DNA of 64,000 nucleotides. Origin: Chromobacterium violaceum ATCC 12472 (GTDB taxonomy: Bacteria > Pseudomonadota > Gammaproteobacteria > Burkholderiales > Chromobacteriaceae). This document shows positions 1-64,000 of this stretch, piece by piece; within the stretch, counting starts at the first letter, position 1; each line of letters begins with the position of its first letter. The notes beneath the pieces were generated by a model. That model ran no database searches. It was not told the DNA's origin and saw only the letters and a program-made list of their open reading frames with translations. Position numbers and translations under genes: made by a program. The DNA lies in contig NC_005085.1 in NCBI RefSeq assembly GCF_000007705.1, positions 1,178,001-1,242,000 on the forward strand. The letters are read 5' to 3'.

Positions 1-1
1 G

Positions 2-1261
2 CTGGGGCTGATCGTGGTCGACGAGGAGCATGACGGCTCGTTCAAGCAGCAGGACGGCCTGCGCTACCACGCGCGCGACCTGGCGGTGTGGCGCGCGCGC
101 CGCGCCGGCGTCGCCATCGTGCTGGGCTCGGCCACGCCCAGCCTGGAGACGGTGGCCAATGTCGAGGCCGGCCGCTACAAGAGATTGACGCTGAGCCGGC
201 GCGCCCACGGCGCGGCCAGGCTGCCCGAGGTGCGGCTGGTGGACACCCGCCGCAAGAAGTTGGCCGAGGGCCTGTCCGAGCCGGTGCTGGAGGCGCTGCA
301 GGCCCGGCTGGCGCGCAAGGAGATGAGCCTGGTGTTCATCAACCGCCGCGGCTTCGCGCCGGTGGTGGCCTGCAGCGCCTGCGGCTGGACCAGCGGCTGC
401 CCGCATTGCTCGGCCAAGCTGGTGGTGCACCTGATGGAGCGCAAGCTGCGCTGCCACCACTGCGGCTGGGAGGAGCCGGTGCCGCGCGCCTGTCCGGACT
501 GCGGCGATCCCGACATCAAGCCCTTGGGCGAAGGCACGCAGCGGCTGGAGTCGGCGCTGCAGCGCATGCTGCCGGACGCGCGCGTGCTGCGGATAGACCG
601 CGACACCACCAGCCGCAAGGATGCCTGGGACGAGGTGTACCGCAAGGTGCACGGCGGCGAGGTGGACATTCTGGTCGGCACCCAGATGCTGGCCAAGGGC
701 CACGATTTCGGCACCCTGTCGCTGGTGGCGGCGCTGGGGGCCGACGGCGGCCTGTATTCGGCCGACTTCCGCGCATCGGAGCGTCTGTTCGCCCAGTTGA
801 TGCAGGTGGCCGGCCGCGCCGGCCGCGCCGACGCGCCGGGCGAGGTGCTGGTGCAGACGCAGTGGCCGGACCATCCGCTGTACCAAGCACTGGTGGCCCA
901 CGATTTCGACGGCTACGCGGCCACGCTGCTGACCGAGCGCCGCCAGGCCGGTTTCCCGCCGTCCACCTTCCAGGCGCTGCTGCGCGCCGACAGTCCGGAA
1001 CTGGCCCGGGCCACCGCCTTCCTGCGCCAGGCGCGCGAGACGCTGGAGCCGTTGGCCGAGGGCGTGCTGATTTCCGGTCCGGCGCCGGCGCTGATGGCCA
1101 GGCTGGCCCAGCGCGAGCGCGCGCAACTGGTGCTGGAGTCGCCGCAGCGCGGCGCGCTGCACCGCTTGCTCGATAGCCTGCCGCCGATGCTGGATGGCTT
1201 GGCCAAGGCGCATGGGAGGGCCTTGCGCTGGTCGCTGGACGTGGATCCGCAGGAATTATGA
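2..1261 (+). CDS. priA: Primosomal protein N' (PriA helicase), 3' part
   Basis: This is the C-terminal part of PriA, the SF2 3'-5' DNA helicase that reloads the replisome at stalled forks. The reading frame is open at the window edge, so the start lies upstream. The first visible residues contain the Walker B DEEH box, followed by GSATPS (motif III). Eight cysteines in four pairs (CSAC, CPHC, CHHC, CPDC) form the zinc-binding domain inserted between the helicase halves. Later helicase motifs VGTQMLAKGHDF and QVAGRAGR (motifs V and VI) are intact. The stop codon overlaps an ATG at 1258, but the next gene probably starts at 1273. Confidence 0.96.
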   Translation: MGLIVVDEEHDGSFKQQDGLRYHARDLAVWRARRAGVAIVLGSATPSLETVANVEAGRYKRLTLSRRAHGAARLPEVRLVDTRRKKLAEGLSEPVLEALQARLARKEMSLVFINRRGFAPVVACSACGWTSGCPHCSAKLVVHLMERKLRCHHCGWEEPVPRACPDCGDPDIKPLGEGTQRLESALQRMLPDARVLRIDRDTTSRKDAWDEVYRKVHGGEVDILVGTQMLAKGHDFGTLSLVAALGADGGLYSADFRASERLFAQLMQVAGRAGRADAPGEVLVQTQWPDHPLYQALVAHDFDGYAATLLTERRQAGFPPSTFQALLRADSPELARATAFLRQARETLEPLAEGVLISGPAPALMARLAQRERAQLVLESPQRGALHRLLDSLPPMLDGLAKAHGRALRWSLDVDPQEL

Positions 1262-1272
1262 GAGGAAACGAT

Positions 1273-2664
1273 ATGGCAATCGCGAAGTGGCCGGTCTTGC
1301 TGGCGCTGGCCTGCGCGCCGGCGCTCGCGCTGGATCTGCATGGCCTGAAGCCGGATGAGATTGCGGTCTGGGCGGCGCCGGTGGAGGGCGACGCTCCGGC
1401 GATAACCCATAGGGCGGACGCGCCGGTGAATCCGGCGTCGACGATGAAGCTGCTGACCGGCTGGGCGGCGCTCAACCGCCTGGGGCCGGATTACCGCTGG
1501 AAGACGGCGTTGCTGTCGGCCGCGCCGGTGGAAGGCGGCGCGCTGAAGGGCGATCTGTACTGGCTGGGCGGCGGCGATCCGCGCTTCGACAACGGCGACC
1601 TGCTGAGCCTGCTGTACAGTCTGCGGCTGCGCGGCATCCGCCAGCTGGACGGGCGCCTGCTGCTGGACAAGCGCGCCTTCGGCAATGTCGGCGGCGCCGA
1701 TGATTTCGACGGCGACGCCGGGCGGGCCTTCGTCGTCGGCCCGGATGCCCATCTGACCAATCTGAAGGTCGCCTGGCTGACTTTTTTCAACGACGGACAG
1801 GGCGCGCGCGTCGCGCTGGACCCGCCGCTGGCCGGCGTAGAGCTGCGCGCGGCGCTGACGCCGGGCCCGGACCAGCCTTGCGCGGACGTGCGCCGCTTCG
1901 TCTCCATCGACAACGATGGCCGCCGGGTGCGCGTGACGGGCAGTCTGCCGCCGGCCTGCGACGGGCAGCGCGCCTACGTCAACGTGCTGGACCACGACGC
2001 GTTCGCCGGCCAGGACTTCTCGGCGCTGTGGCAGGCGCTGGGCGGCAGCGGGCCGCTGCGGGTGGCGCGCGGCCGCGCGCCGGACGACGCGCGCGAGCTG
2101 GCGTCCTGGCAGTCGCAGCCCTTGGCGGTGGCGCTGTCCGACATCAACAAGTACAGCAACAACACCATGGCGCGCACGCTGTTCCTGACGCTGGGCCGCG
2201 CGGCCGGCGGCGAGGATACCGCCGCCGCGGCCGAGCGGGCGCTGCGCGAGGAGCTGAGCCTGCGCGGCATCGCCGACGCCGGCGCGCTGCGGCTGGAGAA
2301 CGGCTCCGGACTGTCGCGGCGCGAGCGGGTGACGGCCCGGCTGCTGGGCGAGGTGCTGCTGGACGCCGCGCGCGGGCCGTACGCCGGCGAGTTCATCGCC
2401 AGCCTGCCGATCGCCGCCACCGACGGCACGCTGAAGAAGCGCTTCGTAGAGCTGGGGCCGCGGCTGCGGATGAAGACCGGCACGCTGAACGACGTCAAGG
2501 CGCTGGCCGGCTACTGGCAGGCGGCCGACGGCAGGCGGCTGGCCATCGTCGCCATCGTCAACGGCCCGCGGGCGATGGAGTCGGGCAAGGCGCTGGACGC
2601 GGTGGTGGCCGACCTGGCGCTCGCCTTCAACACCGACACGATGCGATCCAGCGCAAAGCGCTGA
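1273..2664 (+). CDS. dacB: D-alanyl-D-alanine carboxypeptidase/endopeptidase (PBP4 type)
   Basis: This is a periplasmic S13-family penicillin-binding protein that trims or cleaves peptidoglycan cross-links. All three active-site motifs are visible: SxxK (STMK, residues 56-59), SxN (SNN, residues 295-297) and KTG (residues 401-403). An N-terminal hydrophobic signal sequence ends around ALAL at residue 20. I chose the ATG at 1273 because AGAGGA sits about six bases upstream. An in-frame ATG at 1258 overlaps the priA stop and would add five residues. The 463-residue length matches the family. The gene follows priA directly and may be cotranscribed. Confidence 0.93.
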   Translation: MAIAKWPVLLALACAPALALDLHGLKPDEIAVWAAPVEGDAPAITHRADAPVNPASTMKLLTGWAALNRLGPDYRWKTALLSAAPVEGGALKGDLYWLGGGDPRFDNGDLLSLLYSLRLRGIRQLDGRLLLDKRAFGNVGGADDFDGDAGRAFVVGPDAHLTNLKVAWLTFFNDGQGARVALDPPLAGVELRAALTPGPDQPCADVRRFVSIDNDGRRVRVTGSLPPACDGQRAYVNVLDHDAFAGQDFSALWQALGGSGPLRVARGRAPDDARELASWQSQPLAVALSDINKYSNNTMARTLFLTLGRAAGGEDTAAAAERALREELSLRGIADAGALRLENGSGLSRRERVTARLLGEVLLDAARGPYAGEFIASLPIAATDGTLKKRFVELGPRLRMKTGTLNDVKALAGYWQAADGRRLAIVAIVNGPRAMESGKALDAVVADLALAFNTDTMRSSAKR

Positions 2665-2678
2665 GCCGCGAACCCGGC

Positions 2679-2684
2679 TATAAT
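2679..2684 (+). promoter_or_regulatory. Probable -10 box of grxC
   Basis: A perfect TATAAT lies 31 bases before the grxC start. No good -35 box is apparent 16-18 bases upstream, so this is supported by the -10 alone. Confidence 0.4.
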
Positions 2685-2714
2685 CGTCGGCGATCGAATT
2701 TTCAGGCGACAACC

Positions 2715-2972
2715 ATGAAACCGGTAACCATGTACACCACGGCGGTCTGCCCGTACTGCGTGCGCGCCAAGCAGCTGCTGGCCAGCAAGGGCGTGGGCGG
2801 CATCAACGAGATCCGCATCGACCTCGACCCGGACGCGCGCGACAAGATGATGGCGCTGACCGGCCGCCGCACCGTGCCGCAGATCTTCATCGGCGACACC
2901 CATGTCGGCGGTTGCGACGACCTGGTCGCGCTGAACCAGGCCGGCAAGCTGGACCCGCTGCTGGCTGACTGA
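2715..2972 (+). CDS. grxC: Glutaredoxin 3
   Basis: This is an 85-residue cytoplasmic dithiol glutaredoxin that reduces disulfides using glutathione. The CPYC active site is at residues 12-15. The TVPQIFIG cis-proline segment and the GGCDD glutathione-binding motif follow in the usual places. A TATAAT at 2679 suggests its own promoter after dacB. grxC next to secB and gpsA is a conserved order in beta- and gammaproteobacteria, which supports the assignment. Confidence 0.96.
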   Translation: MKPVTMYTTAVCPYCVRAKQLLASKGVGGINEIRIDLDPDARDKMMALTGRRTVPQIFIGDTHVGGCDDLVALNQAGKLDPLLAD

Positions 2973-3079
2973 GCGGCGGCGTTGCCCCGATTGGCCGCCG
3001 CGCGGCTTTCGTGCGATGATGCCCGCCGATGTACCCATAACATTCTGCTGTCATGAGACGGCTTTTTGCGAGAAAGAAC

Positions 3080-3532
3080 ATGAGCGAACAACAAGAGCTG
3101 CAACCGGCGTTTTCCATCGAAAAAATCTATGTGAAGGACATCTCGCTGGAGGTGCCGAACGCGCCCCAGGTGTTCCTGGAACAAGCTCAGCCGGAAATCG
3201 ACATGCAGCTGGCCAGCGCCGGCCAGCAGCTGGACGACGGCTTCTTCGAAGTGACCCTGACCGTCACCGTGACCGCCAAGCTGCCGGAAAAAACCATGTT
3301 CCTGTGCGAAGTGGCCCAGGCAGGCATCTTCCAGATCCGCAACATCCCGGGCGAAGACCTGGACCCGATCCTGGGCGTGGCTTGCCCGAACATCCTGTTC
3401 CCGTACGCGCGCGAGACGGTGTCCAGCGTGGTGAACCGCGCCGGCTTCCCGCCGGTGCTGCTGGCGCCGATCAACTTCGAAGCGCTGTACATGCAGCAGC
3501 GCGCGCAGCAAGCCGAAGCCGGCAACGCCTGA
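3080..3532 (+). CDS. secB: Protein-export chaperone SecB
   Basis: SecB is the cytoplasmic tetrameric chaperone that keeps precursor proteins unfolded and hands them to SecA. The protein starts MSEQQELQP, and the segments [19 protein letters not shown] and [20 protein letters not shown] are typical of SecB. An in-frame ATG at 3053 would add nine residues that do not look like SecB, so I take 3080. The 150-residue length is normal. The gene lies between grxC and gpsA, separated from gpsA by one exported protein. Confidence 0.96.
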
Positions 3533-3540
3533 GGCTGGCC

Positions 3541-3984
3541 ATGAAGCGTCTCGTTCTGCCGCTGCTGCTGGCATCCGCGTTGGCGGCGTCGTCCGCCCAT
3601 GCCCTGGAATTCCGTTCGGTCAAGGAAACCGGCGTCGCGCTGTACGAGGCGCCCTCGCTGAGCGCGAAGAAGCTGTTCGCGGTCAGCCGCTATTATCCGG
3701 TCGAGGTGCTGCAAAGCCAGAAGGAGTGGGCGCGGGTGCGCGACGCCACCGGCGGCATCGCCTGGATTCCGGCCGCGGCATTGTCCAAGCAGCGCTGGCT
3801 GCTGGTGGTGTCGGCCCAGGCCGGCGTGCGCGACCGGGGCGCCGAGGACGGCAAGCTGCTGTTCACCGTGCCCAAGGACGGCGTGCTGGAATTGCAGGAG
3901 CCGCCGCAGAACGGCTGGGCCAAGGTCCGCCACCGCGACGGCAGCGTCGGCTATGCTCGTATTACCGACCTCTGGGGCTTGTAA
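3541..3984 (+). CDS. Exported SH3-like domain protein
   Basis: This 147-residue protein has a clear Sec signal peptide (hydrophobic LVLPLLLASALAASSAHA, likely cleaved before Leu-Glu). Two bacterial SH3-like repeats follow. Each has the pattern of a short lead-in, a conserved W-A-x-V-R segment (WARVR, WAKVRHRDG) and a closing hydrophobic turn (GIAWIPA, GSVGYARITDLWGL). Bacterial SH3 domains usually bind peptidoglycan or act as periplasmic adaptors, but the partner here is unknown. It starts eight bases after secB and ends nine bases before gpsA, so it is probably in one transcript with both. Confidence 0.8.
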   Translation: MKRLVLPLLLASALAASSAHALEFRSVKETGVALYEAPSLSAKKLFAVSRYYPVEVLQSQKEWARVRDATGGIAWIPAAALSKQRWLLVVSAQAGVRDRGAEDGKLLFTVPKDGVLELQEPPQNGWAKVRHRDGSVGYARITDLWGL

Positions 3985-3993
3985 GGATAGGGC

Positions 3994-4998
3994 ATGAAAC
4001 TGGCGATTCTCGGCGCCGGCGCCTGGGGCAGCGCGCTGGCGATAGCTTTTGCCCGTCACCACCAGGTGACGCTGTGGGCGCGCGACGCCGAACAGATCCG
4101 GCAACTGGGCGAGGAGCGGGTCAACCGCCGCTATCTGCCGGATTGTCCGTTTCCGGAGCAGCTGAAGCTGTCGTCCGATCTGGCCGAGGCCGCGCATGAC
4201 GCCGAGCTGGTGCTGATCGTCACGCCGATGGCGGGGCTGCGGCCGACGCTGAAGGCGTTGACCGCGCTGGATGCGCCGCTGCCGCCCATCCTGTGGGCGT
4301 GCAAGGGCTTCGAGGCTGGCTCCAGCCTGCTGCCGCACCAGGTGGCGGAGGAGGAGCTGCCGGCCGATCATCTGTACGGCGCGCTGTCCGGCCCCAGTTT
4401 CGCCCGCGAGGTGGCGCAGGGCCTGCCGGCGGCGGTGACCATCGCTTCCGATCACGCCGAGTTCGCCGCCAGCGTCGCGCGCGAGCTGCACAGTCCGCTG
4501 CTGCGGCTGTACGCCAACGACGACCTGGTGGGCGTCGAGGTCGGCGGCGCGGTGAAGAACGTGATGGCGATCGCCACCGGCGTCGCCGACGGGCTGGATT
4601 TCGGCATGAACGCGCGCGCGGCGCTGATCACCCGCGGGCTGGCCGAGATCACCCGGCTCGCGATGGCGCTGGGCGCCAGCCCGCAGACCATGATGGGCCT
4701 GTCCGGCATGGGCGATCTGATCCTCACCTGCACCGGCGCGCTGTCGCGCAACCGCCAGGTGGGCCTGAAGCTGGCCGAGGGCAAGCCCCTGCAGCAGGTG
4801 CTGGAGGAGCTGGGCCACGTGGCCGAGGGCGTGGCCACCGCGCGCGAGGTGCTGACCATGGCCGAGCGGCTGCAGGTGGACATGCCGATCACCGCCGCGG
4901 TGTGCGGCCTGCTGTACCAGGGCCACGATCCGCAACAAGTGGTGGACGGCCTGCTCAGGCGTTCGCCCAAGTCCGAATCCGGCGGCTTGCTGGATTAG
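3994..4998 (+). CDS. gpsA: Glycerol-3-phosphate dehydrogenase [NAD(P)+]
   Basis: GpsA reduces dihydroxyacetone phosphate to sn-glycerol-3-phosphate for phospholipid synthesis in the cytoplasm. The N-terminal Rossmann motif [11 protein letters not shown], the GPSFAREV segment, the catalytic-lysine segment [14 protein letters not shown] and the [13 protein letters not shown] motif are all intact. The 334-residue length is normal. It closes the grxC-secB-gpsA cluster and is followed by a strong terminator. Confidence 0.97.
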
Positions 4999-5026
4999 CG
5001 CGGCGGACGCCCGCGCAAAAGACATC

Positions 5027-5060
5027 AAGGCCGCTGCCTTTTACGGGCAGCGGCCTTTTC
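5027..5060. terminator. Bidirectional terminator between gpsA and folE
   Basis: A 12-bp perfect stem (AAGGCCGCTGCC, 5027-5038, pairing with 5046-5057) with a seven-base loop is flanked by A-rich and T-rich sequence. It lies between convergent gpsA and folE and can serve both. Confidence 0.85.
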
Positions 5061-5072
5061 GCTGTCCGCCGC

Positions 5073-5693
5073 TCAGCGCTCGATCGCGCGCAGGAACTGG
5101 TTGCGGGCTTCCGCGTCGGTTTCGAAGTCGCCGGCGTAGCACTGGGTGATCACCCGTTCGTCGCCGCGCCGGTTTTCCCCCATCAGCAGGCATAGCTGCT
5201 CGGCCTCGATCAGGCAGGCGGCGCCGCGCGCCTCGCCGTGCTCGACCAGGGTGCGGGCGATCTCGTGGGTGATCCATTCCTGGTAGGTGTAGCGGTGGCT
5301 GATGGCGTCCACCATGCGCGCGATGCGGCCGAAGCCGTGCAGCCGGCCGCCGGGCAGGTAGGCGACGTGGGCGACGCCGCGGAAGGGCAGCAAGTGGTGC
5401 GGGCACATGCCGTGCACCGCCAGGCTGCGTATCACCACCATGTCGCGGCGCTCGTCGGCGAAGCCGCTGCCCAGCGCTTCGGCTGGCACGGTGTCGTAGC
5501 CGTCCAGCAGGCGCTTCTGCCACAGCTCGCGCACGCGCTGGGCGGTCTTGCCGGTGTGGATGGGATCGATGGCGATGCCGCTGGCGGTCAGCATGTCGGC
5601 CACCGCCCGCTCGAAGGCGGCGGCGTCGAACGGGCGGACCCGTTCCAGCGGGCGCTGGCAGGCGGCGTGGTCGTGATCGTCGGTAAAGGACAT
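5073..5693 (-). CDS. folE: GTP cyclohydrolase I
   Basis: FolE converts GTP to dihydroneopterin triphosphate, the first step of folate and pterin synthesis. The zinc ligands are visible in HGMCPHHLLPF (Cys and His) and QLCLLMGENRRGD (second Cys). GFADERRDMVVI and RYTYQEWITHEIA are also typical. The CLLMGENRRGD segment differs from the CMxMRGxRK form of E. coli, which suggests a divergent FolE subgroup. I start at 5693, where GGAG precedes the ATG by about six bases. An upstream ATG at 5744 lacks a ribosome site. Length 206 residues. Confidence 0.93.
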   Translation of the reverse strand: MSFTDDHDHAACQRPLERVRPFDAAAFERAVADMLTASGIAIDPIHTGKTAQRVRELWQKRLLDGYDTVPAEALGSGFADERRDMVVIRSLAVHGMCPHHLLPFRGVAHVAYLPGGRLHGFGRIARMVDAISHRYTYQEWITHEIARTLVEHGEARGAACLIEAEQLCLLMGENRRGDERVITQCYAGDFETDAEARNQFLRAIER

Positions 5694-5890
5694 GGGCGGC
5701 TCCGTTGCGGCCGGAGCAAGGGCGTCCGGCCTCGTGTCCCTCATGGTATAGGGACAGGGGCCGGTCTGACGATCAGATTTCGCCCATTTATTTCAAACCC
5801 GGCGCATGGCGCGCCGCGCCGACAGGGTTGAGGCGACCGCAACCGATGGCGCGGCAGGCGTTTCGCAGCGCCGGTTATCCTGGGCTGACG

Positions 5891-7615
5891 TCATTTCTTC
5901 GCGCCGGGACACTCGAGCGGCGTGTAGGGATAGCGCGGCCGCAGCCGCAGCCCGCCGGCGTCCAGGTCGGGCAGCTGCGGCGGCAGGGCATGCGCGCCTC
6001 CCGCCGCCAGCGCCTCCAGCGGCGCCGGGCACCCGGCGGGAAGGTCGTAGGCGGCGACGAGCGTCCACAGCCCCTGGGCATTCCGCTGGAACAAGGACAG
6101 CCGGGCGGGGAGCGGCTCCGCCAGCAGCACCTCCTGCTTGCCGCCGCCGCTGTAATCGCCGACATAGGCATCGCATGCCTCGCGGCCGTCCAGCAGGCAG
6201 GACGGCAGCTCTCCGCTTCGTTTGGCGGCTTGCTTCCAGTCCTGGGCTAGGAAGCCGGCCGGCAGCGCGGCCGGGCCGCGCGGACGGACCGCCTGGGCGG
6301 GAGGCCTGGGTTTGGCCTTGTCCTCGCTGAGGGCGTCGCTTGCCTTGCGGCGGACGGCGCCGCTGAGGGCGGGATCGTCCCTCAGCCGCAGCAGCGCGGC
6401 ATGGCCATAGCGCAGCCCGTGGTAGCGCAGGAAATCGAAATCGAAACGCTCGGCGGCCACGCGGCCGGCTTGCAGCCGCGCCAGCTGGCTGGATACCGAG
6501 ATCCGCGCCGGATCGGCCAGCGGCGTCAGCAAGGCGGCCAACAGCGCGAGCGACAGCCAGGCGGCGCCGATATTGGCGCTGGCCACGCCGGGGAGTCCGG
6601 CCTGACGCCGCAGTGCCGTCCAGCCGTAGCCGGCGGCATAGCAGGCGCCCAGGGCGACGAGGCTGGCGGCGAACACCCGGTCCGGCGACCAGCCGTACTG
6701 GCCGACGCGCAGCGCCAGCGCATAGGCGGCCAGTGTCTGCAGCGGCGCGAGCAGCAGGCAGGCGGCGCGCAGGCTGAGGGCGATCAGGCGCCCGGGCGTT
6801 TCGACGCCGTCCTGGTAGGCGGCGTTCAGCAGGAAGATCAGCAGCCCGCTCGCGCCCAGCAGCAGCGCGGCGGCGTGGCCGGTTTTCCACAGGCTGTCCA
6901 GCCCGGTGAAGGGCAGCAGCGCGAGAAAGGCGCCGATCAACAGCACAAGCAGGGGCAGCAGCCAGGACAGCAGGGTCAGCAGCAGCGAGCGCAGGCCCTG
7001 GATGATGCCCGGGCGGACGTCGCTCAGGTGCAGGCCGGCCGACAGCGCGAGCGCGCTGGCCGGTATCGCGAATTCGGCTTCTGCTATCAGCCGGCGCAGG
7101 CCGTCTATGCCCACCAGCGCGAACAGCTCGGCGCCCAAGTTCAGGACCAGCCAGAACACGCCGACGAACAGGCCGGAGAACATCAGCTGCAGGCCCAGCT
7201 TCCAGGCCGCGTCGAAATAGGCGGGATAGGACGCCCGCCAGCGCCGCTCGCCCTCGCCGGCCAGGATCATAGTCCAGGCGATGAACAGCAGCAGGGCGAT
7301 GCCCAGCGTCGCCAGCGCGCCCGGCGTCAGATCGGAGCGCGCGGCGTGTTCCAGCCCGGCGCGCCAGCGGTCATGCGCGCCGAAGGCGGCGACGGCGATG
7401 GCCAGCGCCGCCAGCCATGCCGCCAGCCGGGCGGGACGCAGCGCGCCCAGCCCGGTCTGGTACGGCAAGGGCAGAAACGCAGCCGCCAGCAGCAGCGGAG
7501 CGAACAGCAGCGGGTGGAGAGACAGCCAGCCGCCATGATCCGCCGCGCGGTACAGCGCGTATAGCGCGATCCCTTGCAGCAGACCGATGGCGGCGCGAAT
7601 GCGGAATGTGTTCAT
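5891..7615 (-). CDS. DUF4153 family multi-pass membrane protein
   Basis: This 574-residue protein has about ten predicted transmembrane segments in its first 370 residues. It starts with RAAIGLLQGIALYALYRAA, which is typical of DUF4153 proteins. The last 190 residues look soluble and contain a GDYSGGGKQEVLLAEP stretch resembling an FG-GAP/VCBS-type element. The function of the family is unknown. It lies between ubiH-like and folE genes on the same strand without obvious coupling. The family call rests on recognition of the N-terminal half; I cannot assign a role. Confidence 0.75.
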   Translation of the reverse strand: MNTFRIRAAIGLLQGIALYALYRAADHGGWLSLHPLLFAPLLLAAAFLPLPYQTGLGALRPARLAAWLAALAIAVAAFGAHDRWRAGLEHAARSDLTPGALATLGIALLLFIAWTMILAGEGERRWRASYPAYFDAAWKLGLQLMFSGLFVGVFWLVLNLGAELFALVGIDGLRRLIAEAEFAIPASALALSAGLHLSDVRPGIIQGLRSLLLTLLSWLLPLLVLLIGAFLALLPFTGLDSLWKTGHAAALLLGASGLLIFLLNAAYQDGVETPGRLIALSLRAACLLLAPLQTLAAYALALRVGQYGWSPDRVFAASLVALGACYAAGYGWTALRRQAGLPGVASANIGAAWLSLALLAALLTPLADPARISVSSQLARLQAGRVAAERFDFDFLRYHGLRYGHAALLRLRDDPALSGAVRRKASDALSEDKAKPRPPAQAVRPRGPAALPAGFLAQDWKQAAKRSGELPSCLLDGREACDAYVGDYSGGGKQEVLLAEPLPARLSLFQRNAQGLWTLVAAYDLPAGCPAPLEALAAGGAHALPPQLPDLDAGGLRLRPRYPYTPLECPGAKK

Positions 7616-7670
7616 GGATAGGCCAGGAGAGGGGGAAGTCCCCCGATCCTAGCATGAAGGGGAGAAACGC

Positions 7671-8852
7671 TCAGGCGCGCAGCCCCAGCGCGTAGCGTAT
7701 CGCCTCGCGCTTCAGCGGCCCGGCCTTGTCTGCCAGCCGCAAGCCCAGGCCGCGCAGCAGGCGCAGCGGGCCGATATCGTTGGCAAAGCCGTAGCAGAAG
7801 GCGTCCATGCCGGCCTGCATCGCCAGGTTGGCGGGCTTGCGCGCGCGCTGATAGCGCACCAGCGTCTTCCCGCTCGCCCAATCCTCTCCCTTGGCATGGG
7901 CGTCCAGAATGGTCCGGGCCAGCATCGCTGCGTCCTGGAAGCCCAGGTTGACGCCCTGGCCTGCCAGCGGGTGGATGGTGTGGGCGGCGTCGCCGGCCAG
8001 CGCCACGCCGTCCTTGACGTAGCATTGGGCGTGGCGGCGGGTCAGGCCGAAGCTGCCGCGCGCCGCCAGCTCCCGGATGCCCGGCAGCTTGCGCGGAAAC
8101 GCTTGGCTGACGGCGGCGATCAGCTCGTCGTCGCCCAGCGTCAGCAAGCGCTTCACCTCTTCGGGCCGGTGGTACCACACCAGGGAGGCCGCGTCGCCGC
8201 TTAGCGGCAGGAAGGCCTGCGGGCCGTCCGGCGTGAAGCGCTGCCAGGTGATGTCCTGCTGGCCGCCGTCGATCCGGCAGGACAGGACCAGCGCGTGCAT
8301 CGGGTAGTCCCAGCCGGTGACGCCGATGCCGGCGGCGTCGCGCACCTGAGAGCGGGCGCCGTCGGCGGCGATCAGCAGCCTGGCTTGCAGCCTGCTGCCG
8401 TCCGACAGCGTCAACTGGGAGGCTTGGGGACGGTAGACGATGTCCGACACCACGGCCGGGCAGCGGTAGTCGATGTCGCCCTTGGCCAGCAAGGCCTCGG
8501 TGGCGGCCAGCTGCACCACGCGGTTTTCCACGATGTGGCCCAGTTCGGGCACGCCGGCCTCGGCGGCGTCGAACAGCGTGCCGGCGGCCTCGTCCCGCTC
8601 CCAGACCTGCATGCGGCGATAGGGCGCGGCGCGCATCGCCAGCGCCTGGCCCCAGGCGCCGATGGTTTGCAGAAAGGCGGCGGAAGCCGGGCTGATCGCC
8701 GAGACCCGCAGGTCCGGCGCCTGTTCCGGCGCGAACGGCGCGGGGGCTTCCCGTTCCAGCACAGAGACCGACAGGCCCTTGCCCGAGAGCGCCGCGCCCA
8801 GCGCGCTGCCCACCATGCCGCCGCCGACGATGACGATGTCGCGGTGTTCCAT
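7671..8852 (-). CDS. UbiH/UbiF/VisC-family FAD-dependent hydroxylase
   Basis: This is a 393-residue flavoprotein monooxygenase of the ubiquinone-biosynthesis hydroxylase family. The N-terminal dinucleotide motif VIVGGGMVGSALGAAL, the central DGARSQVRDAAGI segment and the C-terminal FAD motif GDAAHTIHPLAGQGVNLGFQDA are all present. The family hydroxylates the ring of the ubiquinone precursor at C1, C5 or C6. Which position this member modifies cannot be told from sequence alone, so I give no symbol. GGAG about seven bases before the ATG supports the start. Confidence 0.88.
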   Translation of the reverse strand: MEHRDIVIVGGGMVGSALGAALSGKGLSVSVLEREAPAPFAPEQAPDLRVSAISPASAAFLQTIGAWGQALAMRAAPYRRMQVWERDEAAGTLFDAAEAGVPELGHIVENRVVQLAATEALLAKGDIDYRCPAVVSDIVYRPQASQLTLSDGSRLQARLLIAADGARSQVRDAAGIGVTGWDYPMHALVLSCRIDGGQQDITWQRFTPDGPQAFLPLSGDAASLVWYHRPEEVKRLLTLGDDELIAAVSQAFPRKLPGIRELAARGSFGLTRRHAQCYVKDGVALAGDAAHTIHPLAGQGVNLGFQDAAMLARTILDAHAKGEDWASGKTLVRYQRARKPANLAMQAGMDAFCYGFANDIGPLRLLRGLGLRLADKAGPLKREAIRYALGLRA

Positions 8853-8897
8853 TGCATTCTCCTTGTCAGGCCGGCCTTGAGCCGGCGCGAATGGCGC

Positions 8898-9863
8898 TCA
8901 TTCTGGCGATGACGGCCGGATGCCGCCTTGGCCTGGATCAATGCCTGCCTCCAGCAAGGCGCGCATCCGTGGCACCACGTGCTGGATGAAGGCCTCGTAC
9001 TTGCGCGGCAGCGGATGGCGGTAGGGATAGACCAGGTAGACCGGCCAGCAATCGTGGCTCCAGCCCGGCAGCACCGGCACCAGGCGGCCGCTTCTCAGAT
9101 GCTCGCTGGCGACGTAGGCGGGCAGCAGCGCGACGCCGCTGCCGGCGATGGCGGCGGACAGCAGCGGCGCGTACTGGTGGCTGCTGAGCACCGGCTGCAC
9201 CCGTACCTGCTTCTGCTGACCGTCCTTTTCCAACAGCCATTCCGGCGTGTCGCGCAGCTTGGGCCGGCTGGTGTCGAGCAGGATGCGGTGCAGCGGCAGG
9301 TCGTCGGGCGTGGCGAGCGGCGGCGCCTTGGCCAGGTAGTCCGGCGAGGCGAACGCCCATTCGCGCACCAGGCCCAGCGGCTTGGCCACCAGCGCGTCGT
9401 CGTGGACGTTGCGGGTGCGGATGCAGAAATCCAGCCCTTCGGCGATCGGGTCCTGCAGCCGGTTCTCCACCTGCAGCTTCAGTTGCAGGCAGGGGTGCAG
9501 CACCGCCAGCTCGGCCAGTATCGGCGCCAGCAGGTATTGGGCGAAGGAGGTGATGGAACTGATCACCAGCGGGCCGCTGACTTCGCCTTCGGCCTCGTTG
9601 ATGTCGATGCGCGCGCGCTCCAGCAGGCTGCGCAGCTCGCGGGCATGCACGGCCAGCCGCTGGCCGGTTTCGGTCAGCGCCACGCGGCGGGTGTTGCGCA
9701 ACACCAGCACGGTGCCGAACTGTTTTTCCAGCGCTTTCACCAGTTGGCTGACCCGGCTCTTGGTGCAATCCAGCTCTTCGGCGGCGGCGGTGAAGCTGCC
9801 GCGGCGGACCAGCGCGTCGAAGGCGAGCAGGGCCTGGGCATCGGGTAAGTGATCTGTTCTCAT
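8898..9863 (-). CDS. LysR-family transcriptional regulator
   Basis: This 321-residue protein has an N-terminal winged helix (residues about 10-65, with FTAAAEELDCTKSRVSQLVK as the recognition helix region) and a C-terminal substrate-binding-like domain. The replacement of the usual S-x-S-A-x-S by TKSRVS is common in the CrgA/AaeR-like subgroup. It is divergent from a small ORF and a SnoaL-like gene at 9960-10516, with 96 bp between, so that unit is the probable target. The inducer is unknown. Confidence 0.9.
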   Translation of the reverse strand: MRTDHLPDAQALLAFDALVRRGSFTAAAEELDCTKSRVSQLVKALEKQFGTVLVLRNTRRVALTETGQRLAVHARELRSLLERARIDINEAEGEVSGPLVISSITSFAQYLLAPILAELAVLHPCLQLKLQVENRLQDPIAEGLDFCIRTRNVHDDALVAKPLGLVREWAFASPDYLAKAPPLATPDDLPLHRILLDTSRPKLRDTPEWLLEKDGQQKQVRVQPVLSSHQYAPLLSAAIAGSGVALLPAYVASEHLRSGRLVPVLPGWSHDCWPVYLVYPYRHPLPRKYEAFIQHVVPRMRALLEAGIDPGQGGIRPSSPE

Positions 9864-9959
9864 TTAATGAACAGTGTGTCATGGGAAATGCGGTTTTTCA
9901 ATGTTTATTGCCCAGGTAGCATGCGATTCATGATTGATGATTGAACAATGGAGGCGGGG

Positions 9960-10097
9960 ATGAACAGGCTACTGATCGCGTTCCGGCATTGGCTGGACTG
10001 GTGGCAGCAAGGCATGGCCATTCATGCCCGGCAGGTCTGCCGCGACGAAATGGAGGCGCTGGAGCGCATCCGCAACCGCATGGAGGAGAGGCCATGA
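9960..10097 (+). CDS. Small 45-residue hypothetical protein
   Basis: An ATG preceded by GGAGGCGGG (GGAGG about seven bases upstream) opens a 45-codon frame. It encodes an amphipathic, Trp- and Arg-rich peptide (HWLDWWQQGMAIHARQVC, then a charged helix ending in RNRMEERP). Its stop overlaps the start of the next gene in an ATGA arrangement, which indicates translational coupling. It resembles DUF1127-style short Trp/Arg peptides only loosely. I do not recognise the family. The strong ribosome site and the coupling are the main evidence that it is real. Confidence 0.55.
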   Translation: MNRLLIAFRHWLDWWQQGMAIHARQVCRDEMEALERIRNRMEERP

Positions 10098-10516
10098 GCA
10101 GCGAGGACACCAGGCGCGTGGTGCAAGGCTTTCTGGACGAGGTGCGTTCCGGACGCGATCCGGACGCGGCCGGGCGTTACCTGGCGGCCAGCGTGGCCGC
10201 GCACCAGCTGGAGTCGGAAAACCCGCGCACCCTGACGCGCAGCCCGGCCAACTACGCCGAGCATGTGCGCGAGTTCCAGCGCCTGTTCGGCGATTTCACG
10301 CTGCGCGTGGACGAATTGCTGGTCGACGGCGACCGCGCCTACGCGCGCTGGACCCAGTTCGGCCGCCATCTGGCCGAGATGGACGGCTACCCGCCCAGCG
10401 GCGCGCCGGTCGCGCTGATAGACAGCGCCTGCTACCGGGTGGAAAACGGCAAGATCGTCGAATACTGGATACAGGCGGACAGAATGGGGCTGGCGCCGCA
10501 GCTGCGGGCGCGGTGA
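10094..10516 (+). CDS. SnoaL-like (NTF2 fold) polyketide-cyclase-family protein
   Basis: This 140-residue protein has the layout of SnoaL-like ester-cyclase proteins. An N-terminal helix (RRVVQGFLDEVRSGRDP) is followed by HQLESENPRTL, a phenylalanine-rich middle (REFQRLFGDFTLRVDELLVDGDRAYARW) and the closing CYRVENGKIVEYWIQAD segment. The fold binds small hydrophobic substrates, but many members have no known reaction. Translation starts at 10094, overlapping the stop of the 45-codon ORF. A longer in-frame extension to 9941 would overlap that ORF and lacks a good ribosome site. Likely controlled by the divergent LysR gene. Confidence 0.78.
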   Translation: MSSEDTRRVVQGFLDEVRSGRDPDAAGRYLAASVAAHQLESENPRTLTRSPANYAEHVREFQRLFGDFTLRVDELLVDGDRAYARWTQFGRHLAEMDGYPPSGAPVALIDSACYRVENGKIVEYWIQADRMGLAPQLRAR

Positions 10517-10605
10517 AGCATCGTTAGACATCCGTCATTCTCTTCTGAAACAATACCGCCTCGACAGGGCCGCGCAGACGGCCCGCTCAATGCCGAGGAG
10601 CCGAC

Positions 10606-11469
10606 TTGCCTTATCTCGCCCTGACGCTGGCCATGTTCCTGTGGTCCAGCGCCTTCATCGTCCTGAAGTACGTGTTCCAGTTCTACCATCCGCTGGCGGT
10701 GCTGTTCGCGCGCATGGCCATCGCCACGCTGTGCCTGCTGCCGCTGGCGATGGGCGGGCGCATCCGCTGGCGCTACCGCCAGGGCGACTGGCCCTGGCTG
10801 CTGGCCATGGGCTTGTGCGAGCCCTGCCTGTATTTCCTGTTCGAGGCCAATGCGCTGATGCATACCAGCGCGTCCCAGGCCGGCGTGATCACCGCCACGC
10901 TGCCGATGATGATGGCGGCGGGCGCGGCCGCGTTTCTGCATGAGCGCCAGCCGCGCCAGGTCTGGCTGGGCATCGCGCTGTCCTTCGCCGGCGTGATCTG
11001 GCTGAGCATGGACAGCCAGGCCGGTCCGGGCGCGCCGAATCCCCTGCTGGGCAATGCGCTGGAATTCTGCGCGATGGTGTGCGCCAGCGGTTACGTGCTG
11101 ATCGCCAAGCGCCTGTCCGCCCGCTATTCGCCGCTGGCGCTGACCGGCGTCCAGACGCTGGCCGGCTGCGCCTGGTTCGGACTGGCGATGCTGACGCCCT
11201 GGGGCGCGTGGCCGGATGCGCTGCTGCTGGTTCCCAGCCTGTGGGTGCTGTACCTGGGCGCGGCGATCACGCTGGGCGCCTACGGCCTCTACACCTGGGC
11301 GGTGTCGCGGATTCCAGTGGCGCGCGCCGGCGCGTTCAACAACCTGATCCCGGTGTTCACCGTCGCCATGGCCTGGCTGCTGCTGGGCGAGACGCCGCAG
11401 CCCTGGCAGGGCGCGGCGGGCGCGCTGGTGTTTGCCGGCGTGTGGCTGAGCCAGCGGAGGCCGACGTGA
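10606..11469 (+). CDS. DMT-superfamily (EamA) exporter
   Basis: This 287-residue inner-membrane protein has ten predicted transmembrane segments arranged as two EamA repeats, starting LALTLAMFLWSSAFIVLKY. The family exports amino acids and metabolites. The substrate is not predictable. The start is a TTG at 10606 with GAGGAG about five bases upstream. The nearby ATG at 10590 is in another frame. The gene stands alone between the SnoaL gene and the carbonic-anhydrase-like gene. Confidence 0.88.
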   Translation: MPYLALTLAMFLWSSAFIVLKYVFQFYHPLAVLFARMAIATLCLLPLAMGGRIRWRYRQGDWPWLLAMGLCEPCLYFLFEANALMHTSASQAGVITATLPMMMAAGAAAFLHERQPRQVWLGIALSFAGVIWLSMDSQAGPGAPNPLLGNALEFCAMVCASGYVLIAKRLSARYSPLALTGVQTLAGCAWFGLAMLTPWGAWPDALLLVPSLWVLYLGAAITLGAYGLYTWAVSRIPVARAGAFNNLIPVFTVAMAWLLLGETPQPWQGAAGALVFAGVWLSQRRPT

Positions 11470-11546
11470 AAGGCGGCTGGCGGCTTTTCCCGTCATGGTC
11501 GATGATGCAGAATAGAAACAATTGCGATTGACGTAAGGAATCGAGC

Positions 11547-12623
11547 ATGAATCGTCGGCGGATCGGATCTTGCATGGCGTTGTCCCTGTCGCTGCTTGCC
11601 TATCAGGCTGCCGCGGAGGAGGCGCATGGCCAGGAGCAGGTGCAGCAGGTGATCAAGCTGCCGCTGAAGCTGAACAAGCCGCCGCAGGCAGCCGCCGAGC
11701 ATGGCGCCGCTCCGGCGGCCAAGCCGGCTGAAGCGAAGCCGGCCGAGGCGAAACCAGCGGAAACCAAGCCTGCGGAAGCGGCCAAGCCGGCGGCGGAGGC
11801 GGGCAAGAAGCCGGAGCCTGCCAAGGCCGCGCCGGAAAAAATGGAGCCGGGCGTGCAGATGGCCAAGCCGCCGGCGCGGGATCTGAGCCAGCCCAGCCCG
11901 GAAGTGCGGGCGCCGGGCAGCAAGCCCCGCGCCGCGCATCGGGCCAAGCCGCGGCGAGCCGCCAAGCCGGCTGAGAAGAAGGCCGTGGGAGAGGCCGGCC
12001 AGGTGAAGAGCGTGGTGGGCAGCATCCTCAAGGCCAACAACGCCTACATCGCAAAGCATTCCCCGGGCTACCTGGCCAGGCTGGGCGGGCGCGCCGCGCC
12101 GAAGGCGACGGTCGTCACCTGTTCCAGCCCAGGCGGCAGCGTGGGCATGCTGGGCGGCGACGCCGACGCCGAGCTGTTCGTGATCAGCAACCTGGGCAAC
12201 CAGCTGGCCAGCTCGGAAGGCTCGGTCGAGTACGGCGTGCGCGACCTGCGCACCCCGCTGCTGATGTTCGTCAGCCACACCGGCTGCGGGGCGATCAAGG
12301 CGGCGGCCGGCGACTACAGCAATCTGGGCCCGGCGGTGCAGAAGGAGCTCGACAATATCGAGATTCCCAAGGGCATAGACGCCACCAACGGCGCGCTGAT
12401 CAACATCAACAACCAGGTGGAGGGCGCCATCCTGAAATTCTCCGGCGAGGTGGAGGCCGGCAGGCTGGCGGTGCTGGGCGGCTATTACGACTTCAACAAC
12501 GACCTGAAGCAGGGCCGCGGCAAGCTGGTGATCACCAATATCAACGGCGAGACCGACCCGGCGCGCATCCGCGAGCTGACCCGCGGCGGCCGCTACTTCC
12601 ATTACGGTTTCATGGGGCGTTGA
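11547..12623 (+). CDS. Exported beta-carbonic-anhydrase-like protein
   Basis: The 358-residue protein starts with a Sec signal peptide (residues about 1-23). A low-complexity Ala/Pro/Lys region follows (residues 47-145) with repeats of KPAEA, probably a flexible wall-spanning linker. A C-terminal beta-carbonic-anhydrase-like domain spans about 155-350. The zinc-ligand pattern Cys192, His244, Cys247 (from TCSSPGGS and SHTGCGA) has the right spacing, and ELFVISNLGNQ matches the FVxRNAGN strand. The catalytic Asp and Arg that follow the first Cys in CxDSR are replaced by Ser and Gly. Ordinary carbonic anhydrase activity is therefore doubtful. A terminator follows. Confidence 0.78.
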   Translation: MNRRRIGSCMALSLSLLAYQAAAEEAHGQEQVQQVIKLPLKLNKPPQAAAEHGAAPAAKPAEAKPAEAKPAETKPAEAAKPAAEAGKKPEPAKAAPEKMEPGVQMAKPPARDLSQPSPEVRAPGSKPRAAHRAKPRRAAKPAEKKAVGEAGQVKSVVGSILKANNAYIAKHSPGYLARLGGRAAPKATVVTCSSPGGSVGMLGGDADAELFVISNLGNQLASSEGSVEYGVRDLRTPLLMFVSHTGCGAIKAAAGDYSNLGPAVQKELDNIEIPKGIDATNGALININNQVEGAILKFSGEVEAGRLAVLGGYYDFNNDLKQGRGKLVITNINGETDPARIRELTRGGRYFHYGFMGR

Positions 12624-12674
12624 GTTCCGGCCGGTAGCATCGCCGTTACAGCGGTTTTCATCAGGACAGTTTCG

Positions 12675-12699
12675 AGAGCGCCGAACCGGCGCTCTTTTT
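12675..12699 (+). terminator. Rho-independent terminator
   Basis: A 9-bp perfect stem (AGAGCGCCG pairing with CGGCGCTCT) with a three-base loop is followed by a run of T. It ends the carbonic-anhydrase-like gene. Confidence 0.85.
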
Positions 12700-12989
12700 G
12701 CGGGAAAAGCGGAAATTGTTTGGCCATGCGCAAAAACGAATATCCGAAAAGGGATTAGCATGGTCGTGAATCAAGCGAGTCCGGCGCGATGGCCGCTGAA
12801 GCCTATGAAATTCATGAAGGTATCGCGTCGAGGATGTAACGGCTCCGCTACAAAGGGTTGGATGGCGTCGTCATCGCGCAGCGGTGATGGATTGGGTTTT
12901 TACTGACATTTTTTTCGAATTCGAAAATTTTTAAGCAAAAACGAACAATCAAGCGCTCGGCAATTTCATTTGGTTCTTGGAGAGACAAA
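12700..12989 (+). promoter_or_regulatory. AT-rich adhE upstream region with 16-bp palindrome
   Basis: These 290 bp hold no gene and are much richer in A/T than the surroundings. At 12912-12927 there is a perfect palindrome TTTTCGAATTCGAAAA, about 62 bases before the adhE start. adhE genes are often under redox or fermentation control (Rex, Cra or FNR in other bacteria), so this is a candidate operator. The motif itself is not one I can assign to a named regulator. GGAGAG precedes the adhE ATG. Confidence 0.5.
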
Positions 12990-15653
12990 ATGGCAGTCAG
13001 CAATCAAATCGAACTCGACGCCCTGGTGGCCCGCGTCAAGAAGGCCCAGACCGCGTTCGCGCAGTTCACTCAGGAGCAGGTCGACCACATCTTCCGCTGC
13101 GCGGCGCTGGCCGCCGCCGACGCCCGCATCCCGCTGGCGCGGATGGCCGTCGCCGAAACCGGCATGGGCGTGATGGAAGACAAGGTGATCAAGAACCACT
13201 TCGCCTCCGAGTACATCTACAACAAGTACAAGGACGAGAAGACCTGCGGCGTGCTGTCCGAGGACGACACCTTCGGCACCATCACCATCGCCGAGCCGAT
13301 CGGCGTGCTGTGCGGCATCGTGCCCACCACCAACCCGACCTCCACCGCCATCTTCAAGGCGCTGATCTCGCTGAAGACCCGCAACGGCATCATCTTCTCG
13401 CCGCACCCGCGCGCGCGCCGCTCCACCTGCGAGGCCGCCCGCCTGGTGCTGGAGGCCGCCGTCGCCGCCGGCGCGCCGCAGGACATCATCGGCTGGATCG
13501 ACGAGCCTTCGGTCGCGCTGTCCAACCAGCTGATGCACCACCCCGACGTCAACCTGATCCTGGCCACCGGCGGCCCGGGCATGGTGAAGGCCGCCTACTC
13601 CTCCGGCAAGCCCGCCATCGGCGTCGGCGCCGGCAACACCCCGGCGGTGATAGACGAAACCGCCGACATCAAGCGCGCGGTCGCCTCCATCCTGATGTCC
13701 AAGACCTTCGACAACGGCGTGGTGTGCGCGTCCGAGCAGTCGGTGATCATCGTCGACGAGATCTACGACGCGGTGCGCGAGCGCTTCTCCAAGCACGGCG
13801 GCTACATCCTGAAGGGGAGCGAAGCCGAGGCGGTGCGCAAGGTGATCCTGCAGGACGGCAGCCTGAACGCCGCCATCGTCGGCCAGAGCGCCGCCAAGAT
13901 CGCCGCCATGGCCGGCATCGAAGTGCCGCCGACCACCAAAGTGCTGATCGGCGAAGTGACGGAAGTGTCGGAGAAGGAGGCCTTCGCCCACGAAAAGCTG
14001 TCGCCGACCCTGGCCATGTACCGCGCCAAGGACTTCCTCGACGCCTGCGACAAGGCCGCCGCGCTGGTGACCATGGGCGGCATCGGCCACACCTCGGCGC
14101 TGTATACCGACCAGGACCTGCAGGAAGAACGCGTGCGCTACTTCGGCGACAAGATGAAGACCGCCCGCATCCTGATCAACACCCCGTCCTCGCAAGGCGG
14201 CATCGGCGACCTGTACAACTTCAGCCTGGCGCCGTCGCTGACGCTGGGCTGCGGTTCCTGGGGCGGCAACTCCATCTCCGAGAACGTCGGTCCCAAGCAC
14301 CTGATCAACAAGAAAACCGTCGCCAAGAGGGCTGAAAACATGCTGTGGCACAAGCTGCCGAAGTCCATTTACTTCCGCCGCGGCTGTCTGCCGGTGGCGC
14401 TGGAAGACCTGGCCGGCAAGAAACGCTGCCTGATCGTCACCGGCCAGTACCTGTTCGAGAACGGCTTCGTCGACGAGCCGATCCGCCTGCTGAAGAAAAT
14501 GGGCCTGGAGGTGGAAACCTTCTTCGAAGTGCCCGCCGATCCGACGCTGGCCGTGGTGCGCAAGGGCGCAGAACTGGCCCACGCCTTCAAGCCCGACGTG
14601 ATCATGGCCATCGGCGGCGGCTCGCCGATGGACGCGGCCAAGATCATGTGGGTGATGTACGAGCATCCGGAAGTGCACTTCGCCGATCTGGCGCTGCGCT
14701 TCATGGACATCCGCAAGCGCATCTACCAGTTCCCGAAACTGGGCCAGAAAGCCATGATGGTGGCCGTGCCGACGACCTCGGGCACCGGCTCGGAAGTGAC
14801 CCCGTTCGCGGTGGTGACCGACGAGGTGACCGGCGTGAAGTACCCGATCGCCGACTACGAGCTGACGCCGAACATGGCCATCGTCGACGCCAACCTGGTG
14901 ATGAGCATGCCCAAGTCGCTGACCGCCTTCGGCGGCATCGACGCCGTCACCCACGCGCTGGAAGCGTATGTCTCGGTGATGGCCAACGAGTACTCCGACC
15001 CGCAGGCGCTGCAGGCCCTGAAACTCTTGAAGGAATACCTGCCGTCGTCCTACCTGAACGGCGCCAACGATCCCAAGGCGCGCGAGCAGGTGCACAACGC
15101 CGCCACCATCGCCGGCGTCGCCTTCGCCAACGCCTTCCTGGGCGTCTGCCACTCGATGGCGCACAAGATCGGCGCGGAGTTCGGCCTGGCGCACGGCCTG
15201 GCCAACGCGCTCTTGATCAGCAATGTGATCCGCTACAACGCCGCCGACGTGCCGACCAAGCAGACCGCGTTCAGCCAGTACGACCGACCGAAGAGCGTGG
15301 CGCGCTACGCCGAGATCGCCCGCCACCTGGGCCTGGAAGCCAGCCGCGACCATCAGCGCGTGGAAAAGCTGATCGAGTGGGTGGACGAGTTGAAGAAGAC
15401 CCTGGGCATCCCGGCTTCCATCCAGGCCGCGGGCGTCGCCGAGTCCGATTTCCTGGCCAAGGTGGATGAAGTGGCCGAAGCCGCTTTCGACGACCAGTGC
15501 ACCGGCGCCAACCCGCGCTACCCGCTGATCAGCGAGCTGAAGCAGCTCTTGCTCGACAGCTTCTATGGCCGCCCGTACAAGGAAGCCTGGGAGCGCGACG
15601 AGGCCGCCGTGGAAGACAAGCCGGCCAAGGGCAAGTCCAAAGCCAAGGCCTGA
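12990..15653 (+). CDS. adhE: Bifunctional acetaldehyde-CoA/alcohol dehydrogenase
   Basis: AdhE reduces acetyl-CoA to acetaldehyde and then ethanol, regenerating NAD+ during fermentation. The N-terminal aldehyde dehydrogenase domain (about 1-440) holds the catalytic-cysteine segment FDNGVVCASEQS. A linker leads to the C-terminal iron-dependent alcohol dehydrogenase domain (about 450-870) with GGGSPMDAAKIMW, PTTSGTGSEVTPFAV and the metal-binding histidines in ALEAYVSV, FLGVCHSMAHKIGAEFGLAHG. The 887-residue length is typical. The C-terminus is a Lys-rich tail (DKPAKGKSKAKA). The protein assembles as spirosomes in other species. Confidence 0.97.
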   Translation: MAVSNQIELDALVARVKKAQTAFAQFTQEQVDHIFRCAALAAADARIPLARMAVAETGMGVMEDKVIKNHFASEYIYNKYKDEKTCGVLSEDDTFGTITIAEPIGVLCGIVPTTNPTSTAIFKALISLKTRNGIIFSPHPRARRSTCEAARLVLEAAVAAGAPQDIIGWIDEPSVALSNQLMHHPDVNLILATGGPGMVKAAYSSGKPAIGVGAGNTPAVIDETADIKRAVASILMSKTFDNGVVCASEQSVIIVDEIYDAVRERFSKHGGYILKGSEAEAVRKVILQDGSLNAAIVGQSAAKIAAMAGIEVPPTTKVLIGEVTEVSEKEAFAHEKLSPTLAMYRAKDFLDACDKAAALVTMGGIGHTSALYTDQDLQEERVRYFGDKMKTARILINTPSSQGGIGDLYNFSLAPSLTLGCGSWGGNSISENVGPKHLINKKTVAKRAENMLWHKLPKSIYFRRGCLPVALEDLAGKKRCLIVTGQYLFENGFVDEPIRLLKKMGLEVETFFEVPADPTLAVVRKGAELAHAFKPDVIMAIGGGSPMDAAKIMWVMYEHPEVHFADLALRFMDIRKRIYQFPKLGQKAMMVAVPTTSGTGSEVTPFAVVTDEVTGVKYPIADYELTPNMAIVDANLVMSMPKSLTAFGGIDAVTHALEAYVSVMANEYSDPQALQALKLLKEYLPSSYLNGANDPKAREQVHNAATIAGVAFANAFLGVCHSMAHKIGAEFGLAHGLANALLISNVIRYNAADVPTKQTAFSQYDRPKSVARYAEIARHLGLEASRDHQRVEKLIEWVDELKKTLGIPASIQAAGVAESDFLAKVDEVAEAAFDDQCTGANPRYPLISELKQLLLDSFYGRPYKEAWERDEAAVEDKPAKGKSKAKA

Positions 15654-15680
15654 GCCGCCGCGCGGCCTGCCGCATCAGCC

Positions 15681-15708
15681 AAGCCCGGACGCGAGTCCGG
15701 GCTTTTTT
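15681..15708 (+). terminator. Rho-independent terminator of adhE
   Basis: A 10-bp perfect stem (AAGCCCGGAC pairing with GTCCGGGCTT, loop GCGA) is followed by six T residues, 28 bases after the adhE stop. Confidence 0.92.
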
Positions 15709-15878
15709 GTGTCCACAGCTTGCGATGCGTGTCATTCATCTTGACGTGACGAATCGAGAGATTGGCTTTTTGTGTGCTTGATAATGTTCAAGTCTGGTTT
15801 TAATGTGCTCGATTATTCATATTGATATGAATATATGTAAAATGCTTTGTCATTAACCGGCGAGAAAAATACGTAAGC
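15709..15878 (+). promoter_or_regulatory. AT-rich upstream region of the permease gene
   Basis: About 170 bp between the adhE terminator and a dispersed repeat have no ORF of note and are strongly AT-rich around 15770-15860 (for example ATTATTCATATTGATATGAATATATG). This probably contains the promoter of the permease. The inverted ATTCATATTGATATGAAT (15811-15828) is a candidate operator. Confidence 0.35.
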
Positions 15879-15978
15879 GCCGCTGACAAACCGCTTGAGC
15901 CAAGCCGCGCCGCCGCAGGCGGCACCGCGAGTCCGACCAGGAGGCGCAGCGCAGGATCAGGGGCTCTGTCGGCGGCGC
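15879..15978. repeat. Dispersed palindromic repeat, copy A
   Basis: A 100-bp GC-rich element begins GCCGCTGACAAACCGC (15879-15894) and ends GGGCTCTGTCGGCGGC (15963-15978), which are imperfect inverted repeats of each other (about 12 of 16 positions). The left arm is an exact inverted match to 36533-36548. The inner block CAGGAGGCGCAGCGCAGGATCAG (15938-15960) also recurs near 36510. It lies in the leader of the permease gene. Confidence 0.6.
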
Positions 15979-16022
15979 CAAAACGAGAGCCGGGACTTCA
16001 ACGCTTACACAAGGAGCAATGC

Positions 16023-17414
16023 ATGCCAGGAGAACAACAGACCCTGCACCGCGGGCTGGAGGAGAGGCATATCAACCTGATGGCGCTGGGCGCCACCATA
16101 GGCGTCGGCCTGTTCCTGGGGTCCGCCACCGCGATCAAGATGGCCGGTCCGGCCATCATGCTGGCCTACGGCCTCGGCGGCCTCGCCATTTTCATGATCA
16201 TGCGCGCGCTGGGCGAGATGGCCATCCACAACCCGGTGGCCGGCTCCTTCAGCCGCTACGCGCAGGACTACCTCGGCCCCTTGGCCGGCTACCTGACCGG
16301 CTGGAACTACTGGTTCCTGTGGCTGGTGACCTGCATGGCGGAAATCACCGCCGTCGGCGTCTACATGGGCATCTGGTTTCCGGACGTGCCGTCCTGGTAC
16401 TGGGCGCTGGCGGCGATGCTGGCGATGGGCGGCGTCAACTTCATCGCGGTCAAGGCCTACGGCGAGTTCGAGTTCTGGTTCGCGTTGATCAAGATTGTCA
16501 CCATCGTGCTGATGATAGCCGGCGGCTTCGCGATGATAGCCTTCGGCTTCGGCAACCACGGCGTCGCCACCGGCATCTCCAATCTGTGGGCGCACGGCGG
16601 TTTCATGCCCAACGGCTTTTCCGGCGTGCTGATGTCGCTGCAGATGGTGATGTTCGCCTACCTGGGGGTGGAAATGCTGGGCCTGACCGCCGGCGAGGCG
16701 AAGAATCCGAAGAAGGCGCTGGCGCGCGCGGTGGATTCGGTGTTCTGGCGCATCCTGATCTTCTACGTCGGCGCGCTGTTCGTGATCCTGTCCATCTACC
16801 CGTGGAACGAGCTGGGCACCCGCGGCAGCCCCTTCGTGCTCACCTTCGAAAGCATGGGCATTCCCGCCGCCGCCGGCATCATCAACTTCGTGGTGCTGAC
16901 CGCCGCGCTGTCGTCCTGCAACAGCGGCATCTTCAGCACCGGCCGCATGCTGTTCAACCTGGCGGAGCAGAAGCAGGCCTTGCCCATCTTCGCCCATGTC
17001 TCCAAGCGGGGCGTGCCGGTGCCGGCGCTGCTGATGTCGGTCGCCGCGCTGCTGCTGGGCGTGCTGCTGAATTACCTGGCGCCCAAGGAAGTGTTCACCT
17101 GGCTGACCGCGATCTCCACCTTCGGCGCGGTATGGACCTGGCTGATCATTCTGCTGGCGCAGCTGCGCTTCCGCCGCTCGCTGTCGGCCGATGAGCTGGC
17201 GTCCATCAGCCACCGCATGCCGCTGTGGCCGTACGGCTCCTACCTGACGCTGGGTTTCCTGGCGCTGGTGATCGGCCTGATGGCGTATTTCCCGGACACC
17301 CGTGTCGCGCTGATCGTCGGCCCCGGCTGGCTGGTGTTCCTGGTGGCGGCCTATTATCTGCTGGGCTACCACAAGCAGGACGCCGCCTGGCGGCTGGCGC
17401 AGCAGTCGCGCTGA
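16023..17414 (+). CDS. APC-superfamily amino acid permease (AAT family)
   Basis: This 463-residue permease has twelve predicted transmembrane segments. It carries the AAT-family signatures RHINLMALGATIGVGLFLGS (TM1, written here as HINLMALGATIGVGLFLGS), GEMAIHNPVAGSFSRYA and YLGVEMLGLTAGEAKNPKKA. It is most like the proline/histidine/GABA permease group (ProY, HutT or GabP in other bacteria). The exact amino acid is not predictable. AAGGAG stands a few bases before the ATG. A terminator follows and it is convergent with a LysR gene. Confidence 0.88.
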   Translation: MPGEQQTLHRGLEERHINLMALGATIGVGLFLGSATAIKMAGPAIMLAYGLGGLAIFMIMRALGEMAIHNPVAGSFSRYAQDYLGPLAGYLTGWNYWFLWLVTCMAEITAVGVYMGIWFPDVPSWYWALAAMLAMGGVNFIAVKAYGEFEFWFALIKIVTIVLMIAGGFAMIAFGFGNHGVATGISNLWAHGGFMPNGFSGVLMSLQMVMFAYLGVEMLGLTAGEAKNPKKALARAVDSVFWRILIFYVGALFVILSIYPWNELGTRGSPFVLTFESMGIPAAAGIINFVVLTAALSSCNSGIFSTGRMLFNLAEQKQALPIFAHVSKRGVPVPALLMSVAALLLGVLLNYLAPKEVFTWLTAISTFGAVWTWLIILLAQLRFRRSLSADELASISHRMPLWPYGSYLTLGFLALVIGLMAYFPDTRVALIVGPGWLVFLVAAYYLLGYHKQDAAWRLAQQSR

Positions 17415-17438
17415 GGCTAGAGCCGCCCATTTCATCCA

Positions 17439-17462
17439 GCCCGCCTCCCGGCGGGCTTTTTC
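17439..17462. terminator. Terminator of the permease gene
   Basis: An 8-bp stem (AGCCCGCC pairing with GGCGGGCT, loop TCCC) is followed by five T residues. It lies at the junction with the convergent LysR gene. Confidence 0.85.
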
Positions 17463-18366
17463 ACGCCTGCGGCAGCCCGGCGCGCTCGCGCAGGAAGGCG
17501 ATCAGCGCCCTGAGCTTGGCCGGCTGCTGCGGTCGATGCGGGTAGTACAGGTACAGCGCCTCGGCCGGCGGCGCGTAGCCGTCCAGCACCACGGCCAGCT
17601 TGCCCGCGGCGACCCAGGGCTCGATCAGCGGCTCGGCCAGGTAGGCGAGGCCGGCGCCGCCCAGCGCCGCATGCAGCATCGCCGTGTTGTCGTTGGCGAT
17701 CAGCGGGCCGTCTACGGCCAGCTGCAGCGGCAGCCCGTCGCGGACGAATTGCCAGCGGTAGTGCTGGCCGCCGCCGAAGCGGTAGCCCAGGCAGGCATGG
17801 CCGGCCAGATCCTCGGGGTGCTGCGGCGCGCCGCGGCGGCTCAGGTAGCCGGGCGCGGCGGCGACGACGAAGCGCAGCGGCCGGCTGACCGGCAGCGCCT
17901 GCATGCCGGGCTGCAGCGCCTCGCCGAAGCGGACGCCGGCGTCGAAGCGTTGGGCGACGATGTCCACCAGTCCGTTGTTGACGTCCAGCTCCAGCCTGAG
18001 CCTGGGATGGCGCGCGGCGAAATCGGCCAGCGCCGGATAGAACAGCAGCTGCGCCGCGGTGTGCGGCAAGGTCACGCGCAGCCGGCCGACGGGCTGGCCT
18101 TGGGCCTGGCCGGCTTCGTCCAGCGCGGCGCGGATCTCGTCCAGCGCCGGCGCGAGCCGAGCCAGCAAGGCCTCGCCGGCCTCGGTCGGGGCCACCTGGC
18201 GCGTGGTGCGGGTCAGCAGCGGCACGCCCAGCGCCCCTTCCAGCTGGCGCATCGTCTGGCTGAGCGCCGAGGCGCTGACGCCCAGCTCGGCGCCGGCGCG
18301 GGTGAAGCTGCGGTGGCGGGCGATCGCGCAGAAAGCCTGCAGCGCCTCTTGCGGGATTTTCGACAT
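17461..18366 (-). CDS. LysR-family transcriptional regulator
   Basis: This 301-residue regulator has an N-terminal winged helix (FTRAGAELGVSASALSQTMRQ, residues about 21-41) and a C-terminal effector domain. It ends with YLYYPHRPQQPAKLRALIAFLRE, typical of the DsdC/PtxR-like group with an FLRER tail. It is divergent from an aldo-keto reductase gene with 97 bp between, so it probably controls that gene. The inducer is unknown. Confidence 0.9.
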   Translation of the reverse strand: MSKIPQEALQAFCAIARHRSFTRAGAELGVSASALSQTMRQLEGALGVPLLTRTTRQVAPTEAGEALLARLAPALDEIRAALDEAGQAQGQPVGRLRVTLPHTAAQLLFYPALADFAARHPRLRLELDVNNGLVDIVAQRFDAGVRFGEALQPGMQALPVSRPLRFVVAAAPGYLSRRGAPQHPEDLAGHACLGYRFGGGQHYRWQFVRDGLPLQLAVDGPLIANDNTAMLHAALGGAGLAYLAEPLIEPWVAAGKLAVVLDGYAPPAEALYLYYPHRPQQPAKLRALIAFLRERAGLPQA

Positions 18367-18463
18367 TGTGAAGCCTGGCTAAATAATGTTTGTCATTTTC
18401 AGCCATTTTTCTACGTAGTGCCAGCGCCTATGCTGAACGCACTTTCACCAAGGGAGCAAGGCA

Positions 18464-19453
18464 ATGCAAAAACGCACGCTGGGCCGTAACGGCCCGCAGG
18501 TTTCGGCGCTGGGTCTCGGCTGCATGGGCATGAGCGCTTTCTACGGCCCGCGCGACGACGCCGAGTCGCTGGCGACGCTGGACGCGGCGTTGGACCTGGG
18601 GGTCAACTTCCTCGATACCGCCGACATGTACGGTCCTTACAGCAACGAGCGGCTGCTGGCCAGGCTGCTGGCGCGCCGCCGCGGCGAGGTGGTGCTGGCC
18701 ACCAAGTTCGGCATCGTGATGGATCCGGCCGATCCGGCCCGGCGCGGCGTCAACGGCCGTCCGGACTACGCGCGCAGCAGCTGCGAGGGCAGCCTTAAGC
18801 GGCTGGGCGTCGACTGCATCGACCTTTACTACCTGCACCGCGTCGATCCCGAGGTGCCGATAGAGGACACCGTCGGCGCGATGGCGGAGCTGGTCAAGGC
18901 GGGCAAGGTGCGCTGGCTGGGCTTGTCGGAGGCTTCCGCCGACACGCTGCGACGCGCCGCCGCCGTCCACCCCATCCATGCGCTGCAGAGCGAATACTCG
19001 CTGTGGACGCGGGACCCGGAAGACGGCGTATTGGCCGCTTGCCGCCAGGTCGGCGCCGGCTTCGTCGCCTACAGCCCGCTGGGACGGGGCTTCCTGACCG
19101 GCGCGATCAAGAGTCCGGACGATTTCGCCGCTGACGACTTCCGCCGCGGCAACCCGCGCTTCCAGGGCGAGAATTTCCAGCGCAATCTGCGGCTGGTGGA
19201 CAAGGTGAGGGCGCTGGCCGCCGCCAAGGGCTGCAGCCCGGCGCAGCTGGCGCTGGCCTGGCTGCTGGCGCAGGGGGAAGATATTGTCGCCATTCCCGGC
19301 GCGCGCAAGCAGGCAAACCTGCGCGACAACCTGGGCGCGCTGGCGGTCGAACTGGATGCCGGCGATCTGGCCGAGCTGGGCTCGATGTTCGCCGGCGGCC
19401 AGGTCAGCGGCCTGCGCTACGCCGCCGAGGTGATGGGCATGGTCAACCGCTGA
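18464..19453 (+). CDS. Aldo/keto reductase
   Basis: This 329-residue NADPH-dependent oxidoreductase has the AKR catalytic tetrad. Asp and Tyr lie in [14 protein letters not shown], Lys in VVLATKFGI and His in LYYLHRVD. It starts with [19 protein letters not shown], and the C-terminal cofactor segment [16 protein letters not shown] is present. It resembles the AKR13-type group that reduces aldehydes and ketones. The substrate is unknown. AGGGAGCAAGGCA precedes the ATG. The divergent LysR gene is its likely regulator. Confidence 0.9.
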
Positions 19454-19467
19454 TCCGGCAGCGGCGC

Positions 19468-19914
19468 TCAGCGCATTCTTTGGTAGGGCAATGGCGGCAG
19501 CAGCTGCATGGGGATGGCGCGTTGCTTGCCATCGGCCCCGGGCGGCGCCATGCCTGGCTGCAGCGAGGGCAGTAGGCCAGGCTGTGCGGGATGAGGAGAA
19601 AAGCCGCTGTTTCGCGGCTGTAACTGAACCGGGCCTGATTCGCTCAGCGATTTACTGATCGAAAAGCTGTCCGCGAAACGGGGGGAACCGCGAGCGTCCG
19701 CGTAAGGAGGTACTGGCTTGACTTCGATGAGCGGGCGCTCCAGGTTTTCCAGTCGGATGCGGGGCTCGACGTTCAAGGGAGCGGCTTTCGCTTTCATCTG
19801 GACGCGAGGCTTTGGCTGCTCGTGCTGGGTCGCGAATTCATAGGAGGGAAGCGGTGCCGCCGCCAGGGACGCGCTGCAAAGCGCCAATGGCAGCAGGAGG
19901 GCGTGTGGGCGCAT
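19468..19914 (-). CDS. Small secreted protein, paralogue 1 (hypothetical)
   Basis: This 148-residue protein has a signal peptide (MRPHALLLPLALCSASLAAA) followed by PLPSYEFA. The mature region is Pro-rich with no recognised domain. Its N-terminus matches that of the neighbouring 102-residue protein (LLPLAL, AAPLPSY.FA), and the upstream sequences match too, so the two genes arose by tandem duplication. The two downstream parts have diverged strongly. Function unknown. Confidence 0.7.
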   Translation of the reverse strand: MRPHALLLPLALCSASLAAAPLPSYEFATQHEQPKPRVQMKAKAAPLNVEPRIRLENLERPLIEVKPVPPYADARGSPRFADSFSISKSLSESGPVQLQPRNSGFSPHPAQPGLLPSLQPGMAPPGADGKQRAIPMQLLPPLPYQRMR

Positions 19915-20049
19915 CTTGATTCCTGCGTGGATGGGCCGCGCGGGGCGGCGGGTGTTGCGTGGATGGCGTGGCTGGCGCGTTTCGCGGCGAAAACGCGTGG
20001 CTGGCTTGGACAGAAGCGTCGCATAGGCGCTGTCCTGAATAGATAGAGC

Positions 20050-20078
20050 ATTCTACCTAAATGGCGGGGCAGCGACAA
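20050..20078 (-). promoter_or_regulatory. Duplicated promoter, copy 1
   Basis: On the minus strand, TTGTCG (20078-20073), a 17-bp spacer and TAGAAT (20055-20050) form a sigma-70-type promoter. A 20-bp block across the -10 and start region (20041-20060) is repeated at 20525-20544 with one difference. Confidence 0.65.
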
Positions 20079-20101
20079 GCGGAATGCCCGCGCTTGGCGC
20101 C

Positions 20102-20410
20102 TTACCGCTTCGCGCGCTCCTGCATCAGCTTGATGGTTGCCGCGTCGAATTTGGGCGCGATATGCGGCGGCGGCTGAAAACGGTTTGGCCGTTTGCGTCT
20201 CTTTTGCTCCAGCGCCCAACTGGGCGGAGGCGGGACATCGAAGTCCGGCAGCTGCAATTTGGCTTCCGCGCGCAGCGGGCGGCGCGGCAAGCTCATGTCC
20301 GGGCGCGTTTTCTCGCTTTCCGGCGTCAGGGCGAAAGCATAGGAAGGGAGCGGGGCCGCCGCCGGCGCGTTGGATAGCGCCAAGGGCAGCAGGAAAAGGC
20401 GTAAGCGCAT
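20102..20410 (-). CDS. Small secreted protein, paralogue 2 (hypothetical)
   Basis: This 102-residue protein has a signal peptide (MRLRLFLLPLALSNAPAAA) and a Pro/Arg/Lys-rich mature part, including FDVPPPPSWALEQKRRKRP. It shares its N-terminus, ribosome-site region (CGCAGG.ATCAAGATGCGC) and promoter with the 148-residue gene just downstream. The mature protein is very basic. I do not recognise a domain. Function unknown. Confidence 0.7.
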   Translation of the reverse strand: MRLRLFLLPLALSNAPAAAPLPSYAFALTPESEKTRPDMSLPRRPLRAEAKLQLPDFDVPPPPSWALEQKRRKRPNRFQPPPHIAPKFDAATIKLMQERAKR

Positions 20411-20533
20411 CTTGATACCTGCGGAAAAGGCCGAGTGGCCCGATGTTGCATGGAGCGGTGGCTGGCGCGATCCGATGGGAACGCGTGGCTGAAGATACAG
20501 AGCCGGCGAAGTGCCTTCTCTGAAAGATAGAGT

Positions 20534-20562
20534 ATTCTACCTAACTATATCTGTAACGACAA
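20534..20562 (-). promoter_or_regulatory. Duplicated promoter, copy 2
   Basis: On the minus strand, TTGTCG (20562-20557), a 17-bp spacer and TAGAAT (20539-20534) form the same promoter as at 20050-20078, with identical boxes and spacing. It serves the 102-residue secreted protein. Confidence 0.65.
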
Positions 20563-20623
20563 TTATGTAGACTGATTGATCGTTGCGGGCGGCCCGCGGC
20601 GCGGCTACGATGATGCGAAAGAC

Positions 20624-21940
20624 ATGACGCGATCGTACTGGCGCAGCGCAGTTCTGCTATGGTGTCGGCGTTTTGTCCGCGGAGCAGGGCGACATTCGCT
20701 CTGGCAGCCGCCTGACCCATACCGCAAGCCGCTTTCCATGCCCATTGTGTCCGTACATACTCCCAGCATCCTTGACTTCAAGGCTACGCTGATCAGCAAT
20801 GCCGGTTATTCGCTGGTGCTGACCGCGGTTCTGCTGTTGACCTGGTTCAGTGGACGGCGGGAGCGCGCGCTGCTTACCTTGGGCATCGCCGGCCTGCTGA
20901 GCGATCTGGGTTTCCTGATCAATGTCTTGCCGCTAGGGCTGTCGGGTTGGCAGCAGTTGCAGCTGACCAATTACCTGTTGTTGGCGTTCTGTCCGCTAGC
21001 GGTGATCTGCACGCGTCAGTTGCACGGCTTGCCCAGCGGTTGGCGGGGCTGTTTCGCGCTCTGGCTGTTGCAACTGCTGGCTTATCGTTACTGGGCGGGG
21101 CCTGACGATTTCGCGGCCAGGGTGCAAGTCGTGGCCGGCTTCTCGATGCTGTTCTGGATGTTATCGGTTTGGGCGTTCTGGCGGTTCAGGCACGCCTACC
21201 GGGGCATAGGGCATTGGATTGCCGGACTGTTCGCGCTGCTGCAGGCCCTGGTGTCCCTCGCCAGGGTTTGGTACGGCTGGCATGTCGGAGGGCGTTACGA
21301 TCAAGACGGCATCCTGTTCAACGCGTTGGCGTCCCAGGCTCTGTTTTGGCTCGGATACAGCTTCAGCCTCTGCGTGTTGCTGATCAGCTATGAGCAGCTG
21401 TTGCTGCAAGTCCGCCAGCAGGCGCAGCAGGATGGTCTGACCCAGCTGTACAACCATCGGACCTTCCACGAGCAGGCCGCGGCCATGTTCGCCAGGGCGC
21501 AGCGCGCGGGAGACGCGTTGGCGCTGTTGCTGATAGACCTCGACCATTTCAAGGAGGTCAACGACCGTTACGGCCACCAGGCGGGCGACGAAGTGCTGCG
21601 CCAGCTGGCCGACTGCCTGCGCGCCGAGTCCCGCCAGGGCGATCTGCTGGGGCGGCACGGCGGAGAGGAGTTCGTGGTGATGCTGCCGCAGGCCAGCCGG
21701 GTGGAGGCGGGCAATGTGGCGGACCGGCTGCGGCAGGCCATCGTCAATCTGGAGCCCAAGGTGGGCGAATTGCGTTTGCCCATCAGCGCCAGCATAGGCG
21801 TGGCCTGCCTGAGGCCGCCGGAGCACGACAGCCTGGCCAGCCTGTTTCTGGAGGCCGACCTGCTGCTGTACCAGGCCAAGCGCAAGGGCCGCAACCGGGT
21901 GGAGATAGCGCGCGAGGCCGAGCCGGCGCTGCAGCGCTAG
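20624..21940 (+). CDS. Membrane-anchored diguanylate cyclase (GGDEF)
   Basis: This protein makes the second messenger cyclic di-GMP. The N-terminal half holds about six to seven transmembrane segments and no recognised input domain. The C-terminal GGDEF domain has the active site GGEEF in GRHGGEEFVVMLP. An inhibitory I-site RxxD (RQGD) lies exactly five residues before it, so product inhibition is expected. The start is uncertain. In-frame ATGs lie at 20576, 20624 and 20738, none with a strong ribosome site. The one at 20738 begins just before the first membrane segment. The 3' end overlaps the convergent DinB gene by four bases. Confidence 0.88.
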   Translation: MTRSYWRSAVLLWCRRFVRGAGRHSLWQPPDPYRKPLSMPIVSVHTPSILDFKATLISNAGYSLVLTAVLLLTWFSGRRERALLTLGIAGLLSDLGFLINVLPLGLSGWQQLQLTNYLLLAFCPLAVICTRQLHGLPSGWRGCFALWLLQLLAYRYWAGPDDFAARVQVVAGFSMLFWMLSVWAFWRFRHAYRGIGHWIAGLFALLQALVSLARVWYGWHVGGRYDQDGILFNALASQALFWLGYSFSLCVLLISYEQLLLQVRQQAQQDGLTQLYNHRTFHEQAAAMFARAQRAGDALALLLIDLDHFKEVNDRYGHQAGDEVLRQLADCLRAESRQGDLLGRHGGEEFVVMLPQASRVEAGNVADRLRQAIVNLEPKVGELRLPISASIGVACLRPPEHDSLASLFLEADLLLYQAKRKGRNRVEIAREAEPALQR

Positions 21941-22470
21941 CGGGCGACGTCTTCCTCCCGATGCGCGTCCCGCAGGTAGACCGGGAGATCGGTCGTCGGC
22001 GGCGTGGCCGGGATCTGGTACAGCATGTCGGCGACGAAGCCGCGGTGGTAGTTCTTGTGATTGACGATGTGCAGCAGCATGTCGCCGCGCCGCATGCGGC
22101 CGCGTCCGCCGTCGACGAAGGCGAAGTCCACCTCCTGCTCGTATTCGGCCACATCCAGGCGGTCGGCGTAATCGATGTACCAGCCGTCCAGCTCCGCCTG
22201 CGCCCGAGCCAGTTGCGCGAGGCGGGGCGTGTCCGGCGTGTTGCGGCCGCTGTAGCCGTGCGGGCGGGCCAGCAGATGGCCCTGCCAGATGCGGTCCACC
22301 ACCAGATTGTGGTTCAGCGTCGACAGCACGTTGCCGAACACGGTGGCGCGCGCCTTGAGCAATTCCTCTTCCGGCAGCGCGGCCAGCGCGTCGAACAGGC
22401 GGCGGTTGGCCCAGGCGCTGTAGCGGGCCAGCATGCGGATATCGCGCAATGACATCTCAGAATTGTCCAT
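21937..22470 (-). CDS. DinB-family protein
   Basis: This 177-residue protein matches the DinB/YfiT-like four-helix fold. The metal-binding histidines are likely in LSTLNHNLVVDRIW (His) and LLHIVNHKNYHRGFVADML (two His). The family includes thiol-dependent S-transferases and damage-inducible proteins. No LexA box is evident upstream, so SOS control is not supported. A downstream in-frame ATG at 22455 (MSLRD) could be the true start. Reaction unknown. Confidence 0.83.
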   Translation of the reverse strand: MDNSEMSLRDIRMLARYSAWANRRLFDALAALPEEELLKARATVFGNVLSTLNHNLVVDRIWQGHLLARPHGYSGRNTPDTPRLAQLARAQAELDGWYIDYADRLDVAEYEQEVDFAFVDGGRGRMRRGDMLLHIVNHKNYHRGFVADMLYQIPATPPTTDLPVYLRDAHREEDVAR

Positions 22471-22524
22471 GTTTTGACGATGTCATTTTATCGGCGCGCC
22501 GCCTTGCCGGCAATGCCCATCCCG

Positions 22525-23151
22525 CTAACCGCGGGGTTCGGCTGCGCCGCCCTTCTTGCCCGGCTTGCGCGCCGTCACCGCCGGCGCGCCTTTCTGGATG
22601 TTGTTCAGCCGGCGCCGGATGCCGTCGCTGTCCAGCCAGATGTCCTCGCCTTTCAGGATGCGGTCCAGTTCCTCGTCGGTGAGGAAGGGGCGGCAGACGT
22701 GGCGCATCACCTTCTCGAACCACTTGCCGCTGGCCGCCACCTGCGCCTGCTGCTCGTTGCCCTTGCCGATCAGCGCCGACGAATAGTTGTGGAACATCAG
22801 TTGGCAGGTGTCGTGCACCACGAGCTCGTCGCCGGCGAGGAAGATCAGCGCGCCCATCGAATACGCCCGCGCCTCCAGGATGGTGACCACGTGGGCTTGG
22901 CTGGCGGTGATGTTGTTGATGATCTGCAGGCCGGCGTCGAAATTGCCGCCGGGGGTGTTCAGGTGCAGGTAGACGATGTCGGTGCTGCTGGCGGTGCGCA
23001 GCGTGTACAGGAGATCGGTGTAGTGGATGGCGGCACCGATCTCCTCGGACAGATAAAACGATATCTGCCGCACCGTGCCCTGGGTTTCGTATTGGCGGTA
23101 CAGCGGGACGGGCTTGTCGTCGTCGTCGGTTTCGGCGTTGCGGCGGGGCAT
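22525..23151 (-). CDS. ClpP-like serine protease (S14 family, non-canonical)
   Basis: This 208-residue protein has a ClpP fold. The catalytic triad appears complete: Ser98 in RAYSMGALIF, His121 in LMFHNYSS and Asp170 in KGEDIWLD. It differs from housekeeping ClpP. It lacks the pro-region, starts with an acidic stretch (ETDDDD) and ends with a Lys/Gly-rich tail (ARKPGKKGG). No ClpX or ClpA gene is adjacent. The start at 23151 has AGGAG six bases upstream; an ATG at 23181 would add ten residues. It may be an accessory ClpP paralogue or act without an ATPase. Partner unknown. Confidence 0.82.
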   Translation of the reverse strand: MPRRNAETDDDDKPVPLYRQYETQGTVRQISFYLSEEIGAAIHYTDLLYTLRTASSTDIVYLHLNTPGGNFDAGLQIINNITASQAHVVTILEARAYSMGALIFLAGDELVVHDTCQLMFHNYSSALIGKGNEQQAQVAASGKWFEKVMRHVCRPFLTDEELDRILKGEDIWLDSDGIRRRLNNIQKGAPAVTARKPGKKGGAAEPRG

Positions 23152-23341
23152 GGCGGCTCCTCGTTGTACTGGTCTTTCCAATCTAGCCCCGCAGCGGGGG
23201 GCTTGCCTTGCAATGGGGCAAGTTGGGGGGAGGGAAGGAATCCGCGTAGCGGATTCATCAGAAGAGATTGCGCGGATAGGAGAATGGCCAGCTCAATCGA
23301 GCCGGCCGTTCATTAGCGGCACGGATGGAAATCAAGCCAGC

Positions 23342-26734
<3,393 letters not shown>

Positions 26735-26771
26735 CTTGGTCGGGCTTCTGTGCGGAGTTGTGCTTGTCGCG

Positions 26772-26777
26772 ATTATA
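26772..26777 (-). promoter_or_regulatory. Probable -10 box of mfd
   Basis: A perfect TATAAT on the minus strand lies 38 bases before the mfd start codon. The -35 region is weak. The rest of the 280-bp gap to the divergent GGDEF-EAL gene is AT-rich near 26865-26935 and shows no further motif. Confidence 0.4.
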
Positions 26778-27014
26778 ACAGTGCGCCGCGCGGCCTTAAG
26801 GCTTTGGCGGCGAACGGCGCTAGCCGGCGCGGGGATTCCCGGCTATCGTATGCGTTTGCTTCAAGCCTATTTTACTTTTGCATGAAGAAAATAGGCTATT
26901 GATGCGAATCAGATATCAAAAAAAATAATAGACAAGTCTCCGCTGCCGCCCAGGGCGCCGGAGTCGAGATGGAGCAAGATCCGGCCAACCGGACGACAGG
27001 AAGAGGATGGGAGC

Positions 27015-30000
27015 GTGAGAGCCACACCTAGGGTGGAGGAGTTGTTGGTTTTCCTGGGCTTTGTCGCCAGCGTGGCCTTGTGGCCGCGCGGTCCGCACGC
27101 GGCATTGTCTCTGGCGAGTTTCGCGCCGCACGGCCTGCTGTGCTGGCAATTGCTGGCGCGCGAGCCGCGCCGCTGCTGGTGGTGGCCGCTGGCGGCGGGC
27201 AGCGCGGCGGCGGCGTGGATGCCGCCGCTGTGGGCGTTGCTGATGGCGGCGTCCTTGTATCTGATCCGGCCGGGCCTGCGCCTGGGCGGGCTGCTGGCCG
27301 GCCTGGAGCGGCCCGGCACGCCGCAGCAGCTGCGCCACCTGCTGCTGGCGCTGATCTTCTATCCTGCGCTGGCCGCGGCGCTGTTGCCGGGCGGCTACGC
27401 CTGGGCGGCAGGCGGGCTTTCCGGCAACCCCTGGCCCTGGACCTGGCAATGCTGGGCGGCGCTGGCTTCGGCCCTGTTCCTGTGCGCGCCGCTGGCCTTG
27501 CCGGCCGGGCGCCCGCTGCCGCTGCCGCTGCGCCTGGAGCTGGCGTTGATCCTGCTGCTGTCGGCCGGCGGCGTCGGCCTGCTGCTGGCGGTCGGCGAGC
27601 CGCCCGGCGTGCCCAGCCAGCTGCTGTTTTTCCCCCTGATCTTGTGGGCGGCCTGCCGCACCGGCCTTGGCGGCGCGGCGCTGACGTCCGGCATGGTGTC
27701 GCTGCTGTTGTCGCTGGCGGCGCTGCCGCCGGCCGGCCTGGTGCGCGCGGGCATGGGCAGCGCCGCCACCGACCTCCTGCTGGCGCTGGCGCTGAACGTG
27801 TCGGGCATGCTGGTGGCCATCCTGATGGACGGCCATCGCGCCGACGGCGAGGCGCTGAGGGTGTTCCGCGCCCGCATCGCCTCCCTGGTCAACCACAGCC
27901 CCACCATGATGTCGCTGAAGGACATGGACGGCCGCTACCTGCTGGTCAACGCCGCTTACGCGCGCCGGGTCGGCGTGTCGGCGGAGTCGCTGCTGGGCCG
28001 CAGGCCGGAGGACGTGTTCGACGCCGAGGACGCGCGGCAGATACGCGAGCAGGACCAGCAGGTGCTGAACCTGCTGTCGCCGCGCCAGTTCGACGAGCAT
28101 TTCGTGCTCAACGGCGTGGAAACCTATTTGCTGGCGTCCAAGTTTCCCTTGTTCGACGCCGACGGCCGGCCGGCCGGCGTCGGCAGCGTCGACACCGACA
28201 TCACCCAGGCCCGGCAGGAGCAGAAGGCCAAGCGCGAGGCGGAGGACCGCTACCTGGCGCTGGTCGAGCAGTCGCTGGTCGGCATCTACATCATGCAGGA
28301 CGAGAAGCTGGCCTACGTCAATCCCAAGCTGGCCGAGATCATGGGCTACCAGCCGGAGGAGATGGAGGGCATGACCATGCCGCAGCTGCTGGTGCCGGGC
28401 GAAGCCGAGCGGCTGCGGCAGCAACTGCTGCGCCGCTTCCGCGACAATATCTCGGTGATGCATTACGCCACCCGCGGCCTGCGCAAGGACGGCGTGCTGG
28501 TGGACATGGAGGTGCACAGCCGCCTGTTCGAGCTGAACGGCCGCAAGGCGGTGATAGGCGTGGTGATGGACATCTCCGAGCGCCTGCTGGCCGACACCAA
28601 CCTCAGGCTGGCGGCCAAGGTGTTCGAGAACTCGGCCGAAGGCATCCTGATTCTGGACGCCGGCGCGCGCATCATCGCCGTCAACGACGCCTTCACCCGC
28701 ATCACCGGTTACGCCGAGGAGGAGGCGCTGGGCAAGGCGTCGCGCATCTTCAGCGCGGAGCAACAGGCGCGGGCGGCGATGCAGCAGGCGCTGGCCGATT
28801 GCGGCCACTGGCAAGGCGAGATGCTGGACCGGCGCAAGGGCGGCCAGTGGTATCCGGCCGAGCTGTCGATCTCGGCGCTGCGCGACGAGGACGGGCTGCT
28901 GTCCAATTACGTCGCGGTGTTCTCCGACATCACCCAGCGCAAGGAAGCCGAGGAGCGGCTGCAGTTCCTCGCCAACCACGATCCGCTGACCCGGCTGCCC
29001 AACCGCAGCCGCCTGACCGCCAGCCTGGACGAGGCGCTGACGCGGATGGACGGCGAGGACGGCCGGCTGGCGGTGATGTTCATCGACCTGGACCGCTTCA
29101 AGCTGATCAACGATTCCTTCGGCCACCAGGTGGGCGACCAGCTGCTGTGCGAGATCGCCATCCGCCTGTCGCGGGTGGTGGGCGAGCGCGGCATGCTGGC
29201 GCGCCTGGGCGGCGACGAGTTCACGCTGCTGATGAGCGGCTTCGACAGCCACCACCAGCTGGCCGACATGGCGTCCGACATCCTGGCGGCGCTGGGCAAG
29301 CCGCTGTGCCTGGAGGCGCACGAGGTGTTCATCACCGGCAGCATAGGCATCAGCGTGTTTCCGCACGACGGCCGCGACGCGCGCACGCTGCTGAAGAACG
29401 CCGACGTGGCGATGTACCGCGCCAAGGAGGCGGGCAAGAACACCTACCAGTTCTTCGACATCGGCATGAACACCCAGACCTTCGAGCGGCTGCTGCTGGA
29501 AAACGGCCTGCGGATGGCGCTGGAGCGGCACGAGTTCGAGCTGCATTACCAGCCGCAGCTGAGCGCGGGCGAGCGGGCGCTGGCCGGCGCCGAGGCGCTG
29601 CTGCGCTGGCGCCATCCGCAGCTGGGCCTGGTGCCGCCGGCGCGCTTCATCGCGCTGGCCGAGGAAACCGGCCTGATCAAGCCGATAGGCGACTGGGTGC
29701 TGCGCGAGGCCTGCCGCCAGCTGGCGGCCTGGGACGCCCAGGGGCTGCGGGTGCCCAGGCTGGCGGTGAACCTGTCGCCGCGCCAGTTCGGCCAGCCTTC
29801 GCTGCCGGCCAAGGTGGCTGGCGCGCTGCAGGCCGCCGGCCTCGCCGCCGGGCGGCTGGAGCTGGAAATCACCGAGAGCATGATCATGCAGAGCCCGACC
29901 GAGGCGGTGAGCCTGCTGTCGGAGCTGAAGTCGCTGGGCGTATGGCTGTCCATCGACGATTTCGGCACCGGCTACTCGTCGCTGTCCCACCTGAAGCGCT

Positions 30001-30272
30001 TCCCGCTGGACACGCTGAAGATAGACCAGTCCTTCGTCGAGGGGCTGCCGGACGACGACGACAACGCCGCCATCGCCGAAGCCATCCTGGCCATGGCCAA
30101 GAAGCTGAAATTCCAGGTGGTGGCCGAAGGGGTGGAAAGCGAGGAGCAGGCGGCCTTCCTGGAGGGCAAGGGCTGCCATGTGCTGCAGGGCTATCATTTC
30201 GGCCGGCCGCTGCCGGCCGGCGAGTTCGCCGCGCTGGCGGCAGGCTGGCGGCGCGAGGCCGAGCCGGCCTAG
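27015..30272 (+). CDS. Membrane PAS-PAS-PAS-GGDEF-EAL cyclic di-GMP protein
   Basis: This 1085-residue protein starts at a GTG. Residues 1-280 hold about eight transmembrane segments resembling a MASE1-type sensor. Three PAS domains follow at about 285, 408 and 532. The GGDEF domain starts near 650, with an intact GGDEF at about 731 and no RxxD I-site. The EAL domain starts near 823 and has all main catalytic segments ([40 protein letters not shown]). Both synthesis and breakdown of cyclic di-GMP are possible. The ligand sensed is unknown. Confidence 0.9.
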
Positions 30273-30346
30273 TTGACGCCGAGGCTGGGCCGGTGGGCGG
30301 CTTGCGGCTACAATGGCGGGAATTGAGCATTCGAGACTTTCCCGCC

Positions 30347-31093
30347 ATGAGCAACAAACGCCTGATCCACGGCTTCCACGCCATCAATGCCCGCCTGTGG
30401 CAGAACCCGAAGAGCCTGATCGAGATCTGGCTGGCCGGCGGCCGCCACGACGCCCGCGCCAAGGCGGTGCTGGACAAGGCCGGCGCGGAGAACGTCAAGC
30501 TGCACATCGTCGACAAGGAGCGCCTGGACAGCATGAGCGGCAACGCCAGGCACCAGGGCGTGGTGGCGATGATAGACGCCAGCATGAACTACGTGGACCT
30601 GGACGACGTGCTGGAAAACCTGTCCGAGCCGCCCTTGCTGCTGATCCTGGACGGCGTCACCGACCCGCACAATCTGGGCGCCTGCCTGCGCGTCGCCGAC
30701 GCGATGGGTGCGCACGCGGTGATCGCGCCCAAGGACCGCTCCGCCACGCTGAACGCCACCGTGTCCAAGGTGGCCTGCGGCGCGGCCGAGGTGGTGCCCT
30801 ATATCACCGTCACCAATCTGGCGCGCACGCTGCGCGACCTGAAGGACGCCGGTGTGTGGATCGCCGGCACCACGATGGAGGCCGACACCGACCTCTACCA
30901 CTTCGACGCCTCCGGCCCGCTGGCCTGGGTGATGGGCGCCGAAGGCGAGGGCATGCGCCGGCTGACGCGCGAGCACTGCGACGTGCTGGTGTCCATCCCG
31001 ATGTTCGGCACCGTGGAAAGCCTGAACGTGTCGGTGTCGTCCGGCATGGTGTTGTCGGAAAGCCGCCGCCAGCGCGTGCTGAAGGCGGGCTGA
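30347..31093 (+). CDS. rlmB: 23S rRNA (guanosine(2251)-2'-O)-methyltransferase
   Basis: RlmB is a SPOUT-family methyltransferase that modifies G2251 of 23S rRNA. The 248-residue protein has the N-terminal L30e-like substrate domain ([21 protein letters not shown]). The three SPOUT motifs are [26 protein letters not shown] and [17 protein letters not shown], which form the trefoil knot. A TACAAT at 30309 may be its -10 box. The gene ends 20 bases before a terminator. Confidence 0.95.
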
Positions 31094-31112
31094 GCGGATT
31101 GTCCGCCGCGAG

Positions 31113-31138
31113 AAAAAGGCCGCGTCAGCGGCTTTTTT
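31113..31138. terminator. Terminator between rlmB and the convergent LysR gene
   Basis: A GCCGC/GCGGC stem with loop GTCA is extended by A-T and G-T pairs and ends in six T residues. The A-rich left arm makes it usable in both directions. Confidence 0.8.
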
Positions 31139-32034
31139 CAATCCTGCCCGCCCAGCGTCTCCCGCGTCAGCGCCAGCCAGGCGCGGGCGGCGTGGGACAG
31201 ATAGCCGCCGCGCTGCCAGATCAACGCCAGATGCCAGTACAGCTTGTGGTCGTATAGCGGCACCACGTCGAACAGCTGGCGGTCCAGCCGCTCGACGATG
31301 CTGCGCGGCAGCAGGGTGACGCCCAGGTTGGCGGCCACCAGTTCGACGATGAAGTCCCAGTGCGCGCTGCGTCCGACGATGTTGGGCGTCTTGCCCAGTT
31401 CGCGGAAGGCGTCGCCGACGCGGCGGCTGAGCGTGAAGTCGTCCGGGTACAGCACCAGCGGCTGGTCGGCGATGTCCGCCAGCTGCACCAGCGATTTGTC
31501 GCGCCAGCGCGAGCCGGCGGGCGCCACCAGGCACAGCGGATCGCGCACCACCGAGTAGTGCTCGAACAGCTGGCTGTCCACCGGCAGCACCGCCACGCCT
31601 ATCTCCAATTCGCCGCTCTTGATGCGGTTCTCTATCGCCAGCGCGCCGTCCTCCACCATCTTCAGCTCGATCTGCGGATAGCGGCGGCGGTAGCGGCTGA
31701 CCACCGGCGCGAAGAAGGCGACCCCCACCATCGGCGGCAGGCCCACCACCAGCTCGCCGTGGCTGAGCGAGGCCAGGTCGGCCAGTTCGTGCTTGAGCTG
31801 GTTCATCGCCGACAGCACGTCCAGGCCGCGCTCGTAGGTGACGCGGCCGGCGTCGGTCAGGCGGAAGCTGCGGCCCTCGCGCAGGATCAGCGGCATGTCC
31901 AGCTCTTCCTCCAGCTGCTTCACCATCTTGCTGATCGTCGGCTGGGTGACGAACAGCGCGTCGGCGGCGCGGGTGAAACTCTGGCATTTCACCAGTTCGA
32001 CGAAATAGCGTAAGGCGCGGATGTCCATTTTCAT
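31138..32034 (-). CDS. LysR-family regulator of cidAB (CidR-like)
   Basis: This 298-residue LysR protein has its winged helix at residues about 5-65 (MDIRALRYFVELVKCQSFTRAA start) and a C-terminal effector domain. It is divergent from a CidA/CidB pair with 96 bp between, an arrangement known for CidR in Gram-positive bacteria, where CidR responds to acetate or pyruvate overflow. The operator-like palindrome in the gap supports this. The assignment is by context rather than by a diagnostic motif. Confidence 0.83.
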   Translation of the reverse strand: MKMDIRALRYFVELVKCQSFTRAADALFVTQPTISKMVKQLEEELDMPLILREGRSFRLTDAGRVTYERGLDVLSAMNQLKHELADLASLSHGELVVGLPPMVGVAFFAPVVSRYRRRYPQIELKMVEDGALAIENRIKSGELEIGVAVLPVDSQLFEHYSVVRDPLCLVAPAGSRWRDKSLVQLADIADQPLVLYPDDFTLSRRVGDAFRELGKTPNIVGRSAHWDFIVELVAANLGVTLLPRSIVERLDRQLFDVVPLYDHKLYWHLALIWQRGGYLSHAARAWLALTRETLGGQD

Positions 32035-32063
32035 TCCTGTATGGAATCGTCTTGATAATTTTA

Positions 32064-32098
32064 ATTCATTTTTAGAATGAATGCCGGCTGGCTATACT
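32064..32098 (+). promoter_or_regulatory. Candidate LysR operator and cidA promoter
   Basis: An inverted repeat ATTCATT-N5-AATGAAT (32064-32082) has the size of a LysR T-N11-A box. TATACT (32093-32098) is a good -10 box for cidA, placed so that the inverted repeat covers the -35 position. This is the geometry of an activator site. Confidence 0.6.
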
Positions 32099-32130
32099 TT
32101 GCTCAACTCCTAAGTTGATGGAAGCCAAGC

Positions 32131-32571
32131 ATGGCCCGCCTGTTTCACCGCCTGTCGCAACCGCTGCAGACCTTTTTCCAGGTACTGCTGCTGAGCCTGG
32201 TGTGGCTGGCGGCCAGCCAGCTGAGCCACCGCTTCCTGCCGGCGATGCCGGCCGGGGTGCTGGGCATGCTGCTGGTGCTGGCCGGACTGTGGTCGGGCCT
32301 GCTGCCGGTGGATTGGTTCCGCCACGGCGCGCGCTGGCTGCTGGCCGAGATGCTGTTGTTCTTCATCCCGGCCGTGGTGGCGGTGGTGCAGTACCCGGAC
32401 GTGATCCTGTCCGCCGGGGCGCGCCTGCTGCTGGTGATCGTCGCCTCCACCGCGCTGGTGATGGCGGTGACCGCGCTGGTTGTCGACCGCTGCTACCGGC
32501 TGGAAATTCGGCTGCGGCGCCGCGACAGCAACCGCAGGGCGCAGATGAGGGCTGAAGTCCATGGAGCATGA
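32131..32571 (+). CDS. cidA: CidA/LrgA-family holin-like membrane protein
   Basis: This 146-residue protein has four predicted transmembrane segments and the family signature around MPAGVLGMLLVLAGL. CidA/LrgA proteins are holin-like inner-membrane proteins linked to murein hydrolase activity, cell death and, in recent work, pyruvate or small-metabolite transport together with CidB. The C-terminus is basic (RLRRRDSNRRAQMR). It overlaps the start of cidB by 11 bases. Confidence 0.87.
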   Translation: MARLFHRLSQPLQTFFQVLLLSLVWLAASQLSHRFLPAMPAGVLGMLLVLAGLWSGLLPVDWFRHGARWLLAEMLLFFIPAVVAVVQYPDVILSAGARLLLVIVASTALVMAVTALVVDRCYRLEIRLRRRDSNRRAQMRAEVHGA

Positions 32572-33244
32572 AATTGCGTTGATCTCCTTCGTACTCACCG
32601 TGGTGCTGTACTGGGTGGTCAAGAAGTATTACCTGAAGACGCGCAGCTGGTGGAGCACGCCGATATTGGCGGTGCCGCTGCTGATCATCGGCTTGGTGGT
32701 GTTGGCGCGGGTGCCGTACCAGACCTACTTCGCCGACACGCGCTGGCTGACCTGGCTGCTGGGGCCGGCGACGGTGGCGTTCGCGGTGCCGATCTACGAA
32801 TACCGCGCGCTGATCCGCAGGCATTGGCTGTCGCTGGGTTGCGGCGTATTGGCCGCCATCCCGGTGGCGGTGGCCAGCTCGGTGATGCTGGCGCGCTGGC
32901 TGGATCTGCCGGACCTGATGCAGAAGAGCCTGGCGCCGCGATCGATCAGCACGCCGTTCGCGCTGGCGGCGGCGCAGACGCTGGGCGGCTCGGCCGACCT
33001 GACCGCGCTGTTCGTGGTGGTGACCGGGGTGTGCGGCATGATGCTGGGGCAGTTGATGCTGGCCTTGCTGCCGATCCGCTCTAAGCTGGCGCGCGGCGCG
33101 CTGTTCGGCGCGGCGGCCCATGCGGCCGGCACCGCCAAGGCGAGCGAGATAGGCGCCGAGGAAGGCGTGGTGGCCAGCCTGACCATGATGCTGGCCGGGG
33201 TGGCGACGGTATTCGCCGCGCCGCTGATCAGCCACTGGCTGTAA
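32561..33244 (+). CDS. cidB: CidB/LrgB-family membrane protein
   Basis: This 227-residue protein has about six to seven transmembrane segments and the LrgB-family segments SLAPRSISTPFALAAA and GAAAHAAGTAKASEIG with the family's conserved acidic residue. It works with CidA. The two genes overlap, so they are translationally coupled. A strong terminator lies about 78 bases downstream. Confidence 0.88.
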   Translation: MEHEIALISFVLTVVLYWVVKKYYLKTRSWWSTPILAVPLLIIGLVVLARVPYQTYFADTRWLTWLLGPATVAFAVPIYEYRALIRRHWLSLGCGVLAAIPVAVASSVMLARWLDLPDLMQKSLAPRSISTPFALAAAQTLGGSADLTALFVVVTGVCGMMLGQLMLALLPIRSKLARGALFGAAAHAAGTAKASEIGAEEGVVASLTMMLAGVATVFAAPLISHWL

Positions 33245-33317
33245 CGATTGTGTTGTGAGCTGACTGCCGTGGGGTGGTGGTCGGTGGGTTTCTCCTCTTC
33301 CCCAAACGAGCGTTGAT

Positions 33318-33824
33318 TTAAGGCCGGCCCTTTGGGGTCCGGCCATTTTTTTTGGCCGCGTGGTCGTAGTCCTGGCTGTGGCCGTGGTTGTCCTGGCCGA
33401 ACGGGGTGTGGCAGACGCAGGGCGCGCCCTCGGCTGCCTCCACCAGCGTCTGCAGGATGCCGCAATCGGCCGCCGCGTGGCTGTCGTGGCACTTGTCGCG
33501 CAGCGCCAGCAGCTGCTGCTCCAGCAGCCGCAGAGCTTCCACCTGCTGATGCACCTTGGCGATCTGCTGGTCGATCAGCAGATTGATGTCCTCGCAGTCG
33601 TGTTCGTGGTCGGCCTTGAACGCGGCCAGGTTGCGGATGTCGGCCAGCGACATGCCCAGCGAGCGGCAGTGCAGGATGAAGTTCAGCTCGCCCAGCTGCT
33701 CCGCGGTGTAGCGGCGGTAGCCGGAGGCCGAGCGCTGCGGCGCGGACAGCAGGCCCTCGCGCTCGTAGTAGCGTATGGTTTCCACCTCGCAGCCGGTCTG
33801 GCGCGCCAGTTCTCCGATCAACAT
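33318..33824 (-). CDS. cadR: MerR-family Cd(II)/Pb(II)-responsive regulator
   Basis: This 168-residue MerR protein has the winged helix at residues about 1-70 (LIGELARQTGCEVETIRYYEREGLL). Metal-ligand cysteines lie at 77, 112 and 121, a spacing that matches the PbrR/CadR group. A His-rich tail follows (CVCHTPFGQDNHGHSQDYDH). I start at 33824, because the upstream ATG at 33911 would put the promoter inside the gene. It is divergent from a heavy-metal ATPase and a MerR-type operator lies between them. Confidence 0.9.
   Translation of the reverse strand: MLIGELARQTGCEVETIRYYEREGLLSAPQRSASGYRRYTAEQLGELNFILHCRSLGMSLADIRNLAAFKADHEHDCEDINLLIDQQIAKVHQQVEALRLLEQQLLALRDKCHDSHAAADCGILQTLVEAAEGAPCVCHTPFGQDNHGHSQDYDHAAKKNGRTPKGRP
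33322..33353 (+). terminator. Rho-independent terminator of cidAB
   Basis: GGCCGG-CCC pairs with GGG-(GT)-CCGGCC around a TTT loop, followed by A and eight T residues. It overlaps the last codons of the convergent cadR gene. Confidence 0.88.
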
Positions 33825-33846
33825 GACGTTCTCCCGAGAAAAACGC

Positions 33847-33877
33847 TTGACCCTGTAGTGACTACAGGGTGTGCAAT
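33847..33877 (+). promoter_or_regulatory. MerR-type cadA promoter and operator
   Basis: TTGACC (-35, 33847-33852) and TGCAAT (-10, 33872-33877) are separated by 19 bp. The over-long spacer is the hallmark of MerR-activated promoters. A perfect palindrome of ten-base arms, ACCCTGTAGT-G-ACTACAGGGT (33850-33870), fills the spacer and is the expected CadR site. Confidence 0.92.
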
Positions 33878-33904
33878 GTGCCCAGACTACCAATGGAGGC
33901 GCAT

Positions 33905-36298
33905 ATGTCAAGCATCACGCGTTATCGCAAGGCCGCATCGCCGCACCAGGGACACCAAGCTGCCCGCGGCGGCGATTGCTGCTCATCCAAGGCGGGGGCC
34001 GCGCTGGCCCAGGGCGGCGGAGAGCGGCAGACGCGCGAGCATGCCCATGGACGCCAGGGCGGCTGCGGCCACGAACACCAACCGGGCGACCGGCATGGGC
34101 ACGACCACAAGCATGATCAAGGCCACCAGCATGGCGCGGGTTGCGGCCATTCGCATGGCCATGCGGCGCCGGCCCGGGTGCAACTGGGCGAGGGCAAGGG
34201 CGCGAATCTGTCTCGGCTGCAGATCCAGGCGATGGACTGCCCGACCGAGGCCAGGTTGATCGAGAAGGCGCTTGCCGGCATGGACGGCGTGGTGGCGCTG
34301 GAATTCAATTTCATCGAACGGGTGTTGCTGCTGCGCCACGACCTGCCGCACCTGGACGGCGTCAGGAGCGCCATCGCCAAGGTGGGCATGAAGGCGGTGG
34401 AGCTGGACGCGGGCGCGCAGGCGCGGGCGCCGCAAGGCCATGGAGGGCGCGCCAACCTGCTGCTGGCGGCGTCAGGCCTGGCCGCCGCCGCGTCGGAGGC
34501 CATCGCCTGGAGCCTGGGCGACGGCCGGCTGGAAGTGGCGGCGCTGGCGCTGGCCTCCATCCTGCTGGGCGGCATCCCGACGCTGAAGAAGGGTTGGATC
34601 GCGCTGTCCTCCCGCACGCTGAACATCCATTTCCTGATGTCGGTCGCCGTGATCGGCGCGATGCTGATCGGCCAGTGGCCGGAGGCGGCGATGGTGCTGT
34701 TCCTGTTCGCCATCGCCGAGCGGCTGGAGGCGATGTCGCTGGCCAAGGCCGGCGAGGCGGTGCGCGCGCTGATGGCGCTGGCGCCGGAAACCGCTTGGGT
34801 GGCCGACGGCGCCGGCTGGCGCGAGGCGCAGGCGGCCGAGGTGGCGGTGGGCAGCCGGGTGCGGGTGCGCCCGGGCGAGCGCGTGCCGTTGGATGGCCGC
34901 ATCGCCGACGGCCACAGCAGCTTCAACGAGGCCAGCATCACCGGCGAGAGCCTGCCGGTGGACAAGGGGCCCAAGGACGCGGTGTTCGCCGGCAGCATCA
35001 ACGGCAGCGGCGTGGTGGAGATCGAGACCACGGCGCCGGCGTCCGGCTCGGTGCTGGCGCGCATCATCGCCACCGTGCGCGACGCGCAGGCGTCCAAGGC
35101 GCCGACGCAGCGCTTCATCGATCGCTTCGCCTCGGTCTATACCCCGGTGGTGCTGGCCCTGGCGGCCTTGTTCGCCGTGGCCGCGCCGCTGCTGGGCCTG
35201 ATGGCCTGGCACCAGGCGATCTACAGCGCGTTGGTGATGCTGGTGATCGCCTGCCCGTGCGCGTTGGTGATCGCCACGCCGGTGACCGTGGTCAGCGCGC
35301 TGGCCTCGGCCGCGCGCCACGGCCTGCTGGTCAAGGGCGGCGCGCCGCTGGAAATGGCGGCCCGCATCGACACCGTCTGCTTGGACAAGACCGGCACGCT
35401 GACCCTGGGCGAGCCGCGCGTCACCCGCGTGGCGGCGCTGGACGGCGGCGATGAGACCGCGGTGCTGGCGATGGCCGCCGCGTTGGACAGCCATTCCACC
35501 CATCCGCTGGCCAAGGCGGTGCTGGACGAGGCCGCGCGGCGCGGCATCGCCGTTCCGGCGGCAGAGCAGGTCAGCGAGCTGGTGGGCCGCGGCGTCCGCG
35601 GCCGGGTGGATGGCCGCGCGCTGCAGTTGGGCAGCCGCCGGCTGGCGGAGGAGCAGGGCGCGCTGACGCCGGCGCTGGCGGCTGAGCTGACGCGGATGGA
35701 CGCCGCGGGCGAGGGGGCGCTGGTGCTGCTGGACGGCGAGCGGGCGCTGGGCGTGCTGGCCGTCGCCGACCAGGTGCGGCCGGAGGCCGCGGCCACCATC
35801 GCCCGTCTGGGCGAAATGGGCGTGCGCGCGGTGATGCTCAGCGGCGACAGTCCGCAGGTGGCGGCCGCGGTGGCGGCGCAGACCGGCGTCTCCGCCGCGC
35901 ACGGCGGCCTGCTGCCGCAGGACAAGCTGCGCTTCATCGAGCAGCTGCAGGCCTGCGGCAAGGTGGCGATGGTCGGCGACGGCGTCAACGACGCGCCGGC
36001 GCTGGCGCGGGCCGACCTGGGCGTCGCGATGGGCGCGGCAGGATCGGACAGCGCGCTGGAGACGGCCGGCGTGGCGCTGATGGACGACAAGCTGTCGCGG
36101 CTGGCCGACCTGATCGTTCACGCCCGCCGCACCGCGTCGGTGCTCAAAGTGAACATCGCGATCGCGTTGGGCATCAAGCTGGTGTTCTTCGGCCTGGCGC
36201 TGGCCGGCGTGGCCAGCCTGTGGATGGCGGTGTTCGCCGACGTCGGCACCAGCCTGATCGTGATCGCCAACGGCCTGCGGCTGGCGCGGCGGGTTTAA
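33905..36298 (+). CDS. cadA: Cd2+/Pb2+/Zn2+-exporting P1B-type ATPase
   Basis: This 797-residue pump exports heavy-metal cations from the cytoplasm. The N-terminus is His/Cys-rich (residues about 44-86, HGHDHKHDQGHQHGAGCGHSHGH), a likely metal buffer. A heavy-metal-associated domain carries the variant site MDCPTE (Cys112) in place of the usual CxxC. The CPC transport motif is near residue 450, DKTGTLT near 494, and GDGVNDAPAL follows. GGAGG six bases before the ATG at 33905 decides the start, since the longer frame begins at the -10 box. Metal specificity among Cd, Pb and Zn is not settled by sequence. Confidence 0.93.
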   Translation: MSSITRYRKAASPHQGHQAARGGDCCSSKAGAALAQGGGERQTREHAHGRQGGCGHEHQPGDRHGHDHKHDQGHQHGAGCGHSHGHAAPARVQLGEGKGANLSRLQIQAMDCPTEARLIEKALAGMDGVVALEFNFIERVLLLRHDLPHLDGVRSAIAKVGMKAVELDAGAQARAPQGHGGRANLLLAASGLAAAASEAIAWSLGDGRLEVAALALASILLGGIPTLKKGWIALSSRTLNIHFLMSVAVIGAMLIGQWPEAAMVLFLFAIAERLEAMSLAKAGEAVRALMALAPETAWVADGAGWREAQAAEVAVGSRVRVRPGERVPLDGRIADGHSSFNEASITGESLPVDKGPKDAVFAGSINGSGVVEIETTAPASGSVLARIIATVRDAQASKAPTQRFIDRFASVYTPVVLALAALFAVAAPLLGLMAWHQAIYSALVMLVIACPCALVIATPVTVVSALASAARHGLLVKGGAPLEMAARIDTVCLDKTGTLTLGEPRVTRVAALDGGDETAVLAMAAALDSHSTHPLAKAVLDEAARRGIAVPAAEQVSELVGRGVRGRVDGRALQLGSRRLAEEQGALTPALAAELTRMDAAGEGALVLLDGERALGVLAVADQVRPEAAATIARLGEMGVRAVMLSGDSPQVAAAVAAQTGVSAAHGGLLPQDKLRFIEQLQACGKVAMVGDGVNDAPALARADLGVAMGAAGSDSALETAGVALMDDKLSRLADLIVHARRTASVLKVNIAIALGIKLVFFGLALAGVASLWMAVFADVGTSLIVIANGLRLARRV

Positions 36299-36508
36299 CG
36301 CGGGCACACGCTTTCGCGCACGGGCGCGAGGCAGGGCGAAGCGGCCGAGGAGGCGGAATGCGCATGCAGTCCATGCGCATCCCCGAGACGCTTTCAGCGC
36401 GGCATCGCCAAAACGACGGGGATCGCGGGCAGGCGCTTGGCGCCGCGAACAAAACCTCGTAGCGCACCAGAGCCCAGGCGCGCCGACGCAGACAGCGCAC
36501 GCAGCACG
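36299..36508. repeat. Gene-free repeat-like segment after cadA
   Basis: This 210-bp stretch has no supported gene. It contains a 9-bp stem hairpin (ATGCGCATG, 36358-36366, with CATGCGCAT, 36372-36380, loop CAGTC) that lacks a T-run. It leads directly into a dispersed repeat at 36509. The composition and hairpin suggest intergenic repeat sequence rather than a terminator. An open frame runs through it on the minus strand but appears non-coding. Confidence 0.4.
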
Positions 36509-36548
36509 GCAAGGAGGCGCGACGCAGGATCAGCGGTTTGTCAGCGGC
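36509..36548. repeat. Dispersed palindromic repeat, copy B (partial)
   Basis: CAAGGAGGCGCGACGCAGGATCAG (36509-36532) followed by GCGGTTTGTCAGCGGC (36533-36548) matches copy A at 15938-15978. The last 16 bases are the exact reverse complement of 15879-15894. It abuts the stop of the SprA-like gene. Confidence 0.6.
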
Positions 36549-36550
36549 CA

Positions 36551-37261
36551 TCAGGCGTAGGTGTCGATATTGCCGCCCTTGGCCTGCGCGCTGCCGGCCG
36601 GGGCGGTCGCTTGCTGCAGTTTCTGCAGCGGGCTGAGATTCTGATTGCCGCTCTGCTGTTGCAGCAATTGCATCCGCGCCTGCTGTTCCATCTGGGTGGC
36701 TTCTGCCGCCACCGCGCGGTCCTGGCCGGACGGGTCGGACGGCGCCAGCGCGGCGGCGCGCACCGTTTGCGCGTTGCGTATGGTTTCCTGCGGCGTGCCG
36801 CCCTGGCTGATCTGGATCGGCACTTCGCCGCCTATCGCGTATTGCTTGCCATCCGGTCCCTGTTGATAGGTGAAGCTGGCCGCGCCGGCCAGCGCGCCGC
36901 CGGCGGCCTGGTGGGCGGCTTCGTGGCGGCGCACGTCGGTGTCGCGCGCCCTCAGGTCTTCCACTTCCTTCTGCTGCGCGTCGTTCAGGGGCTTGCCGTC
37001 TGGCGTTTTGGGCGCGGCGGGCCCGGCTTGCCGCGCGGTTTTCGCGTTGTCGGCCTGGCCCTGGCCTGGGGCGTCGTTGCCGGTTTTGTCTCCCGCTGAA
37101 GCGCTGGGGATGGCGTTGGCGGTTTGCGGCGGGGAAGAGGAGGCGTCGGAAACGGGCGCGGCCTGCGAGCGCAAGGCTTGGCAGGCGGGACACTGGCAAT
37201 TGGCGCCATGCATGCTGAAACCGTAGCTGGAATAGCCGCCGGCTACACTTGAAATGGACAT
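36551..37261 (-). CDS. SprA-related putative metalloprotease
   Basis: This 236-residue protein has the family segment RARDTDVRRHEAAHQAAGG with a HEAAH (HExxH) zinc site, followed by ASFTYQQGPDGKQYAIGGEVPI. The same unit occurs in SprA-related/CJM1_0395-type putative metalloproteases. The N-terminus has CQCPAC, possibly a second metal site. The C-terminus is Gln- and Ala-rich. I start at 37261, where AGAGGA precedes the ATG. A longer frame to 37444 would cross the divergent promoter region. No signal peptide is evident. Substrate unknown. Confidence 0.72.
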   Translation of the reverse strand: MSISSVAGGYSSYGFSMHGANCQCPACQALRSQAAPVSDASSSPPQTANAIPSASAGDKTGNDAPGQGQADNAKTARQAGPAAPKTPDGKPLNDAQQKEVEDLRARDTDVRRHEAAHQAAGGALAGAASFTYQQGPDGKQYAIGGEVPIQISQGGTPQETIRNAQTVRAAALAPSDPSGQDRAVAAEATQMEQQARMQLLQQQSGNQNLSPLQKLQQATAPAGSAQAKGGNIDTYA

Positions 37262-37357
37262 GAAACGCGTTCCTCTGTCCATACAGTATAGAAGCGCCTG
37301 CCCGCTATTCCAATGACCGTGGCAGAATGTCCGCCTGTATATATGCGGGAGCAAACG

Positions 37358-37837
37358 ATGAGCGAAGAAGCCCAGAGGCAAAGAGAGCTGGTGATGTCGG
37401 TGCTGATGACGCCGGACATGGCCAATTTTTCCGGCAATGTGCACGGCGGCGTGCTGCTGAAGCTGCTGGACCAGGTGGCCTATGCCTGCGCCAGCCGCTA
37501 CGCCGGCTGCTATGTGGTGACGCTGTCGGTGGACCAGGTGCTATTCAAGCAACCGATTCATGTCGGCGAGCTGGTGACCTTCCTGGCCAGCGTCAATCAT
37601 GTCGGCCGCACTTCGATGGAGGTGGGCATCAAGGTGGTGGCGGAAAACATCCAGCAGCGCAGCCAGCGCCACACCAACAGCTGCTATTTCACCATGGTGG
37701 CCTATCAGGACGGCAAGCCGATGACGGTGCCGACCCTGGTGCTGGAGACCGAGGAGCAGCGGCAGCGCTTCCGCGCCGCCGAGATGCGCAAGCAGTTGCG
37801 GATGGAGATGCAGCAGCGCAAGGACGCCGGACAGTGA
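37358..37837 (+). CDS. Hotdog-fold acyl-CoA thioesterase (YciA-like)
   Basis: This 159-residue protein has the hotdog-fold motif NFSGNVHGGVLLKLLDQVAYACASRYAG, which includes the conserved Asp, and SVDQVLFKQPIHVGELV. The family hydrolyses acyl-CoA to free acid and CoA in the cytoplasm. GGGAG lies about eight bases before the ATG at 37358; a longer frame from 37313 lacks a ribosome site. The C-terminus has a charged helix (RKQLRMEMQQRKD). Confidence 0.88.
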   Translation: MSEEAQRQRELVMSVLMTPDMANFSGNVHGGVLLKLLDQVAYACASRYAGCYVVTLSVDQVLFKQPIHVGELVTFLASVNHVGRTSMEVGIKVVAENIQQRSQRHTNSCYFTMVAYQDGKPMTVPTLVLETEEQRQRFRAAEMRKQLRMEMQQRKDAGQ

Positions 37838-37904
37838 CGCCGCCGCTGTTCCCCCTGCGGCGGGTGGCCTACAATGCGGGGCTTTTCCCTCCTCTTCGGC
37901 TGCC

Positions 37905-38579
37905 ATGTTCACCCTGATCCACCAAGATCCCCGTTTCTATCTCGTCGACAAGCACCCCGGCGCGAGCTTCCACCGCGAGGGCGATGCGCCCGGCTTGATG
38001 GATGCCCTGCGCGCGGGGCTGGACGACGAGGCCCTGTGGCCGGTGCACAGGCTGGACCGCATCACGTCCGGGCTGATCCTGGTGGCGCGCTCGGCCGAGG
38101 CGGCGCGCGCGCTGGGCGACGCGCTGGCCGGGCGCGAGGTCGAGAAATACTACCTGGCCTTGTCGGACCGCAAGCCGTTGAAGAAGCAGGGCAGGGTGGC
38201 CGGCGACATGGCCAAGGGCAGGGGCGGCGCCTGGCGTTTGACGGAAGGCCGGGAGAATCCGGCCGTCACCCAGTTTTTCAGCTATGCGCTGGAGCCGGGA
38301 TTGAGGCTGTTCCTGCTGCGGCCGCGTACCGGCAAGACCCACCAGCTGCGGGTGGCGATGAAGTCGCAGGGCGCGCCGATACTGGGCGACGCGCTGTACG
38401 GCGGCAGCGAGGCCGACCGCGGCTACCTGCACGCCTACGCCTTGCGTTTCGAACTGGACGGGGAGAGATTCGCCTTCGTCTGCCCGCCGTTGGCGGGAGA
38501 GCGCTTTATCGGCGAGGCCTGCCGCGACAGGCTGGCGGACCTGGGCGAGCCCTGGTGCCAGCCGTGGCCGGGCGCCTGA
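37905..38579 (+). CDS. RluA-family pseudouridine synthase
   Basis: This 224-residue enzyme has the RluA catalytic motif HRLDRITSGL with Asp51 and the RPRTGKTHQLRVAM segment. It belongs to the short RluA-type group without an S4 domain (TIGR01621-like). It isomerises uridine in a structured RNA, but the target is unknown. A TACAAT at 37870 may be its -10 box. It is convergent with the YdjC-like gene with only 13 bp between. Confidence 0.88.
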   Translation: MFTLIHQDPRFYLVDKHPGASFHREGDAPGLMDALRAGLDDEALWPVHRLDRITSGLILVARSAEAARALGDALAGREVEKYYLALSDRKPLKKQGRVAGDMAKGRGGAWRLTEGRENPAVTQFFSYALEPGLRLFLLRPRTGKTHQLRVAMKSQGAPILGDALYGGSEADRGYLHAYALRFELDGERFAFVCPPLAGERFIGEACRDRLADLGEPWCQPWPGA

Positions 38580-38592
38580 GCGCCCCAGGCCT

Positions 38593-39405
38593 TTAGGCGG
38601 CGATGGCGGGCTCGGGCTGGAAGCGGGCGATGCCGACCTTGTGCTTGAGGCAAAGCTCGGCGAAGGCGCTGCCGGAGAGAAAATCGAATTCGCGGCCGCG
38701 GCTGGCGGCGATGGGGTCGGAGGCGTCGTTGGTGGGCAGGCCGGGATGGCACATGATCAGCGCGCGGTCCGGCGCGCGGGCCAGCCAGGCCTGCATCAGA
38801 CCGGCGAAATCCGCCTGCGGGCTCAGCGAATACATGCCGCCGAACCACGGCGAGGTGGAAAAGCCGCGCTCGCGCGCCTGCTCGTCGAAATTGGTGCACA
38901 CGCTGCGCAGCACCAGCGCCTTCAGCCGGTTGTCGCCGGGATGGCCCAGTTTGTCGGGCGAGCGCAGGTAGGGCGGCGCATCCTGTTGCCAGCGCCGCCG
39001 GATGGCGTCGAACAGCGCGTCGCGTATCACCGGCAGCGCGTGCACGTGCTGATGGCCGTCGACGAAGTCCGGCAAGCGGCCGTAGTGCTCTGCGAACCTG
39101 TCGATCTGCGCCAGCGCCTCGTCGCGCAGCGCAGCCTGCGACAGCTGGCGCAACTGGCTCTTCATCAGCCAGTGAGACAGCGGCTTGACCGGCGCGTCGA
39201 ACGGGTGGGTGAGATTGAAATGCAAGCCGACATCGACGCGATCGGCCCGCGCCTTGATCTCGCCGGCCAGCTCTGGCCAGAGCGGCGACTGGCAGAGCAC
39301 GCTGGTGGCGGACAGGCGGCCGGCATCGACCAGTTGCAGGATGCCGGCGCTGATGCTGCCGGACTGGGCGAAGTCGTCGGCGCAGAGTGTCAATCGTTTC
39401 GTCAT
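38593..39405 (-). CDS. YdjC/ChbG-family carbohydrate deacetylase (NaxD/LgmC-like)
   Basis: This 270-residue enzyme has the metal site of the family: Asp10-Asp11 in LCADDFAQSG, His62 in GLHFNLTHPF, and the DGHQHVH cluster (His122 as ligand). ChbG removes acetyl groups from chitooligosaccharides, while NaxD (Francisella) and LgmC (Bordetella) deacetylate a lipid-linked HexNAc before its transfer to lipid A. The last gene after an ArnT-like, ArnC-like and GtrA set, it fits the second role. It starts 54 bases after gtrA. That role is inferred from context. Confidence 0.85.
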   Translation of the reverse strand: MTKRLTLCADDFAQSGSISAGILQLVDAGRLSATSVLCQSPLWPELAGEIKARADRVDVGLHFNLTHPFDAPVKPLSHWLMKSQLRQLSQAALRDEALAQIDRFAEHYGRLPDFVDGHQHVHALPVIRDALFDAIRRRWQQDAPPYLRSPDKLGHPGDNRLKALVLRSVCTNFDEQARERGFSTSPWFGGMYSLSPQADFAGLMQAWLARAPDRALIMCHPGLPTNDASDPIAASRGREFDFLSGSAFAELCLKHKVGIARFQPEPAIAA

Positions 39406-39459
39406 GGGCGGTATGACCGGTGGCTGGCGGGAAAGTTTACCGAGCGAGCCGGCCGGGCG

Positions 39460-39849
39460 TTAATTTGTTTGTGGCGCGGAGGCGAAGGCCCACAGCTTGC
39501 CGAGCAGGAAGGTGAGCGCCGCCACCGCGAACAGCACGATGGCCAGCGAAACCCGGTAATCCAGCGGCGCGTAGCGCAGCAGCGCGAAATACATCGCCTC
39601 GTTGACGCAGAAACTCAGGCAGGACACGCCGAAGAAGCGCGGCAGCGCCTGGCGGTGCGGCACGTGGCCGGCTTCGAAAGTGAAGCGGCGGTGGCCCCAG
39701 TAGCTGAGCTGGAAGGCGCCGAGGAAGCCCAGCACGTTGGCGGCGAGCGGCGGCGCGCCCAGCGGCACCAGAACCAGCGTCACCAGCGCGAAGTGCAGCA
39801 GCATCGCCGATACGCCGACGACGCCGAACCAGAACAACTGCTTTTTCAT
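39460..39849 (-). CDS. GtrA-family membrane protein (predicted flippase)
   Basis: This 129-residue protein has four predicted transmembrane segments and the GtrA signature QLFWFGVVGVSAMLLHFALV. GtrA proteins are thought to flip undecaprenyl-phosphate-linked sugars across the inner membrane. The start overlaps the stop of the GT2 gene by four bases (ATGA), so translation is coupled. The partner GT2 makes the likely substrate. Confidence 0.88.
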   Translation of the reverse strand: MKKQLFWFGVVGVSAMLLHFALVTLVLVPLGAPPLAANVLGFLGAFQLSYWGHRRFTFEAGHVPHRQALPRFFGVSCLSFCVNEAMYFALLRYAPLDYRVSLAIVLFAVAALTFLLGKLWAFASAPQTN

Positions 39850-40871
39850 TCGTCCCGCTCGTCCCTGGGTTTGGCGATGCGGCTGATCAAATAGGTAGGC
39901 CGGCCCTTGACTTCGTTGAAGATGCGGCCGACGTATTCGCCGAGTATGCCGATGGACAGCAGCTGCACGCCGCCGAGGAAGGTGACGGCGACCGCCAGCG
40001 TCGGCCAGCCGCTGACCGGGTTGCCGAACAGCAGCGTGTGCACCAGCTCCCAGATCGCGTAGCCGATGGACAGCAGCGAGATCACGCAGCCGACCAGGGT
40101 CCAGATCCGCAGCGGCATGTTGGAGAAGGCGGTGAGTCCGGTCAGGCCCAGATTGAACAGGCTGCGGAAATTGAAGCTGCTTTTGCCGGCGCGGCGTTCC
40201 CGCGTCTGCGTCTCCATCGCCAGCTGGGTGAAGCCCACCCAGTTGTACAGGCCCTTCATGAAGCGGTTGCGCTCCGGCATGCGCCTGAGCGCCTCCAGGA
40301 TGCTCTTGTCCAGCACCCGGAAATCCTGGGTGTTTTCCGGGATTTTCAGCGGCGCGCCGCTGTTCAGCAGCGCATAGAACACGCGGGTGAACGCGCGCTT
40401 GGCCAGGGTTTCGCCGTCGCGGTTGGCGCGCACGCTGTAGACCATGTCATAGCCCTCGCGCCATTTGGCGAGGAAGACCGGCACCATTTCCGGCGGATGC
40501 TGGAAGTCGCCGTCTATCAGCACCGCGACATCGCCGCCGATATTGTCGATGCCGGCGGTCAGCGCGATTTCCTTGCCGAAATTGCGCGACAGCTGGATCA
40601 GCGTCACCGGCAGCCGCTTGGCGGCTTCCAGCGCCTTGGGCACGGTGTCGTCGCGGCTGCCGTCGTCCACCACCACCAGTTCGTGGCGATAGCCGTGCGC
40701 CGACAGCAGCCGGTGCAGCGTCTCCAGCATCGGCACGATGTTTTCCGACTCGTTGTAGGCCGGGATCAGGCAGCTGACCAGCGGGTCGGCCGGCCGTTCG
40801 GCGGCGTGCAGTTCCAGCAGGTAGGGCGGTACGAAGTTGCGTGCGTCGGTCATGGTGGTCTTCGCAGTCAA
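39846..40871 (-). CDS. Family 2 glycosyltransferase, ArnC/GtrB type
   Basis: This 341-residue enzyme has a GT-A domain (LVSCLIPAYNESENI, VVDDGSRDDT, LIDGDFQHPPEM as the metal-binding DxD-like site) and two C-terminal transmembrane segments (residues about 240-320). This is the ArnC/GtrB/DPM1 layout that attaches a sugar to undecaprenyl phosphate at the cytoplasmic face. The start overlaps the ArnT-like stop by four bases. With the downstream deacetylase, the sugar is likely an N-acetylhexosamine. Confidence 0.9.
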   Translation of the reverse strand: MTAKTTMTDARNFVPPYLLELHAAERPADPLVSCLIPAYNESENIVPMLETLHRLLSAHGYRHELVVVDDGSRDDTVPKALEAAKRLPVTLIQLSRNFGKEIALTAGIDNIGGDVAVLIDGDFQHPPEMVPVFLAKWREGYDMVYSVRANRDGETLAKRAFTRVFYALLNSGAPLKIPENTQDFRVLDKSILEALRRMPERNRFMKGLYNWVGFTQLAMETQTRERRAGKSSFNFRSLFNLGLTGLTAFSNMPLRIWTLVGCVISLLSIGYAIWELVHTLLFGNPVSGWPTLAVAVTFLGGVQLLSIGILGEYVGRIFNEVKGRPTYLISRIAKPRDERDE

Positions 40872-42337
40872 TGGGCTGTCGCCGGCTTGAGCAGCAACAT
40901 CCTGTCTTTCATCACCGGAAACTCTCCGGCCTTCAGATAGCCCGCGGCGATGGCCGGCGGCAGGCTGGCGAAGTCGCGCTGCTCGGTGACGATCCAGCTG
41001 CCCGGATGGGCTGCCAGCTGCGGGGCCAGCGCGTGCGCGTCGGCGGTGGTGCGCACCCGGCCCTGGCTGTAGAACTCCGCGGAGAACTCGCGGCGGCTGT
41101 CCCAGTAGAACAGCGTCGCCTGCGGCGCGGGCTGCTGCTGGCGCCAGGCGGCTATCACCGGCTTCTGGGTGCGGAAATATCTGGCGCCGTCATGCCATTG
41201 CAGGCCGATCGCCGCCAGCACCAGCAGGCCGGAGGACAGCGCCAGCCACGGCAGCGCGCGGCCGGCGCGCTCGTCGCGGCCGCGATGCCACAGCTCCGCC
41301 ATCAGCAGCGCCGCGCCGGGCAGCATCGGCAGCGAGTACGGGAAGATGATGTTGCCGGACATCGTGAAGAACAGCAGCGTCATCACGGTCCACAAGGAGA
41401 CATACAGCAGCCAGCCGTCGTTTTCGCCGGCGCGGACGATGGCCGGCAGTCGGCGCGCCCGGCTGGCCAGCCAGGCCAGCATGGCGATGGACCATGGAAA
41501 CAGCGCGCCCAGCGCATAAGGCCAGATCATGCCGCGCGGCGTGGCGTGGGCGAAGCCGTACTTGTCGCCCTTCCAGCCAGCGTCCAGGAAGCGGCTGACG
41601 TGTTCGCCCATGATGAAGTAGTTGAGAAAGCCCGGCGTGCGGATTTCCGCCCATGTGTACCAGGGCAGGGCGATGGCCGCGGCGAGCAGGGTGCCGGATA
41701 TCCAGGGCAGCTCGCGCCACAGCGCTTTCCATTGATTGCGGACCAATACCCAGACGAAGATGGGCATGCCCACCAGCACCACGGCCAGCGGCCCCTTGGC
41801 CAACAGGCCCAGGCCCAGGCCGGCGAAGAAGGCGTAACGCCACGGCCGGCCGCCGCCGCTCATCGCATGCCAGAACGCCACCTGGCTCAGCGTGACGCAG
41901 AACATCAGCGAGGGATCGGTCATCACGGTGCCGGCCGCGCCGTAGAACAGCAGGCCGCCGCCCAAGATCAGCGCGGCGGCCATCGCGGCGTCGTTGCCGG
42001 CGCGGCGGCGCATCAGATCTGCCGTCAGCCACAGCGCGCCGATGGCCAGCAGCAGCGCGGGCAGGCGGGCGGCGAACTCGTTGACGCCGAACAGGCCCAT
42101 GCTGGCTGCGGACAGCCAGGTGGACAGCGGCGGCTTGGCCCAGAACGGCACGCCGTAGTCGTGCAGCGGCGTCACCCAATTGCCGGTTTCCAGCATCTTG
42201 CGGGCGATCTCGGCGTAGCGGGCCTCGGTGGTGTCGGTGAGCGGGATCGCCCACAGCGCCAGCAGGCGGATGGCCAGCAGCGCCAGCAAGGCGTAGCCGG
42301 CCGCCTTCCGCCAGGAGGAAGTGGCAGCGGTATTCAT
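40868..42337 (-). CDS. ArnT-like family 39/83 glycosyltransferase
   Basis: This 489-residue protein has about eleven to twelve transmembrane segments and the ArnT/PMT signature DTTEARYAEIARKMLETGNWVTP, with the conserved acidic pair in the first periplasmic loop. ArnT-type enzymes move a sugar from undecaprenyl phosphate onto lipid A phosphate on the periplasmic side. The start at 42337 is where the membrane topology begins; the frame runs on upstream into the antisense of the POT gene and is not coding there. It is the first gene of a four-gene coupled operon. Confidence 0.88.
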   Translation of the reverse strand: MNTAATSSWRKAAGYALLALLAIRLLALWAIPLTDTTEARYAEIARKMLETGNWVTPLHDYGVPFWAKPPLSTWLSAASMGLFGVNEFAARLPALLLAIGALWLTADLMRRRAGNDAAMAAALILGGGLLFYGAAGTVMTDPSLMFCVTLSQVAFWHAMSGGGRPWRYAFFAGLGLGLLAKGPLAVVLVGMPIFVWVLVRNQWKALWRELPWISGTLLAAAIALPWYTWAEIRTPGFLNYFIMGEHVSRFLDAGWKGDKYGFAHATPRGMIWPYALGALFPWSIAMLAWLASRARRLPAIVRAGENDGWLLYVSLWTVMTLLFFTMSGNIIFPYSLPMLPGAALLMAELWHRGRDERAGRALPWLALSSGLLVLAAIGLQWHDGARYFRTQKPVIAAWRQQQPAPQATLFYWDSRREFSAEFYSQGRVRTTADAHALAPQLAAHPGSWIVTEQRDFASLPPAIAAGYLKAGEFPVMKDRMLLLKPATAH

Positions 42338-42418
42338 CCGTAAACTTGTTTTCAAAACGGGGTAGAGGATCGGCGCAAGGCTATCACAGACCGGGACCGG
42401 CGTCTTCCGTCCCGCCAG

Positions 42419-42444
42419 CGAAAACGCCGCCCGGAGGCGGCGTT
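42419..42444 (-). terminator. Terminator of the POT transporter gene
   Basis: A 9-bp perfect stem (AACGCCGCC pairing with GGCGGCGTT, 4-base loop) is followed on the minus strand by TTTTCG. It separates the POT gene from the downstream operon. Confidence 0.75.
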
Positions 42445-42468
42445 GGCTTGGATCGGGTAAGCGGCGGC

Positions 42469-43842
<1,374 letters not shown>

Positions 43843-44131
43843 AAGGGTTCCTTCGAGTGACTTGAGATATCACCAGCAACGAGCGGTGTTTTTTGTTTTT
43901 TATGCATGCCTTGGATTTTGTAGGCAGCGCAAGATCATATCGATTAAATGTTGAGATGTGAAAATTTTTTTTAAACAAGATCAATTACATTGTAATAAAT
44001 AGAGCAAATGCTTTTCTTTATGGATGATTTTTTGCTAGTCAATACTCTAAGTTTTATGAGTTTATTGCATGTCGGCTATTGTTGAATGTATACAAATCAA
44101 TGCCCTGATTGTTTCTGTTAGTTGATGATTG
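43843..44131. promoter_or_regulatory. AT-rich divergent region between POT gene and tnaC
   Basis: About 290 bp without a gene. It is the most AT-rich stretch nearby (43880-44080 in particular) and must hold the POT promoter and upstream part of the tna control region. The GATTAAATGTTGAGATGTGAA region and ATTACATTGTAAT (43985-43997, a perfect 13-bp inverted repeat around a central base) are candidate protein sites. I see no clear CRP box. Confidence 0.4.
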
Positions 44132-44161
44132 TTGCGCAGTCTGACAATTCTGGCCTATCTT
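44132..44161 (+). promoter_or_regulatory. Candidate tnaC promoter
   Basis: TTGCGC (44132-44137) and TATCTT (44156-44161) with an 18-bp spacer form a moderate sigma-70 promoter. Transcription would start around 44168, near the base of the leader hairpin. Weakly supported. Confidence 0.35.
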
Positions 44162-44202
44162 GAGGTTGCGCCCGCGTCCGGGCGACCGTGCAACTGCCTC
44201 AA
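44160..44202 (+). promoter_or_regulatory. Leader hairpin preceding tnaC
   Basis: TTGAGG-TTGC (44160-44169) pairs with GCAA-(CTG)-CCTCAA (44190-44202), enclosing GCCCG/CGGGC (44170-44174 with 44179-44183). The right arm overlaps the AAGGTG ribosome site of tnaC (44201-44206), so the hairpin could affect leader translation if it lies inside the transcript. Confidence 0.45.
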
Positions 44203-44211
44203 GGTGTGGCG

Positions 44212-44319
44212 ATGAACATCGAACCCCATGCTGGCCAGGCGCTGACTCACCTCAATGGCCTGCGTCCCAACTGGTATACCGTCGACATCATCCTGACGTT
44301 CGACTTTCCGCACGCCTGA
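44212..44319 (+). CDS. tnaC: TnaC leader peptide of the tryptophanase operon
   Basis: This 35-residue peptide lies about 100 bases upstream of tnaA, with an AAGG ribosome site before its ATG. The single Trp (21), Asp (25) and Pro (33) have exactly the spacing of the essential Trp12, Asp16 and Pro24 of E. coli TnaC (NWYTVDIILTFDFP here). Leu28 aligns with Ile19. In E. coli, free tryptophan arrests the ribosome at Pro24 and blocks Rho, allowing tnaA expression. Unlike E. coli, two codons (His-Ala) follow the Pro before UGA. The assignment rests on position plus spacing. Confidence 0.83.
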   Translation: MNIEPHAGQALTHLNGLRPNWYTVDIILTFDFPHA

Positions 44320-44421
44320 TCTCCTCCGGCAAACGTTCCCTATTTGTTTCGATCGCATGACGGCTGGCCGCCGCCCTGTCCGCCTTCGAGCGGACGGCGC
44401 GACCGCGCCGAGGAGAAGACC

Positions 44422-45807
44422 ATGGCACGACGCATTCCCGAACCGTTCCGCATCAAGATGGTGGAGCCGATCCGCCAAACCACCGCCGAATACCGCCGCC
44501 AGGCGCTGCAGGAGGCCGGGTGGAATCCCTTCCTGTTGAAGGCCGAGGATGTCTATATCGATCTGTTGACCGACAGCGGCACCGGCGCGATGTCCGACCG
44601 CCAGTGGGCCGGCCTGATGATGGGCGACGAGGCCTACGCCGGCAGCCGCAACTTCCTGCGGCTGGCCGACACCGTGCGCGAGCTGTTCGGCTACGCGCAC
44701 ACCATTCCCACCCACCAGGGGCGCGGCGCCGAGCAGATCCTGTTTCCGGAGCTGGTGAAGCGCTGCCGCGGCGAGCGGCCGGTGTTTCTGTCCAACTACC
44801 ATTTCGACACCACCAAGGCCCATGTCGAGCTGGCCGGCGCGCGCGCGGTCAACGCGCTGACGCCGCGAGCGCTGGACACTGGCGCGGCCTACGACTGGAA
44901 GGGCGACTTCGATCTGGCGCGGCTGGGCGAGATCGTCGAGGCCGAGGGGGAAAACGTCGCGGCCATCATCGTCACCGTCACCTGCAACAGCGCCGGCGGC
45001 CAGCCGGTGTCGATGGCCAATATCCGCGCGGCCAGCGCACTGGCCCGTTCGAAGGGCATTCCGGTGGTGATCGACGCGGCGCGCTTCGCCGAGAACGCCT
45101 GGTTCATCCGCGAACGGGATCCGGCCTATGCCGGCGTTGCCATCTCGTCCATCGTGCGCGAGATGTTCGATTACGGCGACATGTTCACCATGTCGGCCAA
45201 GAAGGACGGGCTGGTCAATATCGGCGGCCTGTGCTGCTTCAAGAACGATGAGGCGCTGTTCCGCGCGGTGCAGGTGCGCTGCGTGCCGATGGAGGGCTTC
45301 ATCACTTACGGCGGCCTGGCCGGCCGCGACATGGAGGCGTTGGCCATCGGCCTGAAGGAGGGCTTGGATGACGCTTACCTGAGCTATCGCATCGGCCAGG
45401 TGGCCTACCTGGGCGAGCGGCTGCGCGAGGGCGGCGTGCCGATCCAGACCCCGACCGGCGGCCACGCGGTCTTCGTCGACGCCGCGCGGCTGCTGCCGCA
45501 TATCCCGGCCGGGCAGTTCCCCGCGCACGCGCTGGCCTGCGAGCTGTATCTGGAAGGCGGCGTTAGGGCGGTGGAGATCGGTTCGCTGCTGCTGGGGCGC
45601 CATCCGCAGACCGGCCGGCAGGAGCCGTCGCCGTTCGAGCTGATGCGGCTGACGATACCGCGGCGGGTCTACACCAACGACCATATGGACTACATCGCCG
45701 ACTGCCTGATAGACGTGAAGCGGCGCGCGGCGGGGGTGAGAGGGCTGGTTTTCGACTACGAGCCGCCGATATTGCGCCACTTCACCGCGCGGCTGCGGCC
45801 GGCGTAG
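44422..45807 (+). CDS. tnaA: Tryptophanase
   Basis: TnaA is a PLP-dependent lyase that splits tryptophan into indole, pyruvate and ammonia. The 461-residue protein has [39 protein letters not shown], the PLP-lysine segment MSAKKDG, and SFLLGR-like SLLLGR. The related tyrosine phenol-lyase has Arg after SME in RSMERG, but this protein has RAVEIGS as in tryptophanase. Some regions ([30 protein letters not shown]) resemble tyrosine phenol-lyase, so biochemical specificity is worth noting. The tnaC leader favours TnaA. No tnaB permease follows. GAGGAG precedes the ATG. Confidence 0.92.
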
Positions 45808-45861
45808 CGGGGCCTGGCGCGGGGGGCGGAAGGCCCCCCGCTGCCGGCGTCGCCAGGGAGC

Positions 45862-46482
45862 TTAAGCCTTGCCGGCCTGCCACCGGGCCGCCTGCTCGGC
45901 GGCGCGCAGCAGGGCCGGCCGGTCTTTCAGGCCGTCCCAGTAGGCAACCAGTTCCGGCCAGTCGCGCATATTGCCGAAATCGATGCCGTAGCCTATCGTG
46001 CGGCCGACATAGACGTCGGCCGCGCTGAAGCGGTTTCCGGCGATATAGCGGCGGCCGGCCACCGCCTTGGCCAGCGCATTCATCGTCGCCTCGTAGGAAC
46101 CGTAGCCGAACATGCGCTGCTGCTCCTGGGTGGGCGTGAAGCCGGCGGCCTGGTTGGTCCAAGCGTGTTCCACGCAGCTGGCGGCGAAAAACAGCCAGCG
46201 ATAATAATCGCCGCGCTCGGCGGGCGCCGGCGCGAGGCCGGCTTCGGGAAAAGCGTCGGCCAGATAGGCGCAGATGGCCGCGCCTTCTGTGACCACCTGG
46301 TCGCCGTGCCGGATGGCCGGCACCTTGCCCATCGGATTGATGGCCAGATACTCCGGCGCCTTCATCGACGCGCCGTATTCCAGCAGCACCGGGCGGTAGG
46401 GCGCGCCCACTTCTTCTAGCATCCAGTGCACGATATTGCCCCGCGACTGCGGGTTGGTATAGAAGACGAGCTCTTTCGACAT
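45862..46482 (-). CDS. Glutathione S-transferase family protein
   Basis: This 206-residue protein has an N-terminal thioredoxin-like domain (LVFYTNPQSRGNIVHWMLEE, with Ser and Arg near the active site, then MGKVPAI and the EGAAI glutathione-binding segment) and a helical C-terminal domain. It conjugates or reduces substrates with glutathione; the substrate is unknown. I start at 46482, where GGAG precedes the ATG by five bases. An ATG at 46491 would add three residues. It is convergent with tnaA. Confidence 0.88.
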   Translation of the reverse strand: MSKELVFYTNPQSRGNIVHWMLEEVGAPYRPVLLEYGASMKAPEYLAINPMGKVPAIRHGDQVVTEGAAICAYLADAFPEAGLAPAPAERGDYYRWLFFAASCVEHAWTNQAAGFTPTQEQQRMFGYGSYEATMNALAKAVAGRRYIAGNRFSAADVYVGRTIGYGIDFGNMRDWPELVAYWDGLKDRPALLRAAEQAARWQAGKA

Positions 46483-46809
46483 GATCTCCAACCTTTCTAT
46501 GTGGTGGCTGCGGCGCAGGCGCGCGGCGGGACGGTCTCCCGGCTACTGCCTGGTCATGCATCATGCATGGACGGCGCGCGCCGGGCAAGCGGAACGGCCG
46601 GATGGGACGCTGGGCAAGGCAGGCCCAGGCGCGGGGGCAAGGGACTCAGTCTGGCGGAGAAGCTGCGCGCGCATCGCCAACGCCCGCCTTGCCGCGCGGC
46701 CTCGTCCAGTCCGTCGTGGCCAGAGCCGCAAGCATGGCCGGGGCTTGCCGATTCGCTTTCCGGCCTCATGTTGTTTGGAAATATCTGGTATGCGCGTGAG
46801 GAGTGTGCC
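46483..46809. other. Gene-free divergent region between GST and YbaK genes
   Basis: About 330 bp without a convincing gene. It holds the start regions of the two divergent genes. CATGCATCATGCATG (46555-46569) is a near-perfect inverted repeat of 15 bp and the only motif I note. A downstream reading frame runs through on the plus strand but has no ribosome site or domain before 46810. Confidence 0.4.
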
Positions 46810-47286
46810 GTGTTTGAACGTTTGCGGAAAATGCTGGAAGCGGGCGACGCCCGCTTCCGGGTGATAGAACATCCGGCCGAGGGCAATTCGCACAAGGTGG
46901 CGGAGATACGCGGCACCGAGGTGGGGCAGGGCGCCAAGGCGATGCTGTGCCGGGTGGCGGACGCGCCTGGCCAGTTCGTGCTGGCGGTGCTGCCCGGCGA
47001 CGAGCGGGTGGATTTCGCCAAGGTGGCCGCCGCCGTCGGCGCGCGCAAGGTGAAGCTGGCGGATGCGGCCGACGCCGAGGCGGCGACCGGCTGCGTGATC
47101 GGCGCCATCCCGCCGTTCAGTTTCGATCCTTCCATCCGCCTGGTGGCGGATCCGCAGTTGCTGGCGCGCTATCGGGAGATCGCCTTCAACGCCGGGCGGC
47201 TGGACGCGTCCATCGTGCTGGACGGCGACGATTACCGCCGCCTGGCCCGGCCGCTCTTGACCGACATTCGCAAGGAGAGCGCGTGA
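46810..47286 (+). CDS. YbaK/ProX-family aminoacyl-tRNA deacylase-like protein
   Basis: This 158-residue protein has the YbaK/EbsC fold. It starts FERLRKMLEAGDARFRVIEHP, and has ALAMLCRV-like AKAMLCRVAD, VLPGDERVDFAKVAAAVGARKVKLADA and a GCVIGAIPPF segment. The family trims mischarged tRNAs (for example Cys-tRNA(Pro) or Ala-tRNA(Pro)). The start is a GTG at 46810 with GAGGAG seven bases upstream. An ATG at 46768 is also in frame but has no ribosome site. Its stop overlaps the next start by one base. Confidence 0.85.
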   Translation: MFERLRKMLEAGDARFRVIEHPAEGNSHKVAEIRGTEVGQGAKAMLCRVADAPGQFVLAVLPGDERVDFAKVAAAVGARKVKLADAADAEAATGCVIGAIPPFSFDPSIRLVADPQLLARYREIAFNAGRLDASIVLDGDDYRRLARPLLTDIRKESA

Positions 47287-47630
47287 TGGACGGCGCGAGC
47301 GAACCCTTGGCCGGCTACGCGCGGGCGATCATGGGCGGCGCCGGCGCGGAACGCATCGTCGGCCGCGAGGAGCGGCGCGACAGCTGGCGCGAGGCCGATT
47401 GCGAAGTGAGCTTGCAGGAGCGGGTGTACCGCTTCGACAACGGCGTGGCGATCCGCCGCCGCATCGAGGTGGATGATTACCCTAGCGAGCAGGCCTGCGC
47501 CGAGAGCTGGATCACCTATGAAGTGCTGGAGCTGGGCAGCTCGCCGGGCATCGAGCCGATGAGCAAAAGCTTCGACAACGGCTGCCGCGAGGCTTTCTGG
47601 CTGCGTTATCACTCGGACGCCGCCATCTGA
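47286..47630 (+). CDS. Hypothetical protein coupled to the YbaK gene
   Basis: This 114-residue protein starts at an ATG that overlaps the YbaK stop (TGATG), so translation is likely coupled. The sequence is acidic and Arg/Trp-rich, with EERRDSWREADCEVSLQERVYRFDNGVAIRRRIEVDDYPSEQ. I do not recognise a domain. There is no signal peptide or membrane segment. The coupling suggests a role linked to the tRNA deacylase, but this is only context. Confidence 0.65.
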   Translation: MDGASEPLAGYARAIMGGAGAERIVGREERRDSWREADCEVSLQERVYRFDNGVAIRRRIEVDDYPSEQACAESWITYEVLELGSSPGIEPMSKSFDNGCREAFWLRYHSDAAI

Positions 47631-47642
47631 GCCAGGGCTTGC

Positions 47643-49319
47643 TCAGAGCGGGGGAGCCAGCCACGCTTTGCCGAAATCCATCCAGCCGCACTGCGCCAGC
47701 GTGACGCCCCGCAGCTGCGGCGCGAATTCCATCGTCTGGACATGATGCCGCAGCGGAATCAGGCTGGCTTCCTCCACCAGCGTTCGCGCCAGCGCTTCGT
47801 AGCCTTGCCAGCGCCGCTCCGCGTCCGGTTCCATCGCCAGTCTTCTTTCCGTTAGCCGGATTTTTTGTCGAGTCCCTTCTTCCAGCCAATGGCGATAGCC
47901 GGCATCCTGGCACAGCCATTGGTAGACGCCGAAATCCACATCGTCGGCCATCACTTCGCCGGTCAGCAGCAGGTCCGCGTCATCTAGCCAGTCGTAGCGG
48001 GCGAAATCGGGATAGGACATGACGGTCAGCGCGATCCGGCTGCCAATGTCGCGCAAGCGGCGCGCCACGGCCTCGGCCAGCTCGATATGGGCCGGCAGTT
48101 GGTAGGTGACCAGCCGCAGCGTCGGCGGCAGGCGCGGGGGCTGCGGCTGGACGGGCGCCGGGCGGTGCCGCCATTGCGGCAGCATGCCCAGCGCCGGCTC
48201 GCCGGCAAGCGCGGCTTGCCAGACGGTTGGGTGCAGCCAGTCGGCCAGCGTCCGCCGTTGAGCGGCGTCCAGCCGGGCCGGGTTCGCGGCCAGATAGCTG
48301 CAGCCGGCCTCCAGTTGCTGCAGTGATGGCCGGACTGCGGGCTTATCCGGGTGGCAGAAGCGGGCATCCAGCCGGGCCCGCACATCCGGATCGTCCACCA
48401 CCCAGATATCCACGGCGTCCAAGAGCGGCCTTTCTTTCCAGTGGCGGTCGAAGGCGCGCAGCGTGGCGCGGTAGTCGTTGTTGGCTTCCAGCTTGAACGC
48501 GCCGGTGCCGATGGGGAAGCGGCCGAAGTCGGCTTGCGGCCAGCGGTCGCGCGGCAGGATGGTGGCGGCGCTGTCGGCCAGCCGCCGCGGCAGCAAGGCG
48601 TCGGGGCGGGCCAGGCGGATGTCGACGGTCAGCGGCGCGGGCAGGCTCACATTTTCCATATGGAGCAGCAGGCCCTGGTGCGGACCGGCCTCGTCGCGCA
48701 AGCGCAGCAGGCTCTGGCGGACGTCTTCGCCATCCAGCGCGCGGCCATGGTGGAAGGCGACGCCGGGGCGCAGATGGAAGCGCCAGTTCCGCCATGCGCC
48801 GTCATGGCTCCAGTGGTGGGCCAGCGCCGGGACGATTTCCCCCTGGGCGCGGTTGTAGCGGGTCAGGCCGTCGAAGATCTGGCGGATCAGGTGGCATTCG
48901 GTGCGGCGATTGATCCGGACCGGGTCCAGGCTGTGCAGCGGCCGGTAGAAGGGCAGGCGCAGCGTTTGCGGTTCGGCCGGCGACACGCCGAGATAAGCGG
49001 GCAGCAGCTCGGCCACTTGGCTGCGGGCGGCTGCGGGCAGCAAGCGCATCGCCTTTTCGATGTCGCCAGCGGCCAGGTGGGCGCGCACCGCTTCCGTTTC
49101 CAACTGGCCTGTCGGCGCGAGCAGGCGCAGCCGCGACGGATGGCCGCGCCCCAGGCCGGGTAGCCATCGCAGCCAGCCGTTTGCCGCCATGCTCTGCAGC
49201 AGTTCGCGGGCATGGCGCGGGCTGCAATGCAGGGCGGCGGCGATGTCTGCCAGCCGCGCCGGGCCGTCGTGCGCGGGGAAGGCCAGGCTCAGGCGCTGGT
49301 AGTGTTGGAGCAGGCGCAT
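47643..49319 (-). CDS. SgrR-like transcriptional regulator, copy 1
   Basis: This 558-residue protein has an N-terminal winged helix (residues 1-80, LADIAAALHCSPRHARELLQSM, then WLRWLPGLGRGHPSRL) and a C-terminal domain of the oligopeptide-binding (SBP_bac_5) type with YYRPLHSLDPVRINRRTE-like FYRPLHSLDPVRINRRTE and ALAHHW, as in E. coli SgrR. SgrR responds to sugar-phosphate stress. I start at 49319, where MRLLQHYQRL aligns with SgrR and the copy at 63184. An in-frame ATG at 49400 would add 27 residues. It is divergent from an MFS transporter, as sgrR is from setA. Confidence 0.84.
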   Translation of the reverse strand: MRLLQHYQRLSLAFPAHDGPARLADIAAALHCSPRHARELLQSMAANGWLRWLPGLGRGHPSRLRLLAPTGQLETEAVRAHLAAGDIEKAMRLLPAAARSQVAELLPAYLGVSPAEPQTLRLPFYRPLHSLDPVRINRRTECHLIRQIFDGLTRYNRAQGEIVPALAHHWSHDGAWRNWRFHLRPGVAFHHGRALDGEDVRQSLLRLRDEAGPHQGLLLHMENVSLPAPLTVDIRLARPDALLPRRLADSAATILPRDRWPQADFGRFPIGTGAFKLEANNDYRATLRAFDRHWKERPLLDAVDIWVVDDPDVRARLDARFCHPDKPAVRPSLQQLEAGCSYLAANPARLDAAQRRTLADWLHPTVWQAALAGEPALGMLPQWRHRPAPVQPQPPRLPPTLRLVTYQLPAHIELAEAVARRLRDIGSRIALTVMSYPDFARYDWLDDADLLLTGEVMADDVDFGVYQWLCQDAGYRHWLEEGTRQKIRLTERRLAMEPDAERRWQGYEALARTLVEEASLIPLRHHVQTMEFAPQLRGVTLAQCGWMDFGKAWLAPPL

Positions 49320-49345
49320 AAAAGGGGAGGAATGGCTTTGATCTG

Positions 49346-49367
49346 TTCCGTTTTTGTTCCCGCTTTT
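49346..49367. promoter_or_regulatory. Candidate SgrR-like operator, locus 1
   Basis: TTCCGTTTT (49346-49354) and TTCCCGCTTTT (49357-49367) lie in tandem in the 90-bp gap between the regulator and the MFS gene. Close variants, TTCCGCTTT in inverted orientation, occur in the equivalent gap of the second locus. Regulator binding is inferred. Confidence 0.45.
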
Positions 49368-49409
49368 GTGCCGGATACTGCCGCTTCTGTCAAATGTCAT
49401 GGAGCGCGC

Positions 49410-50612
49410 ATGTCCGCGGTTTCTTCTTCTTTATGGCGGCAGCCGGTGTTCGCCGGCTTGTTCGCATCCACCGCATTGCTAGCGCTGGGCGGCCAGATCT
49501 ACCAGTTGGCGCTGCCCTTGATCCTGTACGAGCTGACCCATTCGCTGGCGGCGATGAGCAATCTGCGCGCGGTGGAGTTTCTGCCCAATCTGCTGCTGGC
49601 GGTGTTCATCGGCGTGTGGGTGGACCGGGTGTGCCGCCGCAGCTGGGCGCAGCGTGCCTTGCTGGTGATGGCTGCGCTGCTGGGCGTTTGCGCGCTGGCG
49701 TTGGCCGGCGGCCGGATGGCTGCATGGCTGTTTTATCCGCTGACCTTCTGCGTGATGCTGTGCAACTACGTGACCGCCATCTGCCGGATGGCGCTGGTGA
49801 AAGAGAGCGTGCCGCCGGCGCAGTTGGTGCAGGCCAATGGCTATCTGGGCAGCTTGTTCGACGTGTTCGCCGTCAGCGGCCCGATGCTGTCCGGCCTGCT
49901 GATCGCCTGGGCCAGCCCGCACTGGAGCCTGGGCGCGCCGGCGCTGATGTTCTTGTTGTCGGCGGCGCTGATGGCCAGGGTGCCGGCGCAAGGGCCGGGA
50001 CAGGCCGGCGAGCGGCGCTTTCTGGCGGAGCTGGCCGCCGGCTGGCGGACACTGCGCGGCAACGCGGCGCTGTGGCAGTTGAGCTGGGTGGTGGTGCTGG
50101 CCAATGGCGCGGCCGGCGTGGCCGAGGTCTTGTTCTTGTTTCGCGCCCGCGACCAGCTCGGCTTCTCGCCCAGCCAACTGGGACTGCTGTTCGGCTGCGC
50201 CGGCGCGGGCGGCATCGCGGCCGGCTTGTGCGTGGCGAGGGTGAGAGCGGCGCTGGGCCTGGGACGGATGATCTGTCTGGCGCTGCTGCTGGAAGCCGGC
50301 GGCATGGCGGCCCAGGCGGTGTTGAGCGAGATGCCGTGGCTGGCGGGCGCGATGGCGCTGCAGAGCTTTGTCGTGGTGTGCGGCAATGTCGGGGTGTGGA
50401 GCTACCGGCAGGAGGCGACGCCCGCGGCGCTGATCGGCCGCGTGTCCGGGCTGACCGGCTCCTTGTTCAAGCTGCTGATGCCGCTGGCGCTGGTTTTGGG
50501 CGGCGTGTTGTCGGCCGGCATGCCGCTGCGGGACTTGATGCTGGCGACGGCGGCGTGGCAGGCGGGCGCGGGCGCGCTTGCCTGGCTCAGCCGGGTGAGG
50601 GCGGTGGCGTAG
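49410..50612 (+). CDS. MFS exporter paired with SgrR-like regulator
   Basis: This 400-residue major facilitator has about twelve transmembrane segments. It starts MSAVSSSLWRQPVFAGLFASTALLALGG, with the MFS loop IGVWVDRVCRRSWAQRALL between TM2 and TM3 and AVSGPMLSGLLIAW later. The substrate could be a sugar or drug, by analogy with SetA next to SgrR. GGAG five bases before the ATG at 49410 supports this start. It is unusual in being larger-family than SetA, so the pair may respond to another solute. Confidence 0.85.
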   Translation: MSAVSSSLWRQPVFAGLFASTALLALGGQIYQLALPLILYELTHSLAAMSNLRAVEFLPNLLLAVFIGVWVDRVCRRSWAQRALLVMAALLGVCALALAGGRMAAWLFYPLTFCVMLCNYVTAICRMALVKESVPPAQLVQANGYLGSLFDVFAVSGPMLSGLLIAWASPHWSLGAPALMFLLSAALMARVPAQGPGQAGERRFLAELAAGWRTLRGNAALWQLSWVVVLANGAAGVAEVLFLFRARDQLGFSPSQLGLLFGCAGAGGIAAGLCVARVRAALGLGRMICLALLLEAGGMAAQAVLSEMPWLAGAMALQSFVVVCGNVGVWSYRQEATPAALIGRVSGLTGSLFKLLMPLALVLGGVLSAGMPLRDLMLATAAWQAGAGALAWLSRVRAVA

Positions 50613-50635
50613 TCCAGCCGTCGGCCAGGCAAAGA

Positions 50636-50659
50636 AAACGGCCCGCTTGCGGGCCGTTT
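50636..50659. terminator. Bidirectional terminator between MFS gene and ccoH
   Basis: An 11-bp perfect stem (AAACGGCCCGC pairing with GCGGGCCGTTT, loop TT) ends the minus-strand cco transcript, where it is followed by TCTTTGCC. It can also serve the MFS gene. Confidence 0.8.
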
Positions 50660-50682
50660 CGATAGGGATGCGAGTTTGGCGC

Positions 50683-51216
50683 TCAGTGCTCGGCCGGCTC
50701 CAGATGGGGCTGGCCCAGCATCACCATCTGTCCCGAGCCGGGCTTCCACTCGCCCTGGATCCGCCATTTCTTGTCATGGTCTTCCAGCTGCACGTACCAG
50801 TGATTGGCGTTGACCGGGATCTTGGGCAGGATGCCCTGGTACAGATTGGGGCCGGCCATGGTCATCACGGCGGACAGGTCGTAATCGTCCTGGGCCGGGT
50901 GGATCATGCGCAGCGACAGGGTGTCCGGCAGCTTGACCTTGCTGGCGGTGACCAGGCGCAGGCTGCGGCCGTCGCTGCCGAACATCAGCTGGGCGGACAG
51001 GCCCATCTGGGCGGCGGCCTTGTCGCGGCGCAGCTCCATATTGATCGCTTTGCCCTTCTTGTAATAGTCGTCGGTGACCAGGCCGTCGTCGGACTTGATC
51101 GCCGCCATCAGGAAGAAGATGCCGACGACCACGGACACCGCCGGCAGGCCGAACAGTATCCAGGGCCAGGGCTCCTTGTACCAGGGGCGGGCGGGGTGGT
51201 GGGCGGTGTGTTGCAT
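50683..51216 (-). CDS. ccoH: FixH-family protein (cbb3 oxidase assembly)
   Basis: This 177-residue protein has one N-terminal transmembrane segment (WPWILFGLPAVSVVVGIFFLMAAI) followed by a periplasmic FixH domain (KSDDGLVTDDYYKKGKAINMELRRDKAAA). CcoH is needed for stable assembly of cbb3 oxidase. It follows ccoG with one base between. No ccoI or ccoS follows before the terminator, so these must lie elsewhere or be absent. Confidence 0.88.
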   Translation of the reverse strand: MQHTAHHPARPWYKEPWPWILFGLPAVSVVVGIFFLMAAIKSDDGLVTDDYYKKGKAINMELRRDKAAAQMGLSAQLMFGSDGRSLRLVTASKVKLPDTLSLRMIHPAQDDYDLSAVMTMAGPNLYQGILPKIPVNANHWYVQLEDHDKKWRIQGEWKPGSGQMVMLGQPHLEPAEH

Positions 51217-51217
51217 G

Positions 51218-52651
51218 TCATTCTCCGATGAAGCTGGATTTTTCTTCTACCCGCAGCGAGGGATCGCCGGCGGATTCTACGATGAAGCGGATCGGGTGGC
51301 TGCCCTTGGTCGCGTACTGCGGGTCGGCCTCCACGTGCACGGTGGCGCTGTCGGTGGCGGCGGCGGGAATGGCCACCAGCGGCGTTTCGGTCTTGACCTT
51401 GATGTCGGGCAGGCCTTCCGCTGTGATGCGGAATTGCTGCGGATGTTCCGTGGTGTTGATGATCTTGATGATGTAGGTGTTTTCCAGCCAGCCCTCATCG
51501 GTCTCGCGCACCAGCGACGCGCGGTCGCGCAGGATGTCCACCTTGAACGGCTTGCGCATCGCCAGCGAGGCGACGGCGGCGATGATCACCGCGCTCAGCA
51601 CCAGCATGTACAGCACCACGCGGGGCCGTTTCAGCCGCGACGCGATTTCCTTTTCCGGGTACTTGCCTTCCAGCGCGTTCTCGGTGGTGTAGCGGATCAG
51701 GCCGCGCGGGTAGCCCATCTTGTCCATCACTTCGTCGCAGGCGTCGATGCAGGCGGCGCAGCCTATGCACTCGTATTGCAGGCCGTTGCGGATGTCGATG
51801 CCCACCGGGCACACCTGCACGCAGATGCTGCAGTTGATGCAGGAGCCCAGGCCCTGCTCCTTCGGATCCGTGCCCTTCTTGCGCGCGCCGCGCGGCTCGC
51901 CGCGGGCCTCGTCGTAGGAGATGATCAGCGTGTCGGCGTCGAACATCACGCTCTGGAAGCGGGCGTAGGGGCACATGTACTTGCACACCTGCTCGCGCAT
52001 GAAGCCGGCGAACAGATAGGTGAAGCCGCCGTAGAAGAACATCCAGAACGTTTCCCACGGGCCGTAGCCGAAGGTGGGCAGCGCCGCGACCAGGCTGCGG
52101 ATCGGCGTGAAATAGCCGACCAGGGTGAAGCCGGTCCACAGCGAGAACGCGATCATGATGAAGTGCTTGGTCGACTTCAGCCTGAGCTTGCGCAAGCCCA
52201 TCGGCGAGGCGTCAAGCTTGATGCGTTTGTTGCGGTCGCCCTCCACCCATTGTTCTATCCACAGCATGATCTCGGTGTACACCGTCTGCGGACAGGAGTA
52301 GCCGCACCATAGCCGGCCGGCGATGGTGGTCCAGGTGAACAGGCCGAAGGCGCAGCACATCAACAGCGCGGCCAGGTAGACGAAGTCCTGCGGCCAGACG
52401 GTGAGGCCGAACAGGTAGAACTTGCGGTCCGCCAGGTCGAACAGCACCGCCTGGCGGCCGTTCCATTGCAGCCAGGGCAGGCCCAGGTAGACCAGCTGGG
52501 TGCCGAGCACGAACAGGATGCGCAGATTGTTGAACATGCCCTTGGCGGCGCGGACGTAGATTTTCTTTTGGGATTCGTACAGCGAGACGGTTTCTTTGTC
52601 CTGGCCGGCGGCTTCAACCTTGATCGGAATTTTCTTCAGCGATTCGGACAT
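51218..52651 (-). CDS. ccoG: Cytochrome c oxidase accessory protein CcoG (FixG)
   Basis: This 477-residue inner-membrane protein has four to five transmembrane segments and two [4Fe-4S] ferredoxin-like motifs: CINCSICVQVCPVG and CIGCAACIDACDEVMDKMG. The first membrane region carries WCGYSCPQTVYTEIM, another conserved Cys-containing segment. CcoG is the cupric reductase that helps insert copper into cbb3 oxidase. It is separated from ccoP by a 124-bp gap holding a strong hairpin. Confidence 0.94.
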   Translation of the reverse strand: MSESLKKIPIKVEAAGQDKETVSLYESQKKIYVRAAKGMFNNLRILFVLGTQLVYLGLPWLQWNGRQAVLFDLADRKFYLFGLTVWPQDFVYLAALLMCCAFGLFTWTTIAGRLWCGYSCPQTVYTEIMLWIEQWVEGDRNKRIKLDASPMGLRKLRLKSTKHFIMIAFSLWTGFTLVGYFTPIRSLVAALPTFGYGPWETFWMFFYGGFTYLFAGFMREQVCKYMCPYARFQSVMFDADTLIISYDEARGEPRGARKKGTDPKEQGLGSCINCSICVQVCPVGIDIRNGLQYECIGCAACIDACDEVMDKMGYPRGLIRYTTENALEGKYPEKEIASRLKRPRVVLYMLVLSAVIIAAVASLAMRKPFKVDILRDRASLVRETDEGWLENTYIIKIINTTEHPQQFRITAEGLPDIKVKTETPLVAIPAAATDSATVHVEADPQYATKGSHPIRFIVESAGDPSLRVEEKSSFIGE

Positions 52652-52730
52652 GTCGTTTTCCTGAAGAGGGTTTGGTGAAACTCACCGGGCGATGCGCTCT
52701 ACCAAAGCCTCTGGGTGGGTGGGAGGCGAA

Positions 52731-52761
52731 GCGCGCCGCCCGCTCGGGGCGGGCGGCGCGC
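52731..52761 (-). promoter_or_regulatory. Strong hairpin between ccoP and ccoG
   Basis: A 13-bp GC-only stem (GCGCGCCGCCCGC pairing with GCGGGCGGCGCGC) with a five-base loop lies between ccoNOQP and ccoGH. There is no T-run on either side, so it more likely stabilises the upstream RNA or attenuates transcription than terminates it fully. Confidence 0.6.
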
Positions 52762-52775
52762 GATGGCGAAGCGTG

Positions 52776-53705
52776 TTACTGCTGGGCCTTCGGGTTGTTG
52801 GACAGGCTCCAGACGTAGGCGGCCAGCAAGTGGACCTTGCCTTCGCCGAGGAAGTCCTTCCAGGCCGGCATCTGGCCGTTGCGGCCGTTGGTGATGGTTT
52901 CGATGATGGCCTTCTCGGTGCCGCCGTACAGCCAGCTGCCGGACGGGTGGGTCAGGTTGGGCGCGCCCAGCTGCTGGTTGCCCTTGCCGTCCGGACCGTG
53001 GCAGGTCGCGCATACCGCGGCGAAGGTTTCCTTGCCTCGGGCGGCGCGCTCCGCGTCGTACTTCTTCTTGTGAGCGGACAGCGACATCACGTAGTTGGCC
53101 ACATCCTTGACCTTTTCCTCGCCGAAAGCGGCGCCCCAGGCCGGCATCTGGCCGTGGCGTCCATTCAGGATAGTGGTCTTGATGGTGTCCGGCTCGCCGC
53201 CGTACATCCAGTCATGGCTGACCAGGTTGGGGAAGCCCTTGGCGCCGCGGGCGTCCGCGCCGTGGCACTGCACGCAGTAGGTCTGGAACAGGCGGCGGCC
53301 CATTTCCTGCGCCTTGGGATCGGCGGCGACCGATTTCAGGTCCTGCTTCAGATACTTGTCGTACAAGGGCTGGTATTTCAGCTCGGCAGCCTTGCTTTCC
53401 GCCTTGTACTGGTCGACCTGGGTCCAGCCGAACAGGCCCTTGTAGTCGCCGAGGCCGGGATACAGCGCCAGGTAGACGATGCCGAAGATCAGCGTGATGT
53501 AGAACATCAGCATCCACCAGCGCGGCAGCGGGTTGTTGTACTCGGCCAGGTCGCCGTCCCAGATGTGGCCGGTGATGTCGACTTCCTCGCCCTTCTTGAC
53601 CGTGGTCTTGGATTGGGTGAACACCAGCAGCGTCAGGCCGATGATGCCGCCCAGCACGATCACGATGATCCAGATGTTCCAGAAACCGCTTGTGAATTGA
53701 CTCAT
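52776..53705 (-). CDS. ccoP: cbb3-type cytochrome c oxidase subunit III
   Basis: This 309-residue membrane-anchored dihaem cytochrome c carries electrons to the CcoN centre. Two CxxCH haem sites lie at residues 144-148 (CVQCH) and 232-236 (CATCH). The N-terminus has two transmembrane segments (WIIVIVLGGIIGLTLLVF and MLMFYITLIFGIVYLAL). The start overlaps the ccoQ stop by four bases, showing coupling. Confidence 0.95.
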   Translation of the reverse strand: MSQFTSGFWNIWIIVIVLGGIIGLTLLVFTQSKTTVKKGEEVDITGHIWDGDLAEYNNPLPRWWMLMFYITLIFGIVYLALYPGLGDYKGLFGWTQVDQYKAESKAAELKYQPLYDKYLKQDLKSVAADPKAQEMGRRLFQTYCVQCHGADARGAKGFPNLVSHDWMYGGEPDTIKTTILNGRHGQMPAWGAAFGEEKVKDVANYVMSLSAHKKKYDAERAARGKETFAAVCATCHGPDGKGNQQLGAPNLTHPSGSWLYGGTEKAIIETITNGRNGQMPAWKDFLGEGKVHLLAAYVWSLSNNPKAQQ

Positions 53706-53893
53706 TTTCTTGCTCCGTGGGAAGCCTCGTCATGCGTGGCTTCCTCTACCTTGTCGTCGTCCAGGAAGGGCAGGTTGGCCGCTTCCTCGTACCGGTTCTT
53801 GGAGCGTTTGCTGTAGGCCATGATCAACACCATGATGAAGAAGGCGAAGCAGACCACGGTGAACAGCGAACGCCCGAAAGTGACCCAGTCCAT
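53702..53893 (-). CDS. ccoQ: cbb3-type cytochrome c oxidase subunit CcoQ
   Basis: This 63-residue subunit has one N-terminal transmembrane helix (LFTVVCFAFFIMVLIMAYS) and a charged cytoplasmic tail (KRSKNRYEEAANLPFLDDD), the standard CcoQ layout. It stabilises the oxidase. It overlaps ccoP by four bases and starts three bases after ccoO. Confidence 0.92.
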   Translation of the reverse strand: MDWVTFGRSLFTVVCFAFFIMVLIMAYSKRSKNRYEEAANLPFLDDDKVEEATHDEASHGARK

Positions 53894-53896
53894 GGC

Positions 53897-54511
53897 TTAG
53901 CGCCTGTTCTTCACGGCAAGGCCCAGGCCTTGCAGGTAGGCGACGACGGCGTCCAGTTCGGATTTGCCCTCCACCTGGGACTTCGCCTCGGCGATGTCCT
54001 TGTCGGTGTACGGCACGCCGACTAGGCGCAGGGCTTCCATCTTCTTGGGCACCACGTCGGCGTCCGCCAGGTTCTTGGACAGCCACGGGAAGGCCGGCAT
54101 ATTGGACTCCGGCACCACGTCGCGCGGGTTGTTCAGGTGCACGCGGTGCCATTCGTCGGAATAGCGGCCGCCGACGCGGGCGAGGTCGGGGCCGGTGCGC
54201 TTGGAGCCCCACAGGAACGGATGGTCGTACACGGATTCGCCGGCCACCGAGTAGTGGCCGTAGCGTTCGGTTTCGGCGCGGAACGGGCGGATCATCTGGG
54301 TGTGGCAGGTGGTGCAGCCCTCGCGGATGTAGATGTCGCGGCCCGCCAGCTGCAGGGCGGTGAACGGCTTGACGCCGGCCACCGGTTCGGTCACGGATTT
54401 CTGGAACGCGAGCGGCAGGATTTCCACCAGGCCGGCCACGCTGACCACCAGCAGGGTCAGCACGATCAGCCAGCCCACATGCTCTTCAATCAGTTTCTGG
54501 ATTCTGTCCAT
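53897..54511 (-). CDS. ccoO: cbb3-type cytochrome c oxidase subunit II
   Basis: This 204-residue membrane-anchored monohaem cytochrome has one N-terminal transmembrane segment ([21 protein letters not shown]) and the haem site CTTCH at residues 66-70 in [13 protein letters not shown]. The [18 protein letters not shown] segment carries the methionine-side region. It follows ccoN after 15 bases. Confidence 0.95.
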
Positions 54512-54526
54512 GATTATTCTCGCCTG

Positions 54527-55951
<1,425 letters not shown>

Positions 55952-56297
55952 TTAAGGTTTTCTCCAAGGTTGCTAACTCAGAACATGACAAACCAAGGCG
56001 ACTTGAACTTTCCGGCTTCATCCCTATCTGGAGAATTGGAAAAGCAAGCCGCGGGGAACCGTTTTGCGAAAAGTCGAATCAGGTGCTTGACCTGTACCGA
56101 TAAGCTTTGATGTCTGTATTAGCAGTTCGGAAGCCTTTTCGATAGCACCAAATTTCCATGCATCCAATGCCGTTATTCTAAATCAAATGCCTTATGCGAG
56201 CCAGTTGCATAGCCGGCTTGGATCGATTCCTGTCTGTCCTAATTCTCGCGGTATGACGAGGGTAGCAATACGAATAGTACATGTTGCCACGCATGCA
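55952..56297 (-). promoter_or_regulatory. Long ccoN leader region
   Basis: The 346 bp between ccoN and its probable promoter contain no supported gene on either strand. No strong secondary structure or terminator is visible by eye. It would be a 5' leader of about 340 bases if the promoter at 56298-56338 is the main one. A second, nearer promoter cannot be ruled out. Confidence 0.4.
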
Positions 56298-56338
56298 ATT
56301 GTATTGGCCTGTCGGTATGACTTCTTGACATGGATCAA
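56298..56338 (-). promoter_or_regulatory. FNR/ANR-dependent promoter of ccoNOQP
   Basis: TTGACATGGATCAA (56325-56338), read on either strand, matches the FNR box TTGAY-N4-RTCAA fully. On the minus strand a TACAAT -10 (56303-56298) lies 31 bases from the box centre, putting the box at about -41.5, the class II activator position. This points to oxygen control of the cbb3 operon. On the plus strand the distance to the peptidase -10 (56376) does not fit. Confidence 0.72.
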
Positions 56339-56375
56339 TACGCCACGAGGGCCACCGCCGAAATCGCGGAAATGC

Positions 56376-56381
56376 TAGAAT
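56376..56381 (+). promoter_or_regulatory. Extended -10 of the M61 peptidase gene
   Basis: TGCTAGAAT (56373-56381) is an extended -10 box, 31 bases before the peptidase ATG. No clear -35 is seen, as is usual with extended -10 promoters. Confidence 0.45.
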
Positions 56382-56412
56382 CATCAAGTTTTGCAACGCT
56401 CGCAGGCCGATC

Positions 56413-58206
56413 ATGACTCAACCCGTCCCAGTACACTACACGCTGCGCCCGGTTTCGCCGGAGGCGCATCTGTTCGAGGCAACTGTCACCATCTCGCATC
56501 CAGCCAAGGATGGCCAGGTGTTTTTTCTGCCGGCGTGGATTCCCGGCAGTTATATGATCCGTGAATTTTCCAAGCACATCGTCGGGATGGCGGCCAGCGC
56601 CGGCGGCAAACCGGTGGCGCTGCGGCAGCTGGAAAAGAACCGCTGGCAGGCTGCGCCGGCCAAGGGCGCGCTGACGCTGCGCTATCAGGTTTACGCCTTC
56701 GACCTGTCGGTGCGCGGCGCCTACCTCGACGGCGAGCGCGGCTTCTTCAACGGCACCAGCGTGTTCCTGGCGGCGGAAGGCTACGAGGGCGAAGCCTGCA
56801 CCGTCGACATCCATGCGCCCGAGGGCAAGGCTTACGCCGAGTGGAAAGTCGCCACCAGCCTGCCGGCCGAGGACGTCAAGAAGAAGACCGGCTTTGGCCG
56901 CTATCGCGCCGCCGACTACGACGAGCTGATCGACCACCCGGTGGAAATGGGCGATTTCAAGAAGGTCAGCTTCAAGGCCTGCGGCGTGCCGCACGAGTTC
57001 GTCGTCTCCGGCCGCTTCCAGGGCGAGCTGAAACGATTGGCCGAAGACACCCGCAAGATCTGCGAATGCCAGATCAAGCTGTTCGGCGAGCCGGCGCCGT
57101 TCGACCGCTACGTGTTCATGCTCTTCGTCGGCAAGGACATCTACGGCGGCCTGGAGCACCGCGCGTCCACCGCGCTGGTGGCCAACCGCGACGACCTGCC
57201 CGCGCCGGGCGCGGCCGAGATCGGCGACGGCTACTTGAAGCTCTTGGGCCTGATCAGCCACGAATACTTCCACAGCTGGAACGTCAAGCGGATGAAGCCG
57301 GCGGCGTTCACCCCGTACGACCTGAACCGCGAAGGCATGACCCGCCTGCTGTGGGCGTTCGAGGGCATCACCTCCTATTACGACGACCTGACCCTGGTCC
57401 GCTGCGGCCTGATCGACGAGAAGCGCTACCTGGGCCTGTTGGCCGAAACCATCACCGGCGTGCAGCGCGGCGCCGGCCGCCTGAAGCAGACGCTCGAGCA
57501 GTCCAGCTTCGAGGCCTGGACCAAGTACTACCGCCAGGACGAGAACAGCCCCAACAGCATCGTCAGCTACTACACCAAGGGCTCGCTGGCCGCGCTGGCG
57601 CTGGACCTGCTGATTCGCCGCGACAGCAAGGGCAAGCAGTCGCTGGACGACGTGATGCGCGCGCTGTGGGCCAAATGGCTGGCCGACGGCAAGGGGCTGG
57701 AAGAAGGCGAATGGGAAAAGATCGCGATCGAAACCACCGGCCTCAAGCTGAAACCGTTCTTCGACCTGGCGCTGCGCAGCACCGGTGAGCTGCCGCTGGC
57801 CGAACTGCTGAAGAGCCAGGGCGTGGAGCTGAAGTTCGAAGCCGCGCAGGGCGCGTCCGACCGCGGCGGCGTGGTGGACGCCTTCGCCGGCAAGCCGGCG
57901 CCGCTGACGCTGGGCGTCAAGACCGCGGCCGACGCCGCCGGCGTCAAGCTGCTCCAGGTGCTGGATGGCGGCGCCGCGCAGGCGGCCGGCCTGTCCGGCG
58001 GCGACGTGGTGGTGGCGGTGGACAAGCTGCGCGCCTACGATCTGGACAAGCAGATTGCCCGTTTCGCGGCGGGCGACAAGATCAAGCTGCACGCTTTCCG
58101 CCGCGACGAACTGATGACTTTCGAGGTCGCGCCGCAAGCCGCGCCCGAGGATACCTGCCGCCTCAAGCTGGACGCGGGCGGCGGCAAATGGATTGCAGGC
58201 CGCTGA
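56413..58206 (+). CDS. M61-family metallopeptidase with PDZ domain
   Basis: This 597-residue peptidase resembles glycyl aminopeptidases of family M61. A beta-rich N-terminal domain leads to [20 protein letters not shown], then the catalytic domain with HEYFH at residues 283-287 ([17 protein letters not shown]) and the downstream zinc Glu in [17 protein letters not shown]-terminal PDZ domain (about 500-585) contains [20 protein letters not shown]. No signal peptide is seen. pepN follows 94 bases downstream, so the two may form a peptide-degradation operon. Substrate preference is known only for the family. Confidence 0.88.
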
Positions 58207-58300
58207 CAGAACGGCCTATTTCGACCAAGAGCGGCGCCGACCCGGCGCCGCGCCGTCTATGAAAGAGACCGGCCACGAGCCGGACCGCAAGGAGACACGA

Positions 58301-60919
58301 ATGGCTCAACAGCCGGAAGTGAAGTACCGCAAGGATTACCAGGCCCCGGCCTTCCTGATCGACCGCGTCGACCTGGTGTTCGACGTCGAGGACGAGTCCA
58401 CCCGCGTGCAGTCGCGGCTGGTGGTGACCCGCAACGGCGAATCCGCCGAGCGCGACCTGAAGCTGGACGGCAGCGCCAAGCTGCTGGCGGTGCTGCTGGA
58501 CGGCGAGAAGCTGGACGAGAGCCGCTACGCGCTGGCAGAGGACGTGCTGACCGTGCGCCAGGTGCCGGACAGCTTCATCCTGGAAGTGGAAACCGAGCTG
58601 GATCCGGCGGCCAACACCAGCCTGATGGGCCTGTACGCGTCCAGCGGCAATCTGTTCACCCAGTGCGAGCCGGAAGGCTTCCGCAAGATCACCTACTACC
58701 TGGACCGTCCGGACGTGATGGCCAAGTTCACCACCACCATCAAGGCCGACAAGCAGAAGTACCCGGTGCTGCTGTCCAACGGCAACAAGGTGGGCGAGGG
58801 CATGGTGGACAAGAAGCGCCACTGGGTGAAATGGGTGGATCCCTACCGCAAGCCGTCCTATCTGTTCGCGCTGGTGGCGGGCAAGCTCACGGCGCTGCGC
58901 GACAAATTCGTCACCATGCGTGGCCGCGAAGTGGCGTTGGAGATCTGGACCGAGCCGGCCGACCAGGATAAGACCGCGCATGCGATGGAGTCGGTCAAGC
59001 ACTCGATGAAGTGGGACGAGGAGCGCTTCGGCCTGGAGTACGACCTGGACATCTACATGATCGTCGCGGTCGGGGACTTCAACATGGGGGCGATGGAGAA
59101 CAAGGGCCTCAACATCTTCAACACCAAGTACGTGCTGGCCCGCCAGGATACCGCCACCGATTCCGACTTCGAGGACATCGAGGCGGTGATCGGCCACGAA
59201 TACTTCCACAACTGGACCGGCAACCGCGTGACTTGCCGCGACTGGTTCCAGCTGAGCCTGAAGGAAGGCCTGACCGTTTACCGCGACCAGGAATTCAGCG
59301 CTGACATCTACAGCCGCGCGGTGAAGCGCATCGAGGACGTCAAGGGCCTGCGCATGGCGCAGTTCCCGGAAGACGCCGGCCCGACCGCGCATCCGATCCG
59401 CCCGGACAGCTACATCGAGATGAACAACTTCTACACCATGACCGTGTACGAGAAGGGCGCGGAAGTGGTGCGGATGTATGAAACCCTGCTGGGCCGCGAC
59501 GGCTTCCGCAAGGGCATGGACCTGTATTTCAAGCGCCATGACGGCCAGGCCGTCACCTGCGATGACTTCCGCGCCGCGATGGCCGACGCCAACGACGTCG
59601 ACCTGTCGCAGTTCGCGCTGTGGTACAGCCAGGCCGGCACGCCGCGCCTGGCCGTCTCCTCGCGCTACAACCCGGCCGAGCAAAGCTACACGCTGACCGT
59701 CAAGCAGAGCTGCCCGGCCACGCCGGGGCAGCAGAACAAGCTGCCCTTCCACATCCCGCTGGCCCTGGGCCTGGTGGGCGCGGACGGCCAGGACCTGCCG
59801 CTGCGCCTGGCCGGCGAAACCGAGGCTGTCGGCACCTCGCGGGTGCTGGACGTCAAGGCCGCCGAGCAGAGCTTCACCTTCGTCGGCATCCCGGCCGAGC
59901 CGGTGCCCTCGCTGCTGCGCGGCTTCTCCGCGCCGGTGAAGCTGGAGTACGACTGGCGCGACGACCAGCTGGTGTTCCTGATGGCCAACGACAGCGACAG
60001 CTTCTGCCGCTGGGAAGCCGGCCAGATCTTCGCCGAGCGCCTGTTCCGGCAGTTGATCGCCGACGTGGCCGCCGGCCGCGAACTCAAGCTGTCCGACACC
60101 TTCATTGGGGCCTTCCGCGCGGTGCTGAAGGATCTGGGCCTGGATCCGGCGTTCAAGGCGCTGATGTTGAACCTGCCGACCGAGGGCGAAATCCTGGAAA
60201 TGGTGGAGGTCGCCGATCCGGCGGTCATCCACCGGGTGCGCGAATTCGTGCTGGACCAGCTGGCGCAGGCGCTGCGCGGCGAATGGCGCGAGGCTTACGA
60301 GCTCAACCTCACCCGCGAGTACAAGACCCAGGATTCCGGCAAGCGCAGCCTGAAGAACCGCGCCTTGTGGATGCTGAACCGGCTGGACGACGCCTGGCCG
60401 GCTGAAATGGCGGCCAAGCAGTTCCGCGACGCCGACAATATGACCGACCAGATGGGCGCGCTGCTGGCGCTGCGCGACCGCGACGGCCAGGAGCGCGACG
60501 ATTGCCTGACCGATTTCGCCTCGCGTTGGCAGAACGAGGCGCTGGTGATGGACAAGTTCTTCATGCTGATCGGCGGCAGCCAGCTGGAAGGCACGCTGCA
60601 GCGCGTGGAGGCGGCGCTGCAGCATCCGGCGTTCAGCATCAAGAACCCGAACAAGGTGCGTTCGCTGCTGGGGGCCTTCGGCGCCAACCTGTACCACTTC
60701 CACGCCGCCGACGGCAGCGGCTACCGCTTCCTGGCGGACCGCATCCTGGAGCTGGATACTATCAATCCGCAGGCCGCCAGCGGCCTGACCCGCGCCTTCC
60801 GGCGGCTACAGAAGCTGGAGCCGGCGCGCCGGGCGCTGATGCGCGCCGAGCTGGAACGCATGGCCCAGGCCGAGCTGTCCAAGGACGTGTACGAGATCGT
60901 GTCCAAGATCCTGGCCTGA
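58301..60919 (+). CDS. pepN: Aminopeptidase N
   Basis: PepN is the main cytoplasmic M1 aminopeptidase. The 872-residue protein has the substrate motif GAMENKGLN, the zinc site HEYFH at residues 299-303 ([15 protein letters not shown]) and the downstream Glu in [13 protein letters not shown]. Length and layout match E. coli PepN (870 residues). I start at 58301, where AAGGAG precedes the ATG. The frame continues upstream to 58193, overlapping the M61 gene, but that part does not resemble PepN. A 15-bp stem terminator follows. Confidence 0.96.
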
Positions 60920-60935
60920 TCGCTGCGCCAGGCAA

Positions 60936-60970
60936 TGCAAAACGCGCCGGTTTATCCGGCGCGTTTTGCA
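60936..60970. terminator. Bidirectional terminator between pepN and hsp20
   Basis: A 15-bp perfect inverted repeat (TGCAAAACGCGCCGG, loop TTTAT, CCGGCGCGTTTTGCA) has A/T-rich ends in both directions. It lies between convergent genes. Confidence 0.9.
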
Positions 60971-60991
60971 TTTCCGCCATGGGCGAGGCGC

Positions 60992-61417
60992 TTATTCTAT
61001 CCTCAGCCGCTGGCCGACGCCGCTGTTGCGGCGCTTGGGCAGGGTCAGGCTCAGCACGCCGTTCTCATATTTGGCGCCGGCGGCGTCGCGGTCGATCTCC
61101 TGCGGCAGCTGGAAGCTGCGCGACACCAGGCCGTAATAGCGTTCGCTGCGCAGCGAACGCTCATCCTTGCCTTGCTGGTCGAACTGCTTGATCTCGGCCT
61201 TGATCGTCACCAGCGCGCCGTCGATCTCGACATGGATGTCCTCCTTGCCGACGCCGGGCAGTTCGGCCTCCACCTGGTAAGCCTCGCCGGTTTCCTTGAC
61301 GTCCATCTTGATCTGCGACGGCAGCGCGTCGCCGTGCAGCGGCTTGACGAGGAAACCCGGGGTGAAATCGCGGAAAAACTCGTCAAACAGGCTATGGCGG
61401 GCAGGCAGCATGCTCAT
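60992..61417 (-). CDS. Small heat-shock protein (Hsp20/alpha-crystallin)
   Basis: This 141-residue chaperone has the alpha-crystallin domain at about 35-130 (MDVKETGEAYQVEAELPGVGKEDIHVEI, then ERYYGLVSRSFQLP and YENGVLSLTLPKR, with the conserved G-x-L of the C-terminal end). It binds unfolding proteins to prevent aggregation. AAAGGAG precedes the start. The promoter upstream matches sigma-32. Confidence 0.92.
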   Translation of the reverse strand: MSMLPARHSLFDEFFRDFTPGFLVKPLHGDALPSQIKMDVKETGEAYQVEAELPGVGKEDIHVEIDGALVTIKAEIKQFDQQGKDERSLRSERYYGLVSRSFQLPQEIDRDAAGAKYENGVLSLTLPKRRNSGVGQRLRIE

Positions 61418-61469
61418 CTGGTTCTCCTTTCAGTTCATGGGCTTACGGCGGATGCCGTCCTGTTGTCGA

Positions 61470-61498
61470 AGATAGGGACGGTGCCCCCGGGATTCAAG
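61470..61498 (-). promoter_or_regulatory. Sigma-32 (heat-shock) promoter of hsp20
   Basis: On the minus strand CTTGAAT (61498-61492), a 14-base spacer and CCCTATCT (61477-61470) match the RpoH consensus CTTGAAA / CCCCATNT with one mismatch in each box. The start point would be about 45 bases before the hsp20 ATG. Confidence 0.75.
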
Positions 61499-61525
61499 TG
61501 CCGCCGAACCGGGATTTGACCGGCG

Positions 61526-63184
61526 TCAAGCGCGCAGCCACAGCCCGGCGAAATCGGTCCAGCCGTTGCCGCCCAGCTGCAGGCCGGCCAGCTGCGGGCT
61601 GGCGTCATGGCCCAGCGTCTCGTGCGACAGCGGCAGCATCCAGCCCTCGGCCACCAGCCAGTCGCCGGCGCGGCGGTAGCCGTCCTGGCGCGCGGCGCGT
61701 TCCGCTTCCGCCTTCAAGCCGCGCATATCGCGTTCCAGCCGTGCGGAGGCGTCGGGCGACAGGCCCAGCTGCAGCGTGCTGCAGCCGCTCAGCCACTCGA
61801 ACATGCCGTAGTCGCGGTCGTCGTGCAGCAGCTCGCTGCTGAGGATCAGGTCGGCCTGGCCGCGCCAGGCGGCGCTGTCGAAGAACTCGCGCCGCGTCAG
61901 GCACCGGATGTCCAGCCCGATGCCCAGCCGCGACAGGCGCTCGGCCAGCGCCGCCGCCAGCGGCGGAAAGCAGGGCAGGTCGTAGTGGAACAGCGTCAGC
62001 CGCTGCGCGTCCAGCCTCGGCGGCGGGGACGGCGCCGGGCGAGGATGGCGCCAGCCCGGCTGCAGGCCCAGCGCCGGCGCGCGCTCGTCGCAGGCGGCCA
62101 CAGGATGGGGTTCGGCCAGGAAGCGCATCAGCGGCAGCCGCTGCCCGGCCGGAATGCGGCGGCTGGTCGGCGACAGCATCAGGTAGGTGCAGGCGGACTG
62201 CAGCATGGTGGCGCCGCGCTGGCTGCCGTATTCCAGCCGCAGATGGAAATCCTGCTCCGCCGGGGAGGGAATGATCCACAGCTCGATGCTGTCCAGCAGC
62301 GCCCGCTCGCGGTAATGCTGCTCGAACGCGGCCAGTTTCAGCCGCTGCGGGCTGTGCAGTTCGACGCGGAACGGTCCGCTGCCCACCGGCATGCGTTCGA
62401 AATCCTGGCTGCGGCGCATGGGCACGATGGAGGCGTTGGCGGTGGCCAGCCGCTGCGGCCACAGGTGATCGGCTTCGGTGAGCCGGCAGCTGAACGATAG
62501 CGCGTCGTGGACATCCACCCGCCGCAGATGGGCGTACAGCGCGTGATAGGGATTGTCCGGCTGCTTGAGCCTGAGCAGGCTGGCGGCGGCGGTTTCGGCA
62601 TCCAGCGGTCCCCCGTCGTGAAAGCGCAGGCCGGGCCGCAGCCAGAAGCGCCAGTTTCTGCCTTCCGGATCCGCCTCCCAATGATGGGCCAGCGCTGGCC
62701 GCAACACCTGGCCCAGCCTGTCGTGGCGGCACAGCCGGTCGAAGATCTGCCGCACCAGGTGGGACTCCAGCCGGGCGTTGACCCGCTGCGGGTCCAGCGT
62801 CAGCGGCGCGTGCGGAATGGGAATGCGCAGGCTGCGGCCGCTGTCGCCGGCGCCCAGGTGCTGCGGCAGGCTGGCCAGCAGCCGTTGCTGCCGCGCCGGC
62901 TCCAGCCGGGAGAACGCCTGCTCCAGCTGGCCGCGCGCCAGCATGCGCTGCAATTGCTGCCATTCCAGCTCGTCCGGACGCCGCAGCAGGCTGAGGGTGG
63001 AGCGATGGCCGCGGCCGCGGCCGGCCCGCCATTCCAGCCAACCCTGCTCGCGCATTCTGGCCAGTTGCAGCCGCGCGTTGCGCTCGCTGCACCGCCACAG
63101 CTCGGCCAATTGGGACAGGCCGGGCTGGGACGGCGCGTCGCCGTAAGCCAGATAGAGTTGCTCGTATTGCTGTTGCAGGCGCAT
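61526..63184 (-). CDS. SgrR-like transcriptional regulator, copy 2
   Basis: This 552-residue protein is close in length to E. coli SgrR (551). It has the winged helix (LAELWRCSERNARLQLARMREQGWLEW, then RAGRGRGHRSTL) and the SBP_bac_5-type domain with LTLDPQRVNARLESHLVRQIFDRL, ALAHHWEADPEGRNWRFWLRPGL and ADLILSSELLHDDRDYGMFEWL. GGAAG lies six bases before the ATG at 63184; the longer frame to 63442 covers the divergent promoter. It is paralogous to the gene at 47643-49319 and again divergent from an MFS gene. Confidence 0.86.
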   Translation of the reverse strand: MRLQQQYEQLYLAYGDAPSQPGLSQLAELWRCSERNARLQLARMREQGWLEWRAGRGRGHRSTLSLLRRPDELEWQQLQRMLARGQLEQAFSRLEPARQQRLLASLPQHLGAGDSGRSLRIPIPHAPLTLDPQRVNARLESHLVRQIFDRLCRHDRLGQVLRPALAHHWEADPEGRNWRFWLRPGLRFHDGGPLDAETAAASLLRLKQPDNPYHALYAHLRRVDVHDALSFSCRLTEADHLWPQRLATANASIVPMRRSQDFERMPVGSGPFRVELHSPQRLKLAAFEQHYRERALLDSIELWIIPSPAEQDFHLRLEYGSQRGATMLQSACTYLMLSPTSRRIPAGQRLPLMRFLAEPHPVAACDERAPALGLQPGWRHPRPAPSPPPRLDAQRLTLFHYDLPCFPPLAAALAERLSRLGIGLDIRCLTRREFFDSAAWRGQADLILSSELLHDDRDYGMFEWLSGCSTLQLGLSPDASARLERDMRGLKAEAERAARQDGYRRAGDWLVAEGWMLPLSHETLGHDASPQLAGLQLGGNGWTDFAGLWLRA

Positions 63185-63211
63185 TTGGGCTTCCGGGTGA
63201 ATGACGGCATA

Positions 63212-63260
63212 AAAGCGGAAGTATTTATTTGGACTTTCATCCATTTTTACATTCCGCTTT
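63212..63260. promoter_or_regulatory. Candidate SgrR-like operator, locus 2
   Basis: AAAGCGGAA (63212-63220) and TTCCGCTTT (63252-63260) are perfect 9-bp inverted repeats, 40 bases apart centre to centre (about four helical turns). They lie in the gap between the regulator and its MFS gene, and similar motifs are present in locus 1. Confidence 0.5.
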
Positions 63261-63305
63261 ATCGGCAATACTGCAGCGGTTCCCTTCGCTTTACAAGGTG
63301 TTGTC

Positions 63306-64000
63306 GTGGATCTGCGTTCTCCCGTGGTGCGGCGCGTGCTGCTGTCTTCTTTCCTGTTGTCCCTGTCGCGGGCGGTGATCTCGCCCTTGCTGGTCTTGGC
63401 GCTGGGCAAGCAATTGCAATTGTCGGTGCAGGCCACCGGCACCTTGCTGGCCCTGGTGCTGCTCGGCTCCGCGCTGTTCGGCCTGTATGGCGGCTACTGG
63501 CTGGACCGGCTGCCGCGCGGTCCGGCCCTGCGCGGCGCGGCGCTGCTGATGGCGGCGGGCAGCGTGCTGCTGCCTTACGGCCATGGCTACGCGACGGTGG
63601 TGACGGCGCTGGCGGCGGGCGAGCTGGCGATGGTGGTCTACAGCATCGCGGTGAAGGCGATACTCAGCGACGTGGTGGCCGAGAGGTGGCGCAGCAAGGC
63701 GTTCTCGATGCGATACACGCTGGCCAATGTGGCTTGGGCGCTGGGGCCGATGCTGTGCGCCGGCATGCTGTTCTGGCACGAGACGGCGCCTTATTGGCTG
63801 GGCGGCCTGCTGGCGCTGGCCGGCCTCGCGGCGCAGCCCAGGCTGCCGCAGCGGCGGCATGACCCGGCGGCGCTGCCCGACGGCTTCGCCGCCACGCTGC
63901 GCACGCTGGCTGGCGACCGGGTTCTGGTGTGGTTCACTGTCAGCAGCCTGCTGGCCTACGTGGTGTACGGCCGTTTTTCCGGCTACCTGCCGCTGTTCCT
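63306..64000 (+). CDS. MFS transporter (MdtH-like), 5' part
   Basis: The frame starts at a GTG (63306) with AAGGTG about six bases upstream and stays open to the window edge, giving at least 231 residues. It has several transmembrane segments, starting VVRRVLLSSFLLSLSRAVISPLLVLAL. The MFS loop appears as GGYWLDRLPRGPALRG between TM2 and TM3. The first ATG in frame lies far downstream (63550), inside the second repeat, so the GTG start is favoured. It forms a divergent pair with the SgrR-like gene. Substrate unknown. Confidence 0.82.
   Translation, partial: MDLRSPVVRRVLLSSFLLSLSRAVISPLLVLALGKQLQLSVQATGTLLALVLLGSALFGLYGGYWLDRLPRGPALRGAALLMAAGSVLLPYGHGYATVVTALAAGELAMVVYSIAVKAILSDVVAERWRSKAFSMRYTLANVAWALGPMLCAGMLFWHETAPYWLGGLLALAGLAAQPRLPQRRHDPAALPDGFAATLRTLAGDRVLVWFTVSSLLAYVVYGRFSGYLPLF

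Follow-up and report, generated by a model that had tools for sequence, protein, structure and literature searches.

The window analysed here is a stretch of 64,000 nt from Chromobacterium violaceum ATCC 12472 (contig NC_005085.1, positions 1,178,001 to 1,242,000 of the forward strand), and coordinates below count from its first letter. It carries a tryptophanase-family gene, tnaA, preceded by a short leader ORF, tnaC, with 102 nt from the tnaC stop codon to tnaA. The features of the locus, with the evidence for each in brackets, are as follows.

42469-43842, opposite strand, upstream: POT-family transporter gene, divergent from tnaC-tnaA
44201..44204, + strand: tnaC Shine-Dalgarno (SD) sequence AAGG (sequence)
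44212..44319, + strand: tnaC, 35-codon leader peptide, ATG at 44212, UGA stop at 44317-44319 (ORF reading, family conservation)
44272..44274, + strand: Trp21 codon, counterpart of E. coli Trp12 (W in 49/49 family loci)
44284..44286, + strand: Asp25 codon, counterpart of E. coli Asp16 (D in 49/49 family loci)
44305..44310, + strand: Phe32-Pro33 codons, Pro33 being the predicted P-site residue at arrest (F, P in 49/49 family loci)
44311..44316, + strand: His34-Ala35, two-codon tail (two codons in 48/49 family loci, five in one)
44317..44326, + strand: UGA and anti-SD sequence TCTCCTC (44320-44326) (inverted-repeat scan, folding, covariation)
44367..44406, + strand: GC-rich inverted repeat within the tnaC-tnaA spacer, not terminator-like (inverted-repeat and terminator scans)
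44410..44416, + strand: tnaA SD sequence GAGGAGA, complement of 44320-44326 (inverted-repeat scan)
44422..45807, + strand: tnaA, tryptophanase-family gene, 461 aa, ATG at 44422 (protein-family profiles)

The tnaC product reads MNIEPHAGQALTHLNGLRPNWYTVDIILTFDFPHA, followed by UGA. A first-pass annotation of this DNA had proposed a TnaC leader here, and its coordinates agree with ours: a 35-codon ORF with an AAGG ribosome site and 210 nt from the tnaC ATG to the tnaA ATG. The window peptide also has the residues it described, Trp21, Asp25 (+4), Leu28 (+7) and Pro33 (+12), with His34-Ala35 between Pro33 and UGA. The features by which TnaC is recognized, a short ORF with a ribosome site just upstream of tnaA and the spacing of Trp, Asp (+4), Ile/Leu (+7) and Pro (+12), are both found. 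The Pfam profile PF08053 (Tna_leader) gave no match to the window peptide at E up to 10, compared with 3.7e-20 for E. coli TnaC. Because this is a 24-position profile, we read the missing match as a limit of the model; a PF08053 match is not among the experimentally defining features of TnaC.

The best NCBIfam match of the tnaA protein is TIGR02617, at 727 bits and below the cut-off of 825.8, and the protein exceeds the cut-off of NF009709/PRK13238. The next gene is GST-like and lies on the opposite strand, so that no tnaB follows tnaA in the window. Searches found no Rfam match in 43800-44500 at E up to 1, no CRP-like site near tnaC by a crude pattern, and no second TnaC copy in the host genome, where only the known place was matched. 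Ribosome parts for Trp sensing are kept. Alignment of one of the eight host 23S copies (L162) with E. coli 23S revealed the same bases at the equivalents of A752, A2058, U2585 and U2609 (E. coli numbering), and host uL22 contains the RAKGR motif, which we take to include K90.

A hairpin over the tnaC ribosome site (44159-44203), another proposal of the first-pass annotation, is indeed predicted in the window, where the site is paired with a probability of 1.00. Among 11 of the 12 existing loci of the genus that were folded (L015 was left out), the site was fully paired (1.00) in just three, the window included, and the other eight gave 0.40-0.76. The hairpin is thus not clearly conserved in the genus, and the folds do not support it as a conserved part of the tnaC leader.

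TnaC leaders in the host family and beyond

tnaA was detected at E 1e-60 or better in 49 of 61 host-family genomes, and a TnaC leader with the right spacing lies upstream at all 49 loci, which bears out the conservation in close relatives that had been put forward as an alignment check. Trp, Asp (+4), Leu (+7), Asp (+10), Phe (+11) and Pro (+12) are each present in 49/49 leaders, with synonymous changes at all of these codons except the single-codon Trp. W, D (+4), NTN (+7), F and P were prescribed by the stricter search pattern, which left open whether +7 was Leu and +10 was Asp; a looser pattern that required only W...D gave the same 49 leaders. Mean pairwise differences over the 13-codon tnaC core were 0.20, 0.11 and 0.43 at codon positions 1, 2 and 3. 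Taken together, the occupancy of every locus and these codon-position differences indicate that the leader did not arise by chance. The leaders of Aquitalea, Vogesella and Crenobacter match loci of the family set; NCBI places the first two in Chromobacteriaceae and Crenobacter in Neisseriaceae. No such leader was present among the listed ORFs at the second, roughly 50%-identical tnaA homologues (L058, L059) or at nine distant homologues from the class search (L061-L069); the tenth, L060, is a record without upstream DNA.

In 48 of the 49 family leaders two codons follow Pro, the first of them coding for Arg in 43 and for His in 5; one leader has a five-codon tail. All 49 end in UGA. This uniform stop codon would suit an arrest at the release-factor step, at UGA after His-Ala instead of at Pro33, and E. 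coli TnaC is reported to block RF2 while Pro occupies the P site (PMC8429421). We consider such an arrest very unlikely, since the distance of Trp and Asp from the active site would then exceed that in E. coli and P. vulgaris by two residues, and since tailed leaders outside the family end in UAA, UAG or UGA alike. The likeliest reading of the leader is instead that TnaC of the window would arrest at Pro while the A site holds a sense codon. P. vulgaris TnaC is described as arresting at Pro32 with Lys33 next, where Trp blocks transfer to Lys-tRNA (PMC3902921). The earlier suggestion that arrest blocks transfer to the next aminoacyl-tRNA therefore survives as a reading of this peptide, and its novelty does not: P. 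vulgaris had already shown that such arrest can occur when no stop codon occupies the A site, and we rejected elongation arrest as a new finding.

Outside the family, leaders were surveyed at the best 80 named tryptophanase relatives of a longer list. TnaC-like leaders were found at 36; no W...D leader lay within 800 nt at 42 (for example L087, L091 and L097-L102; L103, counted among them, is without upstream DNA), and the W...D matches at the two others, L120 and L132, look fortuitous. Leaderless Clostridia and other non-proteobacterial tryptophanase loci are presumably regulated otherwise. The 35 non-family leaders used below are the 36 minus eight, namely L081, L082, L084 and L134, which match family-set loci, and L138, L142, L143 and L146, near-copies of L137, plus seven plasmid or E. 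coli loci (L070, L072-L074, L077-L079). Removal of the near-copies L078 and L094 gave a set of 33. The tnaA start codons of the 35 loci were picked by a simple rule, without one-by-one checks.

Tailed leaders outnumber the E. coli form among the 35 non-family loci read here: Pro at +12 is followed by a tail in 21 and directly by a stop codon in 8, and 6 leaders are without Pro at this position. Phe precedes Pro in 21/21 tailed versus 3/8 tail-less leaders, and the five exceptions, all enteric, may represent one event. Replacement of Arg23 by Phe in E. coli TnaC is reported to reduce the Trp requirement about 30-fold, and homologues are described as commonly having Phe at this position (PMC8429421). 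The family leaders, with Phe before Pro, would accordingly be expected to be Trp-sensitive.

Pro at +12, needed in E. coli, is missing from L078, L137, L138, L142, L143, L146, L072 and L074 (Vibrio or Vibrionales) and from the Edwardsiella leader L153; WYTLDHQLSFHLSSE, WYNLDYCLSLLSKISAR and WFNLDTILVEFFS-stop are examples of such TnaC-like leaders. In E. coli strain EC5 (L079), UAA directly follows Pro24 of tnaC, where the E. coli stop codon is described as UGA (PMC10941005).

Predicted pairing between the tnaC end and the tnaA Shine-Dalgarno sequence

An inverted-repeat scan of the window identified the seven nucleotides right after UGA, 44320-44326, as the perfect complement of the tnaA SD at 44410-44416. 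This complementarity, a more unusual feature than those the first-pass annotation had described, suggests a translational output. In predicted folds, the probability that the SD pairs with the first 14 nt downstream of the stop is 0.94 in the window and exceeds 0.5 in 34 of the 49 family loci. Mean SD pairing over the family was 0.64, compared with 0.12 for dinucleotide-shuffled spacers and 0.23 when the first 14 nt were shuffled. The number of loci above 0.5 dropped from 33/49 to no more than 10 and 16, respectively, in 12 replicates each; this comparison used slightly shorter folds, with 33 loci in place of the 34 of the main folds. The initial family measures were modest, with 18/49 loci in the best 5% of positions and 9/49 beating 95% of local shuffles, and the minimum free energy of the whole window leader was no better than that of shuffles (z 0.5).

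When a ribosome footprint was modelled on Pro, the mean cost of opening the SD in the 49 family loci fell from 6.5 to 3.0 kcal/mol, compared with 6.0 kcal/mol for masks elsewhere in the spacer, and the decrease was at least 1 kcal/mol in 41/49. The window itself showed a small gain of 1.5 kcal/mol (3.4 to 1.9); its footprint extends to about 44323 and overlaps four of the seven anti-SD nucleotides. Of the 35 non-family leaders, 12 had a pairing probability above 0.5 and 17 a footprint gain of at least 1 kcal/mol. A ribosome on Pro overlaps the anti-SD arm, so that arrest on tnaC would probably make the tnaA start site accessible, either in addition to Rho antitermination or in its place.

We then compared how well each leader's own arms pair with how well arms swapped between leaders pair. 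For a fixed window right after the stop, set beforehand, own arms beat swapped arms with p 0.0002 in the 35 non-family leaders, and also with 33 leaders and 10 nt. The same window gave p 0.00035 with one leader per genus label (41), and 0/20,000 permutations were as good for 75 distinct leaders. A scan of 19 offsets in the 33 leaders peaked at the last codon, the stop and the following 6 nt, with -2.69 kcal/mol after removal of row and column effects (sd 0.32; z -8.4, taken at the best of the 19 offsets; 0/100,000 permutations), compared with -0.32 for composition-preserving shuffles. The signal centres on the stop codon, with p < 0.05 at offsets -12 to +2. None of the offsets tested between -48 and -18 or between +4 and +36 was significant in the energy scan; the nearest was the control offset +12, with p 0.053 by energy and 0.044 by longest helix. 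Uninterrupted helices of at least 7 bp occur in 13/33 leaders versus 3.2 expected from swaps. Examples, with G-U allowed, are V. campbellii (GUUAAUUUCCU with AGGAAAUUAAC, 11 bp), Tistrella (CUGAUCGCG with CGCGAUCAG, 9 bp), a Cardiobacteriaceae MAG (AGUCCUCUU with AAGAGGAUU, 9 bp), Pantoea (AUGUCUU with AGGACAU, 7 bp) and, in the family, L013 (UGAUCUUCUC with GAGAAGAUCA, 10 bp). Taken together, these comparisons show, at the level of sequence, that complementarity of the tnaC end to the tnaA SD covaries across distant TnaC leaders.

Within the host family, swaps between genera were not significant, either in the first test (locus p 0.067, genus p 0.55) or in four draws of one leader per genus (p 0.08-0.57). 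All 43 distinct family pairs gave p 0.002 and the window's genus p 0.044, values uncorrected for relatedness. The one family leader with a five-codon tail, L015 (HPTRC), belongs to the window's genus and has its own matching arm, GUUCUaCCC with GGGAGAAC.

The lack of significant covariation between family genera would fit a mechanism as in E. coli, in which the arrested ribosome only hides a Rho-loading site by the tnaC stop, the C/U-rich tract is a rut site and its complementarity to the SD is incidental. In E. coli, the rut site is reported to follow the tnaC stop directly (PMC10941005). By eye, many of the 49 family spacers begin with C/U-rich sequence, and no terminator-like site was found in 43850-44430. 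However, a rut tract need not match an individual SD, whereas own arms outside the family fit far better than foreign ones, beyond composition-matched shuffles, and the stop codon itself is often part of the pairing. We therefore regard Rho loading as unlikely to be the whole explanation. The position of the stop codon inside many helices would favour plain translational coupling, since each terminating ribosome would melt such a helix; any ribosome finishing tnaC would then open it, and Trp arrest would add little. Coupling would not require the residues known to matter for Trp arrest, yet W, D, I/L and P are kept in 49/49 family leaders, and we judge it quite improbable.

The stop codon and the tnaA start region also vary together, although composition may contribute to each of the following counts. 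UCA occurs near the tnaA start in 37/56 UGA-ended versus 7/23 UAA-ended loci, UUA in 17/23 UAA-ended versus 6/56 UGA-ended loci, and CUA in 2/5 UAG-ended leaders. The constant UGA of the family may thus be partly explained by pairing with UCA near the tnaA start, which weakens its value as a sign of arrest at the stop codon. For the last tail codon, the sign of pairing near the tnaA start was only suggestive (p 0.05). Of the leaders without Pro at +12, L072, L074 and L137 have long predicted helices with the tnaA start site (12, 11 and 9 bp) and L153 has one of only 4 bp, so arrest may use another residue.

A proposed translational output of TnaC and its relation to known systems

We lean towards the interpretation that tnaC-tnaA is a Trp-inducible leader in which arrest at Pro33 holds the anti-SD helix open for tnaA translation. 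Abundant free Trp would be bound in the exit tunnel of a ribosome that has just added Pro33, and this ribosome would fail to pass the peptide to His-tRNA, an elongation arrest as in P. vulgaris TnaC. It would cover the last tnaC codons, UGA and the start of the anti-SD sequence (44320-44326), so that the helix to the tnaA SD (44410-44416) would be kept open and tnaA translated. At low Trp, the ribosome would read His-Ala-UGA and depart, the helix would reform and tnaA initiation would be blocked. Rho may also end the untranslated transcript under these conditions; such polarity could add to control by the helix, and the two outputs are not exclusive. The Trp-dependent arrest in the window, its position and its control of tnaA translation are what we infer from these comparisons.

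TnaC is a model nascent-peptide sensor, and Rho antitermination is what is taught as its output. The covarying helix that would join the tnaC end to the tnaA ribosome site predicts direct control of translation and would account for the location of the arrest. More tentatively, TnaC could be at root a translational switch across Proteobacteria, in which the tnaA start is locked by a tnaC end that covaries with it and is opened by Trp-arrested ribosomes; the E. coli Rho mechanism and Pro-stop peptide would then be a derived enteric form with a weakened lock. We think this possible but doubtful. The mainly open-access literature searched gave the work on ribosomal protein L4 described below and no description of a lock on the tnaA SD, and priority is uncertain; the abstract of a 2009 P. 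vulgaris paper reportedly mentions predicted leader folding patterns, which might include a helix between the tnaC end and the tnaA SD.

Like E. coli TnaC, the window peptide precedes tnaA and has the four required residues. They differ in that E. coli tnaC has its stop directly after Pro24 and Arg before Pro, whereas the window has His-Ala after Pro33 and Phe before it. The E. coli spacer is 220 nt long versus 102 nt in the window, the E. coli-type operon has the tnaB permease gene after tnaA and the window does not, and the E. coli anti-SD helix is weak (P 0.40). The established E. coli output is Rho antitermination (PMC8429421, PMC10941005). Ribosomal protein L4 is also reported to control E. 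coli tnaA translation through the tnaC-tnaA spacer, but there, unlike in the proposed lock, a protein binds the spacer; the RNA probed for L4 starts at spacer nt 35 and so lacks the tnaC-end arm and could not show the helix (PMC7186457).

The window leader resembles P. vulgaris TnaC in the spacing of Trp, Asp, Leu and Pro and in the sense codon after Pro; a Proteus hauseri leader reads WFNIDSELAFFFPKK. It differs in the tail, which is His/Arg-x in the family and Lys-Lys in P. vulgaris, in having WYTVD where P. vulgaris has WFNID, and in that tnaB does not adjoin tnaA. The erm leaders are translational attenuators, like SecM-secA. In SecM-secA, arrest is described as holding open an mRNA helix that otherwise hides the ribosome site of the next gene (PMC10501990). 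The proposed switch would likewise use nascent-peptide arrest to keep a ribosome-site helix open; unlike SecM-secA and erm, it would sense free tryptophan and rely on a TnaC as the arresting peptide. Elongation arrest itself being known, the new element would be this joining of TnaC sensing to a SecM/erm-like output.
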